A DNA stretch of 64,000 bases from contig JAKPKV010000137.1 in assembly GCA_029553475.1 (NCBI GenBank), positions 1-64,000 of the forward strand. Reading direction: 5' to 3'. Position numbers and translations under genes: made by a program. Numbering within the stretch: position 1 is the first letter of the stretch; every line of letters starts with the position of its first letter. This DNA is from Armatimonadota bacterium. Lineage in GTDB: Bacteria > Armatimonadota > Hebobacteria > CAIYQO01. The notes under the pieces were generated by a model. The model had not been told where the DNA came from. It did no database searches and saw nothing but the letters and a program-made list of their open reading frames with translations. Of the stretch, positions 1 through 64,000 are shown piece after piece.

Positions 1-28
1 ATGCTAACCTTACCCGCCGTGGTTGTGG

Positions 29-34
29 TACAAT
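29..34 (+). promoter_or_regulatory. -10 element upstream of hsdM
   Basis: TACAAT lies in the context TTGTGGTACAAT, about 60 bases before hsdM. The same 12 bases occur on the minus strand upstream of hicB (52670-52681), which suggests a shared promoter style. No good -35 hexamer is visible at normal spacing, so this is only a candidate. Confidence 0.35.
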
Positions 35-94
35 GACGCCGTTTCATTCAGGCGCCTGCCCGGCTGGGCGTCGCTGTAGGAAGACAATCGTACC

Positions 95-1624
95 ATGGTC
101 ACCGGCACGCTGCGCGGTCAGATCGACCGCATCTGGGATGCATTCTGGTCCGGGGGCATCTCCAACCCCCTGGAGGTCATCGAGCAGATCACCTACCTGC
201 TGTTCATCAAGCGGTTGGACGAGCTGCACACGCTGGAGGAGGTGAAGGCGAAGCGTTTCCACCAGCCGATGGAGCGCACCATCTTCCCCGACGGTGCCGA
301 TCCGCGTGGGCGGGCGTATGAGGACTTCCGCTGGGTGCGCTTCAAGAACATGGCGCCGGCCGAGATGTATGCCGTGGTGGCCGATCACCTCTTCCCCTTC
401 CTGCGCACGCTGGGCGGCGATGGCTCCACCTACGCCCACCACATGAAGGACGCCCGCTTCACCATCCCCACGCCGGGCCTGCTGGCGAAGGTGGTGGACA
501 TGCTCGACGGCATCGAGATGGGCGACCGCGATACCAAGGGCGACCTCTACGAATACATGCTGGGGAAGATCGCCACCGCAGGGCAGAACGGGCAGTTCCG
601 CACCCCACGGCACATCATTCAGCTCATGGTGGAGCTGACGCAGCCGCGGCCCGAGGACATCATCTGCGACCCGGCGTGCGGCACGGCCGGCTTCCTGGTG
701 GCGGCAGGCGAGTATCTGCGCGCGCACCATCCCGAGCTCTTCCGAAACGAGCGGCAGCGCCGGCACTTTCATGAGGGGCTCTTCCACGGCTTCGACTTCG
801 ACAACACTATGCTGCGCATCGGCAGCATGAGCATGCTGCTGCACGGCGTCGAGAACCCGGATATCCGCTACCGCGATTCGCTGGCGCAGGACCACGCCGG
901 CGAGGAGGAAGCCTATACGCTGGTGCTGGCTAATCCCCCCTTCGCCGGGTCGCTGGACTACGAGAACTGCGCCAAAGACCTGCTGCAGATCGTGAAAACG
1001 AAGAAGACGGAGCTGCTCTTCCTCGCCCTCTTCCTGCGCCTCCTGAAACCCGGCGGGCGCGCGGCAGTGATTGTTCCCGACGGCGTGCTCTTCGGCTCGT
1101 CGAAGGCACACCAGGCGCTGCGCAAAGAGCTGGTCGAGGGGCAGCAGTTGCAGGCGGTCATCAGCATGCCGTCCGGCGTCTTTCGCCCTTACGCCGGCGT
1201 CTCCACCGCCGTGCTGGTCTTCACGAAGACGAACTCCGGCGGCACCGACCACGTCTGGTTCTACCGCATGGAGGCCGACGGCTACTCGCTGGACGACAAA
1301 CGCACCCCGCTGCTGCCCGAGGAGAAGCTCGGCCCCACCGCCGCCCTCACCGACGAGGAGGCGGAGAAGAACAACCTGCCGGACATCGTCGCCCGCTTCC
1401 GCATGCTGGCCGAGGAAGCCGCCTGCGTCCGCACTGAGCAGAGCTTCCTGGTGCCCAAAGCGGAGATCGCCGCCAACGGCTACGACCTCAGCCTCAACCG
1501 CTACCGCGAAATGGAATACGAGGAAGTACAGACCGAATCTCCCGCCACCATCCTCCGCGACCTGGCCGACCTGGAGAAAGAGATCGTGCAGGGGCTGTGG
1601 GAGCTGGAGGGGATGCTGCGATGA
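95..1624 (+). CDS. hsdM: Type I restriction-modification system, DNA methyltransferase subunit HsdM
   Basis: This is the N6-adenine methyltransferase subunit, which methylates the recognition site together with HsdS and is also needed in the HsdR2M2S1 restriction complex. The 509-residue product has the usual HsdM length. An HsdM N-terminal helical region (about residues 8-130) precedes the catalytic domain. The AdoMet-binding motif [10 protein letters not shown] starts near residue 192 and the catalytic NPPF motif IV is at about 280-283. The ATG at 95 follows an AGGAAG-like ribosome site. Its TGA overlaps the ATG of hsdS (ATGA), so the two subunits are probably translationally coupled. All core motifs look intact. 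Confidence 0.97.
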
Positions 1625-2820
1625 GGAAAGTCGTTCTCGGCGAGTTGATCGAGGACTCACGGTCGGGCTTCGCCTGTGGGGAGATTGATCCTGCCGGTGT
1701 GATTCAAGTGCGTATGAACAACATCACCAAGGATGGCAGGCTCGACTTCAGTGTTATCCGAAGAGTGCCACTGGAGGCAGCAGATGTCGCCAGACGCCAA
1801 GTTGAACCTGGCGAGGTGCTCTTCAACGCAACGAACAGCCCCGAACTAGTAGGAAAGTCAGCGGTCTTTCGTGGCTATGCAGAACCGGTGGTCTACTCGA
1901 ACCACTTTCTGCGGTTGCGCACCTTCAAGGAGCGCCTGGATGGCACATTCCTGGCTCACTGGTTACACTCACTCTGGTTGCGGGGTGATTTCAGCCGGCT
2001 GTGTCGCCAGTGGGTCAACCAGGCAACGGTCAGCCGCGACTGTCTCCTTGAACTGCAGATCCCACTCCCTCCCCTCGAAGAGCAGCAGCGCATCGCCGCC
2101 ATCCTCGACGCCGCCGACGCGCTGCGCGAGAAACGGCGGCAGGCGCTGGCTAAGCTAGACGGGCTGGTGCAGGCGGTGTTTCTGGAGATGTTCGGGGATG
2201 CCGAGACCAAAGGATGGGCGATGTGGCCAGTTAGCGATCTCGCTGCTAACATTCCGAATGCTATTCGAACCGGACCGTTCGGCAGCCAGCTTCTGCATTC
2301 CGAGTTTGTTGACGAAGGCATCGCGGTACTTGGCATCGACAATGCCGTTCAGAATGAGTTCGTCTGGGCAAAGCCGCGCTTCATCACAGACCGGAAGTAT
2401 GAGAGCCTTCGACGCTACACCGTGCGACCAGGTGACATCCTGATCACCATCATGGGCACCTGTGGCCGTTGCGCTATCGTTCCGGACGACATACCCGTTG
2501 CCATCAATACCAAGCACCTATGCTGCATTACTCTGGACCGGCAGCGATGCCTCCCCAGCTACTTCCACGCAGCCTTCCTGAATCACCCCGCGGTGATGTG
2601 GCAACTCGGCATTCGGGAGCGCGGCGCGGTCATGCCGGGGCTTAACATGCAGCTTATCAAAGAGCTACAGATTCCGATTCCCCCGCTCGCAGTGCAGAAA
2701 GACTTCGACAGGTTTCTGCAGGTGCACGCGGGATTGCGGCTGAACTGCCTCGCTGCACTTGCTCACCTCGACGCCCTTTTCGCCTCCCTGCAGCAACGGG
2801 CCTTCCGGGGGGAGCTATGA
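1621..2820 (+). CDS. hsdS: Type I restriction-modification system, specificity subunit HsdS
   Basis: HsdS recognises the bipartite DNA target. The 399-residue protein has two target-recognition domains. Each is followed by a conserved spacer: a central one around residues 150-190 ([15 protein letters not shown], then a helix ending in FGDA) and a C-terminal one beginning [10 protein letters not shown] longer reading from a GTG at 1597 is possible, but the ATG at 1621 overlaps the hsdM stop and gives the standard N-terminus. Both domains are slightly less GC-rich than hsdM, as is usual for exchanged recognition domains. Its own stop overlaps the next ATG (ATGA). Confidence 0.96.
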
Positions 2821-3284
2821 GCGCCGTCATGCACCAATTGGCCTTCTCTGGTGCCCTGCTGCAGCGTGGCTTCTGGCTCTACGTGTGGGAGATCACCGCC
2901 GCGGGCGGGCGCACGGTGCTCTACGTCGGTCGCATCGGCGACAGCGGCTCGCCCAATGCCCAATCGCCCTTCAACCGGCTGGGCCAGCACCTGGGCTTCA
3001 ACATCCACCAGAACATGCTGCGCAAGCACCTGGTGAAAGCCGGCCTCACCCCCGAGGAGTGCCACTTCGCCCTCTACAGCTACGGACCCATCCTACCCGA
3101 GGGCGACGGTTGGGACCAGCACCGCGCATGCCTGCGTGTCATCGCGCCGTTGGAGAAGGCGCTGTGTGACGCGCTGCAACAGGCTGGCTACCAGGTGCTG
3201 AACGAAGTCAGGGGCAATCATGAGCTTGACAAGCGCCGCTGGGAGACGGTGCGCCAGATGTTTGCCGAGTACTTCGATCTCTAG
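2817..3284 (+). CDS. GIY-YIG-like nuclease-fold protein coupled to hsdS
   Basis: This 155-residue protein is translationally coupled to hsdS by an ATGA overlap. An aromatic beta strand (WLYVWEI) is followed by a second strand, LYVGRIGDS, resembling the paired GIY and YIG strands. A basic helix with a conserved-looking Arg and His comes next (FNRLGQHLG). Near the C-terminus PLEKAL is followed by YQVLNE, which fits the catalytic Glu and the late Asn of GIY-YIG nucleases. The fold assignment is inference from these motifs. Coupling to the specificity gene suggests an accessory role in the restriction locus, perhaps as a nuclease. The domain is compact with no extra modules. Confidence 0.6.
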
Positions 3285-3310
3285 CCACGATTCCGTCAGC
3301 GGAGGAGACG

Positions 3311-3885
3311 ATAATAAAGATACACTGGTCGGATTTTCGAATCGGTTTCTGGAAGCCCTTCAGCCCGCATGGACAGGAATCGCGGGATGCGATTCTCGCA
3401 CGGAAAGCCCGGGAGATTGCGGTAAACGGCTGGACGTTCTGGTCGTTTCAACGTCGCGACATTTCGCCCTGGGCGGGACAGTTTGAGCGCATCCGGCCAT
3501 CTTCGGTTTATGTGCTCTGCTCCGACAGCCAAGGAGCCACCGAGCCGAAAGGCGCCGTGGTATTTTTTACAGAGAGTTTCGCATGGGCGAGGCCACCGAC
3601 TGGCAGACGATTCCCCCACCGATCAGCGTGCCGCACCCGATCGGACAGAAGGCAGAAGCCAGTGCATTCGTCGTGAAACGCATTCTACAGCCCAACGACT
3701 TCGCCGGGGAAGACCCGTTGTTGACCATTGAACGGTTCTGCACGCAGCAAAGAACCTGGCGCACTGGCGCCTTGCCCACGCGGGGGGGGGGGTATCTGAT
3801 CCGTCGCGGCGGCACGACCGCACTGCGCAAGGTTTACGCGGTCCTCGAATTGGCAGCCCCACATGTCGCCGTGTTGCGAAAGTGA
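3311..3885 (+). pseudogene. Broken conserved gene inside the type I restriction locus (start loss plus frameshift)
   Basis: A perfect GGAGGAG ribosome site (3301-3307) is followed by ATA-ATA-AAG instead of an ATG. From there frame 2 encodes a coherent protein (IHWSDFRIGFWKPFS, then NGWTFWSFQRRDISPW, then VYVLCSDSQGA) up to about 3583. The sense continues in frame 1 from about 3585 (EATDWQTIPPPISVPHPIG, then AFVVKRIL, PTRG, LIRRGG and LRKVYAVLELAAPHVA) to a TGA at 3883-3885. One missing base near 3583-3592 explains the switch. An 11-G run at 3782-3792 keeps frame. I do not recognise the family. A separate start-codon change and a frameshift suggest real decay, though sequencing errors cannot be excluded. 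Confidence 0.6.
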
Positions 3886-3908
3886 GCGCTTTGAGGTGGG
3901 CAGCAATG

Positions 3909-3938
3909 GTGACAAAAGCTAGAGCTGTCAGATATAAT
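3909..3938 (+). promoter_or_regulatory. Candidate sigma-70 type promoter
   Basis: GTGACA at 3909-3914 and TATAAT at 3933-3938 are separated by 18 bases. The promoter lies after the broken gene and could drive the membrane/secreted pair at 4152 and 5245. The leader to the next start is about 210 bases and contains a GC hairpin (CCCCGC...GCGGGG, near 4117-4133). Confidence 0.5.
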
Positions 3939-4151
3939 ATCCTCATTGTAGGATCATATCGAAGCGCGGTATCGTATCAGGAGGACTGTCGCTAGCCGCA
4001 GTCAACGACTCTCCAATTCCTTCAGCATGAATAGGCCGAACTGCATGCTTCGGCGTTCAATGTTGCGGTGTTGATGCTGCCCTCGCAGGGTGTGCGGTGT
4101 CAACGCCGTTTCACCTCCCCGCAGCGGCGGGGCTTTCGGGGGAATTTTGAC

Positions 4152-5213
4152 ATGGTACTGAGACGGAGCGTATCGCGAGCCGGCACGAGAACGCACCGGC
4201 TGGGAACGCCGGACAGGGATAAGCGTGCGCGCGCGGGGACACCGCCGGCACCGGCTCCGGGCGGGCCGACCTTCTCACGGATCATCGAACAACTGCTCAA
4301 ATACAGCCTGCTTATCGCCCTGCTCGGCTATCTGCTCGTCACGTTCCGGCTCAACGCCCTCGGCCTGCCATCCACCACATGGCTGGGTACCGAGCGCTAC
4401 CTCGCCATGGTTTCATCGACCCTCTACCGTCTCGCCCTGGACGTGAGTACGCTCTTCATGCCTAATGTCGCGAAGCTCCTGCTCGTCGTGCTGGTGCTTT
4501 CCATCGCGGTCTCGGCGTTCCCCTGTCTCGCTAAGTTGTCCTGTGCTGCCGGCCGATGCTGCCGCCATGCCGGGCACTGGTTGACCGGGCACACCGGGAT
4601 GATGACCGTGACCTTCATATTTTTGATCACATTCGCCGATTACGTGGTCCGTATCAGCCAGATTCTTACCCCGACTGATCCGCTTGCCCCACTTATTACC
4701 CCCAACAGTGTAATCGGACCGTTGAGTGCCCAGGCGCTTGCGGCACAACCGTCCGCCACCCCATTTTATCTCAGTCTGCTCCTCCTTGTATTTGGCGCGC
4801 TGCTCTATCGGCATGCCGGCAACCGCATCGCAGCGGAACCGGACGCCTTCACCCACGCCACCTCGCAGCTGGTGCATGCCTTCTTGCTGGCGGCAGTGCT
4901 GTCTGTGGCGATCTGCGCCATCTTCTACTACGGCGTTGCCCTCGATCAATCCCTCTACCGGTTGGTCAGGGTGGAAACCTCCGGGCAACCGGCGGCCACG
5001 AATTACGGCCTGTTATTGACCGACGCAGATGGCGTACAAATTTGGCAGGCTGTCGGCGGCAAGGGGCGAATTCTCTCTCTGCCCAAAGATCAGATCTCAT
5101 CGATGACAATCGGGCCGGCTATCGATATCCGGCGTGCGGCCGCGCAAGCGGCAACATCGCAGTCCGAGATATTCCCGCACGAGGACTTCTTCCGGGAGAA
5201 GATGTCGCCGTAA
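4152..5213 (+). CDS. Multi-pass membrane protein of unknown function
   Basis: About 353 residues from the ATG at 4152. An in-frame earlier start at 4068 is possible, but the GGGGGA stretch just ahead of 4152 favours the later one. The N-terminus is Arg-rich. At least five hydrophobic segments follow (for example YSLLIALLGYLLVTF, LLLVVLVLSIAVSAF, TFIFLITFADYVV, LSLLLLVFGALLY and AFLLAAVLSVAICAIF). The C-terminal tail of about 100 residues looks soluble. No family is recognised. It lies between hsdS and hsdR, about 30 bases upstream of a secreted-protein gene, so the two are probably co-transcribed. Whether the pair belongs to the restriction system is unknown. Confidence 0.65.
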   Translation: MVLRRSVSRAGTRTHRLGTPDRDKRARAGTPPAPAPGGPTFSRIIEQLLKYSLLIALLGYLLVTFRLNALGLPSTTWLGTERYLAMVSSTLYRLALDVSTLFMPNVAKLLLVVLVLSIAVSAFPCLAKLSCAAGRCCRHAGHWLTGHTGMMTVTFIFLITFADYVVRISQILTPTDPLAPLITPNSVIGPLSAQALAAQPSATPFYLSLLLLVFGALLYRHAGNRIAAEPDAFTHATSQLVHAFLLAAVLSVAICAIFYYGVALDQSLYRLVRVETSGQPAATNYGLLLTDADGVQIWQAVGGKGRILSLPKDQISSMTIGPAIDIRRAAAQAATSQSEIFPHEDFFREKMSP

Positions 5214-5244
5214 CGAGGCTACGTCGCCCCAATGGAACGGAGGA

Positions 5245-6225
5245 ATGATGAGAAAAAGCATGTGGTACTGCGTGACAACTCTGTTACTGTGCCTCTGTGT
5301 GCTGGGGGGCGCCCCACGGCCGGCCTACGCAGATCGTGCGGCACTAGCGGCATGGCTGGGACAGATCACCAATTATCTCTTCGGCCGCCGGGTGCCGCAA
5401 AGTACCCCCCTTGTACATCGCCATCACACTGGCCCGCAAGGCCCGCAAGGCGAGAGAGGATACGTCGGTCCTTCCGTTAGGCCGGATAATGGGGAATGGA
5501 TCACCCGTTATACCGGCAAGGGTACGCTCTGCCTGCTGGAGATCGGGCATGATCAGCCCACGATCGTCGATCTCCTTACACCACCGGAGACATGCTGGTC
5601 CCCGGTTCCCATCAACGAGACGCAGATCGCGGTGCTGGTCGATACACCCGACAAGGGCGCAGGCATTGCTCTCTATTCCTTGAACGATGGCACGACCCGC
5701 ATCACGCTGACCTCCGCAGTGATGGGAAAGACACGCCAGTTCTATGGCATTATCGGACTGTACAAAGATGATCCGCAGCGATTGCTCGTCATTATTGGAG
5801 ACACTGACGGAAAAGAAAAGACGCTCGTGCGCGTCGCAAACCTCAGAGCGAGCGTTATGCAGGTCGCCGAGAATGTTCCGATAGACGATCTCAACACCGC
5901 CGTTCCGCCGACGAACAACGCCGCGGTGCTCGATATGCTCTGCGGCAGTCGCATCCGCGTGTTTCATAACGTGGCCAAGGGGCTGGATTATGATGAGAAT
6001 GGGATCGACCAGTATCTCTTAACCCCCGAAGGGGATGAGCGTGACCGAACCAATCTCTTATCTAGCACAGTAGATTCGAATCCGTTTTTCGCCCAGACGC
6101 GTCCACCGGAATTCTTCCAATACCCTAACTGGTTAACCGAGACAAAAATCGTGTTTATCGCAGAAGTCGGGCAAGTTGAAATAATTCGCGCGCCTCAAGC
6201 TGGGCCACCACCGCCAAACCGTTAA
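5245..6225 (+). CDS. Secreted protein with a short collagen-like segment
   Basis: About 326 residues. A CGGAGG site ends just before ATG-ATG at 5245, which fixes the start. A basic N-terminus and hydrophobic core (VTTLLLCLCVLGG) end in AYA, a likely signal peptidase I site. After a short helix comes GPQGPQGERGYVGP, a run of Gly-X-Y triplets as in bacterial collagen-like proteins. The remaining roughly 230 residues (GTLCLLEIG, IAVLVDTPDKGAGIALYSL, RLLVIIGDTDGKEKTLVRV) have the strand-rich look of a beta-propeller, which is inference. It forms a pair with the upstream membrane protein. Function is unknown. Base composition is less GC-rich than hsdR. Confidence 0.65.
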   Translation: MMRKSMWYCVTTLLLCLCVLGGAPRPAYADRAALAAWLGQITNYLFGRRVPQSTPLVHRHHTGPQGPQGERGYVGPSVRPDNGEWITRYTGKGTLCLLEIGHDQPTIVDLLTPPETCWSPVPINETQIAVLVDTPDKGAGIALYSLNDGTTRITLTSAVMGKTRQFYGIIGLYKDDPQRLLVIIGDTDGKEKTLVRVANLRASVMQVAENVPIDDLNTAVPPTNNAAVLDMLCGSRIRVFHNVAKGLDYDENGIDQYLLTPEGDERDRTNLLSSTVDSNPFFAQTRPPEFFQYPNWLTETKIVFIAEVGQVEIIRAPQAGPPPPNR

Positions 6226-6333
6226 GTATCTATGCGGCATAGCCGTCTGCTCGTGCATCCATCCCTGAATTCGTGTACAATAGCGCAGGAACTACCATAC
6301 TAGCGTTAGCCATGCTGGGGGACAAAATACCGG

Positions 6334-9300
6334 ATGCCGTCCAACTTCACCTTCCTGCAGGATGAATGGCCCGAGTTGCACACCTCGGCACGGCAGGCGG
6401 AGGCGTTGATCGCCGCCGACCCGCGGAGCGCGTGTTTTTACGCCCGGCGCACGCTGGAGTTGGCGGTGCAATGGCTCTACACCCACGATGCCGGCCTGAC
6501 GCTGCCGTACCAGGACTACCTGAGCGCGCTCATCTACGAGCCGACCTTCCGCGATACCCTCGGCCCCACCGTCTTTGCCAAGGTGCGGCTCGTGAAAGAC
6601 CTGGGCAACCAGGCGGTGCACTCCACCCGTGCCGTGCGCCAGGCCGACGCGCTGACGGCGGTGAAAGAGCTCTTCCACGTCCTTTTCTGGCTGGCACGCA
6701 CCTATGCCCGCGGCACACGACCGGCCGATAGCCTAGCCTTCGACCCCGCCCGCGTGCCCCAGACCGTCATCACCCATGCGCGGACGGTGGCCCAAGTGCA
6801 GGCATTGGCCGAAGAGGTGAAGGCGCGCGATGCCCGGCTGACCGAGCTGCTGGCCGACTGCGCTGCGCTGGATGCCGAACTGCAGCGGATGCGCGCGGAG
6901 GTGGCAGCGGCGAAACAGCAGAACGCCGTCCAGCCGGATACCCACAATTACTCCGAAGCCGACACGCGCGCCGTCTTCATCGACCTGCTGCTGCTGGAGG
7001 CCGGCTGGCCGCTGGACGGTCCGCAGGACCGCGAATACGAAGTGCGCGGCATGCCCTATGGCACAGGCGTCGGCTATGTCGATTACGTGCTGTGGGGTGA
7101 CGACGGCCTGCCGCTGGCGGTAGTGGAGGCAAAGCGCACGACTCGAGACGCGCGAGCCGGCCAGCAACAGGCGAAGCTCTATGCCGATTGCCTGGAGTCA
7201 CAGTTCGGCCGCCGCCCGGTCATCTTCTACACCAACGGCTACGAGCACTGGCTATGGGATGATACGCACTACCCGCCGCGCCCCGTGCAGGGCTTCTACA
7301 CAAAGGACCAGCTCGAACTGCTCCACCAGCGCTGCACCACGCGCAAGGCGTTGACCACCGCGCCGATCAACGAGGCGATTGTCGAGCGCTACTACCAGAA
7401 ACGCGCGATTCAGCGCATTGGCGGGGCCTTCGAGCGCGACCACGACCGCAAAGCGCTGCTGGTGATGGCGACCGGCGCCGGCAAGACGCGCACCGTTATC
7501 GCCCTGGTCGATCTGCTCATGCGCTGCAACTGGGCCAAGCGGGTGCTCTTCCTCGCCGACCGCACTGCGCTGGTGCGCCAGGCGGTGAACGCCTTCAAAC
7601 GGCACTTGCCAGATTCCTCCCCGGTGAACCTGCTGGAGGACAAGGAGAGCGAAGGCCGCGTCTTCGTCTCGACCTACCCGACGATGATGGGTCTGATCGA
7701 CGAAACGCGGGATGGGCAGCGACGTTTCGGCCCTGGCCACTTCGACCTGGTGATCATCGACGAGGCGCACCGTAGCGTCTACCAGAAGTACCGCGCCATC
7801 TTTGAATACTTCGACAGCCTGCTGGTCGGCCTCACCGCCACCCCGCGCGACGAGATCGACCGCGACACTTACGGCCTGTTCGACCTGGAGAAGGGCGTGC
7901 CCACCGATGCCTACGATTTGAGCGAGGCGGTGCGTGACGGCTACCTGGTGCCGGCCAGGACGGTGTCTGTGCCGCTGAAATTCCTGCGCGAGGGCATCCG
8001 CTACGATGAGCTGCCCGAAGAGGAGAAGGAAGCCTGGGAGGCCAAAGACTGGGACGAGGAGGGCACCATCCCCGACCGCGTGGAGGCAGCCGCGCTGAAC
8101 GCCTGGCTCTTCAATGCCGATACCGTGGACCAGGTGCTGGCCCACCTGATGACGCGCGGCTTGCGGGTGAAAGGCGGCGACCAGCTCGGGAAGACCATCA
8201 TCTTCGCGAAGAACCACGCCCACGCCGAGTTCATCGCCCAGCGCTTCAACGTGCACTACCCGCACTACCGGGGCGAGTTCGCCCGCGTCATCGACGTGAA
8301 AGTGGACTACGCGCAGACGCTCATCGATACCTTCTCGCACCCGGAGAAGCCCCCACACATCGCTATCTCGGTCGATATGCTGGACACCGGTATCGACATC
8401 CCCGAAGTGGTGAACCTGGTCTTCTTCAAGCTGGTGCGCTCAAAGACGAAGTTCTGGCAGATGGTGGGCCGCGGCACGCGCCTCTGCCCCGATCTCTTCG
8501 GCCCCGGCCAGGACAAGGCGCACTTCTTCATCTTCGACTACTGCCAGAATCTAGAATTCTTCAGCCAGAACCCGGATACCACCGACGGCGCACTGGCGGC
8601 CTCGCTGGGCACCCGGCTCTTCCGCGCCCGGTTGGAGTTGCTGGCGGCGCTCGACACGCGCAACGGCGCTGCCGACCGTGTGCAGGAAGACCCGCCAGCG
8701 TATGGCGATCCAACCACCGAACCCGAACTGCGCCGAGACACCGCCGACCTGCTGCGCCGGGAAGTGGCCGCCATGAACGTGGACAACTTCGTGGTACGGC
8801 CGAAACGGCGGCTGGTGGAACGCTTCGCCGAGTCGGACGCCTGGCTGGCGCTCTCCGCCGATGATCAGATCGAGCTGAGCCGCGACGTCGCCGGCCTACC
8901 GAATGAACTGCCGGCCGAGGAGGAAGAGGCCAAGCGCTTCGACCTGCTGCTGCTGCGGCTGCAGCTCGCACTGCTGCATAGCGAGCCCACCTACGCGCGC
9001 CTGTGCGAGCAGGTGCAGGGCATCGCCGGCCTGCTGGAGGAGAAGCGGGACATCCCGGCGGTGCGGGAGCACCTGGCGCTCATCCATGATCTGCAATCAG
9101 AGGAATGGTGGCAGGATGTGACCGTGCCAATGCTGGAAACGGTACGCCGGCGTCTGCGTGCCTTGGTGAAGCTGCTGGATAAACGCCAGCGCAAGGTCGT
9201 CTATACGGACTTTGCCGACGAGATGGGCGAGGAGACCGCCATTGCGCTACCCGGCTTCACCGCCCCCGACAACTTCGAGCGCTTCAGCGCCAAAGCCCGG

Positions 9301-9747
9301 CACTTCCTGCAGGCGCACACGGACAGCCCCGCCGTGCGCAAACTGCGCCAGAACGAGCCACTGGCCCCCGAGGATCTGGCCGACCTGGAGCACCTGCTGA
9401 TAGATGGCGGCATCGGCACCATGAGCGACGTGCAACGCGCAGCCGAGATGAGCCATGGACTGGGTCTCTTCGTGCGCAGCCTAGTCGGTCTGGACCGCGA
9501 GGCCGCCCACCGCGCCTTCGCCACCTTCTACGGCAAGCCGCTCACCCCGAACCAGTCCGAACTGCTGACGATGATCATCGACCACCTGGCCGAACACGGC
9601 ATCATGGAGCCGGCGCTGCTATACGCATCACCCTACACCGACCTCAGCCCGCTCGGTGTCGAAGGCATCTTCACCGGCCCGGACATCGATGCCCTGTTCG
9701 GCATCCTCGCGGAGATCGGTTCGCGCGCCGCCTGTGTTGCCGCATAG
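6334..9747 (+). CDS. hsdR: Type I restriction enzyme, motor/nuclease subunit HsdR
   Basis: HsdR provides ATP-driven translocation and double-strand cleavage for the HsdMS complex. The 1137-residue product starts with a DUF4145-like helical domain (about 15-115) and a coiled coil (about 150-200). The PD-(D/E)XK nuclease domain follows, with Asp250 and the E265-A-K267 motif visible. The superfamily 2 helicase has Walker A GAGKT at 381-385, DEAH at 476-479, TATP, and a motif VI segment around QMVGRGTRL. A helical C-terminal region would contact the methylase. The DUF4145 N-terminus marks a common HsdR subtype. The gene is separated from hsdMS by about 3 kb of unrelated or broken genes, so it needs its own promoter (a TACAAT sits near 6275). 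Confidence 0.97.
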   Translation: MPSNFTFLQDEWPELHTSARQAEALIAADPRSACFYARRTLELAVQWLYTHDAGLTLPYQDYLSALIYEPTFRDTLGPTVFAKVRLVKDLGNQAVHSTRAVRQADALTAVKELFHVLFWLARTYARGTRPADSLAFDPARVPQTVITHARTVAQVQALAEEVKARDARLTELLADCAALDAELQRMRAEVAAAKQQNAVQPDTHNYSEADTRAVFIDLLLLEAGWPLDGPQDREYEVRGMPYGTGVGYVDYVLWGDDGLPLAVVEAKRTTRDARAGQQQAKLYADCLESQFGRRPVIFYTNGYEHWLWDDTHYPPRPVQGFYTKDQLELLHQRCTTRKALTTAPINEAIVERYYQKRAIQRIGGAFERDHDRKALLVMATGAGKTRTVIALVDLLMRCNWAKRVLFLADRTALVRQAVNAFKRHLPDSSPVNLLEDKESEGRVFVSTYPTMMGLIDETRDGQRRFGPGHFDLVIIDEAHRSVYQKYRAIFEYFDSLLVGLTATPRDEIDRDTYGLFDLEKGVPTDAYDLSEAVRDGYLVPARTVSVPLKFLREGIRYDELPEEEKEAWEAKDWDEEGTIPDRVEAAALNAWLFNADTVDQVLAHLMTRGLRVKGGDQLGKTIIFAKNHAHAEFIAQRFNVHYPHYRGEFARVIDVKVDYAQTLIDTFSHPEKPPHIAISVDMLDTGIDIPEVVNLVFFKLVRSKTKFWQMVGRGTRLCPDLFGPGQDKAHFFIFDYCQNLEFFSQNPDTTDGALAASLGTRLFRARLELLAALDTRNGAADRVQEDPPAYGDPTTEPELRRDTADLLRREVAAMNVDNFVVRPKRRLVERFAESDAWLALSADDQIELSRDVAGLPNELPAEEEEAKRFDLLLLRLQLALLHSEPTYARLCEQVQGIAGLLEEKRDIPAVREHLALIHDLQSEEWWQDVTVPMLETVRRRLRALVKLLDKRQRKVVYTDFADEMGEETAIALPGFTAPDNFERFSAKARHFLQAHTDSPAVRKLRQNEPLAPEDLADLEHLLIDGGIGTMSDVQRAAEMSHGLGLFVRSLVGLDREAAHRAFATFYGKPLTPNQSELLTMIIDHLAEHGIMEPALLYASPYTDLSPLGVEGIFTGPDIDALFGILAEIGSRAACVAA

Positions 9748-9964
9748 CCACGGATCCCTGCGGCAGCGCTCGTTTCCCCGGTAGCCCATGCCCGAAGGCC
9801 CGTCTTCAACAGCCGGTTGGCGCGGACAGCCTTCGTGGGATGTGCCTATCTGGTAGCCCGCGTTCCAAATCGGTGCCGATGTCACGGGCATACCGCCCGC
9901 AGTTGATCACCGTTAGCCGAACGGATTACTCGGGCATCCGCGCCTGAAGAGCAACGTCCATAGC

Positions 9965-10074
9965 GTAGGGAGCACGGGGAGGATAGGGAGGAGATGTCCA
10001 TCACGTTCTTCTGGGCTAACCTTTCTTTGAAGAATGTACTGGATTATCCTCCCCAACCTCCCTGAAATCCCTAC
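9965..10074. repeat. Clustered GGGGAGGATA/GTAGGGA motifs in both orientations
   Basis: GTAGGGA (9965), GGGGAGGATA (9976) and AGGGAGG (9985) recur as reverse complements at 10046-10055, 10057-10063 and 10068-10074. The order is shuffled, so this is not one simple hairpin. The cluster lies beside the primase remnant and could be iterons or an origin of the integrated element; that role is inference. Apart from this cluster and the hairpin at 10120, I see nothing in the gene-free stretch 9748-10160. Confidence 0.45.
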
Positions 10075-10119
10075 ATTGATTAGATGATCCGGTGGGCGCG
10101 GCGTGATGCGGATGAGAGA

Positions 10120-10143
10120 GTGCCCCGCCGGGTGACGGGGCAC
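10120..10143 (-). terminator. Hairpin downstream of the primase remnant
   Basis: A perfect 8-bp stem GTGCCCCG/CGGGGCAC with an 8-base loop lies 17 bases beyond the primase stop. No clear U-run follows on either strand. It may end minus-strand transcription from the element. Confidence 0.5.
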
Positions 10144-10160
10144 GTGTTGCGTGTGAGGGA

Positions 10161-11675
10161 TTAGTAGTCGTCAGGCGCAGGTAGCTGTTCCTCCTCGCGC
10201 ATACGGAGTTGGAGGCCAGTGTACCCTTTCCTCCCGCCATGACGCTTATCGCTTTTGATGCCGAAGGACTGCTCACGGCCCTTTAGATCTCTGGAGAACT
10301 TGGTAAAGGAAGGGACATGCCGCATACCGCGTTTACTGAGCCAGTCCTCATAGCACGCGTAGATCTCATGGGTGGTCAGGAATCCGTTGCCTCCGATGTC
10401 AAAGGTCTCGCTGATGAACTGATCCAATTCGTCTTGGTCTTCGACGAACTCATCCGACGACTCGACCACCGGCGCGGGGTATCGCAAGTTCCGCCCATCT
10501 TCCACCCATAGACGGCATCCCTCTGCCATCCATGCCAGGATACCTTCTGCCTCCTGGAGGAGCACTTCCTCGTATGCCGGATGTCGTTCATTCTCGGGAA
10601 TCTGCACCTCAAACGGTATCAGTTTCAACCGGCGGCGCGCTCCGGTGGAGAAGTCGCGTATTTGTGGGATGTGGTTCGTCAGCACGAAGAGCGTGTGCGA
10701 CGGCATGAATGTCACTGGTGCCCGGTACAGCCCCCGTGCGTTGATGGGGTCACGGCTGCAGAGCATTTTCACTGCGCCGTCCGACAATACAGTGCCGGCA
10801 TCAGGTTCGGATGCGACCACAAACCGCCGCCCTTTCAGGGATAGCAGGACAGGGGTAGCATTCTCCCCGTCGGGTTTGCTGCCGATGAACACTTCGGGCC
10901 TGATTTGGCATGCATAACCATCGCTGTCAACGCCAAGCAGGGTCATGACCGTCTTCATCAGCGTCGATTTACCGTTGTGTCCCTCACCGTAGCAGACGAA
11001 GAATGCCTCCTCAACGACAGTGCCGACTAGCGCCAGCCCCAAGGCGCGTTGCAGGAATACTACCATCTCTTCCCGCTCGCCCATGATTTGCCGCAGGAAC
11101 GCTAGGAACGTCGGACATCCGACCTGGGTTGTACCGGTAGGGAATCATCCGGGTGATAAGATCATCCGGTGAGTGCGGGCGCAACCGGCCGGTTCGCAGG
11201 TCGAGTGTGCCGTTGTTGAAGTTCACGAGCCAGGTTGTATCAGGGGCGTCGAAGCTGCTGGCTGGCGTTCGGATACCGGGCAAACAGGCTGCGAGTTCAA
11301 TCACATTATTGATCTTCGCGCGCGAGTGCAGCGTGCGGTGATGCCGTTCTGCGGCAAGGTAGGCATGTCGGTCCTGCTTTGCATGCAGTTCGGATGCCAT
11401 CACGTCCAGCATTCTCCGGTAGCTGTCGTGTATCGCCCCTTCCACGTCAGGCACCCAGCGGCGGCCATTAAAGAGGTACCACGCCTTCTCCTGCACATTG
11501 TACCGGGCTTGCCCCGGATCACATCAGCGAATCGTTCTGCGGCCCCCAATTCGGTATCGGTATAGACAGCCGGTGGCTTAGAGGATTGCTCTTCCGCATC
11601 GGGCACATGGGCGGGCATAGGCGCGTAGTTGTCGCACAGCCCCTTCCCCAGGTCAAAGGTCTCTTCTACGGTCAT
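10161..11675 (-). pseudogene. Phage/plasmid primase-helicase (D5/P4 type) with two frameshifts
   Basis: The start is ATG at 11675 behind AAGGAG. The N-terminal part ends in GAAERFADVIRG. The sense then shifts frame near 11510 to QARYNVQEKAWYLFNGRRW, a typical primase segment. A second shift near 11124-11130 leads from IPYRYNPG to CPTFLAFLRQIMGEREEMV and on to the stop. The superfamily 3 helicase part has Walker A GEGHNGKST and runs through a D5-type C-terminal region (DEFVEDQDELDQFISE) that feeds into a winged-helix-like tail. Intact homologues would unwind and prime element DNA. Two independent shifts argue for a dead gene, or for poor sequence quality here. Downstream is a hairpin. Confidence 0.75.
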
Positions 11676-11679
11676 CAAG

Positions 11680-11754
11680 TCACTCCTTGTGGTTAATGTC
11701 ATCCCTATTGCTGATCCATGCCACCGCCGCGGGATTGTCATCGGGGCACGGCAT
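11680..11754 (-). CDS. Possible 24-residue small protein between HTH gene and primase
   Basis: The frame MPCPDDNPAAVAWISNRDD ends in INHKE-stop. Its last codons form the AAGGAG ribosome site of the primase. Read back, the same frame is open to the TGA of the upstream HTH gene, so it could also be a C-terminal remnant separated by a nonsense change. The acidic, non-repetitive content looks coding, but no ribosome site is obvious. Confidence 0.25.
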   Translation of the reverse strand: MPCPDDNPAAVAWISNRDDINHKE

Positions 11755-11784
11755 ATCTTCGTCCCAGGCTATCGCTGCAGCCGG

Positions 11785-12195
11785 TCATTCTTCAGGCAGT
11801 GGCGCTGGCCTGGCGGCTTTCACCCTCTCCGGGTGGCACAGCACTACCATCGCGCCCCATATAGTCGCTGGATCGACATCATTCAGCACTAGCTCATAGT
11901 GCCGGTCACCTTCCGTCCATCGCACGACCCATTCCACTTGGGTTGGAGGATGCTGCATCAGATCGAGAAGCTGCATGGTCACCGTCGGGGCATCATTCGG
12001 CAGGGAATTCTCCTGGTCACGTGCTGTGCGCATCCCGGCCAGGGCTTCCACCTCAGCACGTCGCACTACTTTCCCCTGCTTCTTTGCTGCCGGCTGATAC
12101 GCTGCCAGGCGCTTCTCTTTCACCATCCGGTACACCGTCCCACGGTCCACACCAAGCCGTTCTGCGGCCTCCGCGATGGTCATCCACTCATGCAT
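11785..12195 (-). CDS. Excisionase-like helix-turn-helix DNA-binding protein
   Basis: 136 residues. The N-terminal winged HTH of the MerR/excisionase (HTH_17) type is clear: MTIAEAAERLGVDRGTVYRMV, then a wing ending KVVRRAEVEAL. The C-terminal half (about 60-136) is unfamiliar and acidic, with WVVRWTEGDRHYELVLNDVD. A GGAGGAG site precedes the ATG. It lies between integrase and primase, where excision or copy-control regulators usually sit. Four phased direct repeats just upstream (12249-12286) are natural targets for this protein, suggesting autoregulation. That is inference. Confidence 0.75.
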   Translation of the reverse strand: MHEWMTIAEAAERLGVDRGTVYRMVKEKRLAAYQPAAKKQGKVVRRAEVEALAGMRTARDQENSLPNDAPTVTMQLLDLMQHPPTQVEWVVRWTEGDRHYELVLNDVDPATIWGAMVVLCHPERVKAARPAPLPEE

Positions 12196-12235
12196 GGCTG
12201 CTCTCCTCCTCTGGGGGCAAGCGTACCCCCTCTCT

Positions 12236-12266
12236 ATTATACACCGCAGTTGCGATAAAGTTGCAA
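12236..12266 (-). promoter_or_regulatory. Promoter of the HTH gene
   Basis: On the minus strand TTGCAA (12261-12266) and TATAAT (12236-12241) are 19 bases apart. The -35 region is inside the repeat array, so a bound regulator would compete with RNA polymerase. Confidence 0.5.
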
Positions 12267-12286
12267 CAGTTTCAACAAAGTTTCAA
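12249..12286. promoter_or_regulatory. Operator array of four GTT(G/T)C(A/G)A repeats
   Basis: Plus-strand heptamers GTTGCGA, GTTGCAA, GTTTCAA and GTTTCAA start at 12249, 12260, 12269 and 12280, so the spacing is 11, 9 and 11 bases, about one helical turn each. They overlap the promoter of the excisionase-like gene. Helical phasing is typical of cooperative HTH binding. The rest of the gap to the integrase (12287-12447) shows nothing further. Confidence 0.55.
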
Positions 12287-12447
12287 AGATTCTTTGGCGA
12301 AACATCCCGTACAAGCTGATGTTCGCTATGCCAGCAGTTAGCTAGACGGCAGATCGAAGGCGCCGGCCACTCCACGAAGAGCATGCCGACGCCGAAACGA
12401 AGTTGAGCATAGTTGGGGAAGCCCGATATGGATACCGGGCCATTCGG

Positions 12448-13419
12448 TTACCGCAGCCGTTTTCGCCCACTGGTGGGCTGTGGCAGGTTGAGCCTGTCTG
12501 CCGGCCCAAAGGCGCGGTGCTTGGCTACGACGTCGGACTGCGCCAACTCCGCATACTTGCGGGTCATGTCCAGCGTGGTATGCCCCAGCATCTTCTGCAG
12601 CGCGAAGACGTCGCCGCCGTTGCGCAGGAACTGCACCGCGAAGAATCGGCGAAAGGTGTGACAACCGCACTGGTCACGCGATAGCCCCGCCTTCTCCCCA
12701 TGGCGTTTGACGATGTCCAGCACGTACCGGCGGTCCAGCGGCTCGCCATAACAGTTGATGAAGACGGCCGGCTGGTTCGTGACGCCGGCGCATTTCGCCA
12801 GGTACTGCCGCAAGGCCCGCGCGGTCGATTCGCCATACGGCACCTGCCGCTGCTTGTTGCCCTTCGCCATGGTGACCGTGATGATGCGCTCGCCGGGGTC
12901 CAGATCCTCAATGCGCAACCCCGTCAGTTCCGATACGCGCAGGCCGGTGTCGCAGAGCAGCAGCATCAGCGCGAAGTCGCGGGCGCCGGTGAAGGTCTTC
13001 CGGTCGCATGACGCCAGCAATGCCTCCACCTGCCCGGCGGCATACGTCTTCATCACGACGTTCCGCACCTTTGGCTTGCCGACACCCTCCATTGGATTGG
13101 AGTCTAGTAAACCCTCGGCATACAGGAATTTGAACCAGACCGACAGCACCTGCCAACTATGCCGTGCCGTTACGCTACTCCGGGTAAGCTGCCGTTGGGA
13201 GAGGAAATCACGGATCAGCGTCGCGGTGATCGCCCCCACGGCAATGTCAGGATGGTGCTCGTCGAGATAACGCCGGAAGGCACGGAACTCGTTCCGGTAG
13301 AACTCGTCGATGGTGCGCGGCGAGTAGTTCAACGCCCGGCAGTGGGTGTAGAAGAGTTCGATGCACTGGTCGAAGTGCGTGCGGGGAGAAACCCGCACCT
13401 GCAGGGAAGTGGTGCCCAT
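12448..13419 (-). CDS. Tyrosine recombinase / integrase
   Basis: 323 residues from the ATG at 13419, which has GGAGG eight bases upstream. A TTG 14 codons earlier is open but has no ribosome site. An N-terminal SAM-like core-binding domain (SPRTIDEFYRNEFRAFRRYL) precedes the catalytic domain. The active-site set is complete: Arg in TGLRVSEL (161), Lys (186), HTFRR (His254, Arg257), His280 in LGHTTLD and Tyr289. It integrates and excises DNA by strand exchange. The gene begins about 160 bases from the 3' end of tRNA-Pro, a standard attachment target, and reads away from it. Confidence 0.92.
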   Translation of the reverse strand: MGTTSLQVRVSPRTHFDQCIELFYTHCRALNYSPRTIDEFYRNEFRAFRRYLDEHHPDIAVGAITATLIRDFLSQRQLTRSSVTARHSWQVLSVWFKFLYAEGLLDSNPMEGVGKPKVRNVVMKTYAAGQVEALLASCDRKTFTGARDFALMLLLCDTGLRVSELTGLRIEDLDPGERIITVTMAKGNKQRQVPYGESTARALRQYLAKCAGVTNQPAVFINCYGEPLDRRYVLDIVKRHGEKAGLSRDQCGCHTFRRFFAVQFLRNGGDVFALQKMLGHTTLDMTRKYAELAQSDVVAKHRAFGPADRLNLPQPTSGRKRLR

Positions 13420-13522
13420 GTCGCGGACCTCCAGTGGTAGATTCGCGAGACTGGTCCGCAAAGTGGGGATGCCGGCAGTCTGTGGCGCAAGTGGGGGTTG
13501 CCGACAAGGCTAAAACGCTGAA

Positions 13523-13544
13523 GACCCCCGCTTTCGCGAGGGTC
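13523..13544 (-). terminator. Terminator of tRNA-Pro
   Basis: On the minus strand GACCCTCGC, a short loop and GCGGGGGTC form a GC hairpin 33 bases after the tRNA CCA. It is followed by TTC and a TTTT further on. Confidence 0.55.
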
Positions 13545-13575
13545 CTCGTGTGTATCTGAACTCATTTGAGCCTGA

Positions 13576-13653
<78 letters not shown>

Positions 13654-13662
13654 ATGCCGCCT

Positions 13663-13691
13663 ACTGTAGCACCCCGCGCGCGTTTCGTCAA
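13663..13691 (-). promoter_or_regulatory. tRNA-Pro promoter
   Basis: On the minus strand TTGACG (13686-13691) and TACAGT (13663-13668) are separated by exactly 17 bases, and the -10 lies ten bases before the tRNA 5' end. Confidence 0.7.
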
Positions 13692-13709
13692 CTGCGCGCG
13701 GGGGACACG

Positions 13710-13764
13710 CCGACAGCCCGGCTCCGGCGCGGCGTCCTGCCGCGGGGCGGAACCGGGCTGTCGG
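13710..13764 (-). terminator. Long hairpin after the kinase/regulator operon
   Basis: Arms at 13710-13726 and 13748-13764 pair over 17 bases with one mismatch (a G-U pair in RNA). The hairpin lies between the response regulator stop and the tRNA promoter, so it probably ends the two-component transcript. No U-run is visible. The rest of the 13692-13947 gap shows no gene. Confidence 0.45.
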
Positions 13765-13947
13765 CAGACGTGCGTCATGCCAATGCGAAAGGCCCGTCCA
13801 TAGGCCGCACCATCCTGGTGGGATCATCCCTGCTGACGAGTCTGTCAGCGCCCTCGTCATTACTGAGAGTATACGCGCCTCCCGGCGACCGCACTATCAG
13901 GGAATCCCTGATCTTGCCCTTCGAAAAACCCGATTCTTGCGAGGATG

Positions 13948-14601
13948 TCAATCCCCCAGCGAGGTTAATCCCTCGCGAATGGCGTATTTCGTCAGCTCGG
14001 CGATACTATGCAGGTCGAGCTTCTCCATGAGTTGGGCGCGGTGCGTCTCCACCGTCTTCACGCTGAGCATCAACCGCTCGGCGATAGCCTTGACCGATTC
14101 CCCTTCCGCGAGGAGCTGCAGCACTTCCCGCTCACGCGGACTCAACAGGGTGAACGCGCTGGACTCGTCGCGCTGCAGATTCGCCACGTAGTCCTGAATC
14201 AACTGCGTGTTGATGCGCTCGCTCAGGTACAGCTTCCCCGCCAGCACGGTGCGGATGGCCGTCACCAGCTCCTCGAAGGCGCAATCCTTCAGCAGGTAGC
14301 CGCGGGCGCCCGCTTTCAGCATCGCGGTGACGTAGCGGCGGTCGGCATGCATGGACAGGCCCACCACCTTGATCGCCGGGCAGACGTCCAGCAGCTGGCG
14401 GGTCGCGTCAATGCCGTTCATGTCCGGCATGCGGACATCAATGATCGCGACGGCGGGCGCCAGCGCGCCGGCGAGCTCCACCGCGTCGCGCCCATCCTCC
14501 GCTTCGGCGATGACGGCAAAATCCGCTTCCTGTTCCAGCAGCCCGCGCAGGCCCTGGCGGACAATCTTGTGGTCGTCGGCAAGGAGCAGCGTGATCGGCA
14601 T
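13948..14601 (-). CDS. NarL/FixJ-family response regulator
   Basis: 217 residues. The receiver domain (about 3-120) has the acidic pocket DD at 9-10, the phosphoacceptor Asp55 in IIDVRMPDMNG and the conserved Lys in YLLKD. A LuxR-type HTH (about 150-210) follows, with LSPREREVLQLLAEG, KAIAERL and VKTVETHR. It begins three bases after the stop of the histidine kinase, so the two are one operon and almost certainly a cognate pair. It would bind DNA as a phosphorylated dimer. The targets are not evident from the sequence. Confidence 0.95.
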   Translation of the reverse strand: MPITLLLADDHKIVRQGLRGLLEQEADFAVIAEAEDGRDAVELAGALAPAVAIIDVRMPDMNGIDATRQLLDVCPAIKVVGLSMHADRRYVTAMLKAGARGYLLKDCAFEELVTAIRTVLAGKLYLSERINTQLIQDYVANLQRDESSAFTLLSPREREVLQLLAEGESVKAIAERLMLSVKTVETHRAQLMEKLDLHSIAELTKYAIREGLTSLGD

Positions 14602-14604
14602 CGG

Positions 14605-17600
14605 TTACTCCACTTCTCCGGGCACGGCGGACGGCAGCGGCGCCGCGAGCTCGACGCGCGTGCCGGCGCCGGGTCGCGAGGTGATGGTGAGCGTGCCGCC
14701 GAAGTGGCGCAGCCGCTCGCGAATACTGAACAGCCCATACCCGCTGCGCTGCTCTTCGACGGCCGCGGGATCGAAACCGACGCCGTCATCCGTCACGGCG
14801 ACGGTAATGGTGCCGGCCTGCGCTTCGGCAGAGATCGTCACCTGGCTGGCGCGGGCATGCTTCACCGCATTCATCAGCAGCTCGCGCACGATGGAAAAGA
14901 GCAGCGCCCGGTGGTCGTCGCTGACCAGGCGGAAATGCCCGGCCACGCCCACCGCCACCCGCAGGCCATGCCGCTGCTGTATCTGTTCACCGAGCCACTC
15001 CAGCGCGGCAATCAGCCCCAGCTCATAGAGCACCGGGGGACTGAGCTCGAAGGTGAGGGTGCGCGCGCTCTGGATGGAGGATGCCAGCAGCGCCCGCGCC
15101 TCATCAACGGCCTCGCGCAGCGCCGGGGCGACCTGCGCGCGCAGGCCGCCCAGCATGATCTGCAGCAGGGCCAGGTTCTGGATGATCGAGTCGTGCAGGT
15201 CGGCCGCGATGCGGCGGCGCTCGCGCTCCTCCGCCTGCGAGAGTTCCGAGGCGAGCCCGAGCAGCTCGCGCTGGTATTCGCGCACCTGTTCCTCCGCCAG
15301 CTTGCGCGCGGTGATATCGTAGAAGACGGCGGCAAAGCGCCCGATGCGCGGGGAGAAGACGGACGCCACCACGTGCTTGCCGAGGGTGGGCAGCTCCGCC
15401 TCGAAGCGCGAGGGCACCCCGGTCTCGGCCACGTGCGCGCAGATCGGCAAGAGCAGCGCCATCGTCTCCGCGACGCCGAAAATGGCGCTGCCCCGCTCAC
15501 CGACCGGCGACGCCGCCGCCCACCCCAGCATCTCCCGCAGCGCGGGGTTCATCTGGTCCACGATCCAGTCCACGGGCCGACCCCCCGCGTCGTAGACGAT
15601 TTCGCAGAGCATGAAGCCTTCATTCATATGGGCGAACAGCGCCTGGTACTGCCATTCGCTCTCGCGCAGCGCCGTCTCTGTCTGCTTGCGCGCGGTGATA
15701 TCCATGACGGTGCCGATGAGATACTGCAGGGCGCCCGCGTCGTCATACACCCCGGCGCCGATCTCGATGACCCAGACGGTGTGCCCCGCCCGGTGGCGGA
15801 AGCGCAGCTCGACGGAATACGGCTCCCGCGCTGCCAGCGCCGCCGCGACCGCCGCGTTCGCGCGCTGCAGATCCTCCGGGAAGATGATGTCCGTGAAGGC
15901 GAGGTGCCCGGAGAGGAACTCCTCCTTCGGATACCCAAAAATCTCCGCGACGTGATCGCTCAGGAAGAGGGTGCGATGCTGCGGCTCCGCCGTCGTCATC
16001 CAGATCATCCCCGGGAAGGTCTCGACGATGCGGCGGAAACGCTCCTCGCTGGTGCGGAGCGCCTCCTCCGCCTGTTTGCGCTCGGTGATATCCACCACGA
16101 ACACCGCGACCCGCGTGACCGTGCCCTGGGCATCGAAGACCGGGCAGTTCGTATGCGCGAGGATGCGCCCGTTCCGCGCATCCTCGTAACAGACGGTTTC
16201 CCCGGTGGCAAACACGCGGTCAATCTGTGCCTTGCGCGACGCCGCCAGGTCGGGATCGAGCAACGCGTAGGCATAGGTGCCGACCAGGGCATCCGCCGTA
16301 CGGCCGAAGCGCTGCGCGCCCGGCTCGTTGATGGCCATAATCGTGCCGGCGGCATCGAGCAGCATGGATAAGCCCATCGGCGCGTTGAACATCGCCCGCA
16401 GCTCCGCCTCCCGCGCGCGCAGCGCTTCCTCCGCCTGCTTGCGCTCGGTGATATCCATCGCGACCATGGCCACCCGGTCGGGGCCGGTCGCGAAGAGGGA
16501 GATCAGCAGGTGGCGCAGCAGCCGGGGATGGTAATATTCGAACACCTGCGGCGCGCGCCCCTCCGCCGCCGCCGCCATCACCGGCAACAGCGCCTGGACC
16601 TGCGCGGCGCCGAAGAGCTCGTGCGCGCCGCGCCCGACGATCTGCGACGGCGGCAGCCCGATAATTTGCGTGATGGCGTAGTTCGCCTCCAGCACCGTCC
16701 AGTCCGTCAACGCCCCGTGGGCATCGTAGCGCAGGGCATTGAGGGTCATCCCCTCATTCATGTGCTCGAACAGGCCGCGGTATTTCTCCTCGCTCTCCCG
16801 CAGGTGCTGCATCGCCTCCTTGCGCTCGGTGATATCCATGGACACCATCGCGAAATGCTCCGGCTGCACCTCGAAGAGCGAGAGCACCAGGTGCTTGCGC
16901 AGCTCCGGCGAGTAGGCTTCAAACTGAATCGGCTGATGCGCGGTGACGACGTGCGAGACGAACGGCAGGTATCGCGCCAGCCGCGCCGGACCCAGCACCG
17001 CGCTCGCGCGCCGGCCCAGGCTGGCGCCTGCGCCGACCTGCGCCGTCTTCTCCAGCGCGGGGTTGATCTCGCGGATGATCCAGTCCACCACCCGCCCGGC
17101 GTCGTCGCGCACCACCTCGCAGATATTCGCGCCTTCGTTCATGTGCTCGAACAGGCCGCGATACTTCTCTTCGCTGCGGCGGAGCGCCTGCTCTGCGCGC
17201 TCGCGCTCGGCGATCTCCTCGATCAGCTCGGCGTTCGTCCGCGCCAGCTCCTCGGTGCGCTGCTCCACCAGCAGCTCCAGCGTGTCATGCGCGCGGCGTA
17301 GTTGCTCCTCGATGTCGGCGCGCTCGCGGATCTCATGGCGCAGTTGCTGGGTGGGACGCTGGTCGGCGCCGATGACGACAATGCCGACCACGTCACCGTA
17401 CCCGTCCCGCAGGTACGAGCAAGTGACGGCGACGGGCAGCTCCTCCCCCGCGCGGGTGTGAAACACCGCGTCGTGCTCGACCGCCGTCGCCAGCGAACAG
17501 CCGGGGAAGGGCCATTCGGGCTGGCCGGTGTCCGGCAAGTAGTAGAGGTCGGGCAGCGCGCGCCCGACGAGCTCCGCATCGCCCCACCCCAACAGGCGCA

Positions 17601-18393
17601 CGGCGGTGGGGTTCACCTGGAGGATGGCCCCCTCTTCCGTCGCCAGGATGATCAGCTCTTTCACGTGGCCGACGATGTAGTGCGCGGCCAGCGACGTCGT
17701 CGGCACGATGAAGCGGTGCCAGGCGACGGCGTAGGTCAGCCCGACGGCGAACAGCAGGTGCTCGACGGCCCAGAGCGTCTCGGTGCCCCAGAAAGGCGGC
17801 AGGAGATAGCGGCGCGTGATCTCAATGGCCAGCGCCAGCACCCCGGCGCGCAGCACGGTCTCCGCCTGCTGGCGTTCCCGCCGGCGGTTGGCATGCACTC
17901 CCCAACGCCAGACGATGAGCAGCGCCGGCAACACGGTCAGGTACTGATACCAGGTGTAGAGGGCGTCCCAGCCCGTGCGCGACGGGATGCTGATGAGCGT
18001 GCCCCACTGGGGATGCCGCGCGAAGGTCGCCACGCCGAAGGGCGTGGTGATGCTGTAGGCGAACAGCACCGCGGCCACCGCGTAGAGCGGGATCACCAAC
18101 AGGTGCGCGGCCGCCGGGCGGCGGGTGCCGGTGAGGGTGAGCGCCGCATGCAGCGCCGCCGCCGGGTAAAAGATCCAGCCGATGGCGGAGAGCTGGTGCC
18201 AGACGACGCAGGCGCCGTAATTGGTGACGACCAGGCGAAATGCCTGCGCGCCCGTGCCGAGTGCGAGCAGCAGGCACAGCACCAGCAGCGCGCGATTGGG
18301 CGCCCCTCCGCGATTGGCGTGCCAGGCATACCCGCCGCACCAGAGGAGCGCCAGCGCCGCGACCAGGAAGATGACGGCGTTCAGGTCATGCAT
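14605..18393 (-). CDS. Membrane-bound multi-PAS sensor histidine kinase (NarX/NreB-like core)
   Basis: 1262 residues. The N-terminus is a seven-helix membrane sensor (about 1-220) like the histidine-kinase 7TM family. Six PAS-type domains follow (about 225-350, 408-535, 536-660, 662-790, 791-920, 921-1045), with a coiled coil near 355-405. Each later domain ends in a DITERK/DITARK linker. The HisKA_3 segment carries the phospho-His in ERERRRIAADLHDS, and the HATPase domain has DDGVGFDP and GLFSIRERL. Three PAS domains begin with near-identical (L)FxHMNEG blocks, showing internal duplication. It would phosphorylate the adjacent response regulator. The signal is unknown, and no heme or flavin motif can be assigned by eye. 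Confidence 0.93.
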   Translation of the reverse strand: MHDLNAVIFLVAALALLWCGGYAWHANRGGAPNRALLVLCLLLALGTGAQAFRLVVTNYGACVVWHQLSAIGWIFYPAAALHAALTLTGTRRPAAAHLLVIPLYAVAAVLFAYSITTPFGVATFARHPQWGTLISIPSRTGWDALYTWYQYLTVLPALLIVWRWGVHANRRRERQQAETVLRAGVLALAIEITRRYLLPPFWGTETLWAVEHLLFAVGLTYAVAWHRFIVPTTSLAAHYIVGHVKELIILATEEGAILQVNPTAVRLLGWGDAELVGRALPDLYYLPDTGQPEWPFPGCSLATAVEHDAVFHTRAGEELPVAVTCSYLRDGYGDVVGIVVIGADQRPTQQLRHEIRERADIEEQLRRAHDTLELLVEQRTEELARTNAELIEEIAERERAEQALRRSEEKYRGLFEHMNEGANICEVVRDDAGRVVDWIIREINPALEKTAQVGAGASLGRRASAVLGPARLARYLPFVSHVVTAHQPIQFEAYSPELRKHLVLSLFEVQPEHFAMVSMDITERKEAMQHLRESEEKYRGLFEHMNEGMTLNALRYDAHGALTDWTVLEANYAITQIIGLPPSQIVGRGAHELFGAAQVQALLPVMAAAAEGRAPQVFEYYHPRLLRHLLISLFATGPDRVAMVAMDITERKQAEEALRAREAELRAMFNAPMGLSMLLDAAGTIMAINEPGAQRFGRTADALVGTYAYALLDPDLAASRKAQIDRVFATGETVCYEDARNGRILAHTNCPVFDAQGTVTRVAVFVVDITERKQAEEALRTSEERFRRIVETFPGMIWMTTAEPQHRTLFLSDHVAEIFGYPKEEFLSGHLAFTDIIFPEDLQRANAAVAAALAAREPYSVELRFRHRAGHTVWVIEIGAGVYDDAGALQYLIGTVMDITARKQTETALRESEWQYQALFAHMNEGFMLCEIVYDAGGRPVDWIVDQMNPALREMLGWAAASPVGERGSAIFGVAETMALLLPICAHVAETGVPSRFEAELPTLGKHVVASVFSPRIGRFAAVFYDITARKLAEEQVREYQRELLGLASELSQAEERERRRIAADLHDSIIQNLALLQIMLGGLRAQVAPALREAVDEARALLASSIQSARTLTFELSPPVLYELGLIAALEWLGEQIQQRHGLRVAVGVAGHFRLVSDDHRALLFSIVRELLMNAVKHARASQVTISAEAQAGTITVAVTDDGVGFDPAAVEEQRSGYGLFSIRERLRHFGGTLTITSRPGAGTRVELAAPLPSAVPGEVE

Positions 18394-18504
18394 GCGGCAT
18401 CCATCCTCCGGCAGTCCCCGCCGGAATTACTGCCGTTGATTATACACCATATTCGCGCGGGAGCGCCTAACCGCCCATGGCGGCCGGGGAGGGCGGACGC
18501 GGCG

Positions 18505-19530
18505 TCATCGGGCCGGGGCGGCGCAACTGTCGCGGATGACCAGCGTGGGGGGCACCTGGATCAGCGCGGGCACGTCGCCACCCGCGGGGTCGGGAGCGGT
18601 GAGCCGCGCGATCACGTGCCGACAGGCGCGCCGGCCGATCTCCTCGGGATGCTGCTCGATGGACGTGAGCGGCGGGGCGGTGAACTCGGCGATATTGAGA
18701 TTCGCGCAGCCCATGATGCTGACGGCGCGGGGGACGGACAGGCGGCGCGCCTGTGCCGCCTGGATGAGCGCGGCGGCGATGCGATCTTCAAAGCCGATGA
18801 TCGCCGTGGGGCAGGGACGGTGCGCGAGCGCCCGCGCGAGTGTCGTCGCGGCGGAAAAGCCATGATACGCCTCTGTCTGCCAATCTACCAGATACTGACT
18901 TGACAGCCCACGCCGCGTCAGCGCCTGCCGGATGGCCGCGGTCCGCTCACCCCGAAAGGCGCCGATGGACGGGCCGACGAAGGCGATATGCCGGTGGCCC
19001 AGGTCATGCAGATACCCGACCGCGAGGTCCGCCAACGCGGACTCGTCCGTGCAGACGCGCGTCAGGGGACGCTCGGCGCGGCTGTGATCGAGCAGCACCG
19101 CCGCCACGTTGTGGCTGATGATCTCCAGCACCGCCTGCCGGGGCAGCGGGATGGGGTTGATGTGCACGATGAGCATGCCTTGCACCCGCTGCGCCAGCAG
19201 CGTATGGACCGCTTGCAGCAGGCGCGGCATCTCCCGCCACGTTTCCGTGACCAGCACCTGATACCCGGCGCCATAGGCGGCGTCGTAGATGCCGCGCAGC
19301 AGGCGCGCGCCGAAGGGGAGCGACAGGTCGCCGCTGATGAAGCCCAGCAATCGGCTCGCGCCCGACAGCGCCCCCTGGGCGAGGCGGTTCGGCTGATAGT
19401 GATACTCCCGCGCCAGCGCCTGGATGCGGCGGCGCGTCGCCTCGCCGATCTGCGGGTCATCGCGCAGGGCGCGGCTCACCGTGGAGTGCGACACGCCGGC
19501 CAGGGCGGCGAGTTGACGGATTGTCGGCAT
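18505..19530 (-). CDS. LacI-family transcriptional regulator
   Basis: 341 residues. The N-terminal LacI HTH is complete (IRQLAALAGVSHSTVSRALRD, then the hinge helix NRLAQGAL). A periplasmic-binding-like effector domain covers about 60-335, ending IQVPPTLVIRDS. Such proteins bind a sugar or nucleoside ligand and release their operators. It is divergent from the prepilin/carbohydrate genes at 19666-26232, which makes them plausible targets. A 22-base inverted repeat between its own -10 and start (19541-19562) suggests autorepression. The ligand is not readable from the sequence; the nearby rhamnosidase hints at a plant or exopolysaccharide sugar. Confidence 0.93.
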   Translation of the reverse strand: MPTIRQLAALAGVSHSTVSRALRDDPQIGEATRRRIQALAREYHYQPNRLAQGALSGASRLLGFISGDLSLPFGARLLRGIYDAAYGAGYQVLVTETWREMPRLLQAVHTLLAQRVQGMLIVHINPIPLPRQAVLEIISHNVAAVLLDHSRAERPLTRVCTDESALADLAVGYLHDLGHRHIAFVGPSIGAFRGERTAAIRQALTRRGLSSQYLVDWQTEAYHGFSAATTLARALAHRPCPTAIIGFEDRIAAALIQAAQARRLSVPRAVSIMGCANLNIAEFTAPPLTSIEQHPEEIGRRACRHVIARLTAPDPAGGDVPALIQVPPTLVIRDSCAAPAR

Positions 19531-19540
19531 GCGCTTCCTC

Positions 19541-19562
19541 GCTCCGCACCTTGGTGCGGAGC
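19541..19562. promoter_or_regulatory. Perfect inverted repeat, likely operator of the LacI-type regulator
   Basis: GCTCCGCACC, two bases, then GGTGCGGAGC: ten perfectly paired positions between the -10 element and the regulator start. A bound protein here would block transcription. An alternative reading is an mRNA hairpin in the leader. Confidence 0.6.
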
Positions 19563-19563
19563 T

Positions 19564-19592
19564 ATTTTACCATCTCCCACCTTGTCCTTCAA
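19564..19592 (-). promoter_or_regulatory. Promoter of the LacI-type regulator
   Basis: On the minus strand TTGAAG (19587-19592) and TAAAAT (19564-19569) are spaced by 17 bases, directly upstream of the inverted repeat. Confidence 0.6.
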
Positions 19593-19665
19593 GGGGCAGA
19601 GAGCTACTATCATTAATAGGCGCAGTATCCATCATATGCGCCGTTCAATATGAGGAGGTCTCGGT

Positions 19666-20994
19666 ATGATATCCACAAAACGTCCCCAGGGCTTCACGCT
19701 CATCGAACTACTCGTCGTCATCGCCATCATCGCGATCCTGGCGGCCATCCTCTTCCCGGTGTTCGCGAAAGCCCGGGAAAAGGCGCGGCAGACGAGCTGC
19801 ATGAACAACCAGCGGCAAATAGCCCTGGCGGTGATGATGTACGCGCAGGATCATGACGAAACGCTGCCGGCCGCCGACACCGTGTGGCGGGAGCTGTCTC
19901 TCGCCAAGGGGGTGATGGTCTGTCCGACGGCCGGGAAAACGCTGGCGAACGGCTACGTGTATCATGGCGCGATCAGCGGCAAGGCGCTGGGCGATATCAG
20001 CGATCCCACCACCACCTACGTGACCGCGGACGGGAAAGCGGCCGGCAGCACGCCGAACGTCGCGCGCAGCTTCGTTGATCTGGCCGACCGGCACGGAAAC
20101 ATGCTCATCGCCAGCTACGTGGATGGGCATGTCGGCCAACGCACCATCAAGTCGTTCGTCTTCTCGGATGCGGCGCTGTACCTGACCACGAAATCCGGCC
20201 TGACCGTCAGTGGCGGGAAAGTCTCCGCCTGGGCAGATGCCAACGGCAACGGCATCACCGCCACGCAAACGAACGCGGGGAACCAACCGACCTACGTCGC
20301 CGCGGGCACGCCCAACAGCACACCGGTGATCAGGTTCGAGGGCTCCGTCGCCGTACCCCACTATCTCACCTGCGGCGACGTGCTGGACAGCATCTTCGCC
20401 GGCAACTCGGCGCAATACACCTTCTTCTATGTGCTGAAATCGTCAGTGGATGGCAGGCAAGCCATTCTGTCCAAACGCACCAATGTCGGCGAATCGAACC
20501 GCGGCGGAGTGGGGTTGCGTCTTGAGAGGTCTGCGACTTTCGGGAGCTACCACGTCGCCATTATGTACAATGCCGGCGACGAGAATTTATCGGGCGCTGC
20601 TGGTGATGGTGGCGCCACCACCGGGTTGCAGCAATACACGACGTCGGTCCCCGATGTGTTTTCCACCACAACATTCAACATCATCGCGAGCCGATTTGAC
20701 GCCACGCTGGCTCCGAATACGGCGCGGCAGGCCATTTGGATCAACGGCAGCGCGAGACCGCTCATTCCCTACGAGAGTGGTAGTCTTCCTTGGAATAAGA
20801 CCGGTATCTACCCCGGCAACAACCAGGAACATCTGCTGATCGGCGCGGAGTATAATAAGACGGCCGCCGAGGGCTCACGATACACTAACCGCCTGCTTGG
20901 CGACTTGTGCGCGGTCCTCATCTACGCCAATGCGCTCCCCGCCGGTGCGCAGGCGACCGTCAGGACGATGCTGAAGGAGGAATTCGGGCTGTGA
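19666..20994 (+). CDS. Prepilin-like protein with H-X9-DG motif and lectin/LamG-like domain
   Basis: 442 residues. The N-terminus [19 protein letters not shown] is a class III (type IV pilin/pseudopilin) signal processed by prepilin peptidase. [15 protein letters not shown] follows, then [10 protein letters not shown]. An H-X9-DG motif (H, nine residues, DG) is at about 145-156, as in the DUF1559-like prepilin families of Armatimonadota and Planctomycetota. From about 165 to the end, a strand-rich domain ([47 protein letters not shown]) resembles concanavalin/LamG folds. A GGAGG site precedes the ATG. The protein is probably exported and surface-displayed, perhaps for polysaccharide binding near the glycosidases downstream. 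Confidence 0.88.
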
Positions 20995-21085
20995 GCATCG
21001 GCCCGGCGCGATGCGGGCAGTGACGCGGGGCGGCGGCGAGTTTGACGGCGCGCCCCCCGCGGGCTGAAATCGGCGTGCACAACTA

Positions 21086-21131
21086 GCGGGCGCCGGCGGC
21101 GCGGGTGTTCCCGTCCCGCGCCGGCGCCCGC
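21086..21131 (+). terminator. Very GC-rich hairpin after the prepilin gene
   Basis: GCGGGCGCCGGCG pairs perfectly with CGCCGGCGCCCGC around a short imperfect centre. It lies about 90 bases after the prepilin stop. The rest of the 20995-21319 gap shows no gene. A GGGTAT...ATACCC pair (about 21265-21301) just before the next ribosome site could be an operator. Confidence 0.45.
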
Positions 21132-21319
21132 CGCTGTGCCGCGCCGCGCCGCGCGCCTCCCTTCATGGCAGCAGAGATTGCCGGGCCCCCCGCGCGCCGC
21201 CCCGCCGCCATCCGCGCGGCGCAAATTTTGCCCACGGTTTTTTCAACTCAAGCGGCTTCCCCGGCGCGGTGCGTGGGTATCCTCGGAGCGCGGGAATACC
21301 CTGACAGAGGAGCCTCGGT

Positions 21320-23308
21320 ATGCAGACCTTGCTGATCATCAACATTGCTCCCTGGCGTGAAGCCGAGATGCTGGAGGAGCTGGCGGTGCTGTGCCGCGAC
21401 ATCGGGGCCACCGACGTCGGGTTCCTGGTGAAGGCGCACCCGGAAATGCCGCCCTATCTCGACAAGATCCACGCCGCCGTCGCGCGCTTCGCCCGCCTGA
21501 AGGCGCGGCTGGCCCCTGAAGGCGTGCAGTGCGGCATCCTGCTGCAACAGACCATCGGCCATCTGGAGCGCGGCTTCCCCGTCTCTCCGGCCCCCTTCCA
21601 GCGCATCGTGGGCGCGGATGGGCAGCTCTGCGCCGCCTGTTTCTGCCCGCTGGATGATGGCTTCGGGGAGCATCTGTCCGCCACGGTCACCCTCCTCGCG
21701 CGAGCGGAGCCGGCCTTTCTGCTGGTGGATGACGACTTTCGCCTGGAATGGCACGACCCGGCGCAACGCGGCTGCCTGTGCCCGCTGCACCTCGCCGCGT
21801 TCTCCGCCCTCACCGGGGGGGCCTGGACACGGGAGGCGGTGCTGGCGGCGGCCGCGCGCGATGACGCGGCGGGCCTGGCGGTGCGGCGGCAGTGGCAGGC
21901 GCATCTCGACGACAGCCTGCTGTCATTGGCGCGGCGGATCCGCCGGGCGATTGACGCGGTGGACCCCCATCTGCGCTGCGGCTTCTGCAGCGTGAGCAAC
22001 CAGCGGCTGCTCCACGAACGCCTGGCGCGCGCCTTCGCCGGCGCGACTCGCCCGTGGCTGCGCTTCAACAGCGCCTATTACGGCGAGCAGGGGTTCAAAG
22101 GATTCCCCGCGACCATGACGCGGCTCGCGCACCAGCGGGCGCGCGTGCCGGATGACGTGGAAACCATGAGCGAGGCGGATACCTCTCCCCACAGCCGCCA
22201 CAGCCTCTCGGCGACCTCGCTGCGGGCCTACATCACCGGCGGCGCGCTGCTCGGCATGGACAGGCCCAAGCTCTGGATCACCAATACCCTGGATTGGCGG
22301 CTGGAGGAGGCGGCGGCGTATCGCGCGGCCCTGTCCGCCAGTCGGCAATTCTTCGCGGAGGCGCGCCGGCTCGGCCAGCGCACGCGCTGGCAAGGGCCGG
22401 TCGCGCTGTGCAGCGGGCAGGAGCTGTGGCGCGCGCCCTGGTCGGCGCATGACGGACAGGGGATAAACGAGCTGGGCTGGGGCAGCGTCTGCGGGCGATC
22501 GGGCATCCCCTTCCGCACGGACGGCGAGGGCGTGGTCATGCTGGAAGGCACTGCGCCGCAGGGGTTCACCGATGAGGAGATCACGGCGCTGCTGGCCGGC
22601 GGCGTGCTGCTCGATGGGCCGGCGGCGCGGGCGCTGACCGAGCGCGGCTTCGCCGACCTGCTGGGGGTGCACGTCCGGGACGGCGCTGAGCTGAAGGTCA
22701 GTCTCGAGCAATTCGCCGCCGAGGAGGCGCTCAACGGGCACTATGCCGGTGCCCGCCGGGGAGGGAGCCGCACCAGGCCGCATGACCTGACGTGGCTCAC
22801 GCCGGCGTCTCCGGCGACGCGCGTGCTCTCCTGGTTGCTGCGGGAGCCGTGGCATTTATCCGGGCAGACCGAACGCGTCGCGCCGGCGGCGACCGTCTAT
22901 GAAAACCATCTCGGCGGCCGCGTCGCCGTGTATGCCTACGCCGTCACGCCGCTGATCAACCATTTCCTCAATCCCGCGCGCACGGCGCAACTGTGCGCGG
23001 TGCTGGCGTGGCTGGGCCGCGCGCCGCTGCCCGTGGTGGTGGAGGATGACGGCGATGTCTACGCCCTGTACGGCACCTGCGACGACGAGGCGGTGCTGGC
23101 GATCTTCAACCTCAGCCCCGATCCGATCAGTCCGTTGCGCCTCCGCTGGGCCGGGCCGGCGCCGACGCGGGTGCACATACTCGCGGATGACGGCACCTGG
23201 CACGCCCACCCCTGCATCGTCGAAGGCGACCGCTGGCAGCTCGCGCTGACGATCCCCACCATGCGCCCGTTCGTGCTGCGCATACCCGGCGCGGCGCCCG
23301 CCCCCTGA
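21320..23308 (+). CDS. Large unassigned protein, possibly a TIM-barrel glycoside hydrolase
   Basis: 662 residues, no signal peptide, with GAGGAG ahead of the ATG. I do not recognise the family with certainty. The first 350 residues alternate helices and strands (TLLIINIAPW, DVGFLVKAHP, AFLLVDDDFRLEWHDP, KLWITNTLDW), as in a TIM barrel. A Cys cluster (CAACFCP, GCLCPLH) is unusual. The middle resembles a glutamine-amidotransferase-like trimerisation domain of GH42-type enzymes (EEITALLAGGVLLDGPAARAL). The C-terminus is a small beta domain (AVLAIFNLSPDPISPLRLRW). Together with the rhamnosidase 105 bases downstream, a cytoplasmic role in oligosaccharide breakdown is likely but inferred. Confidence 0.6.
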   Translation: MQTLLIINIAPWREAEMLEELAVLCRDIGATDVGFLVKAHPEMPPYLDKIHAAVARFARLKARLAPEGVQCGILLQQTIGHLERGFPVSPAPFQRIVGADGQLCAACFCPLDDGFGEHLSATVTLLARAEPAFLLVDDDFRLEWHDPAQRGCLCPLHLAAFSALTGGAWTREAVLAAAARDDAAGLAVRRQWQAHLDDSLLSLARRIRRAIDAVDPHLRCGFCSVSNQRLLHERLARAFAGATRPWLRFNSAYYGEQGFKGFPATMTRLAHQRARVPDDVETMSEADTSPHSRHSLSATSLRAYITGGALLGMDRPKLWITNTLDWRLEEAAAYRAALSASRQFFAEARRLGQRTRWQGPVALCSGQELWRAPWSAHDGQGINELGWGSVCGRSGIPFRTDGEGVVMLEGTAPQGFTDEEITALLAGGVLLDGPAARALTERGFADLLGVHVRDGAELKVSLEQFAAEEALNGHYAGARRGGSRTRPHDLTWLTPASPATRVLSWLLREPWHLSGQTERVAPAATVYENHLGGRVAVYAYAVTPLINHFLNPARTAQLCAVLAWLGRAPLPVVVEDDGDVYALYGTCDDEAVLAIFNLSPDPISPLRLRWAGPAPTRVHILADDGTWHAHPCIVEGDRWQLALTIPTMRPFVLRIPGAAPAP

Positions 23309-23412
23309 CGCGCCGCCACGAGGGAGGCGCGGCCCAATGCGTCACGTGCGCGAGGGATTGCGCGCCCGCCGTGGAAGAGAGGGGAAACGCTTGGGTGGAG
23401 AAGGAGCCCGCG

Positions 23413-26232
23413 ATGGAATGGCGCGCGCAGTGGATCTGGGTGGACGGCCCGGATCGGCACCCCTATAACGAGACGATCATGGCCCGACGCGTGTTCGCGC
23501 TGGCGGAGATCGCCCGGGCGACGCTGGCCATCACCGCGGATGCGGTCTACCGGCTGTTCATCAACGGCCACTGGGTGGAGGATGGGCCGTGCCGGAGCTG
23601 GCCGGGACATTTTCAGTACGACGTGCTGGACGTGACGGCGCTGCTGCATCCCGGCGAGAACGAGATCGTCGTCGTCGCGCGGCACTTCGGGATGAGCACC
23701 TTCCACCGCGTGCCGCGGGAGGCCGGGCTGCTGGCGCAGCTCGACGTGGTGGCCGCCGACGGGACGCCCCTGTGCATCGCCACCGATGCGCGCTGGCAGG
23801 CGGCGCGCGGCGCGGCGCACGTCGCGGATACCGCGCGCATCAGCATCCAGATGGACCAGGCGGAGTGGTATGATGCCCGGCTGGCGGCCGCGATGGATTG
23901 GGCGCCGGCAAAGGCGTACTACCCGGCAACAGGCGGCCCCTGGCAGGACCTGCATCCCCGCGACGTGCGTTTCCTCACCCGCGAGCCGATCTTCCCGGTG
24001 CGCGTCTACGAGACGGCGGTGGTGACGGCCCCCGCGCGGCACTTCACCTTCGATCTGAAGCGCATCTGCTTCCCGGAAGACCGCACGGCGAACGGCTGCG
24101 CCTTCGCGGTCGTGCTGGCGACGGTGCTGGAGAGCGAGACGGCGCGGGAGATTCCCGTCCACGGCGGGACGGCGCTCTACTGCAACGGCGCGCGCGTGGA
24201 CGACGGCGCGCTGCGCCTGCGGGCGGGCGAGAACCTGCTGGCGATGGTCGTGAATAGCGTCGGCCATCTCTACGACACCACGCTCATTTTCCCCCAATGG
24301 GACGGTCTCACCGCGCGCAACCCGCTGCGGCCCGACGATGAGAACCCCTGGCTGGTGATTGACCCGCCCGGCGAGCGGGACGCCGTCAGCGCCATCGCGG
24401 GGTATCCCGGCCGGCCGGCGGTGAGCGACGCGATCGCCGCGACGATGACCGCGCTGGCGCAACAGCCGGACGCGGCGGCGCTGTGCGCGGCGGCCGGTCC
24501 GCTCTGCCGGGTCATCCCCCGCGCGGTGATGCTGCCGAAGGATGCCTACCCGGACTTCCGCCATCGCCGCGTGGTGCGCCCGGCGGATGACCTGCTGACC
24601 GACCCTGCGGCGCTGCTGGCGGATAATCGGGAATGGACGACGATATCCCCCGCGCCAGAAGGCGACGTGGAGCTGTGTCTGGATCTCGGCAAGGAGGTGG
24701 TGGGCTACCTCACCTTCGAGCTGACGGCGCCGGCGGGCACGGTGGTGGACGCCCACCTGATCGAGTACCGCGAGGGCGCGCGCCTGCAGCACACCGGCCA
24801 CCGCAACGGCTTCCGCTATATCTGCCGCGCGGGCGTGAACCGCTTCGTCTCCATGCGACGGCGCGCCGGACGCTACCTCTTCCTCACCCTGCGCGGCATG
24901 ACCGGGCCGGTGCGGATACGCACCGTCTCCCTGCTGCAGGCGACGTACCCGGTCGAGCATCGCGGCGCCTTCCGCTGTGCGGACAGCGCCTTCACCCGCA
25001 TCTGGGAGATCAGCGCCTACACGCTGCGCCTCTGTATGGAAGATACCTTCACCGATTGCCCACTCTACGAGCAGACGCTGTGGGTGGGCGACGCGCGCAA
25101 CGAGGCGCTGTACAACGCCATCTGCTACGGCGCGGACGACCTCACGCTGCGCTGCCTGCGGCTCACCGCGCAATCGCTGGATCACCTGCCCATCACCGGC
25201 TGCCAGGTGCCCAGCGGCTGGGATATCCTGCTGCCGGCCTGGAGTTTTCTCTGGGGCATCGGAGTGTGGGAGCATTATTTCGCCGGCGGCGACCGCGCCG
25301 CGCTGGAGGAGCTCTACCCCGCGGTGCTGCGGAACCTGCGCGGGGCGGAATCCTTCTGCACCGACCGCGGGCTGTTCAGCCTCCCCGCCTGGAACCTCTT
25401 CGACTGGGCGCCCATTGATCAGGATCACTGCACCGTGCTGCATAACTCGCTCTTCCTGCTCGGCGCGCTGCAGGCGGCGCAACAGTGCTGCGACGCGCTG
25501 GGCGCGGCGGACGGCCCCTGGCTGACCGCCTTCCACGACCGCCTGCGCGCGGCGGTGTTGGCGCGGTGGGACGCGGAGCGAGGCAGCTATCCCGACGCCA
25601 TCCACGAAGACGGCACGGTGAGCGCGCGGACGAGCCAGCACACCAGCGCGCTGGCGCTGCTCTATGACGCGCTGCCGGCCGGCGCGGAGGCGGCGGCGCT
25701 GCGCAACCTCCTCGACCCGCCGGCGGAGATGACGCGCATCGGCAGCCCCTTCGCGCTGCAATACGTGCTGGAGGCGCTGGAAAAGGCGGGCCGCGACGCT
25801 GACGCCGTACGCATCGTGCGCGAATTATGGCAGGGGATGCTGGACGCCGACGCCACCACCTGCTGGGAGGGCTTCCCCCAGCCGGACTCCTCCTTCCCGA
25901 CGCGCAGCCACTGCCACGCCTGGTCGTCCGCGCCCGTGTATGTCTTCACTCGGACGATTCTCGGCATGCGCCCCGCCGCGCCCGGCGCCGCCGAGGTGGT
26001 GGTCAGCCCGCGCCCCTGCGGACTCGCCCACGCCGAGGGCGCCAGCGCGTCCCCGTTAGGCGACCTGCGGGTCGCCTGGCGCGTGGAGGGCGAGACGCTG
26101 GCCATCACGGTGGAGATGCCGGCGGGCGTGAACTGGCGCGTGGAACCCAACGCCGACTGGGCGGCGTTCAGCGCGGTGACAGTGAACGGCGCGGCGGTTG
26201 CCCGCGCAATCGCCGGGGCGACGGATCGTTGA
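23413..26232 (+). CDS. Alpha-L-rhamnosidase-like glycoside hydrolase (GH78-like)
   Basis: 939 residues from the ATG at 23413, preceded by AAGGAG; a GTG at 23371 is open but less likely. The N-terminus WRAQWIWVDGPDRHPYN, with beta-sandwich domains, is typical of family 78 enzymes. It is followed by a long middle section and the (alpha/alpha)6 barrel. The signature TFTDCPLYEQTLWVGDARNEALYNA, about 550-575, contains the acidic active-site region. SRSxCHAWSSAP-like residues near 835 and a C-terminal beta domain complete the layout. There is no signal peptide. It probably releases rhamnose from oligosaccharides taken up by the cell, working with the preceding gene. The LacI-type regulator nearby may control both. 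Confidence 0.85.
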   Translation: MEWRAQWIWVDGPDRHPYNETIMARRVFALAEIARATLAITADAVYRLFINGHWVEDGPCRSWPGHFQYDVLDVTALLHPGENEIVVVARHFGMSTFHRVPREAGLLAQLDVVAADGTPLCIATDARWQAARGAAHVADTARISIQMDQAEWYDARLAAAMDWAPAKAYYPATGGPWQDLHPRDVRFLTREPIFPVRVYETAVVTAPARHFTFDLKRICFPEDRTANGCAFAVVLATVLESETAREIPVHGGTALYCNGARVDDGALRLRAGENLLAMVVNSVGHLYDTTLIFPQWDGLTARNPLRPDDENPWLVIDPPGERDAVSAIAGYPGRPAVSDAIAATMTALAQQPDAAALCAAAGPLCRVIPRAVMLPKDAYPDFRHRRVVRPADDLLTDPAALLADNREWTTISPAPEGDVELCLDLGKEVVGYLTFELTAPAGTVVDAHLIEYREGARLQHTGHRNGFRYICRAGVNRFVSMRRRAGRYLFLTLRGMTGPVRIRTVSLLQATYPVEHRGAFRCADSAFTRIWEISAYTLRLCMEDTFTDCPLYEQTLWVGDARNEALYNAICYGADDLTLRCLRLTAQSLDHLPITGCQVPSGWDILLPAWSFLWGIGVWEHYFAGGDRAALEELYPAVLRNLRGAESFCTDRGLFSLPAWNLFDWAPIDQDHCTVLHNSLFLLGALQAAQQCCDALGAADGPWLTAFHDRLRAAVLARWDAERGSYPDAIHEDGTVSARTSQHTSALALLYDALPAGAEAAALRNLLDPPAEMTRIGSPFALQYVLEALEKAGRDADAVRIVRELWQGMLDADATTCWEGFPQPDSSFPTRSHCHAWSSAPVYVFTRTILGMRPAAPGAAEVVVSPRPCGLAHAEGASASPLGDLRVAWRVEGETLAITVEMPAGVNWRVEPNADWAAFSAVTVNGAAVARAIAGATDR

Positions 26233-26384
26233 TGACCCCTGCCGCGTGAATGGCCATGCTCGGCAACGCGAACCGGCCGGGGGGCGGGCCGGCCGCGCTC
26301 TCAGACACTGTTTCGGAAGTATCCGCCGCATGCTGGAGGGCGAGACTCCGTCGAGCCGCGAGTAGGCAATCATCTGTAGATATC

Positions 26385-26470
26385 GTCACCGTCTGGAACA
26401 GGGCGCCCGGCCGAGTATAGGTAAGCTTCCCGGGATGCGGCCGGGCTCCCGCCCTGTTCCAGACGGTGAC
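26385..26470. repeat. Long inverted repeat (21-bp perfect arms)
   Basis: Arms 26385-26405 and 26450-26470 are perfect reverse complements beginning GTCACCGTCTGGAACAGGGC. The stem extends inward with a 3-base bulge into CCCGGCC/GGCCGGG. It lies between two convergent genes and could act as a bidirectional terminator or be a small mobile repeat. The rest of 26233-26584 shows nothing else. Confidence 0.75.
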
Positions 26471-26584
26471 CCGCACTCGCCCGTGTGCATCCGGCCCGAC
26501 GCCGTCGCGCCCCCTACCCTTCCCCTACGCCGCCCGGCGGCAAGCCCCGGAGCAGGCACGCGCCGAGACTTCCCGTACAGTTTC

Positions 26585-27088
26585 TCAGCGGTAGAAATCT
26601 ACCCAGTGGAGCGCCAGCTCCGCCGCGTCGCCGTGGAGGAGCGGCGTGGGCGCTTCAAGGGTGAAGGCGTCGTCCCCCCGCGTCAGCGGCATCCACAGCG
26701 GGCTGCCTTCGGCCAGCGGCGCTTCCTCCGCCTCCCCACGGCGCATGATCCAGCGGCGCACGGGGTGATCGGCGCCGCTGCCCACCGCGGCCCCCAGCGT
26801 GGTGTCCCCCTGGGTCAGCGAAAAATGTTCCAGACCCTTCAGGTGCAGGCGGATGATGAGGCGCGCGGGGCGCGGATCGCCCAGCGTAATCGTCGCGCTG
26901 CCGATGCCGCCTTCGCTGGTGATGTCAACGGTGACGGTGTTGCCCCGGGCGGCGGTGGTGATAGCGGTGGCGCCGCGGCCGGGTGCGGCGTGGACGACCG
27001 GCGCCGGCGATGACCGGTGCAGGAAAAGCAGCGCCAGCACTCCCACGACCAATGCGGCGGCTGATGACATACCAGCAGTATAGCACAT
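26585..27088 (-). CDS. Small membrane-anchored or secreted protein of unknown function
   Basis: 167 residues (a start six codons later, at 27070, is equally possible). A single hydrophobic N-terminal segment (ALVVGVLALLFL) acts as signal or anchor. The rest is a strand-rich extracytoplasmic domain (TVTVDITSEGGIGSATITLGD, ARLIIRLHLKGLEHF, AAELALHWVDFYR). No family is recognised. It is transcribed toward the rhamnosidase gene and away from lepA. The intervening repeats isolate it from both neighbours. Confidence 0.6.
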   Translation of the reverse strand: MCYTAGMSSAAALVVGVLALLFLHRSSPAPVVHAAPGRGATAITTAARGNTVTVDITSEGGIGSATITLGDPRPARLIIRLHLKGLEHFSLTQGDTTLGAAVGSGADHPVRRWIMRRGEAEEAPLAEGSPLWMPLTRGDDAFTLEAPTPLLHGDAAELALHWVDFYR

Positions 27089-27141
27089 CGCCGATGTCCG
27101 CGGGCGAGACCAGCGCGGCCCCTCCGTCGCGCACGTGTCGC

Positions 27142-27489
27142 GTATCTGTTCACGTTTTTGCGTCTGTGTCCTGATCGAAGCAACCTAACCCCCCGCCCCC
27201 CTTCCCTGAGAGGGAAGGGGGAGTGATGGGGTGCAGATCCGGTGCTCCCCTTCCCTCGATGCTCTTTGGCAAATGAATACCGCGTTGCTCGGTATCCGGT
27301 TCGTCGGCCCGGTCCGGTGAGTCCACGCCGGTGGACTTCGTTTCTCCAGCCCCGGATTTCAATCCGGGGGACGCTGTCGGTGCACAGCCCACCAAAGCGG
27401 TATTCATTTGTCAAAGAGCATCGAGGGAAGGGGGGGGGGAGAGGTGTGCGCGCGGATGGCAAGGCACGCCGAGAAACGTGAACAGATAC
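27142..27489. repeat. MITE-like composite element with nested inverted repeats
   Basis: Outer 16-bp perfect terminal inverted repeats (GTATCTGTTCACGTTT at 27142-27157, complement at 27474-27489) enclose a second pair of 37-bp arms with one mismatch (27247-27283 and 27397-27433). A CCCCCTTCCCT/AGGGAAGGGGG hairpin lies near 27196-27222. The central 89 bases (27286-27374) match 36376-36464 in inverted orientation. No coding capacity is visible. It fills most of the 27089-27577 gap. Confidence 0.75.
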
Positions 27490-27504
27490 CGTGTCGTCCG
27501 CCCG

Positions 27505-27533
27505 TAGACATCCCCGCCCCGCGCGCGTATAAT
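27505..27533 (+). promoter_or_regulatory. lepA promoter
   Basis: TAGACA (27505-27510) and TATAAT (27528-27533) are 17 bases apart and lie 44 bases before the lepA ATG. Confidence 0.7.
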
Positions 27534-27577
27534 GAGACGCCTCGGAACGCGGATTTCGGGGCGTTTCGCGTGTTTTT

Positions 27578-29380
<1,803 letters not shown>

Positions 29381-29556
29381 CCTCCGGCATGAAGAGTGCG
29401 GGCTCAGCAGGCGGATCCGCGCTGCCGCGGCGCACGGCGCGGTGACAGGGTGGTGAAAATTTGATGGTGCCCGTATGGACAGCATGACAGGTGGCATGAT
29501 AATATTCACCACAAAGCAAGCGCTTCGTACTTGAAACCATCAGAATTGGGCGCGGC

Positions 29557-31063
29557 ATGCGAGACCGGCGATGGGATCGGTATCTCGGAGGCGTCCTCCT
29601 GCTCCTAGGCATGCTCGCCTGCGCGCCTGCGCACGGTAACGCCCCCCCCGCCCATCGCCATCATCCCCCAGGACGGCTTCAACCTGGAAGTGGTTGACCA
29701 GGTCACTCCCCACTACGTCATCGTCCAGCTCGCCTCTCCCGCCCACAACTGGTTCGCCGGCACCTTCACCAACCTCCCTACCGACACCGAGGTCACCATC
29801 GGCCTCTCCATGGCGGGCAACGACACCAAGGGCAACGCCGCCGATGTGAAAAAATGGATGGGGCTGATGCCGATGATGACCTACGCCGACCCCACGCAGT
29901 ACGAGACGTACGAGTGGTTCACGAAGGACAAAGACGGCCGGTGGGTGAGTGGAGACCCGTTCAAACAGGGGGAGGCGAAATGCGCCGGGGCCGGCAAGGT
30001 ACCCGACCAGACGGTGATCCCGAAGGAGGTGGCCGAGCAGTTCCTATCACAGGATGGGACGTACTGGCAAGCGTGGCGGGAAGTAGATAAAGCAGAGGCG
30101 GTGACGGGAATCAACGTCTTTCGCATCACACAGCAATTTACACTTCCTACGGCTACTATCGCGATGCGAGTGCCATTTAATTACACCTATCTACAATTGC
30201 TACATGAAAAAATCAGGAATGCGAAATTTCCAGGAGTTACTTTAGAGCTGATAGGAACCTCTGGAGAGGGTAGACCACTAAACATAATACGGCTTGATCC
30301 TTTGGACAAAGAATGGTTCGAGACTTGTCCGACAGTTATTGTTTATGCACGTGAACATGCAACAGAGCATGATAGTAGTTGGGCTGTTATGGGAATGCTG
30401 AGAAGGTTTCTGTTAGCAGATCCAACACAGCGGAAAGTCCGTTGGCTATTAGTGCCGATCCTAATGCCTGACAAAGCAATATCATCATCATTTGAACTTG
30501 GGGATTACTTCCGAGCAGTGAAGCCTGTTATGCCCGAGATAATTTCTTATGCAACATACTTTGTTAACTTGATAAATAAGGGGAAAAGGCTTGATATCGT
30601 TATAAACATACACAACATTGAATGTAATGAAGGCGCAAACATCGAATGTCCGATGGTTAACAGAATATATAAAGAAGTTGTGTATAATCAAAACGATATG
30701 TTATTTAAAGAAGCAAATAATTACGGTTATTCAGCTGGCTCTCCAAGTGGATGGGATCACGGAATAATGGGGCTTCGTTTATCAGGATGGTGTTTCGTGA
30801 AATTTCGTACACTCGATCTATATTACGAAGTGAATTCACGTTACCCACGGTGTAAAATGACGCTCTCTCAATCCCAACAACTCGGGGCAGTGATTGCATT
30901 GTCAACGAATACATTTACAACGAGCGCACATTATCGTGTGCTGCGGGATGAAATGACAAAGTGGCTTTCTCAACGTCAGAGTCATCGTGAAGAATGGTGG
31001 AAACAGATAGGGCACTCAGAAAATCAGCGCACGGAATTTGATCTGCTGACTATGGGATATTAA
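29557..31063 (+). CDS. M14-family zinc carboxypeptidase, lipoprotein signal joined by a frameshift
   Basis: The ATG at 29557 encodes a signal peptide with lipobox-like LGMLAC. A run of eight C (29642-29649) then shifts the frame by one, and the sense continues (PIAIIPQDGFNLEVVDQVTP) to the stop at 31063. Without the shift the first start in the long frame is a GTG at 29690, which lacks any export signal. An N-terminal beta domain like that of cytosolic-carboxypeptidase-type M14 enzymes precedes the peptidase domain. In numbering from the GTG, zinc ligands are H223-x-x-E226 and H308, and Glu380 in YYEVN fits the general base. Base composition drops sharply within the gene near 30050-30130. Confidence 0.75.
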
Positions 31064-31081
31064 TGAACGGAGGAAAGGCTC

Positions 31082-33199
31082 ATACGTCCACATAAATATA
31101 TCGTCATTACGGGCATCTTCAGTTTATTAGTATTGTTAGGCATAACTATCACGGTAGCGTATGGGCGTTGGGGTAGAAGTGGGTTTTCCGGAGTCACAAG
31201 CCTCACATTGACTTGTAGCAAAGATCAGCAATCGATAGAACTTGGCACAACAGGTTTGGTCGTAGGATGGGGTGTGCAAGTTAGTGGCGGTGAAGGTGCT
31301 GATATTGAGGGTAATGTTGCACTCACGCGTATCTCACCGTCTTGGAAAGATGACGACTTTTTTACGACGGGGGCTGACGGTTCGGATTCATCTACAACGA
31401 CAGAGTTGGATGGTGTTATACCGAAAAGTGCCGGTACATATTCACCCAGTACTTCTGGGGTCTACCAATACCGCGCTGTTTTGTGGAATAGAAATACAAA
31501 CGGTCAGATGGTGCCAGTTGAATCTTCGAATATCGTAACTGTGACCGTCGTAGATACCACGCCCCCAGCGATTACATTCATACAACCCGCAGTCGATGAG
31601 AAAGTTAGCGGAGCATCTGTGCAGATTAGTGCCACTCTAACAGACTTGTCAGACGTACTTAATGCGAAAGTATATATTGATGACACGTTTAAAGGCAATA
31701 TGACAAAGGCGGGTGACAACTGGACGTACTCCTGGAATGCAACAGGAACAGCGGAAGGCTATCACACTATAAAAATTATCGCACAAGACAACTCACCATC
31801 ACGGAACGAGGCAAATGCTACACGGAGAATCATTGCTAACTACAGCTTACCTAGTGTAAGTATTGCAAAGCCGGCAGTCGATGGGGAATACGTAAGTGGC
31901 ACGGTTGCTGTCAAGGCATATGCTCATGACCCATCAGGCATTAACGTCGTAAAACTCTACGTCGACGACATTTTTAAAGGTGACATGACAATTCCACAAG
32001 GCGCCGACTATTACACTTACAACTGGAACACAACAGGAACGACTCCGGGGAATCATGTGATTAGTGTCAAGGCCATTGATCAGTCACCTATGCAGAACGA
32101 GAATACTGCCACCCGGAGCGTATATGCCCATCCTTCTGTTACAATCGATCAGATTAGCTTTACGGGTGATCATACCTTGTGGAATAGACAAAGCGATGTA
32201 GCAATAGCACGTCCACAATGGACAGCTTCCGTGACAAAACCAATTGCGTATACGATAAGCTCGACGATGACATCTGATGCTAGGTTAACCTCCAGCACAG
32301 TTACTGGGAGCGTGAATATTCGCTATGCAGTTACCGGCACATGGAGCGATACACAAACTTACTCAAGCGATGTATCAACAACAGGATCGTTCCCTCGTTC
32401 GTTGTCCCATACATTCACAGCAAGAAACCGTGCAAAAAGTTATTCGTTATCGCAACAGTATACAATATATGTTCGGAAGAGTAACAACAGTGATTGGGCA
32501 CAAGCAGGAACAGTTACGGCGACACACCAGGAAGTGTTTTTGACATTCAATATTCCAATCAGCCCTTGGGGAGCAACTTCAGCTACACCACCGGTCACAA
32601 GGACTTGCTGGAGTCGAGTACTCAAGAAAGCATCAGATTGGTTAGCTGCCGGTATTGCTCCAGATGGGCAAAATGGGTATACTTCCACATATACAACTGA
32701 AGCCTATACGCAACTTGCAGAGAAAGCCTATACAAGCTCTGGCATGAATTACGATGGATTAGATAGTCATTACCAAGTTAGATTCAGTAGTGGAACTCCC
32801 GTGGCAGTACGTTTCAGTCTTTGGGATTTCATGGATCAAACGGCAGCGGACTGTCAAGATATGTCGCTCTGGTGGGAGGTGCTCTGTCACAGTGTCGGAC
32901 TTTCCGCTCAAGCCCAAAGGATTGGTGGACCTTTCGGGTATCAATCCCTTGATCCAGTCGGTACTCCAAGTTGGAATACTGCTATATGGAACTTTCACCA
33001 TGTTGGCATGACAGGATCGGTAGTATATGATCCCTGCATAAGAATTATGCCATCCGCACCATATGTTCCGACCAACATGACGATGTCCGCATATAAATCA
33101 AGGGTGTTTGATTATGGAACTTGGGACGATACGACTTACCCGCCGTTTGTTTTAGGCGCGATAGACCTTTATTATGGATTACCTTCGGAGGTGGATTAA
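31082..33199 (+). CDS. Exported Ig-repeat protein with transglutaminase-like C-terminal domain
   Basis: GGAGG just after the previous stop points to ATA at 31082, not a standard start. The next usable codon, TTG at 31133, would cut into the hydrophobic segment (YIVITGIFSLLVLLGITI). About 705 residues from the ATA. Two Ig-like repeats follow (DTTPPAITFIQPAVDEKVSG and PSVSIAKPAVDGEYVSGTV, each with a KVYIDD/KLYVDD strand). The C-terminal domain has Cys591 (ADCQDM), His639/640 (NFHHVG) and Asp650 (VYDPC), the order and spacing of a transglutaminase/papain-like triad. Activity is inference. It is AT-rich, in an operon with the M14 peptidase and the next gene. Confidence 0.7.
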   Translation: MRPHKYIVITGIFSLLVLLGITITVAYGRWGRSGFSGVTSLTLTCSKDQQSIELGTTGLVVGWGVQVSGGEGADIEGNVALTRISPSWKDDDFFTTGADGSDSSTTTELDGVIPKSAGTYSPSTSGVYQYRAVLWNRNTNGQMVPVESSNIVTVTVVDTTPPAITFIQPAVDEKVSGASVQISATLTDLSDVLNAKVYIDDTFKGNMTKAGDNWTYSWNATGTAEGYHTIKIIAQDNSPSRNEANATRRIIANYSLPSVSIAKPAVDGEYVSGTVAVKAYAHDPSGINVVKLYVDDIFKGDMTIPQGADYYTYNWNTTGTTPGNHVISVKAIDQSPMQNENTATRSVYAHPSVTIDQISFTGDHTLWNRQSDVAIARPQWTASVTKPIAYTISSTMTSDARLTSSTVTGSVNIRYAVTGTWSDTQTYSSDVSTTGSFPRSLSHTFTARNRAKSYSLSQQYTIYVRKSNNSDWAQAGTVTATHQEVFLTFNIPISPWGATSATPPVTRTCWSRVLKKASDWLAAGIAPDGQNGYTSTYTTEAYTQLAEKAYTSSGMNYDGLDSHYQVRFSSGTPVAVRFSLWDFMDQTAADCQDMSLWWEVLCHSVGLSAQAQRIGGPFGYQSLDPVGTPSWNTAIWNFHHVGMTGSVVYDPCIRIMPSAPYVPTNMTMSAYKSRVFDYGTWDDTTYPPFVLGAIDLYYGLPSEVD

Positions 33200-33200
33200 G

Positions 33201-34265
33201 ATGGTTTCTTTTGCTCATGGCCGATGGGTTATGGCAATATTGTTGTGCATCAGTTGCGCCATTACTATACTGGTGTTCGTCATGCGACCTAAATTACTAT
33301 TTGGCGCCGGCGACTGTATCACACCGGAACAAGGAGCATCGCTCATTGTTTCTCGTGACCTTCTTTTGAGTGACTTTATTCCCTTCTCACTTGAAGTCAC
33401 ACAAGAAAAGAATGCACTTACAATACGAGAACTATGGTTTGGGGAACCTTTGGCTGATATTGATCGTGCAAGTAGCCGTGTATTGGTATCTATCTATGTC
33501 GTGCCATCGAAAGATAATGCGAAGAGAATGGCGAATCTATTACTCGATTCCGTTGCGGTATCACCAACTGATGTGACCAATACAGAACCCTACAACACCT
33601 TTAGCGATTCTGCCTGGATTGGTCCGACGCGACTCCTACAAATACGGGCGAATGTCTTATGTGATATTGTTGTGACCACCAATGATGCTGAAAAAGGCCA
33701 GAAGCAACTAATCACTATTGGAAAAGAGCTCGGAAAGAGGGTCGACACTCTATTATCCGGGAAGCCACTTCCTGTTCCATCAGGGCTACCAGTGTTTGCC
33801 AATGAATTACACATCGGATTACGCGATGCCTGGAACACACGAAATATTGGCACGACTTTATGGGGCAAGGACAGCACTTCTGTATCGGTATCTTTTAAGA
33901 ACAGCATTATTCGTCAGATACCAGCAAAGCTCATTGATCAAAGTAGACGTGAGTACCTTGTACCCCTTGCACATATCATTGGAATTATTGATCCTGCCGC
34001 TCGCTTTGATATTGAAGGTGGGCGTGCAAATGGACGAGTTTTGAATAAAGAGATCATGATTAGCCATCAAAATAACCAGGTAAGATATGATACGCGTATT
34101 GTAAGCATTCTTCATCCGGCAGAGATTAGGTCTAATACTGTACTTGTGCCGATGTCCATACTTGATACGGTGCTTGATCTCAATGTAACATGGAAGAAGG
34201 AAGGTGACCATGAAATTGCTGTGATCACTATGAAGAATATCTCGGAAAGTAGTAAAGTCGAATAG
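33201..34265 (+). CDS. Membrane-anchored protein with stalk-type (copper amine oxidase-like N) domain
   Basis: The start is ATG at 33201, nine bases after GGAGG, one base past the previous stop; an ATG at 33174 overlaps the upstream gene and has no ribosome site. About 354 residues. One N-terminal transmembrane helix (VMAILLCISCAITILVFV) is followed by an unfamiliar domain. The last 100 residues match the stalk-domain pattern: LVPLAHIIGI, AARFDIEGG, NTVLVPMSILDTVLDLNVTW, EIAVITM. Such domains usually hold extracellular proteins at the envelope. It is third in the AT-rich operon, so it may position the peptidase and the Ig/transglutaminase protein. Partner roles are inferred from context only. 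Confidence 0.65.
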   Translation: MVSFAHGRWVMAILLCISCAITILVFVMRPKLLFGAGDCITPEQGASLIVSRDLLLSDFIPFSLEVTQEKNALTIRELWFGEPLADIDRASSRVLVSIYVVPSKDNAKRMANLLLDSVAVSPTDVTNTEPYNTFSDSAWIGPTRLLQIRANVLCDIVVTTNDAEKGQKQLITIGKELGKRVDTLLSGKPLPVPSGLPVFANELHIGLRDAWNTRNIGTTLWGKDSTSVSVSFKNSIIRQIPAKLIDQSRREYLVPLAHIIGIIDPAARFDIEGGRANGRVLNKEIMISHQNNQVRYDTRIVSILHPAEIRSNTVLVPMSILDTVLDLNVTWKKEGDHEIAVITMKNISESSKVE

Positions 34266-34429
34266 AAATCTATTGCATGTTGCTCTGCCAAATTTGACTT
34301 TATAATGTGAAACTGACGTATAAATGGAAATAAGGGACTGGAAATACGGGGCAGCCTCCGGTGTCCCCTGTTTGCGATGTCAGCTCCCCCAGCCGCTTGA
34401 TCTCTTCCCGCTGCGTCGCGACTTCCCCG

Positions 34430-35008
34430 CTACCCGCCCGCGCCGGCTAGGTAGGCGTCGAGTGTCACGCAGGGCACGCCGATATTCATGATGTCGTGAA
34501 TGTTGGCGGCGGCGATCTCCGGCGTTTGTGCGGAGGTGGCGTCGGTGATGTTCGTCACCCGGTAGCCCAGCGCCACCGCGTCGAAGATGCTGGCGCGGAT
34601 GCAGTTCGGGTATTGCGTGCCGCAGATGACCAGGTCGGCAGCGCCCAGGCGGCGCAGCATCAGGTCGAGCTCGGTCAGCATGAAGGCGCTGAAGCGGTTC
34701 TTCACCAGGCGATACTCACCCGGCAGCGGGGTCAGCGCCGCCACGATCGCGCAGCCGGGCGTGCCGGGCACCAGGTAGGGCTGCCCGCGCACAAACCCGT
34801 CCAGCCGCGGCAGCTCGATATCGCTGCCGTCCGCCCGATACTCCCGGACGACGTGAAAGATGGGATCCCGGCGGCTCCGGAACGCCTCGAGCAGGCGGCG
34901 AATGACCGGCACCGTCGCCGCCGCTCCCGCCACGCACGCCGGCGCGCCGGGCAGCACGAAATCGTTCTGCATGTCCACGATGATCAGCGCGCGGCGCGTT
35001 GCCGACAT
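34430..35008 (-). CDS. Isochorismatase-fold cysteine hydrolase (nicotinamidase-like)
   Basis: 192 residues, normal for the family. The catalytic triad is visible as Asp12 (IIVDMQNDF), Lys103 (LVKNRFSAF) and Cys136 (GTQYPNCIRAS), with the cis-peptide region just before the Cys. Members hydrolyse amides or vinyl ethers such as nicotinamide or carbamoyl-sarcosine. No metal-binding DxH motif typical of nicotinamidase stands out, so the substrate is open. It is last of a three-gene set with a MarR regulator and an IscU-like scaffold (gap 41 bases). The gap to the stalk-domain gene shows no further gene. Confidence 0.9.
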   Translation of the reverse strand: MSATRRALIIVDMQNDFVLPGAPACVAGAAATVPVIRRLLEAFRSRRDPIFHVVREYRADGSDIELPRLDGFVRGQPYLVPGTPGCAIVAALTPLPGEYRLVKNRFSAFMLTELDLMLRRLGAADLVICGTQYPNCIRASIFDAVALGYRVTNITDATSAQTPEIAAANIHDIMNIGVPCVTLDAYLAGAGG

Positions 35009-35049
35009 GGATGCTCCCTCGATTTTTCGCCTGACTCACGGCTGAGGGC

Positions 35050-35505
35050 CTATCCCTCCCCGGACACCGCATCATGGTGGTGGTGGTCGCACGCCGCCCC
35101 GTCTTGCTTCTCCATGCCGGGCAAGCCGACGCCGGTGGCGCGGAGGAGATAGTCGTTGATGGCGGATTTCACCGCTTCTTCCGCCAGCAGCGAGCAGTGC
35201 ATCTTCATCGGCGGCAAGCCGTCAAGGGCCTCGGCCACCGCGGCGTTGGTCAACTGCACCGCCTCGTCAATGGATTTCCCGATGATCATCTCCGTGGAGA
35301 TGCTGCTGGTGGCGATGGCGGCGCCGCAGCCGAACGTTTGAAACTTCGCGTCTACGATGATCCCCTCGCGCACTTTGATGTACATCTTCATGATATCGCC
35401 GCACACCGGGTTGCCCACGGTGCCCACCCCGTCGGCGTCCGGCATCTCGCCCACGTTGCGCGGGTGCGCGAAATGGTCCATCACTTTGGCACTGTACTGT
35501 GGCAT
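35050..35505 (-). CDS. iscU: Iron-sulfur cluster scaffold protein, IscU/NifU-N family
   Basis: 151 residues from the ATG at 35505, with GGAGAG ahead. IscU assembles nascent Fe-S clusters from cysteine-desulfurase sulfur. The three cluster Cys are present at 35 (GNPVCGD), 60 (FGCGAAIATSS) and 104 (MKMHCSLLAEEA). The C-terminus adds a His-rich tail (CDHHHHDA) that could bind metal. No desulfurase gene is adjacent in this window. It follows the MarR regulator in the same direction with a 69-base gap. Fe-S supply and an Fe-S-like regulator in one operon suggest redox- or iron-linked control, which is inference. Confidence 0.93.
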   Translation of the reverse strand: MPQYSAKVMDHFAHPRNVGEMPDADGVGTVGNPVCGDIMKMYIKVREGIIVDAKFQTFGCGAAIATSSISTEMIIGKSIDEAVQLTNAAVAEALDGLPPMKMHCSLLAEEAVKSAINDYLLRATGVGLPGMEKQDGAACDHHHHDAVSGEG

Positions 35506-35574
35506 CTCTCTCCTCACTCCCACCGGGTTTCCCCGGAATATCGCGCTTGGCAGACGGCTGACCGCCGCCCGGAA

Positions 35575-36159
35575 CTACAGACAGGCGATCGGCCGCCCGA
35601 CCAGCGCCTCGTGCACGGCGTTGACCACGCAGTCGCGGTCGTGCTCGCTGCCGCAGTGCAGGCAGCATTCCTGCACCGTCTCTTCGTCACAGAGGACGCC
35701 GCGCAGGAAACGCTCCAGCAGATCGTGCAGCAGCGCCTGCTCCTCCTCGCTCAATGCCCCCAGCGCGCGCTGCAGGCGGGCGATGCGCGCGGCGCGCACG
35801 TCCTCCAGCACCGTGCGCCCCTTCGCGGTGAGCGACAGGTGCACCAGGCGGCGGTCTTCCGCGCTTTCGCGGCGGTCCACCAGCGCCTTGCGCACCAGGC
35901 GGTCCACCAGGCGCGTTGAGGACGGGATGCTGATGCGCAGTCCTTCGGACAGCGCCTTCGCCGAGCACCCGCCGTGGCGATGAATGAAGGTGAGCGCCTC
36001 GAACTGCGCCGGCGTCACTTCCCCCGTCGTCACCGCTTCCAGCAGCCGCGCCGTCAGCACCGAGGCGGAGTAGGCCCCGAGCAGCTCGACGAAGCGCTCA
36101 AGCCGGCCGTTCCCCCTTCTCTTTTCACCGCGCGCGCGTCCCGAATCGGCCATAATCAT
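35575..36159 (-). CDS. MarR-family regulator with a Cys-rich C-terminal extension
   Basis: 194 residues. A MarR winged HTH covers about 25-155 (TPAQFEALTFIHRHGGCSAKAL, IPSSTRLVDRLVRKALVDRR, DRRLVHLSLTAKGR). The tail is unusual: Cys157, Cys165-Cys166-x2-Cys169, Cys177 and Cys193 (VQECCLHCGSEHDRDCVVN). This could bind a metal or Fe-S cluster. It heads an operon with an IscU-type scaffold and an isochorismatase-fold enzyme. A perfect short palindrome 7 bases upstream of its start is a likely operator. Confidence 0.9.
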   Translation of the reverse strand: MIMADSGRARGEKRRGNGRLERFVELLGAYSASVLTARLLEAVTTGEVTPAQFEALTFIHRHGGCSAKALSEGLRISIPSSTRLVDRLVRKALVDRRESAEDRRLVHLSLTAKGRTVLEDVRAARIARLQRALGALSEEEQALLHDLLERFLRGVLCDEETVQECCLHCGSEHDRDCVVNAVHEALVGRPIACL

Positions 36160-36166
36160 TACCTAG

Positions 36167-36179
36167 GCTAAATATTAGC
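36167..36179. promoter_or_regulatory. Palindrome, likely MarR operator
   Basis: GCTAAATATTAGC is a perfect GCTAA-3-TTAGC palindrome directly upstream of the MarR-type gene, in an AT-rich patch expected for its promoter. MarR proteins often bind such sites to repress their own operon. Confidence 0.55.
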
Positions 36180-36281
36180 AGAGACAGCGGATGGTGTCAA
36201 GAGCGGGATGGGGTTGGCGGCCAGATGGCCACGGCATCATGCGCTGCGACAACGTGTTTTCGCTTTGGTGGGGTGTTCACT

Positions 36282-36374
36282 GGGGCCGCGGAGTTGTACT
36301 CCGCATGCATTGCTACACAGATCTATCAGATAATCCATGTTGCAGATGCGTACGGAGTACAACTCCGCGGCCCC
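36282..36374. repeat. Hairpin repeat with 24-bp arms (one mismatch)
   Basis: Arms 36282-36305 and 36351-36374 pair over 24 bases with one mismatch (GGGGCCGCGGAGTTGTACTC...). The 45-base loop has no coding sense. It is directly followed by the dispersed 89-base repeat. Together they fill most of the gap between the MarR and AraC genes. Confidence 0.75.
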
Positions 36375-36375
36375 A

Positions 36376-36464
36376 GCGTCCCCCGGATGCACATCCGGGG
36401 CGGGAGAAACGACGTCCACCGGCGTGGATCGGCCGGAGCGGGCCGACCGACCGGATACCGAGCA
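36376..36464 (+). repeat. Dispersed 89-bp repeat, second copy at 27286-27374 (inverted)
   Basis: Read on the plus strand here and the minus strand at 27286-27374, both copies run GCGTCCCCCGGAT..., then ATCCGGGGC, GGAGAAACGA, GTCCACCGGCGTGGA, and end ACCGGATACCGAGCA or close to it. The two copies have the same length and differ at scattered positions. An internal CCCCGGAT/ATCCGGGG hairpin is conserved. It looks non-coding. Confidence 0.7.
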
Positions 36465-36570
36465 CCGCGGGAGTCATGTGGCACAGCGCATAGGGTCACC
36501 CCGCCCTCTGCCGGCGTTCCATCAGTCAGTATGCCGGGCCGTGGCCGGCCCATTGCGGCGGGGAGGCGCT

Positions 36571-37380
36571 TCACCCCCGGCGGAATTCCGAGGGGGTGCG
36601 GCCGTCGTGGTAGCGTTTGAAGATGCGGCTGAACGCGCTGTGGGAGACAAAGCCGCATTGCCTGGCGACGGCGGAAATCGGGGCATCGGTCATGCGCAGT
36701 AACGTGCGCGCATGCGCGATGCGCTGCGCTTCGAGATATTGCATCGGTGTTTGCCCCATCTCCGCGTGAAAGAGATGGGCGAAGCGTGACGCAGACAGAT
36801 GGCAGCGCTCCGCCAGGTGCGGCACGCGTATCGGCTCGTGCGCGTGCTCGCAGAGGTAATGCAGAATGCGCGTGATGCGGACATCGCGCCGGACTTCCTC
36901 GGCCAGGGGGTTCACCGTCTCGCACCAGAGCAGGATATCCTCGATCCGATTGAGCGCGAATGCCTCGCACCGCTTCAGCGGGCTTCTCCCCAACTGCACG
37001 GCCTGCGCCATGCGCTCCCGCAGCTCCGCGCGCAGCGACGGCGCGCTGATGGTGATTTTCCCGAGCTGCGCGGCCGGCGTCGGCCAACTGAGGAGGCCCT
37101 CCGGCCAACTGGCACGCGGGGTGAAGCAGACCCAGAGATATTCCCAGAGGCCGATGGCGCGGTCCGGGCCATAGTCCTGGTACGCCCCGGCAGGGATGAG
37201 GAGGAAATCCCCCGGCTCCACACAAAAGTCCCCCGCCGGCTCATGGATGCGCGCGCGGCCGGCAAGGGTGTAGACGAGAATCCAGCAATCCGTGCCGGCG
37301 GGACGCAACACCCGGTGGGCGGGGTTCCGTTTATCGCGATCATGCCCAGTTGAAAAGCCGATATAGCGCTGGTCACGCAT
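36571..37380 (-). CDS. AraC-family transcriptional regulator with cupin sensor domain
   Basis: 269 residues. The N-terminal cupin-like ligand domain (about 10-110) carries RIHEPAGDFCVEPGDFLLIPAGAYQDY. The C-terminal double HTH (about 165-265) has PIRVPHLAERCHLSASRFAHLFHAEMG and ISAVARQCGFVSHSAFSRIFKRYHDGRTPSEFRRG, the complete AraC signature. It is divergent from the second prepilin-like gene (37574). Three phased TATAGCA repeats in the shared intergenic region are the obvious binding sites, so it probably activates the prepilin gene and controls itself. The inducer is not evident, but most cupin-type AraC regulators sense sugars. Confidence 0.92.
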   Translation of the reverse strand: MRDQRYIGFSTGHDRDKRNPAHRVLRPAGTDCWILVYTLAGRARIHEPAGDFCVEPGDFLLIPAGAYQDYGPDRAIGLWEYLWVCFTPRASWPEGLLSWPTPAAQLGKITISAPSLRAELRERMAQAVQLGRSPLKRCEAFALNRIEDILLWCETVNPLAEEVRRDVRITRILHYLCEHAHEPIRVPHLAERCHLSASRFAHLFHAEMGQTPMQYLEAQRIAHARTLLRMTDAPISAVARQCGFVSHSAFSRIFKRYHDGRTPSEFRRG

Positions 37381-37434
37381 GGCGACTCCACCTCAAGTTC
37401 CTGGCCGTATCTTCGCCGGCATCGTACGCGGCAA

Positions 37435-37462
37435 TATAGCAGCATTATAGCAAAGTATAGCA
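37435..37462. promoter_or_regulatory. Three phased TATAGCA repeats, likely AraC operator
   Basis: TATAGCA occurs at 37435, 37446 and 37456, spaced 11 and 10 bases, all in the same orientation, between the divergent AraC and prepilin genes. Same-face direct repeats are the usual AraC-type target. Confidence 0.6.
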
Positions 37463-37573
37463 TTTTCCACACTGGCCGCCCGGCGGAAGATCGCCATAAT
37501 TTCTATATGGTGCCACCTGGCTTTTCACCGGCAGAGGGCGCCGCGACCTCATCATCTGAAAGGACGGTCTCAC

Positions 37574-38653
37574 ATGAAACCTCATGCTTCCGGCAAAGGG
37601 TTCACCCTCATCGAGCTCCTGGTCGTCATCGCGATCATCGCGATCCTGGCGGCCATTCTTTTCCCGGTCTTTGCCAAAGCGCGCGAGAAAGCCCGGCAAA
37701 CGTCGTGCCTGAATAACGTGCGCCAGCTTGCCGCGGGGATGCTCATGTATCTCCAGGACCACGAGGAGACATTTCCCCTCGCGCAAGAGTGGAATACGGC
37801 GCTGGGAGGCCCCTACGGCCTCGAGGGGAAAGTCTGGGATTGCCCCACCTCCTCGAAGCGCGGGACGGTGACCGCGCCGGACTACTTCTTTGTCGCCGGA
37901 TCGCTGCTCTCCGGGTTGGCGCTGGGGGATATCAGCAGCCCCGTCGAGGCCCCCATGCTTGCCGACTTCGCGGGCGCCGACCGCACGAAACCCTACGTGG
38001 TGCATAGCAGCAGCGACCTGGCGGCCGACACGATCAACACGGTGGACTACCGCCATGCCTCCGGCGCCATCTTCGGCTTTGTGGACGGCCACGTCGGCTT
38101 GGCGCGGAAAAGCCAGGTCACCGCCGATTTCTTCTTCGCCTCCACCGGCCGCTCAACATCCATGGCGGTGGACAACTTCATTACCGCGTCCTACGTGACG
38201 CAGACCGGCGGGCGCAACGACATTACCGGGACGCTGGCCTACCGCTTCACGCCCACCACCGATATTACCGTCGAAGCCCTGGGGCGCGTGGTGCTGGCCG
38301 CCGGCATGACCGACTCGCACCTGATATCGCTCTGGCGCGTGTCCGACCAGAGCCTCGTCGCCGCGGTGACCGTCACGCCGTCGTCGTTGACCGACAGCCA
38401 GGGCTTCAAATACGCCCTCCTGTTCGCGCCCATCCGCTTGACCGGTGGGGTGACCTACGTCATCGGCTCCAGCGAAACCAGCGGCAGCGCGGACAAGTGG
38501 CTATCCGACCTCAGCCTCACCGGCAAGATGCGCGCCATCGCCACCATCCCCGGCCTCTGCTACGCCAACGGCGCCCCCGGCACCTACCCGTCCAGCTACT
38601 ACACCGGCGTGAACAGCGTGTATGGGCCGGCGACGTTTTATACGGCGCAATGA
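37574..38653 (+). CDS. Prepilin-like protein with H-X9-DG motif and DUF4082-like beta domain
   Basis: 359 residues. The class III signal [19 protein letters not shown] is identical in its core to the one at 19666, followed by [15 protein letters not shown] and [10 protein letters not shown]. The H-X9-DG motif is near 167-178 ([12 protein letters not shown]). From about 195 on, a strand-rich domain ([51 protein letters not shown]) resembles the DUF4082 type found in exported adhesin-like proteins. It is probably exported and assembled or displayed through the pilus/pseudopilus route. The divergent AraC regulator likely controls it. It shares its N-terminal half, but not its C-terminal domain, with the 19666 protein. 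Confidence 0.87.
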
Positions 38654-38710
38654 GGCGATCTGCACAGCCGGTCACCGTTCGGTGATGACAGCGGGACGGC
38701 GCGTCCGACG

Positions 38711-38870
38711 AGGGCGTGCTCACCCTATCGGCGATGCCCAGATTTTGCGGGGATTTTTCGCCAGACACGGCGGAACAATGCCGCGGTGGCGGGACCCACC
38801 GCCCATTGTGACACGTCCGGCGGAAAATACGCCACAAGATGGGCGTTGAACGGTAGGGTGAACACGCCCT
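38711..38870. repeat. 160-bp imperfect palindrome
   Basis: Outer 20-base arms (38711-38730, 38851-38870) match at 18 positions (AGGGCGTGCTCACCCTATCG and its complement). Lower-grade pairing continues inward to a centre near GCGGTGGCGGGACCCACCGC (about 38790). It lies in the 38654-39038 gap between the prepilin and TPR genes. It resembles a palindromic MITE, and no protein is encoded. Confidence 0.7.
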
Positions 38871-38976
38871 AGGCATCCCGTTCCGATTGCTGGGATCAGT
38901 GGGCCGGGGATGAGAAGCGGGTGGTATTCGGCAAAGCGCATTCTCCCCCTTGATCGGCAGCGCCCCGCGGCGAGCG

Positions 38977-39004
38977 GTTTTCGCGCCCACGGATACGGTA
39001 TAAT
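38977..39004 (+). promoter_or_regulatory. Promoter of the TPR gene
   Basis: TATAAT at 38999-39004 lies 35 bases before the ATG at 39039. GTTTTC at 38977 with a 16-base spacer is a weak -35. Confidence 0.5.
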
Positions 39005-39038
39005 ACGTATACGGCTATCGCTCAGGAAGGGAAACGCC

Positions 39039-41708
39039 ATGTGCCGATGCGTCCTCGTCGTCCTCTGCCTCGCCAGCCTCATCCCGGCCTGTGCCGCGCT
39101 CGATCCACCGGCCTGGGAGGCGGCCATCGCCGACGGGAAGGCGGCCGCCGCGGCCGGCAACCCGCGGGTGGCGGCGGCGGCGTTCGCCCGCGCGCTGGCG
39201 CTGGCGGAGGCCGATGACCGCGACGGCCTGCGCACCGCCGACAGCCTCACCTGCCTCGGCATCCTCGCCTTTCACCGCGGCGTCGAACAGCTCGGCAACG
39301 CTTATTACCACACCATTGACCTTCACTTCACCGGCGCCCGTGAGTGGGATGCCGTCGAAACGCCGGTCCGGCCGCACTACAACGCCATCGCCTACGGCGA
39401 TCCGCATCCCATCGCCGCGCACCGCGCCCAGGCCGCCTTCAAGGAAGCCGCGGCGGCCTTCAATCGTGCCCACGGCATCCGCGTGCTCGCCCTGAAGACG
39501 GACGATCCCGCGCTGCTCGCGGCCGCCGGCAATCTCGCCGCGGCGTTCAGCCTGCAGGGCAAGCCCGCCCCCGCGCGCAGCCTGCTGGCCGCGGCGCTGG
39601 CCGCCGCCCCGGCGGAGACACCGCTGGCGGCAACCCTGCAATCCAATCTCGCCGCCGTTGAAGCGAACACCATCAGGTATCCGCGCACGTATGCGTTCTC
39701 TCGCCTCAGCGCCGCCCAGCAGCAGGCCGCCGAGGCGCTGCTGCGCCAGGCGCTGGCGGTGCGCGTGAACATCTACGGATCGGACAGTCCCCAGGCGCTG
39801 ATGAGCCTGCTGCAGCTCGGTCACCTGTTCGCGGACGCCAATCCTCGGCTGGCGGCGCGGCAGTTAGCGCAGGCCCTCGCCATCGCGAAGAAGCGCTACC
39901 CGCCGGACTCCCACAATGTGCTGGCGGTGGCCGATGCCCTGGCGGCGACGTATCGGAATTCGTCCGAGCTGCACGCCGACGAGGAGCGCCTGTTCAACGA
40001 GCTTGATGCCGATATCACCGCCGTCGCCGGCGCGCGGTCCGCCCGGCGCATCCCGGCGCTGCTGCGGCTGGGGTGGCATTACGGCATTTACGGCACCCCG
40101 GCGCAGGCGCGCGAGCCGCTGCTGGCCGCGCTGCAACTGGCGGAAGCCGCCGGGGAAGACAGCACGGCCGTCGCGGACGTGCTCGAGTGTATCCTCCGGC
40201 ACAGTACCGTGGGCGAACCCGCCGCCCGCGACGCCTGGCGCGCGCGCGCGCAGGCCATCCGCGCGAAAGCCTGGGGCGCCGTCAGCGTGCGGATGGCCGA
40301 GCATATCTTCGATGGGCAGCGCTACGAGCCGGATCACAAGGTGCGCGCCGATCAGCTCGCCCGCGTCCGCGCCATCTTCGAGCGGGTCTTCGCGCCCGAT
40401 ACCCCGGAGATGCTGGCGCTGACCCTGGCCGACGACGAGCATGGCGAACCGCTCTTTTTTCAGAAGCCGGAGCAGCAGCAGGCGCGCATTGACCGGATGG
40501 CCGCCGTGTATGGCGACACGCACCCCGCGCTGACGCCGCTGCTGCTGCGCTACGGCAAAGGCGCTCGCCGCTGGGAATACACCCCGCAAATCGAGGCCAA
40601 CACCCGCCGCGCGGTGGCGATCCAGGAGGCGGCCGTCGGCCCGGACAGCCCGGAGATGGCGGACGCCCTGTGGGAGCTGCAGGAGATCTGCTACCGCACC
40701 GGACATGACGCCGAGCGCGAAACGGTGTTGCTGCGCGGCCTGGCCATCCAGGAGCGAATCTACGGAAAAGGCGATCTGCGGCGGCTCTCCCCGTGGTTGG
40801 ATGCGCTCACGGAAACGTATGCCTGTCTGCAGCGCCTCGCCGATCAGGAAGCGGTCCTGCGCCGCATCCTCGGCCCGCAGCGTCCCGAACCGGGCGATGA
40901 TCCGGTGGACATGTCATATCGCACCGCCGACCTCGCGGCGGTGCTGAAAGCGCAGGGAAAGTTCGCCGAAGCCGAACCGTATTATCTGCGGATGCTGGCG
41001 AATGAGGAGAAGGAATACGGCGTTAACCATTTCCACCTCAACTTCCCGCTGCGGGCGTTGGCGGAGTTCTACGAAGCCTGGGGCAAGCCGGAAAAGGCGC
41101 AGCCGATGTGGGAACGCTCGCATGCGCTCTCCATGCAGGAACCGAATTTTTCCAACGACGTGATGGAACAGCTTGCCGCCAACTACCTGAAGCTGAACCA
41201 GGTTGACCGGGCGGAAGCCGCCTACGCCGTCTACCTTGACGCCATCAACCAACGCCATCCCGGCAAGCCGGAAGCGGGGCTGTGGCGCCTGCTGGACTGG
41301 GCGGAGTTCGAAGTGAAGGCCGGCCGCTATTCCGAGGCGCGCGCGCATTTCCGCCAGGCCGCCGCCCTCCCCCGTCCCCATGATCTCCGGCTCTATCTGG
41401 ATCGGCGCATCGCCATCGGTTTGGGTGACGCCGCATTCGGCCTGAAGGAGTTTCCGGAAGCGGAGACCCAATACCGCCAGGCCGTCGCCGCGCTGCGCGC
41501 AGTCGCGGAGAACAGCACCTACGACCTTGGAAGACTCGTCGCGACCGAGGAGCAACTCGCCATCACCCTCCGCGCCCTCAACCGCCCCGATGACGCCGCC
41601 GCCATCGCGCACACCGCGAAAGCCGACCGGGAACGGCTGGAGGCGCGCACAGCCGAGGACGAAGCGAACGCCAGAGCGCGGGAAACCCCTCTCCGGCGCC
41701 GCTTCTGA
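39039..41708 (+). CDS. Exported tetratricopeptide-repeat protein
   Basis: 889 residues from the ATG at 39039, which has AGGAAGG in front. The N-terminus CRCVLVVLCLASLIPACA is a signal peptide; the Cys in LIPAC could also be a lipoprotein site. The rest is built of helical pairs with TPR/kinesin-light-chain style repeats (IYGSDSPQALMSLLQLGHLF, VGPDSPEMADALWELQEICYR, AERETVLLRGLAIQERIYGKG, KFAEAEPYYLRMLANEEKEYG). Such proteins are scaffolds for periplasmic or envelope complexes. No catalytic motif is seen. It stands alone between the 160-bp palindrome and the convergent lpxD gene. Confidence 0.8.
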   Translation: MCRCVLVVLCLASLIPACAALDPPAWEAAIADGKAAAAAGNPRVAAAAFARALALAEADDRDGLRTADSLTCLGILAFHRGVEQLGNAYYHTIDLHFTGAREWDAVETPVRPHYNAIAYGDPHPIAAHRAQAAFKEAAAAFNRAHGIRVLALKTDDPALLAAAGNLAAAFSLQGKPAPARSLLAAALAAAPAETPLAATLQSNLAAVEANTIRYPRTYAFSRLSAAQQQAAEALLRQALAVRVNIYGSDSPQALMSLLQLGHLFADANPRLAARQLAQALAIAKKRYPPDSHNVLAVADALAATYRNSSELHADEERLFNELDADITAVAGARSARRIPALLRLGWHYGIYGTPAQAREPLLAALQLAEAAGEDSTAVADVLECILRHSTVGEPAARDAWRARAQAIRAKAWGAVSVRMAEHIFDGQRYEPDHKVRADQLARVRAIFERVFAPDTPEMLALTLADDEHGEPLFFQKPEQQQARIDRMAAVYGDTHPALTPLLLRYGKGARRWEYTPQIEANTRRAVAIQEAAVGPDSPEMADALWELQEICYRTGHDAERETVLLRGLAIQERIYGKGDLRRLSPWLDALTETYACLQRLADQEAVLRRILGPQRPEPGDDPVDMSYRTADLAAVLKAQGKFAEAEPYYLRMLANEEKEYGVNHFHLNFPLRALAEFYEAWGKPEKAQPMWERSHALSMQEPNFSNDVMEQLAANYLKLNQVDRAEAAYAVYLDAINQRHPGKPEAGLWRLLDWAEFEVKAGRYSEARAHFRQAAALPRPHDLRLYLDRRIAIGLGDAAFGLKEFPEAETQYRQAVAALRAVAENSTYDLGRLVATEEQLAITLRALNRPDDAAAIAHTAKADRERLEARTAEDEANARARETPLRRRF

Positions 41709-41759
41709 TAGCCCGCGCATGCCGGGGAGGGGGGCGCGCCCGGCACGGCTCCTCCCCCC

Positions 41760-42794
41760 TTACGCGCCGTCGCGCTCCGCGTCCAGCGCGGCGAGTCGCT
41801 GCTCCAGCGCCTTCACCTTCTCCGCTAGCTCGGGCAGGCGGCGGAGGGCGGCTTCCATCTTGAGCTGGTCGGCGTGCGGCTGCGCGGGATGGCCGGAGTA
41901 CGTCGCGCCCGCGGGCACGTCGCGGGTGATGCCCGCGCGGACGGCGATGCGCGCGCCGGCGCCGATGTGCTTGTGGTCCGCCACCCCCGCCTGCCCGGCG
42001 ATGATGACGCCGTCCGCCAGCGTAGCGCTGCCGGCGATGCCCACCTGGGCGACGATCATGCAGTGGGCGCCGATGGTGACGTTGTGCGCGATATGCACCA
42101 GGTTGTCAATCTTCGTGCCGCGCCCGATGACGGTGGCGCCGGAGGTGGCGCGATCAATGGTCACGTTGGCGCCGATTTCCACGTCGTCCTCGATCACCAC
42201 CGTACCCAGGTGCGGGAGTTTCTGCCAGCCGTCAGCGGCGGGGACGAACCCGAGGCCGTCCGCGCCGACGACCGCGCCCGCGTGCACGATGACGCGGGCG
42301 CCCAGGGTGCAGTGAGGATAGATGGTGACGGCGGCATGCAGCACCGTCTCCGCGCCGATGCGCACCCCGTAGCCCACCACGGCGTGGGGATGCAGCACGG
42401 CGCCCTCCCCGATGACGCTGTCCGCGCCGACGGCGGCATGGGCGCCGATGGCGGCGGTGGGATGCACGACGGCGGACGCCGCCACGTGCGCCAGCGGGTG
42501 GATGCCCGGCTCCGGCGCGCGCCGCCAGTCAAAGAGCGCCAGCGCCCGGCCAAAGGCCGCGCGCGGGTCATCTACCAGGATGAGCGGCTTCGGCGAGGTG
42601 ACGCCGGCGGGCGCGAGAATCGCCGCCGCCGGCGAGGCTTCCGCGGCGGGCAGGCGCGCCGCGTCGGTCACATAGGTCACCTCGCCGGCGGCGACGGTAT
42701 CATACCCGGCGGCGCCGGTGATGGGCAGGTCGGCATCGCCGCCCACCAGCGCGCCCCCCACCCGCGCGGTCAGTTCTCCCAGCGTGATCTGCAT
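41760..42794 (-). CDS. lpxD: UDP-3-O-acylglucosamine N-acyltransferase LpxD
   Basis: 344 residues. LpxD adds the second acyl chain in lipid A biosynthesis, so its presence implies a lipopolysaccharide-type outer membrane. The ATG at 42794 ([14 protein letters not shown]) is six bases after GGAGG; the ATG two codons earlier abuts that site. The N-terminal uridine-binding domain (about 1-100) is followed by many hexapeptide repeats of the left-handed beta-helix ([24 protein letters not shown] and on), with the catalytic-His region [12 protein letters not shown]-terminal helix ends the protein. No other lpx gene adjoins it here. Confidence 0.95.
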
Positions 42795-43024
42795 GGTCAT
42801 CCTCCGCAAAAGCATCTTCGCCGGGCGGGGCGGAATGCCTGCCGGCCAACGCGGAGCATCCGGGGGACAGCCCCCCACAGCGGTCATCAACCCTCTACCC
42901 GCATCACGGTCGGGCTGCCGCGCGGTGTCCCCTGGGCCAGGAGCGGACAGTGGACGCGCTCCCCACGGCGATTTTCCCTTCGGAAGGGGGCGGAGTCAGC
43001 ACCGACCGTGCGGAGGTGGGCGCG

Positions 43025-43588
43025 TTACTCCAGCTCGTCCATTTTGCCCAGCGCCAGGAAGAAGATCAGCAGCGCCGGCAGGGCGTCGAAGATGAAACGC
43101 CAGATCGTCATGCTGCCAAACATGAACGCCAGGCCGACGGGGATGACGGAGAAGACGCAAAAGAGCCAGAAGCCCCAGCGTCCGCCGCGCAGCATGCCGA
43201 TGCACGCCGCCACGCGGATGCCGGGAGCGATGGCGAAGAAGAGGGCGATGGTCCACACCCCCGCGCCGCCGCCACCGCCGAAGGCGACATGCGCCACCAG
43301 CGCGCCGATGACCAGCACGAGCAGGCCGAGACCGTTCACCACGGCGACGACCCAGAGCAGAATCGTGAGCGGCCAGCCCAGCGGGGGGTCGTAGGTTTCG
43401 CGCGGTTGCGGGCGTCGAATCTGTCGCGGCGCGGGCTGCGGTCGTGCCGGCTCCGGCGGCGGCTGATACTGCGGCGCCACCGGCGGGGCAGCGACGGCAG
43501 GCCCGGCGGCAGCGCGTCCGGCTTTGGCACACTTCGGGCACGCGCGCTCAAAGGGGTCCATCACATACCCACACTGCGGACACTCCAT
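43025..43588 (-). CDS. Zinc-ribbon membrane protein
   Basis: 187 residues. The N-terminus is a zinc ribbon, with Cys3-x2-Cys6 and Cys17-x2-Cys20 (CPQCGYVMDPFERACPKC). A Pro-rich linker (about 30-65) leads to a membrane domain of about four helices (PLTILLWVVAVVNGLGLLVL, VWTIALFFAIAPGIRVAAC, GFWLFCVFSVIPVGLAFMF, ALPALLIFFLALG). The function is unknown. Proteins of this layout are common in Armatimonadota and Planctomycetota and are often annotated only by their zinc ribbon. The gene stands alone between lpxD and a hydantoinase gene. Confidence 0.75.
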   Translation of the reverse strand: MECPQCGYVMDPFERACPKCAKAGRAAAGPAVAAPPVAPQYQPPPEPARPQPAPRQIRRPQPRETYDPPLGWPLTILLWVVAVVNGLGLLVLVIGALVAHVAFGGGGGAGVWTIALFFAIAPGIRVAACIGMLRGGRWGFWLFCVFSVIPVGLAFMFGSMTIWRFIFDALPALLIFFLALGKMDELE

Positions 43589-43748
43589 GGGGTACCTCCT
43601 GGTCGCATCGGGTCACGCGGGCATGGTTGATCCATTGGTCGCTAGTGTACTGGAGATTGCCGAATCCCGCAAGACGGGCGTTTGCCCCCTCGACCAACGG
43701 CGCGAAGCGGGAACAGGCCCGGCGCCGGCGATGCCCACCCACGCACCG

Positions 43749-45893
43749 TCAGGACTGCTCTCCCACCACCAGCAGCACCGGCTGATCGGCGGGAAGGTGC
43801 CGCAGCTCGGCGTCGGCGAGGGAGAGGATGTGCTCGGCGGAGAGCAGGCCGGAAAGGTTGAAGATGCGCGGGCCGGCGGCGAGGAAGACGGCGGGCAGGC
43901 GCTCGCCGCCATCGCCGTAGTGGGCCTGCGCGTCAATCATCGCGCGCAGCCGCGCGGAGGCCTCGCCGGCGGCGACGGCCGCGGCGTCGGCGTGGGTGAG
44001 CTGCAGGCGGATGACCCCCTGCGCGTCCACCAGGCGGGCAGGCAGGCGCACGGTTTTGATGAGGCCGAAGAGCTTCTTCGTCTCGCGCACGGCGCCCAGC
44101 GCGGCGAAGTGCGGGGTGCGGGCGAGTTCCCGCAGACCCGCGGGCGTCACGCCCAGCGAGGCGGCGGCGGCGCGCGCCTGCGCGGCGGCATCCGCCGGCG
44201 CGCCGGCGCGGTCGCGCGCCCGCAGCTCGGTGGCCCCGCTGGCGGTGGCGCGCACGATCTGGTGCTGCGGGTCCACCTCCACCTGCACCTCGATGGTGTC
44301 CGGCGCCGCACCCATGCGCGTCACCGCCTCCACCGCCTCCTGCCGCACGCGCAGCAGGTCCTCGCGCGAGGGGTTGGGGATGGTCCGCTCCACGGTGTCG
44401 CGCACCAGCGCCAGCGCCACCCCGATGGCGGAGATCACCGGCGCGTTCTCCGCGATGCGCCAGGGGAGATCCATCATCGTGCCCGTATAGGGTACGACGG
44501 CCCCCGCGCCGCCGCCGCCCCCGATGAGGGTGACGTGCTCGCGCGGCACGCCGTAGTCCTGCAGCAGCGTCTCCACCGTACGTACCGCCTGCGCGCAGCC
44601 GCTGGCCAGCACCTGCTCGGCCGCCGCGGCCGGCTCACTGCGCAGCGCGTCGGCCAGCACCCGCGCCGCCAGCGCGCCGTCGCCGCGGGCATAATCGCCC
44701 TCCGGCACGTACCCGGCGGCGTTGGCCGCGCAGGACATGGTGAGCGCCAGCCGCGCGTCGCCATTGACGGCGATGAGATAATCGGCGGGATCGTTGGCGA
44801 GCGGCTGGATGGTGGCGGGCGCCCACCCCTCGCCCCCGGCGGGAGAAGGGGGAAGCGCCTGGGCAAAGCAGCTATAGGCGAGCCCGGCGAGGTGCGCGCT
44901 GCGCGGGCCGACGGCGACGACCGTGCCCTCCTTCACGCGCACCATGCTCCCCCCCGCGAGGCCGATGGTGCGCACGTCGAGGGTGCGCAGGAAGAGCTTG
45001 TGCCCGCCCAGCGTGGCGCTCTGCACGGCGGCCTGGCCGTTGCGGATGCAGGTGATGTCGCTGGAGGTGCCGCCCACTTCCACGAAGATGCCGTCGCTGA
45101 TCTTCGCATACATCAGCGCGGCGGCCACCCCGGCGGCGGGGCCGGAGAGGATGGTGAGGATGGGCCGGCGGCGCATCTCGTCAATGCTCATCACCCCGCC
45201 GTCGCTGCGCATGATCATCAGCGGCGCGCTGATGCCCGCCTCAGCCACCGCGTGCGCGGTCATCCGCGCCGTCTGCACCATTTTCGGGAGGATGCTGGCG
45301 TTGATCACCGCCGTGCGCGTGCGGATGCGCAGGCCGTAGAGACCGGACACTTCGTGGCTGGCGGTGGCGGGGATCTCCATCCCGGCGCAGACCTCGAGCA
45401 GCAGGCGCTCATTGGTGGGATCATCCACCCCGAACGCCTCCGCGCCGACGATCACCTGGGCGCCGCGCCCGCGCAGCGCCTCCACCGCCGCGCGCAGGGT
45501 GTCCGGCGTGGCGGCATCCGCGCCGAGGAAAGTGTGATACGTCTCCAGAAAACGCCCGGGAGCGACTTCCAGCCGGCCGATCTCGGTATCCGCGCGCGCC
45601 TTCAGCGCGTCGGCGCCGCGCGCCATGCCGATGATGCCCACCGGCGCCACGTCGCCCTCCAGCAGCGCGTTGGTGGCCTGAGTGGTGGAGTGCGCGATGA
45701 AGATGATCTCCTCCGGGCGCACCCCCGCCTCCAGCAGGCCGCGCAGCGCCTGCGTCACCCCCAGCGCCACGCCTTCGGCGGCGCGGTGCGTGGTGGGGAC
45801 TTTCGCCTGCGCGGTCACCCGCAGCGTCTCGGCCTCCACCGCCACCGCGTGGGTGAAGGTGCCGCCCACGTCAATGCCAATGCGATACGGCAT
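43749..45893 (-). CDS. Hydantoinase/oxoprolinase family protein (HyuA-like)
   Basis: 714 residues. The actin-like ATPase fold of the HyuA family is clear: RIGIDVGGTFTHAVAV at the start, HSTTQATNALLEGDVAPVGII, MRSDGGVMSIDEMRRRPILTILSGPAAGV and VEVGGTSSDI. Members hydrolyse cyclic amides such as hydantoins or 5-oxoproline with ATP. No hyuB partner is adjacent. The start at 45893 gives the family N-terminus; upstream starts run into repeats. About residue 345-360 the sequence ALPPSPAGGEGWAP is encoded by a GC hairpin (44820-44860) of the type seen in the local repeats, apparently inserted in-frame. The C-terminal 200 residues are less conserved. Confidence 0.88.
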   Translation of the reverse strand: MPYRIGIDVGGTFTHAVAVEAETLRVTAQAKVPTTHRAAEGVALGVTQALRGLLEAGVRPEEIIFIAHSTTQATNALLEGDVAPVGIIGMARGADALKARADTEIGRLEVAPGRFLETYHTFLGADAATPDTLRAAVEALRGRGAQVIVGAEAFGVDDPTNERLLLEVCAGMEIPATASHEVSGLYGLRIRTRTAVINASILPKMVQTARMTAHAVAEAGISAPLMIMRSDGGVMSIDEMRRRPILTILSGPAAGVAAALMYAKISDGIFVEVGGTSSDITCIRNGQAAVQSATLGGHKLFLRTLDVRTIGLAGGSMVRVKEGTVVAVGPRSAHLAGLAYSCFAQALPPSPAGGEGWAPATIQPLANDPADYLIAVNGDARLALTMSCAANAAGYVPEGDYARGDGALAARVLADALRSEPAAAAEQVLASGCAQAVRTVETLLQDYGVPREHVTLIGGGGGAGAVVPYTGTMMDLPWRIAENAPVISAIGVALALVRDTVERTIPNPSREDLLRVRQEAVEAVTRMGAAPDTIEVQVEVDPQHQIVRATASGATELRARDRAGAPADAAAQARAAAASLGVTPAGLRELARTPHFAALGAVRETKKLFGLIKTVRLPARLVDAQGVIRLQLTHADAAAVAAGEASARLRAMIDAQAHYGDGGERLPAVFLAAGPRIFNLSGLLSAEHILSLADAELRHLPADQPVLLVVGEQS

Positions 45894-45933
45894 ACCCACA
45901 GTGTGCCAGAAACGCGGCCATTCGTAAACCGCT

Positions 45934-46029
45934 GAGCGCCCCGCGCGCATGGGCAATTCCCCTGCAACCTTGCAACCTGCAACCTGCAACCTTGCAACCG
46001 AGCGCCCCGCGCGAGCGCATGGGCAATTC
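45934..46029. repeat. Direct repeat enclosing five TGCAACC units
   Basis: A segment starting GAGCGCCCCGCGCG and ending GCATGGGCAATTC occurs at 45934-45959 and, with four extra bases, at 46000-46029. Between them TGCAACC is repeated five times (starts 45963, 45971, 45978, 45985, 45993). It lies between the divergent hydantoinase and ferritin-like genes. Confidence 0.75.
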
Positions 46030-46110
46030 GCGGGAAAGGTGCTATGATGATGCGGCGATCAGGGGCGAGCTGGCAGGCATCCCTCGCACCGCGATCCGGA
46101 GGGAGAGAGA

Positions 46111-46587
46111 ATGGCAACGGCTGATCAGAATCTGGACGCCATGCAGCGGCTGGCGGAGATCGAAGACGCGACGGCGCAGCTCTATCGGCGGTATGCCGGC
46201 TGTTTCCCCGAACACCAGCCGTTCTGGGAGGGGCTGGCGCGGGAAGAAGACGCGCACACCCGCTGGGTGCGCGCGCTCGTGGCCAACCTGCAGGCCGGCG
46301 TGATCACCTTCCGCGACAACCGTTTCGCCCCCGACACGTTCCGGACATTCCTCGACTACCTGCACGCGCGGATGCGCGAAGCGGACGCCTACCCCCTGTC
46401 GCTGCCGGCGGCGCTGGCCATCGGCATTGATATCGAGGAGTCGTTCGTCGAGCGCGGCTTTTTCGACGTATTCGACAGCGATGACGCGCGGGCGCGCACG
46501 ACGCTGCAGCGGTTATCGGCGGAATCGGCCAATCACCTGGGGCGCCTGCGCGCGTATCAGCAGGAGCAGCGGCTGGCCGGGGCCTGA
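46111..46587 (+). CDS. Ferritin-like / rubrerythrin-like four-helix protein
   Basis: 158 residues, ATG at 46111 behind GGAGGGAGAGA. The helices carry di-iron-type ligands: Glu18 in the first helix (AEIEDATAQLYRRY), E46-x2-H49 in the second (REEDAHTRWV), Glu residues in the third (DIEESFVERGFFDVF) and E-x3-H in the fourth (SAESANHLGRL). This fits a ferritin-like oxidoreductase or iron-handling protein, though it lacks the rubredoxin domain of true rubrerythrin. Its function could be peroxide or iron defence. It ends one base before the stop of the convergent kinase gene. Confidence 0.7.
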   Translation: MATADQNLDAMQRLAEIEDATAQLYRRYAGCFPEHQPFWEGLAREEDAHTRWVRALVANLQAGVITFRDNRFAPDTFRTFLDYLHARMREADAYPLSLPAALAIGIDIEESFVERGFFDVFDSDDARARTTLQRLSAESANHLGRLRAYQQEQRLAGA

Positions 46588-46588
46588 A

Positions 46589-47656
46589 TCACGACGCGCT
46601 GGCCAGCAGCGCCTCGCGCACGGCGTCTTTTGACGGATAGGTATCGAACCCCAGGCGCTCGGCGCGCTGGCACCACGGGCACGCGCCGAACCCGGTGCGG
46701 AAGACGTGCTGCGGATTCGCCTTGCAGGTGGTGAGGCTGTTTTCCGCGTGATCCAATGCCTGCTGCCAGTCGGCGGCCGTCGGGCGCTCCGCCGGATGGG
46801 CGTGGCCGTGGTCGAAACAGAGCCGCACCAGATTGCGCACCTCGGGATGGAGGATGCCGATGGGCGGCGCGGTGGACATCGGCTCGTACGGCCCCCGCCG
46901 CATGGCGCTGTAGGGGAAATGCCCGGCGAGGATGCGGTCGGGGAGGGGCGGCACGTCGCCGGGGTCGGTATAGCGGCCGGCGAAGGGGTGAGTGCCTTCC
47001 ATCAGCAGCAGGAAGATCAGCACCCCCAGCCCGAAATTGTCATGCTCCGGTTTGCGATCCACCTCGCGGAAGCGCACGCCCTGCAGCTCCGGCGGGGTAT
47101 ATTCCGGCTTGCCCACCGGGCAGCGGTAGACGCCCGCTTCCGCCGGCACCTGGAAGGAGTCGGTATCCACCAGCGTGACGAGGGCCGTCTCGCTCACCAG
47201 CACGTTGGACTCGTTCACGTCGCCCACCACGTAGCCGCGGTCGTGCAGCGCGCGGAACGCCGCCGCCAGGTTGCGCGCGGTGCGCACGAGGTAGCGGTAA
47301 TGGAACAGCGGGCAGGTTTTCCGCCGCGTGCGCGGATTGTAGAAGGAAAACACCGGCCGCATGTGCTCCACGCGGGGCATGACGTAGCCCATGAAGCGTG
47401 GCGGCGCCTCGTCGGTCAGGAGCCGGTCGGTCGGCCAGGCGATGGACGGGTGCCCGCGCGCGGACATCGGATCAACCGGCGGGCGGGCGATCATCGCGTC
47501 CAGCTTCATCGCGCGGTCAAGGGTGGGACGATGGTACACTTTCGCGATCAGCAGCTCGGTGCCGACGATGGGATACAGGCCGGCTTCGCCGCCCCGGGCT
47601 ATCGGGGCGGCGGCGATGGTGAGGATGTCTCCACTCCGCTCAAGTCGCAATCGCAT
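46589..47656 (-). CDS. Serine/threonine kinase-like protein of a TerY-P type triad
   Basis: 355 residues. Kinase landmarks are present in modified form: the glycine loop RGGEAG (21-26), Lys39 (LIAKVYH), catalytic Asp146 with Asn151 in VVGDVNESNVLV (HRD replaced by VGD), and DTD at 164-166 in place of DFG. The C-terminus has C-x6-H and CPWC, a likely zinc knuckle. The gene is 15 bases downstream of a PP2C gene and belongs to the operon VWA-PP2C-kinase. This arrangement is known from stress-response loci as the TerY-P triad. No Ter transporter or TerD gene lies in this window. Confidence 0.82.
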   Translation of the reverse strand: MRLRLERSGDILTIAAAPIARGGEAGLYPIVGTELLIAKVYHRPTLDRAMKLDAMIARPPVDPMSARGHPSIAWPTDRLLTDEAPPRFMGYVMPRVEHMRPVFSFYNPRTRRKTCPLFHYRYLVRTARNLAAAFRALHDRGYVVGDVNESNVLVSETALVTLVDTDSFQVPAEAGVYRCPVGKPEYTPPELQGVRFREVDRKPEHDNFGLGVLIFLLLMEGTHPFAGRYTDPGDVPPLPDRILAGHFPYSAMRRGPYEPMSTAPPIGILHPEVRNLVRLCFDHGHAHPAERPTAADWQQALDHAENSLTTCKANPQHVFRTGFGACPWCQRAERLGFDTYPSKDAVREALLASAS

Positions 47657-47671
47657 GGCGCTATCCCGACG

Positions 47672-48472
47672 CTAGAGATGATGGATCGAAGCTACGACCA
47701 GCGTCAGGTCGTCATCCGCGCGTGCGGTAATGCGGTCAGACTGGAGGAACACGCGCAACTCCTCCTCTACCTCTCGCGTGTTTTCCTGCGCGGCGACCAT
47801 GTCGAAGAGCGGCAGGAAGAACGCCGGATGCGGCCGGCCTTCCGGCATCTTCAGCGCCAGCATCTGCAAGCCGTCGGAGAAGACCGCCACGCCGCGCACC
47901 GAGCCGTGCCAGATGGAAAACTGCGCGGCGTCCTGATAATTCGGGGCGGTGAAAAAGAACGTTTCGTTCAGATGCTCGCCGCGCTGCGGCGCGGTGACCG
48001 CCTCCACCTCGCCCTCTTCGGTGAGCACCACGCAGGCGCCATCGCCCACCTGCACGCAGGCGACGGTATCCAGGGTGACCACGGCGAGGATCAGCGTGGT
48101 GGCCAGCTCGCGGGTGGTCACCTTGCGTTTGTCGGCGACGGCGGTCACCGATTCGTGGGCGGTTTCCAGCGCGGCCAGCAGCAACTGCCGCCATTCCTCA
48201 TCGCGCGTCGGCAACTGCCCGTTCATCAATTCGGCGACCCAGTCTACCGATGACACCGCGGCGCGCGCGGCGCCAAGCTGCGACAAGCTGGCGGAGCCCG
48301 CGCCGTCCGCCACGGCGACGACCATGGCGGCGCCGGGGAACTCGCGCCAGAAATGCGCGTCCTGACACGGCTGGTTCCGCTTCACGTGCGACACGCCGCG
48401 CACCGACACCCCGGCCACGTGCCAGTGTGCTTTTGTCGCGGTGGCCAGCTCGCGCGGGGGCAGACCGGTCAC
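47672..48472 (-). CDS. PP2C-type protein phosphatase of a TerY-P type triad
   Basis: 266 residues, GTG start overlapping the stop of the VWA gene (GTGA), so translation is coupled. The PP2C metal-binding motifs are visible: an early region with QDAHF, VVAVADGAGSA (metal-binding Asp) and a late VFSDGLQML. The protein is short, like the PP2C_2 family that accompanies VWA and kinase genes. It probably reverses phosphorylation by the kinase encoded next. No membrane segment is present. The targets are unknown. Confidence 0.85.
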   Translation of the reverse strand: MTGLPPRELATATKAHWHVAGVSVRGVSHVKRNQPCQDAHFWREFPGAAMVVAVADGAGSASLSQLGAARAAVSSVDWVAELMNGQLPTRDEEWRQLLLAALETAHESVTAVADKRKVTTRELATTLILAVVTLDTVACVQVGDGACVVLTEEGEVEAVTAPQRGEHLNETFFFTAPNYQDAAQFSIWHGSVRGVAVFSDGLQMLALKMPEGRPHPAFFLPLFDMVAAQENTREVEEELRVFLQSDRITARADDDLTLVVASIHHL

Positions 48473-49131
48473 ATCACCCCTCCTCCGGGCGGCGGCAGGG
48501 GCACTTGCGAGTGGGCGATCTGCTGGGTGCTGCGGGAGAGCCAGACGAAGAGCTCGACGAAGTTCAGGCCTTCCAACTCCACCGGCGGGCGCACCGCGAT
48601 CTGCCGCAGCGTCTCCATGTGGGCGCCTTTCACCGCGACGGCGAAGAAGGCCACGCGTTTTTGCTCCTCATCCTCATGCACCCGGCGCACCGCCTCGCGC
48701 ACGGAGGTCTCCGGCTCGCCTTTCGGCTTGCCGTCGGTGATCATGAAGACCCACGGGCGATAGTAGGCGATGCCGTTCGCTTTGTAGACGGACTTGCGCA
48801 TCTCCAGCAGGTCCAGCGCCTTCAAAATCGCCGAGCCCATCGGCGTGAGGCCGGCGGCTTTCAGCGTGGGGGGGGTGAAATCATCCACCGCGGTGAAGTT
48901 CTGGATGACCTTGACTTCCTGGCCGAAGGTGATGATGGCGATCTCCACCCGGCGCGCGGCCAGCGGATCGCGCACCAGATCATCATGGAAGGCGGCCAGG
49001 CCGCGGTTCAGCGCCTCAATCGGTTCGCCGCGCATGGACTTGGAAACGTCCAGCAACAGGATACACGGGCACCGGGGCTCCGGGTTTTCTGCGAACTCGA
49101 TGGCATCTCCGACACGGTAGCTATCCGGCAT
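48469..49131 (-). CDS. TerY-like von Willebrand factor A domain protein
   Basis: 220 residues, nearly all one VWA domain. The metal-ion-dependent adhesion site begins DVSKSM (D28-x-S30-x-S32), with a later Thr/Asp region (VFMITDGKPKG). TerY proteins of this size are cytosolic and occur next to a PP2C phosphatase and kinase. It is first in the operon. The upstream gap 49132-49439 contains the topA promoter on the other strand and otherwise no recognisable feature. Confidence 0.88.
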   Translation of the reverse strand: MPDSYRVGDAIEFAENPEPRCPCILLLDVSKSMRGEPIEALNRGLAAFHDDLVRDPLAARRVEIAIITFGQEVKVIQNFTAVDDFTPPTLKAAGLTPMGSAILKALDLLEMRKSVYKANGIAYYRPWVFMITDGKPKGEPETSVREAVRRVHEDEEQKRVAFFAVAVKGAHMETLRQIAVRPPVELEGLNFVELFVWLSRSTQQIAHSQVPLPPPGGGVM

Positions 49132-49375
49132 GACTCCCCCTACTCTCCGGCATCACACATCTACGTATACGCATAATCTTCTCTCACGTTTCGCCATGAG
49201 AGGCACCGACCCTTTTTATCTTATCGTGGAATGCGACAATGCGCAACATTCCCCGGAAATTGTGCGCACCGCGCGCGGCAGGGTCGGCACGGCGGCGCGC
49301 GGTACGCCCCCTGCGCGCCAGGCCCCTGCTGCGCCCGCCGGCGCGGTTTAGCGGGATGGGGCGCGCGGGAATCCC

Positions 49376-49404
49376 TTGCGTGACGGCGGGAGAGTGTGTA
49401 GAAT
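49376..49404 (+). promoter_or_regulatory. topA promoter
   Basis: TTGCGT (49376-49381) and TAGAAT (49399-49404) are 17 bases apart, 35 bases upstream of the topA GTG. A GGAGG lies between them and the start. Confidence 0.6.
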
Positions 49405-49439
49405 GAACCCCGTTACGACTGTGGAGGTAACGACGGACC

Positions 49440-51716
49440 GTGGCAAAATCCCTCATCATCGTCGAGTCTCCGGCGAAAACGCGGACGATCAAAGCGTATC
49501 TGGGCGATCACTATGAGATCATGGCCTCGATGGGACACGTGCGCGACCTGCCCGAAAGCGGGCTGGGCGTGGACGTGCAGCGCGCGTTCGCCCCGGAATA
49601 CGTGACCATCAAAGAAAAATCCGAGACGCTGTCCCGCCTGCGCAAGGCGGTGAAGGCGGCGGAGATCGTGTACCTCGCGACGGACCCGGATCGCGAAGGG
49701 GAGGCCATCGCCTGGCACCTGCGCGAGGCGCTGCACCTGGATGGGGCGCAGCGCATCGAGTTCAACGAGATCACGAAAAGCGCGGTGACCGCCGCGCTGG
49801 CGCACCCGCGCGAGATTGACATGCAGCGGGTGAACGCCCAGCAGGCGCGGCGCGTGCTCGACCGGCTGGTGGGCTATCAGCTCAGTCCGCTGCTCTGGCG
49901 CAAGGTGCGCCGCGGCCTTTCCGCCGGCCGCGTGCAGTCGGTGGCGGTGAAGCTCATCTGCGACCGCGAGCGCGAAATCACCGCCTTCGTGAGCGAAGAA
50001 TACTGGACGATCATCGCCCACCTCACCCCCGCCGGCGAGCGAGACGCCGTCGAGCCGCCCACGTTCACCGCCAAGCTCATCGCCCGCGACGGCGAGAAGA
50101 TCAAGCTGGGCGACGAAGCCGCCGCGCGCGCCGCTGAAGCCGATCTCCAGCAGGCGCACTACACGGTAGCCAGCGTGAAGGTGTCGAAGCAGCAGCGCAA
50201 TCCGCAGCCGCCGTTCATCACCAGCACGCTGCAGCAGGAGGCGTTTCGCGCCTTCGGCTTCAGCGCGAAGCGCACGATGGCGCTGGCGCAGCAGCTGTAC
50301 GAGGGCGTGGAGCTAGGCGCGGACGGCCACGCCGGCCTCATCACCTATATGCGCACCGACTCCACCCGCGTCTCCCACGAGGCGCAGGCGCAGGCGCGCG
50401 CCTACATCGAGGCGCGGTTCGGCGCGGATTACCTGCCGAAGGGCGAGCGGAAGGCGAAGGCGGTGAAAGGCGCGCAGGAGGCGCACGAGGCGATCCGCCC
50501 GACGGACGTCACCCGCGCGCCGGACACCCTCGCCGGGTATCTCAACGCCGATCAGCTCAAGCTGTACCGGCTCATCTGGCGGCGCTTCCTCGCCAGCCAG
50601 TTGGCGGCGGCAGTGCTGGAGGTGATGGTGGTGGACGTGACCGCCGGCGCCTACACGCTGCGCGCGAACGGCCAGCGCGTCATCTTCCCCGGCTACCTGA
50701 CGCTGTCGCCCGACCGGCAGGAGTCGGAATTCCTGCCCCCGGTGCACGACGGCGATCCGCTGGACCTGCAGAAGCTGGACACCGAGCAGCACTTCACCGA
50801 GCCGCTGCCGCGCTACACCGAGGCCACGCTGGTGAAGGCGCTGGAGAGCCGCGGCATCGGCCGGCCGTCCACCTTCGCCACCATCATCAGCACCATCCTG
50901 GACCGGCGCTACGTCTTCCAGGAGAGCCGCAAATTCCACCCGACGGGCCTGGGCATGGTGGTGACGGAGCAGTTGGAAAAGCATTTTCCCAATATCGTGG
51001 ATTATGACTTCACCGCGCGCATGGAGGGGCAGCTCGACGAGGTGGAAGAGGGCGACGCCGACTGGGTGAAGCTGCTGGAGGAGTTTTACGGCCCCTTCCA
51101 GCGCGCGCTGGATACCGCGGCGGAGACGATGGAGCGCATCACGGTGCCGGCGGTGCCGCTGGAGCACCCCTGCCCGCAGTGCGGCAAGCAGCTCGTGCTG
51201 CGCGAGGGGAAATTCGGGCGTTTCGTGGCCTGCACCGGTTTTCCGGAGTGCGCCTTCACCGCCGAGGAGCAGACCTTCGTGCAGAAGGATGACGGGGAGG
51301 GCGAGAAGCCGGAGGGCGACGCCGCCGCGCCGGAGGCGCCGGCGGAACACCCCCCGTGTGAACAATGCGGCGCGCCGATGGTGCAGCGCCGCAGCCGCCG
51401 CGGGCCGTTCCTCGGCTGCTCGCGCTACCCGGAATGCCAGCACATCCGCCAGCTGCCCGGCGAAAAACCGCGCGAAGCCAAAGCGCCCGCGCCGTGGACG
51501 AGCGTCGCCTGCGAGAAATGCGGCCGCCCGATGGCGCTGCGCAGCAGCAAACGCGGCCAGTTCCTCGGCTGCACCGGCTTCCCCCGCTGCCGCACCATCA
51601 AGCAGCTCCCGCCGGAAGGGGAATATACCCTCCTCACCCCGGAAGAGGTGGAGGCGCTGAAAGCGAAGACGGAGAAGAAGACGGTGGGGAAGAAGGCGAC
51701 GAAGACGGCGGAATAA
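49440..51716 (+). CDS. topA: DNA topoisomerase I
   Basis: 758 residues, GTG start. TopA relaxes negative supercoils by single-strand passage. The Toprim domain has IVESPAKT at the N-terminus and DPDREGEAIAWHL. The active-site Tyr303 is in ITYMRTDSTRVS. Three C-terminal Cys4 zinc ribbons follow (CPQCGKQLVL, CEQCGAPMVQ and CEKCGRPMAL, each closing with a C-x5-C pair such as CTGFPEC). A Lys-rich tail ends the protein (EKKTVGKKATKTAE). All parts look complete. A perfect-stem hairpin follows its stop. Confidence 0.98.
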   Translation: MAKSLIIVESPAKTRTIKAYLGDHYEIMASMGHVRDLPESGLGVDVQRAFAPEYVTIKEKSETLSRLRKAVKAAEIVYLATDPDREGEAIAWHLREALHLDGAQRIEFNEITKSAVTAALAHPREIDMQRVNAQQARRVLDRLVGYQLSPLLWRKVRRGLSAGRVQSVAVKLICDREREITAFVSEEYWTIIAHLTPAGERDAVEPPTFTAKLIARDGEKIKLGDEAAARAAEADLQQAHYTVASVKVSKQQRNPQPPFITSTLQQEAFRAFGFSAKRTMALAQQLYEGVELGADGHAGLITYMRTDSTRVSHEAQAQARAYIEARFGADYLPKGERKAKAVKGAQEAHEAIRPTDVTRAPDTLAGYLNADQLKLYRLIWRRFLASQLAAAVLEVMVVDVTAGAYTLRANGQRVIFPGYLTLSPDRQESEFLPPVHDGDPLDLQKLDTEQHFTEPLPRYTEATLVKALESRGIGRPSTFATIISTILDRRYVFQESRKFHPTGLGMVVTEQLEKHFPNIVDYDFTARMEGQLDEVEEGDADWVKLLEEFYGPFQRALDTAAETMERITVPAVPLEHPCPQCGKQLVLREGKFGRFVACTGFPECAFTAEEQTFVQKDDGEGEKPEGDAAAPEAPAEHPPCEQCGAPMVQRRSRRGPFLGCSRYPECQHIRQLPGEKPREAKAPAPWTSVACEKCGRPMALRSSKRGQFLGCTGFPRCRTIKQLPPEGEYTLLTPEEVEALKAKTEKKTVGKKATKTAE

Positions 51717-51721
51717 TCACC

Positions 51722-51743
51722 GGGCCACCCATGAGGGTGGCCC
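51722..51743 (+). terminator. topA terminator hairpin
   Basis: GGGCCACCC, loop ATGA, GGGTGGCCC: a perfect 9-bp stem right after the topA stop. No U-run follows. It sits between topA and the convergent DUF433 gene, so it may serve both. Confidence 0.65.
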
Positions 51744-51795
51744 GTGAAATTATTGCCGGAGTTGCCGGGACATTACTTATTCGTCATCGTCGTCG

Positions 51796-52101
51796 TCATC
51801 GTGAAATTATTGCCGGAGCGGCCGGGGGAGGGGTGGTCGTGAGACCGTCACGCCCTTCTCCCCCTGGGAGAAGGGGTGGGGATGAGGGAAGTTCCGCCTC
51901 TTCCGCGCGCCAGGCGGCGTATGCCAGCGCGGCGCGAATATCCTCCTCCTCAAGGTATGGATAGGCCTGCAGCACCTGCGCGGCGGTATGCCCGGTCGCC
52001 AGCAGACCGACGACGGTGCCGACGGTGACGCGCAGGCCGCGGATGCACGGCTTTCCGCCCATGACTTCCGGATTCATGGTGATGCGTTCGATCTGTTCCA
52101 T
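51796..52101 (-). CDS. DUF433-family antitoxin-like protein with a repeat-derived tail
   Basis: 101 residues. The first 70 are a typical DUF433 winged HTH (ERITMNPEVMGGKPCIRGLRVTVGTVVGLL, then LEEEDIRAALAYAAW). Family members are antitoxins usually paired with a PIN-like toxin; no partner is present here. The last 30 residues (LPSSPPLLPGGEGRDGL and on) are encoded by a C/T-rich hairpin, and a 19-base direct repeat (51743-51761, 51800-51818) runs through the stop region. It seems the original C-terminus was replaced by a repeat. The gene begins directly beside the copy of the uvrA tail repeat at 52103. Confidence 0.75.
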   Translation of the reverse strand: MEQIERITMNPEVMGGKPCIRGLRVTVGTVVGLLATGHTAAQVLQAYPYLEEEDIRAALAYAAWRAEEAELPSSPPLLPGGEGRDGLTTTPPPAAPAIISR

Positions 52102-52102
52102 A

Positions 52103-52194
52103 CGCGTATGGTACCACCATCACACGGGCGGGCAGGATGCCCGCGCTCCCACCTGCGCTCCCACCTTCATTTACACGCTCACCAGCCGCGCCCG
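52103..52194. repeat. Copy A of the uvrA-tail/promoter repeat
   Basis: About 80 bases match copy B (52666-52745). The order is CGCGTAT, GTACCAC, a GCGGGCAGGATGCCCGC hairpin (52128-52144), then the last 24 bases of uvrA (TTTACACGCTCACCAGCCGC). Copy A has a 12-base internal duplication and a changed -10 (TACCAT versus TACAAT). Confidence 0.8.
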
Positions 52195-52204
52195 ACCCGA
52201 TGAT

Positions 52205-52432
52205 TTACTGCTCATATTCAAAGAGGGTGCGTGACAACCCGGACTGCCGAATGATGGATAGGAGCGTACCCACGCGCACCACGGCATGGTCGGGCACCGG
52301 CACGGTGATGGTCGAGTTCTGCATGCGCTTTTGCATCACCAGATGGCTGCCGCGTTGGCGGATGGATACGAAACCATGCACGGCGAGGATCGCACAGACC
52401 TCTCTCCCCGACAGCGTTTTTAGCCTACCCAA
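52205..52432 (-). CDS. hicA: HicA-type mRNA interferase toxin
   Basis: 75 residues from a TTG start at 52432 that overlaps the stop region of hicB by 8 bases. The HicA double-stranded-RNA-binding fold is recognisable: GRLKTLSGREVCAILAVHGF, the catalytic His in RQRGSHLVMQK, and VPVPDHAVVRVGTLLSIIRQSGLS. The toxin cleaves mRNA in translation-limited conditions. The expected G-S-H is present, so it looks active. The rare start and the overlap would keep its level below the antitoxin, as in other hicBA orders. It lies between two copies of a repeat made from the uvrA end. Confidence 0.88.
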   Translation of the reverse strand: MGRLKTLSGREVCAILAVHGFVSIRQRGSHLVMQKRMQNSTITVPVPDHAVVRVGTLLSIIRQSGLSRTLFEYEQ

Positions 52433-52652
52433 CCGCCACCTCCAGCCGGGTGATGAAGACTTCCGCGTGCAGGCGGTCGTGGATTTCGGCCGGAGAAGCC
52501 GTTTCGAAGAAGAGTTCCAGCGCCTCGATGAGGTTGCGGCGCGCATGCTCCACGGATTCTCCCTGGCTGGCGATATCCACCTCCGGGCACAGCGCCACGT
52601 ACCCGTCATCCTCCCGTTCGATGATCGCCGTCAGTTGTACCGATTGTTTCAT
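52425..52652 (-). CDS. hicB: HicB-type antitoxin
   Basis: 75 residues from the ATG at 52652, with GGAGG upstream. The HicB fold is seen as SVQLTAIIEREDDGYVALCPEVDIASQGESVEHARRNLIEALELFFE. The usual C-terminal DNA-binding region is absent or very short, so transcriptional control may be weak. It is the first gene of a hicB-hicA pair. Its promoter is the -10-like TACAAT in repeat copy B directly upstream. Confidence 0.87.
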   Translation of the reverse strand: MKQSVQLTAIIEREDDGYVALCPEVDIASQGESVEHARRNLIEALELFFETASPAEIHDRLHAEVFITRLEVAVG

Positions 52653-52665
52653 GCCGATGCCTCCG

Positions 52666-52721
52666 CGCGTATTGTACCACAATCACACGGGCGGGCAGGA
52701 TGCCCGCGCTCCCATCTTTAT

Positions 52722-52745
<24 letters not shown>
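52666..52745. repeat. Copy B of the uvrA-tail/promoter repeat
   Basis: Begins CGCGTATTGTACCAC, includes the GCGGGCAGGATGCCCGC hairpin (52691-52707) and runs into the last codons of uvrA. On the minus strand it provides a uvrA terminator followed by a -10 (TACAAT) for hicB. The parallel copy A is at 52103-52194. Confidence 0.8.
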
Positions 52746-55562
<2,817 letters not shown>

Positions 55563-55647
55563 GGTGTTGTTCCGCCACCGTCATGCAGGGATGAATCACC
55601 GGATTATAGCACATTTGTATGCCGATTGTCCGCGGGCGGGCGGTGAT

Positions 55648-55823
55648 GTAACAGTTCAGTCTTGTCAGCATGATGTAGCGCCTGTCCGCACACCTCTCCC
55701 CTAAGCGGGGAGGGGAGCACCGGATCTGTACACCCATCACTCCCCCTTCCCTCGCAGGGAAGGGGGGTGGGGGGGGTAGGTGTGCCATCAATCGGCGAAA
55801 TGCTGACAGGACTGAACGGTTAC
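55648..55823. repeat. MITE-like element with 23-bp terminal inverted repeats
   Basis: Ends 55648-55670 (GTAACAGTTCAGTCTTGTCA) and 55801-55823 are reverse complements with two mismatches. Inside are two hairpins (CCCCTAAGCGGGGAGGGG region, and CCCCCTTCCCTCGCAGGGAAGGGGG). The segment GGAGCACCGGATCTG...CATCACTCCCCCTTCCCT matches the reverse complement of 27190-27250. It is non-coding. Confidence 0.78.
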
Positions 55824-55911
55824 GCGGTGACGGAGGAAATGGGCGGGCGAGCGTCCACGCGAGCCGACGATTTCCGCGCGGCGACGCCCGCCTCCCCTAC
55901 TCCTCCCACGC

Positions 55912-58900
55912 CTACCAGTTGCGGAAGATGGGCGGCTGCTCCAACGCGCGCAGGGTGAAGCTGTGCTCGCCGGGCAGCACCGGGACGATGAGGATGCCGC
56001 CGCGGTTGCGCGCATCGTACGGATTCCCCGTCTTCGCGATATCGCCCAGTTGGAAGTCGCCGGAGGTGCCGGGGGCGTAGGTCTGGCCGTCCACCACCAG
56101 CGTCGGCAGGCGGTCGAGGCCGGCGGGGCGCGTGAGGTAGAGGAAGCGGCCCAGTCCCTGCGTGCGTCCGGTGATCCGGTCCTTGCTGAAGGTGACGGTA
56201 TAGGGGCCTTCGCAGCCCCAGGCGACGAGGTCGCCAGCGGCGATGCGCGCGCCTTCCAGCATCGTGAGCGTCACGGTGCCGGCTTTCTCGTCTACCAGGA
56301 TGCCGCCGCGGTGCCCCCGGAAATGCACGCCGTCGCGGGTGAGATCCAGCGGCTCTGCGGAGTCGAATTGCCAGGCATAGCCGCCGTTAAAGGTGAGCTT
56401 CGCGACCCCGGGCTGCACGGCTTCGCGCTTCGCCCCTTTCGGCGTGGTCACGATGATGGGGTGCTTCGTCACCCACGCCGTGCCCATATTGCTGCCGTCC
56501 AGCTTCGCGATGGGGATCACCCTGGTCATCGGGGCGCCGGAAATCCCCGTGCCGCGGTAGCGCACCGTCCCGCCGCCCTCGCCCAGCACCAGATGCACCG
56601 CATCCGCGTACACCCGCACCGCGCCCGCCGTGCCGTGGAACTCAATATCCCCATCCTGGTAGTCCATCGGCCTCTCACTCAGGAACACGTAGTCCGTGCC
56701 CTCGCTGGTGGTGATCTTCACCACGCCTTCGGCGAGACGCTCATATTTCGGCGCAGCTTCGTTGGCGCCTTGCGGGTACAGGGCGACGAGGATGTCCTGC
56801 CCGGCGGGGATGGGGCCGGCGGCGGTGACGGTCATCGTCTCCTCGGCAGTGGCGCCGTCCAGCGGGTTGCCGGCCTGCTTCCAGAGCATCGCCGCGCGGT
56901 TGTAGAGCGGGCCTCTGGAGGTGGCCTGGCGCGATTCCAGCGTCACCGCCGCCGGCTGCAGGAAGTGGATGTCCAGCTTCGGCCCCCACGGGGTGGTGTA
57001 GACCAGCCCGTCCGGCTTCGGCGTGACGCGCGTCGTCTCGCCGCCCGATTTGAAGTACCACCATTTCCGCTCCAGCGGCGCCTCGCCGAGCCTGGCAAAA
57101 CTGTCGCGGAAAATGAAGTAGTTGGGGCCGTCCGCCTTTTTCCCCTTCAGGAACATCACCTGTCGCGTCCAGCGCTGCGGCGCGTAATCGCCGTAGCCAC
57201 GCAGGTAGTCGGCGGAGTCGCTGGTGAAGAAGCGGTGCACCTGGGAGGCCGGCCCGCCGCCCGGCCAGCCGCCAGTGTTCGTCTGCGCGCCGAAGCGCAC
57301 GCGGTTATGCCAGCCGAACGACTCATAGAGCTGCTGGAACGGCGAGTTGTTGTAGATGGCATACTGGAAGAGGCTGGCGGTGGTGAGCGGCGCCCCCTTG
57401 CTGAAGAGCATGAAGTCGCCCTGGTTGGCGTCGCAGTGGCTCACCATGTAGCCCTGGCGGTAGGAGAAGAAGGTCTCGTTCGGATCGCCCACGTGCGCGC
57501 GCATCGTCGCGCCGAAACCGGGAATCCACTTGCTTGTCAGCCGCGCCGGCACGTAATCCTTCGGCAGCTCGTTCAGCAGGTCGGCGTAGATAATCGCGCG
57601 CGGACTGAAGCCGGCGTCGTGGTGGTCTTCCTGCGGGCGGCCCAGTTGATCCCACGCCCACACCAGGTCCCGCGCGAGCTGCGGGTCGCGCGTCCGCAGG
57701 AAGGAGGCCGTCGGCAGCCACTGGGTGGGGATCATCCAGTACCCCTCGTGCCCCCAGGCGGGCAATGTGCGCGCGCCGAAGCGCGGGTCTTTCGGGGCGA
57801 TCAGGTCCAGCGGAAAACTCCCCGCCTGCGCTGCCAGGTTGGCCGTCTGACCGTCCAGCATCCCCTGGGCCTGCATCACCATCCCCGCCTGCATGCAGTG
57901 GCTGGCCGCCGCCATGTAGTAGGTGAGCAGCTCGCTCCACCCGCCGCCGGGCGCGGTGTTCATCGCCAGCTTGTAGCGCAGGTAGGCATCCGCCACGCTC
58001 ATCCACGTCTTCGCCAGCGGATGATCGGGGATGAGCGCCGCCGCCATCGGCAGCGCCATGAAGCGGTTCATCGGCATGTTCGGGTTGCCCAGGTGCGCCA
58101 TCATGCCGCGCGGGTTGAAGTCCGGCTCCGCCAGCGCGTAGCAGGTGGCGGCGATCCACGCGCGCACCTTCGCCCGCTCCTCGGGGGTGAGGTGTGCGCT
58201 GGACAGCGCCTCATCGGCGGTATTCGTCCACGCCGCCTTCTGCGCATGGCGGAAGCCCGCCACCCAGCCGGTGCTGCCCTGGTTGTCGCCGTCGCGCCCC
58301 AGGCAGCGCAGCGCGTGCCCGCGCGGGCTGCTCCAATAGCTCTCGGTCGCCAGCGTATTGAACAGCGCTTTGCACCGGTTCGCGTCGTCGGTGAAATACA
58401 GCAACCCCTTCAGCTGCTCGCCCATCGGGTGCTGGTTCAGCTTCCCTTTCCACTTCTCGACGTACGCCTTGTCGTGGATCTGCCGCGGATAGGTCACCTT
58501 CGCGTCCGCCGGCCATTCCAGCGTCCAATCCTTGTAATCGTCCAGCGTGATGTAGCCGTGGTAGCGCCGGAAGGCGCCCATCTCCTGCTGGTACTGCATC
58601 GGCCCGGTCATCAGCGCCCACTGGCGGCGGATGTGGGTATAGGGCAGCGCGGGATCATACTCGCCGGTGTGCAGCAGGCTGTTCGGATGCGGCGACACCA
58701 CCAGCGGCCAGGAGACCGCCAGCCGCCCGCCGGGATAGGTGAGGATCTCCCCGTTCGCCGACTCCGGCATGCCGCGCCAGTTGCCCGCGTGCATGGGCAT
58801 GACGCCGACGAAGGGAATCTGTTCCTTCGGCCCCGCCAGCTTCGCCCGCTCGGTGAAGCCGGCGTAATAGGCCGTCGTCGCGTAGGGATACCAGACGGCC

Positions 58901-59838
58901 ATCTCAAAGAGCCGCTTTTTCTCTGTCGGCGGCTGGAAGGTCATGCTCCCCAGGTGGCCGCGGTTCCCCGGCAGCGGCGCGAAGCCGGCCTGCGTGACGG
59001 CGGCCTCGAACGCCTCATCCTTCCCGCCAAGCCGCCCGCCGGACGTCGCCCACCAGGCGGCATCGGGCTTGAAGGCGGCGTCAAAGTCCGTCAGCGGATA
59101 AATCATCCGCCAGTCGCGCGCCGCGCGAATCATCTTCAAATCGCACTGCTCGTCGAGGTACACGTTCGGATCACCGGCCACCAGGCGCACCGTGCATTTG
59201 TACCAGCCGCCGTTATCGAAGGTGTAGCGCGTGGTCACCTCGGTGAAGAGCGGCCCGTTTACCGTCGGCGTGCAGGTATAACCGGTGACTTTCGGCGCGG
59301 TGGCCGGATCAGCCGCCCGGAAATGCGCGCCGGCCGTCCACACGCCATGCAGCAGCCGCACGCCGCGCAGCGCCCCCGGCACGAACGCGTCATCCGCCGC
59401 GTCCATCCTCTTCGGCGGGTTCAAATTCTTCGTTCCCGGCGCCGGCACGCGAATGGCGACCTGCTCATTCGTCAGCAGCAGCCCATCCGGCTCGGTCTTC
59501 ACCGCCATCATCGCGCCGGGCGCCGGCTTCCCCGGCACCAGCGTATAGCTGTAGCTCCCGTTCTTCTTCAACTCCGCAAAAAACGACACCCACGCCGACG
59601 CCAGGTACCCGCCCTTCTCCGTCACGTGCGAGAGCTGCACCGGCACCCCGTTGCCGTCGGCATCCACCAGTCGCACCATGCCCGCCTTCGCCGCCCGCGC
59701 CGGGAAGGTCACTTTATACGTCACCAGCGTCCGCGGCCAATCCACCCCCAGCCACTCCTTGCTGGTGAAGGTGGCCAGCGGCTTCGCCGCCAGGGCGGCG
59801 GCGGTGAGGCAGAGCAGGATGAACGGGACTGCGCGCAT
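55912..59838 (-). CDS. Large secreted heparinase II/III-like protein
   Basis: 1308 residues from the ATG at 59838 (MRAVPFILLCLTAAALA), a signal peptide behind a GAGGGG site; the longer frame upstream is repeat sequence. The N-terminal 450 residues are beta-rich (FTSKEWLGVDWPRTLVTYKV). A helical toroid-like region (about 470-900) has many Trp and His. The segment VSHCDANQGDFMLFSKGAPLTT resembles the active-site region of heparinase II/III-family lyases, followed by beta-sheet domains to the end. It probably degrades an uronic-acid or similar polysaccharide outside the cytoplasm. The assignment rests on layout and one motif. It is divergent from cinA, with the 59947-60088 repeat between. Confidence 0.65.
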   Translation of the reverse strand: MRAVPFILLCLTAAALAAKPLATFTSKEWLGVDWPRTLVTYKVTFPARAAKAGMVRLVDADGNGVPVQLSHVTEKGGYLASAWVSFFAELKKNGSYSYTLVPGKPAPGAMMAVKTEPDGLLLTNEQVAIRVPAPGTKNLNPPKRMDAADDAFVPGALRGVRLLHGVWTAGAHFRAADPATAPKVTGYTCTPTVNGPLFTEVTTRYTFDNGGWYKCTVRLVAGDPNVYLDEQCDLKMIRAARDWRMIYPLTDFDAAFKPDAAWWATSGGRLGGKDEAFEAAVTQAGFAPLPGNRGHLGSMTFQPPTEKKRLFEMAVWYPYATTAYYAGFTERAKLAGPKEQIPFVGVMPMHAGNWRGMPESANGEILTYPGGRLAVSWPLVVSPHPNSLLHTGEYDPALPYTHIRRQWALMTGPMQYQQEMGAFRRYHGYITLDDYKDWTLEWPADAKVTYPRQIHDKAYVEKWKGKLNQHPMGEQLKGLLYFTDDANRCKALFNTLATESYWSSPRGHALRCLGRDGDNQGSTGWVAGFRHAQKAAWTNTADEALSSAHLTPEERAKVRAWIAATCYALAEPDFNPRGMMAHLGNPNMPMNRFMALPMAAALIPDHPLAKTWMSVADAYLRYKLAMNTAPGGGWSELLTYYMAAASHCMQAGMVMQAQGMLDGQTANLAAQAGSFPLDLIAPKDPRFGARTLPAWGHEGYWMIPTQWLPTASFLRTRDPQLARDLVWAWDQLGRPQEDHHDAGFSPRAIIYADLLNELPKDYVPARLTSKWIPGFGATMRAHVGDPNETFFSYRQGYMVSHCDANQGDFMLFSKGAPLTTASLFQYAIYNNSPFQQLYESFGWHNRVRFGAQTNTGGWPGGGPASQVHRFFTSDSADYLRGYGDYAPQRWTRQVMFLKGKKADGPNYFIFRDSFARLGEAPLERKWWYFKSGGETTRVTPKPDGLVYTTPWGPKLDIHFLQPAAVTLESRQATSRGPLYNRAAMLWKQAGNPLDGATAEETMTVTAAGPIPAGQDILVALYPQGANEAAPKYERLAEGVVKITTSEGTDYVFLSERPMDYQDGDIEFHGTAGAVRVYADAVHLVLGEGGGTVRYRGTGISGAPMTRVIPIAKLDGSNMGTAWVTKHPIIVTTPKGAKREAVQPGVAKLTFNGGYAWQFDSAEPLDLTRDGVHFRGHRGGILVDEKAGTVTLTMLEGARIAAGDLVAWGCEGPYTVTFSKDRITGRTQGLGRFLYLTRPAGLDRLPTLVVDGQTYAPGTSGDFQLGDIAKTGNPYDARNRGGILIVPVLPGEHSFTLRALEQPPIFRNW

Positions 59839-59946
59839 GGTTGGATCCCCCTCGCAAAAAATGCACGGATGATGCGGTATTCGCCGCGCGGGGTGATTCG
59901 CCTGCCGGGAGGGGATGCGGTATGGGGGCGGAAAATAACATAGCAG

Positions 59947-60088
59947 CCGGCGTTCACCTCTCCCCCCGGCCCCCTCCCCTACATGGGGAGGGGGAGAATG
60001 CGGAAAATGAAAACCGTTTCTGATATTCTGCTCCGCTACCCCCCCTCCCCGCTTAGGGGAGGGGGCCGGGGGGAGAGGTGAACGCCGG
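59947..60088. repeat. 35-bp perfect inverted repeat pair
   Basis: Arms 59947-59981 and 60054-60088 are perfect complements (CCGGCGTTCACCTCTCCCCC...). Smaller hairpins (CCCCTCCCC/GGGGAGGGG) are nested within the 72-base spacer. It overlaps the leaders of both divergent genes. It shares the CCCCTAAGCGGGGAGGGG core with the 55648 element. Confidence 0.8.
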
Positions 60089-60116
60089 TACATGTTTTTC
60101 AGACAAGGACCATCCC

Positions 60117-61370
60117 ATGCGCGCGGAAATCCTCTCCATCGGCACCGAGCTCCTGCTCGGGCAGATTACCGATACCAATGCCGTCTACCTGTCGCAGCGG
60201 CTGGCGGAGCTGGGCATCCCGCTCTTCTTCCGCGACACCGTGGGGGATAACCACGAGCGGCTGCGGGAGACGCTGCGGCTGGCGAAATCGCGCGCGGAGC
60301 TGATCATCTGCACGGGCGGGCTGGGGCCCACGCAGGACGACATCACCGCCGAGGATATCGCCGCCGTCTTCGACGCCCCGCTGGAGATGCGCGCGGACGC
60401 CCGCCTGGTGGTGGAAGCCTTCTTCACCGCCCGCGGGCGCGCGGTGACGGAGAAACAGCTCAAGCAGGCGATGCTGCCGCGGGGCGCCCTCGTGCTGCCG
60501 AACCCGAACGGCACCGCCCCCGGCTTCATCCTGGAGAAGGACGGCGTCATCGCGGTGGCCATGCCCGGCCCGCCGCACGAGATGGAGCCGATGTGGCGCG
60601 ACGGCGTGACGCCGTATCTGCGCGCGCGCAGCGGCGAGACCATCGTCTCGCGCACGCTGCGCTTCTGCGGCATCGGCGAGGCGGCGCTGGAAACGCTGCT
60701 GGACGAGGTCATCACCGCGCAGACGAACCCCACGGTGGCGCCCTACGCGAAGCTGGCGGAGGTGCACATCCGCGTCACCGCCCGCGCCGCCGGCGAGGAG
60801 GACGCCGCCGCGCGCATCGCCCCGGTGGAGGCCGCCATCCGCGCGCGCGCCGGGCAGTATGTCTACGGCACGGACGAGCAGACGCTGGAAGAGGTGGTGG
60901 GCCTGCTGCTGCGCGCGCGCGGGCTGACGCTGGCGGTGGCGGAATCCTGCACCGGCGGCGGGCTGGGCGCGCGGCTGACGAATATCCCCGGCAGCTCGGA
61001 GTACTTCCTCGGCGGGGTCATCGCCTACAGCAACGCGCTGAAGACGAAGCTGCTCGGCGTGCCGGCGGAGGCGCTGGCCGCTCACGGCGCGGTGAGCGAG
61101 CAGACCGCCGGCGCCATGGCCGCGGGCGTCATCGCCGCCACCGGCGCGGACGTGGGGGTGAGCATCACCGGCATCGCCGGCCCCGGCGGCGGCACGGCGG
61201 AGAAGCCGGTCGGGCTGGTCTACATCGGGGTGGCGCAAACGGGGCAGGCGCCCCGCGCCTATCGCTACACCATGTTCGGCAGCCGCGCCGCGGTGCGCCT
61301 GCGCGCCGCCCAGGAAGCGCTGGTGGTGCTGCATCACACCCTGACCGGCCGGGAGGTGACGCCATGGTGA
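60117..61370 (+). CDS. cinA: CinA-like nicotinamide-nucleotide amidase
   Basis: 417 residues from the ATG at 60117, which has AAGGA upstream. The N-terminal MoCF/COG1058 domain begins AEILSIGTELLLGQITDTNA, with CTGGLGPTQDD. The C-terminal CinA domain has LAVAESCTGGGLGARLTNIPGSSEYFLGGVIAYSN and SITGIAGPGGGTAEKPVGLVYIG. The amidase recycles NMN produced by bacterial DNA ligase; in some species the gene is also competence-linked. The ATG of the next small gene overlaps its stop by 7 bases. Confidence 0.97.
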   Translation: MRAEILSIGTELLLGQITDTNAVYLSQRLAELGIPLFFRDTVGDNHERLRETLRLAKSRAELIICTGGLGPTQDDITAEDIAAVFDAPLEMRADARLVVEAFFTARGRAVTEKQLKQAMLPRGALVLPNPNGTAPGFILEKDGVIAVAMPGPPHEMEPMWRDGVTPYLRARSGETIVSRTLRFCGIGEAALETLLDEVITAQTNPTVAPYAKLAEVHIRVTARAAGEEDAAARIAPVEAAIRARAGQYVYGTDEQTLEEVVGLLLRARGLTLAVAESCTGGGLGARLTNIPGSSEYFLGGVIAYSNALKTKLLGVPAEALAAHGAVSEQTAGAMAAGVIAATGADVGVSITGIAGPGGGTAEKPVGLVYIGVAQTGQAPRAYRYTMFGSRAAVRLRAAQEALVVLHHTLTGREVTPW

Positions 61371-61579
61371 CGGACATCCCTTCCTTCATCGGCTATCATC
61401 CCGACGATGCGGAAGCCGCCGCAACTGCCCTCGGCCTGCGCGTGGTCCGGCAGGACGGCACGCCGCCCCGCTGGCTCTCCGCGCACCGCGAACCCCGCGT
61501 CGCCCGCCAGCGGCTGCGCGAGGACGGGGCGCTGGAGCTGCTGGTGGTGCAGGCGCCGTCAGTGCGGGTGGGTGAGTAG
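61364..61579 (+). CDS. Small PASTA-like protein coupled to cinA
   Basis: 71 residues, overlapping the cinA stop. It begins VTDIPSFIGYHPDDAEAAATALGLRVV, the look of a PASTA-like fold, followed by an Arg-rich middle and RQRLREDGALELLVV. No membrane segment is present. Overlap and coding-like composition support a real gene. The function is unknown, and the PASTA similarity is an eye judgement only. Confidence 0.55.
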   Translation: MVTDIPSFIGYHPDDAEAAATALGLRVVRQDGTPPRWLSAHREPRVARQRLREDGALELLVVQAPSVRVGE

Positions 61580-61634
61580 GCGCCAGGCGGTACAGACGTC
61601 ACGCCGAGAGCGCGGATATATCCCGCAAACACAC

Positions 61635-61746
61635 CCGGCTGTTGGTAGTGCGCCACGCAGCGCAGCGGAGTGGCGCTATCGGGGTGCAGGTATAGACCGG
61701 CGCGGCGCCACTCCGCTGCGCTGCGTGGCGCACTACCAACAGCCGG
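61635..61746. repeat. 42-bp perfect inverted repeat pair
   Basis: Arms 61635-61676 and 61705-61746 are perfect complements (CCGGCTGTTGGTAGTGCGCC...). The 28-base loop is non-coding. It lies between the convergent cinA operon and the deacetylase gene, and might end both transcripts. Confidence 0.85.
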
Positions 61747-61837
61747 ATCTTTTTTCAAAAGAAATACCGCTCGTCCCCGCTCTCTGCCTGGATGGCGGCC
61801 GGGGGAGGGGGACAGCTGCGACCGTCACCGGCCATGT

Positions 61838-63706
61838 TCACTTCCCCGCCACCAGCTCGGAGACCGTGACGAAGGAGAAGCCCTTCGCACGGAGGCCGGC
61901 GAGGAGGCCGGGGAGGATGCTCATGGTGCCGTCCACCGGGCCGTTGTGCAGCAGGACGATGCTGCCGTCCTTGATATTCGCCAGCATGCGGCGCACCTGC
62001 TCCTCCGGGGAGGCAGTCTTGCGGTATTCGCCGGCGTTGATGTCCCAGTAGATGATGTTGTAGTCTAGCGCGCGCAGCTGCTTCGTCGTGGCGTCGTCAA
62101 TATTGCCGCCGGGCGGGCGGAAGAGGTAGGTCTGCCGGCCGGAGATGTCCTTGATGAGCACGCGGGTGCGCAGGATTTCGGCGATGAGCTCGTTCTGCGT
62201 GAGCTTGGTGATATTCGGGTGCGTATAGGTATGGTTGCCCAGCTCGTGCCCGGCGGCCAGCAGGTTCAGCACCAGGTCCGGATACTGCTGCGCCATCATC
62301 CCCACCAGAAAGAAGGTGGCGCGGCCATCATATTGTTTCAACGCCTCCATGATCGTCTCGGTGTAGAGCGGGTTGGGGCCGTCGTCGAAGGTGAGCGCCA
62401 CGCGATGCTTCCCCGCCGGGCCGCGCGTCACCTGGCCGGTCGCCGAGATCGGATGGAGGCCGGTTTCCCGGTAGAGCTCCGCCAGCGTTTGCAGCACGCC
62501 CTCACTGGCGGGGTTCACCGCCGCCGCCTTCTCGTAGGCCGCCAGCGCCTGCGGCACCTCGCGCACGTCGCGGTGCCAGCTTCCCAGGTGGGTGAAGAGC
62601 GAGAGCGGCTCCGGCACGGGCATCGTCAGCGCCAGCAGCTCGCCCTGCAGCTTGGCGGCACGGGCGCTGGGCGGCGTGGGCGGCGGGGCGCCGGCGGTCG
62701 TGATGACCGCAATGCTGTCTTCCTGCAGCAGCGTGCCGCGGCCGCTGAAGGCGCGCACGGTCAGCGTGTGCTCGCCCGCCGTGGCGGCATCGCTGTCCCA
62801 GGAGAAGTGGTAGGGCAGCTCGGTGATCATCCCGCGCAGCACGTCGTCCACCAGAAAAACGAGGAACTTCATCTCCCCCGGGTCGCGGAAGGTCACCTGC
62901 ACGCGCTGCATGCCGCGCACCGTATTCCCCTCCGCCGGCGCGACGATCCGCAGCGGGCGGTCCGCCGCGCGCGCGCCCGGTTTCGGCGCGTCCAGCTCCA
63001 GGTCGGTGCGCTGGATGCCAGCCGGCGCGGCAGGCTCCGCCTGCGGTATCGGCGTATCAATCGTCACCATGGTCAGCGGCAGCGACACCGGATGCACCGG
63101 CGCCAGAAAATTCATCCCATAGTAGGCGCGCGCGGCAAATCCGCCGAATTCCAGCGCTTTCTGCGCGTAGCCCATCCGCCGCTGCACCATCGCCAGCGTG
63201 GCCAGCAGGAACGGCGACTTCTCGCCGCCGTCCAGCGCCGCTTTGCCCGCCGTCGCCGCGTCGTTCACCCGGTTCAGCAGGCAGGCGGTGTAGGCCTGCA
63301 GCGTTTTCACCCGCGTATCCCCCGGCGCGAGCGCGGCGGCGCGGTCTATCAGCGCCGCCGCCGTGAAAACGCGGTGGCGCTGCAGCAGGCACAGGCTCAA
63401 TCCCCACAGCGCCGGCACGTAATCCGGATCGCGCGCCAGCGCGGCCCGGAACGGCGCCTCCGCGGCGGGGAGATTTTTCGCGTACAATTCCACCGCGCCG
63501 CGCGCCGTCAGCGCCAGGGGATCGTCCGCCTCCGCGTCGGTCATGGGCGCCAGCGCCGCGCGCGCCGCGTCCGCCTCGCCGCTCGCGGCCAGCTTCAGCG
63601 CCCGCTCGATGGCGTCATAGGGGTCGGCGGCGGCGCGCGCCGGCAGGCCCAGCACGCCAGCGCAGAGACAGAGTACGAGTATTCGCGACAGCAGGGATTC
63701 CCTCAT
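61838..63706 (-). CDS. Exported TPR protein with NodB-type polysaccharide deacetylase domain
   Basis: 622 residues from the ATG at 63706 (AGGAGT upstream). A signal peptide (ILVLCLCAGVLGLPARA) is followed by TPR-like helices to about 230, a linker, and an Ig-like strand-rich domain (about 260-340) next to a short TPR pair. The deacetylase domain (433-622) has TFDDGP (439-444), His492/His496 in HTYTH, RPPGGN (530-535) and LLHNG (585-589). These are the CE4 metal and catalytic motifs. It would remove N-acetyl groups from envelope or extracellular polysaccharide. The fusion of TPR, Ig-like and CE4 parts is uncommon. Confidence 0.88.
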   Translation of the reverse strand: MRESLLSRILVLCLCAGVLGLPARAAADPYDAIERALKLAASGEADAARAALAPMTDAEADDPLALTARGAVELYAKNLPAAEAPFRAALARDPDYVPALWGLSLCLLQRHRVFTAAALIDRAAALAPGDTRVKTLQAYTACLLNRVNDAATAGKAALDGGEKSPFLLATLAMVQRRMGYAQKALEFGGFAARAYYGMNFLAPVHPVSLPLTMVTIDTPIPQAEPAAPAGIQRTDLELDAPKPGARAADRPLRIVAPAEGNTVRGMQRVQVTFRDPGEMKFLVFLVDDVLRGMITELPYHFSWDSDAATAGEHTLTVRAFSGRGTLLQEDSIAVITTAGAPPPTPPSARAAKLQGELLALTMPVPEPLSLFTHLGSWHRDVREVPQALAAYEKAAAVNPASEGVLQTLAELYRETGLHPISATGQVTRGPAGKHRVALTFDDGPNPLYTETIMEALKQYDGRATFFLVGMMAQQYPDLVLNLLAAGHELGNHTYTHPNITKLTQNELIAEILRTRVLIKDISGRQTYLFRPPGGNIDDATTKQLRALDYNIIYWDINAGEYRKTASPEEQVRRMLANIKDGSIVLLHNGPVDGTMSILPGLLAGLRAKGFSFVTVSELVAGK

Positions 63707-63911
63707 CGTACTCCTATCATACCCATGACACCCGCCCTTCGGCAAGCCCGCTGCCCCCGGTATTGTGCGCGTATTCGCCGCCCCCTTTTCGGGCGCACGC
63801 GATGCACGTCATGCTGCACCGCCGTGGCGTGCGCCCAGGCACACATCGCGGGAGGGAGTCCTCTCCCGCCGTCGAAATAGCCGCTAATCCACCAATCAAG
63901 GAGCATGCGTT

Positions 63912-64000
63912 ATGGTCCGCGTCATCCCGCCCGATCCCGCTTCCCCCGTCATCGAACACGCCGTCGGCATCCTCGCGCGCACGGTGCGCGAGCGCTGCGG
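63912..64000 (+). CDS. Start of a gene cut by the window edge
   Basis: AAGGAG precedes an ATG at 63912. The first 29 codons read VRVIPPDPASPVIEHAVGIL and continue with ARTVRERCG. This is too short to identify. It is divergent from the deacetylase gene. Confidence 0.55.
   Translation, partial: MVRVIPPDPASPVIEHAVGILARTVRERC

Follow-up and report, generated by a model that had tools for sequence, protein, structure and literature searches.

What does a tight row of three same-strand genes in an Armatimonadota bacterium amount to, when an earlier note on this DNA had taken it for a new secreted system made of an M14 carboxypeptidase, an Ig-repeat enzyme and an anchored stalk-domain protein? We analysed it within a stretch of 64,000 nucleotides, the window, to whose first letter all positions refer. 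The three long open reading frames are present on the + strand (29609-31063, 31067-33199 and 33165-34265), the gaps of 18 and 1 bases given for them hold when ATA 31082 is taken as the start of ORF2 and ATG 33201 as that of ORF3, and Pfam matches all of M14 peptidase, Ig repeats and stalk domain, the last barely above its cut-off. That three exported proteins are encoded does not hold for the DNA as sequenced, in which the M14 signal peptide is off-frame and the best start of ORF2 is an ATA. Unremarked until now were a sharp change of GC within the M14 gene and the repetition of its front, the head, elsewhere in the genome. The reading that we favour, and which could as well prove wrong as right, is that of a chimaeric locus shaped by head/tail exchange, in which ORF2 would be an exported effector enzyme with ORF3 as its partner.

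A low-GC segment behind lepA

The locus covers about 5 kb (29388-34440) with a GC content of about 45%, inside a genome of about 66%. Most of the window lies at 60-73% GC, and the stretch from 30,100 to 34,300, mostly at 40-48%, is the sole one of such kind in its 64 kb. Homology to the sister species G001 spans 27500-29387 and picks up again from 34441 (blastn, L040), the order there being lepA, an MFS gene (Pfam) and the same isochorismatase gene as in the window. Given this order, and since a search of the window's own genome for the MFS gene of G001 gave nothing at E<=1e-10, the segment occupies the place of the MFS gene. Either of the two may represent the older state of the site, and the genes 3' of lepA differ among other members of the class.

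Viral contigs, plasmids and PHROGs were searched for a carrier without a match, so that nothing points to a phage or plasmid. A promoter and terminator scan gave sites at or below chance level, and Rfam gave no match. Two inverted copies of a dispersed 118-nt repeat (84%), at 27259-27376 and 36374-36491, lie about 9 kb apart and flank the stretch from lepA to a MarR-like gene on both sides. Elsewhere, at L011:1000-1220, stretches of ~125 and ~64 nt have dozens of matches in G001 and form a dispersed repeat family of the genus.

Features of the locus and of the head copies elsewhere in the same genome (window positions)
Feature	Position	Strand	DNA identity	Basis
Segment without DNA match in sister species G001	29388-34440	.		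blastn vs L040
Upstream region, partly common to head copies	29410-29556	+		blastn, alignment
M14 signal-peptide frame (MRDRRWDRYLGGVLLLLGMLACAPAHGNAPP...), ends at stop, out of frame with N-domain	29557-29700	+		translation
C8 tract breaking the frame	29642-29649	+		translation, alignment with copies
Head: CCP-like N-domain, GC3 about 0.85	29672-30190	+		own-genome search, alignment, identity and GC3 profiles
M14 catalytic domain, GC3 about 0.35	30191-31063	+		Pfam, alignment, composition
ORF2: signal peptide or anchor (from ATA start), two Big_7 Ig repeats, beta-rich region, C-terminal domain	31082-33199	+		
ORF2 C-terminal domain	32537-33196	+		homologues in other genomes, alignment
ORF2 triad codons	C 32852-32854, H 32996-32998, D 33029-33031	+		alignment
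ORF3: N-terminal membrane anchor, unnamed domain, C-terminal stalk domain (about 33954-34202)	33201-34265	+		
Head copy C126	29536-30190		81%	blastn
Head copy C123	29644-30174		83%	blastn
Head copy C193	29643-30174		78%	blastn
Head copy C35	29644-29997		82%	blastn
Head copy C34	29410-29875		74%	blastn
Head copy C126b	29536-29729		79%	blastn

A repeated head with different tails

By its motifs the first protein is a cytosolic-carboxypeptidase-like (CCP-like) M14 peptidase, with HxxE...H zinc ligands and a catalytic Glu. Pfam matches Peptidase_M14 in the first frame (E = 2.1e-5); the window's protein has the zinc-ligand motif EHATE, the third His in IHNIECNE and the Glu in YEVNSRYP, and the columns of the first His, first Glu and catalytic Glu are invariant across five M14 sequences. 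Against 4b6z and 3k2k the M14 profile aligns from position 139 and so covers no more than the end of the N-domain. Within this gene, GC3 drops from 0.85 to 0.35 at ~30,150-30,190. At the same step, about 30,140-30,200, identity in the codon alignment with C126, the best full-length copy and our reference for this step, falls abruptly from 0.82-0.90 to 0.45-0.50. The head consists of the first ~620 bp of the gene, with upstream region, signal peptide and N-domain, at a GC3 of ~0.85. Judging from composition and identity, the locus is a chimaera of two origins, a resident GC-rich head and a low-GC tail.

The signal peptide begins at ATG 29557, and the C8 tract puts it off-frame from the M14 ORF. 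The tract is C7 in the in-frame C126 copy, while in the C193 copy it is likewise one base too long. Both the C8 tract and the ATA start of ORF2 may reflect sequencing error, slippage or decay. Other long G runs, of 8-11 bases, occur in the window at 3782, 27430, 48868 and 55769, and bear on the trust to be placed in homopolymer lengths. Upstream, a promoter-like TGGACA-16-GATAAT lies at 29476-29503, a type of site found at chance density overall; the match to this upstream region starts at 29410 in C34 and at 29536 in C126 and C126b.

A search with the M14 protein found seven more clear matches in the window's own genome. At six of them the similarity extends to the DNA of the gene's front: those on C126, C123, C193, C35 and C34, and a second one on C126 (C126b). 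The heads on C35, C34 and at C126b are truncated, each at a different point, and the alignment shows C34 to be a mosaic in which one leader type upstream is joined to the other type downstream. The N-domains of the window, C126, C123 and C193 share 78-84% amino-acid identity, whereas the catalytic domains of the window, C126 and C123 are merely 34-40% identical; against the orthologue in G002 the values are 56-60% for N-domains and 37-45% for catalytic domains. The M14 gene of C151 is low in GC and has an N-domain of its own, at 40-44% identity to the others. At L014:4474-6276 such a low-GC gene, with a separate N-domain, is read on through one TGA by a profile search. The M14 genes in G002 and G001 are of ordinary composition, and those on G002 C341 and in G001 adjoin exported HEAT-repeat proteins. 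Trees of N-domains and of catalytic domains showed no significant topology conflict, so the decoupling of the two domains rests on distances, composition and the identity step. We infer that recombination recurred at the resident head, of which the trees alone are no proof.

As in the window, low-GC tails stand behind the heads in C126, C123 and C193, and their contents vary. On C126 the M14 gene is followed by an Ig-like protein with a carboxypeptidase-regulatory domain at its end and by a small exported HEAT-like protein; on C123 an M14 in two frames is followed by Ig-like proteins, a trunk protein and then another exported protein. On C193 the head shares one reading frame with a 1604-aa Ig-array protein, behind which comes an ankyrin-repeat gene. 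The proteins of C123 and C193 have a trunk in common (24% over 718 aa, E=5e-28) and different C-terminal ends, that of C123 carrying HELGHAAGTGH, a zincin-like motif. C151 has an M14, an Ig-like protein and unnamed proteins, and C126b a head remnant plus a low-GC gene. The ankyrin-repeat protein directly behind the 1604-aa protein (L013:10430-11653) has a zinc-ribbon-like start and is a candidate immunity gene; in G001 an ankyrin-repeat gene (L058:532-1806) sits at the place that corresponds to the end of the C126 tail. Inspection by eye revealed no common 3' end of the tails, and on those searched we found neither a Pfam or NCBIfam toxin model nor a known immunity model.

The ORF2-ORF3 pair

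The Ig repeats of ORF2 match Pfam Big_7 at E = 1.9e-18. The only well-placed start of this gene is the ATA at 31082, behind a GGAGG at 31070; the first canonical one, TTG 31133, would cut off the front of the signal peptide. The Cys, His and Asp residues pointed out before are there, and in a three-sequence alignment of the window, G215 and G015 C590, D592, H638 and D649 are invariant, the last ~450 residues being conserved among the aligned sequences. In a local profile alignment against 13 transglutaminase cores the ORF2 Cys falls, weakly, on the catalytic Cys (P 0.0097), and the alignment score of the Cys helix, 22.8, is above those of all 60 column shuffles (maximum 19.7). The suggestion of a Cys-His-Asp enzyme with a transglutaminase fold is thus borne out for the triad and, weakly, for the register of the Cys helix, but not by Pfam, where the C-terminal domain of none of the four members has a match up to E=5; no credible PDB relative was found for it either. 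AlphaFold gave the C-terminal part a pLDDT of 30 on three rows, with the window plus one broken relative and the intact relatives left out. With no Pfam match and this pLDDT, a transglutaminase fold stays at plausible.

ORF3 starts at ATG 33201 behind a GGAGG. Its Cu_amine_oxidN1 stalk domain scores 24.3 bits against a Pfam cut-off of 24.2, and domain searches returned no named relative for its N-terminal domain of ~200 residues.

Of 291 Armatimonadota genomes, 4 have the C-terminal domain of ORF2 (the window's own, G215, G015 and G009); they belong to four different families, G009 being of the same class as the window, and an ORF3 homologue follows directly at all four loci. The ORF3 profile is strong in these four genomes and in G282, where a homologue without ORF2 lies on a 3-kb contig; its other matches are stalk domains only. 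A contig scan for the ORF2 domain yielded a single locus (L033, Ca. Hebobacteria), because the chosen search patterns missed the triad region. ORF2 and ORF3 are a conserved two-gene unit, adjacent in distant genomes. An M14 gene stands beside this pair in the window and at none of the three other loci, and the other M14 loci, in the same genome and in G002, have neither ORF2 nor ORF3. The conserved linkage proposed for the three genes is therefore found for ORF2 with ORF3 and not for the set; on this distribution, the three genes first flagged are one head/tail join, and no conserved three-part machine.

What the locus may do, and what it resembles

We propose that tails are exchanged by recombination in the conserved head or beside it, much as Rhs C-termini are displaced, and that the tail delivered ORF2 and ORF3, the two-gene unit that distant Armatimonadota have without M14. 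ORF2 would be the exported product of the tail, its Ig repeats presenting the predicted enzyme domain (Cys-His-Asp, papain- or transglutaminase-like) outside the membrane. ORF3, membrane-anchored, would be its dedicated partner, most likely either an immunity protein that shields the producer or one that holds and regulates the enzyme. The M14 part, not exported as sequenced, would be a leftover or a carrier and no working partner of the other two. Considering the constant adjacency, the export signals and the triad, ORF2 would most likely be an effector enzyme that is exported, and ORF3 would serve it as membrane partner or as immunity protein. Against our reading, all four genomes carry the same C-terminal domain of ORF2, with no tail polymorphism inside the ORF2/ORF3 unit.

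A wider version, which we advance tentatively, is that Armatimonadota have a new class of loci for exported effectors that can be swapped. Their fixed front would be the start of a CCP-like M14 gene, from the upstream region over the signal peptide to the N-domain, with a poly-C tract that may turn export on and off, and their tails would bring different enzymes (transglutaminase-like, zincin-like or unnamed), every one accompanied by a membrane or repeat-protein partner of its own.

It is also possible, if rather doubtful, that ORF2 and ORF3 are a housekeeping surface module spread by horizontal transfer and without antagonism, ORF2 being a secreted enzyme that cross-links or processes the cell's own surface proteins and ORF3 an anchor or assembly factor. 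Stalk domains, of the kind matched in ORF3, are usual in surface proteins, the C-terminal domain of ORF2 stays paired with ORF3 across distant families, and in G215 and G015 a TPR gene adjoins the pair. However, a core surface function fits poorly with so patchy a distribution and with damaged copies, and low-GC tails at several sites resemble a turnover system.

Such damage, a frameshift in the ORF2 homologue of G215 and a break in that of G009, could mean that ORF2 is dispensable. Together with the C8 frameshift, the ATA in place of ATG and the truncated heads elsewhere, it might suggest a dead or dying island, a recent acquisition without function in which expression of the M14 protein and of ORF2 is being lost. 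We consider this unlikely: frames of 484, 710 and 366 codons are still open after the acquisition and the catalytic residues of both enzymes are intact, while a homopolymer error in a draft assembly would account for C8 without decay, and slippage at this tract, with the extra base of C193 at the same place, could equally be phase variation.

That the M14 peptidase, ORF2 and ORF3 work as one secreted system of trimming, cross-linking and anchoring is highly improbable: the tight order and well-placed ribosome sites of ORF2 and ORF3, the Ig-like proteins behind the M14 copies on C126, C123 and C151 and, in G002, one M14 gene followed by a small exported beta protein would suit it, but it is at odds with the separate occurrence of M14 and of the pair, the off-frame signal peptide and the two compositional origins of the M14 gene itself.

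Were the chimaeric reading with head/tail exchange true, a peptidase N-domain could act as the fixed front of a tail-swapping locus, a GC-rich head joined to a low-GC tail would offer a simple search for new exported enzymes, and ORF2-ORF3 would be a clean candidate enzyme/partner pair. The open-licence papers searched held no report of M14-headed tail swapping or of such loci in Armatimonadota.

Bacterial CCP-like M14 peptidases (PDB 4b6z, 4a37, 3k2k, 3l2n) likewise have an N-domain followed by the catalytic domain with HxxE...H and a catalytic Glu, but the genes described here have a signal peptide, are multi-copy and chimaeric, and some of their N-domains are split from the catalytic domain. 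ORF2 shares the order C-H-D with transglutaminase- and papain-like enzymes (PF01841; Tox-TGase, PMC3482391), and its Cys opens a helix-like stretch whose end, LCHSVGL, resembles LCRSVGIPAR; it departs from them in lacking a Pfam match, in a short His-Asp spacing of 11 and in a D-C-x-D-M-x-x-W-W signature of its own. ORF3 has a stalk domain at its C-terminus, which it shares with stalk-domain proteins (PF07833), and differs from them in its N-terminal domain.

The closest likeness in overall anatomy is to Rhs and polymorphic toxin displacement, in which an Rhs core of 67.7% GC carries a tip of 46.4%, values strikingly close to those of this locus, and partial cores of varying length occur (PMC2935791), and whose repertoire includes Tox-TGase, Imm-Ank and Imm-HEAT (PMC3482391). 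Here the front is a carboxypeptidase N-domain and not an Rhs/YD core, the tails hold whole M14 domains and separate Ig-repeat genes, with no known toxin domain recognised in them, and the copies are scattered over distant sites instead of being stacked behind one core. As the domain searches gave no match to the Rhs models (YD/Rhs repeats) and no known toxin model, we do not assign these loci to Rhs or polymorphic toxin systems despite their Rhs-like anatomy. Common to both are a conserved GC-rich front, a low-GC variable back whose low GC runs on downstream, partial fronts of various lengths, and ankyrin or HEAT-like repeat genes at the end of some loci. In its sequences, the head family has the fixed front with exchanged backs that is a trait of polymorphic toxins, and ORF2 itself does not; if our reading is right, the idea of Rhs-like displacement would extend to a phylum with little experimental work.
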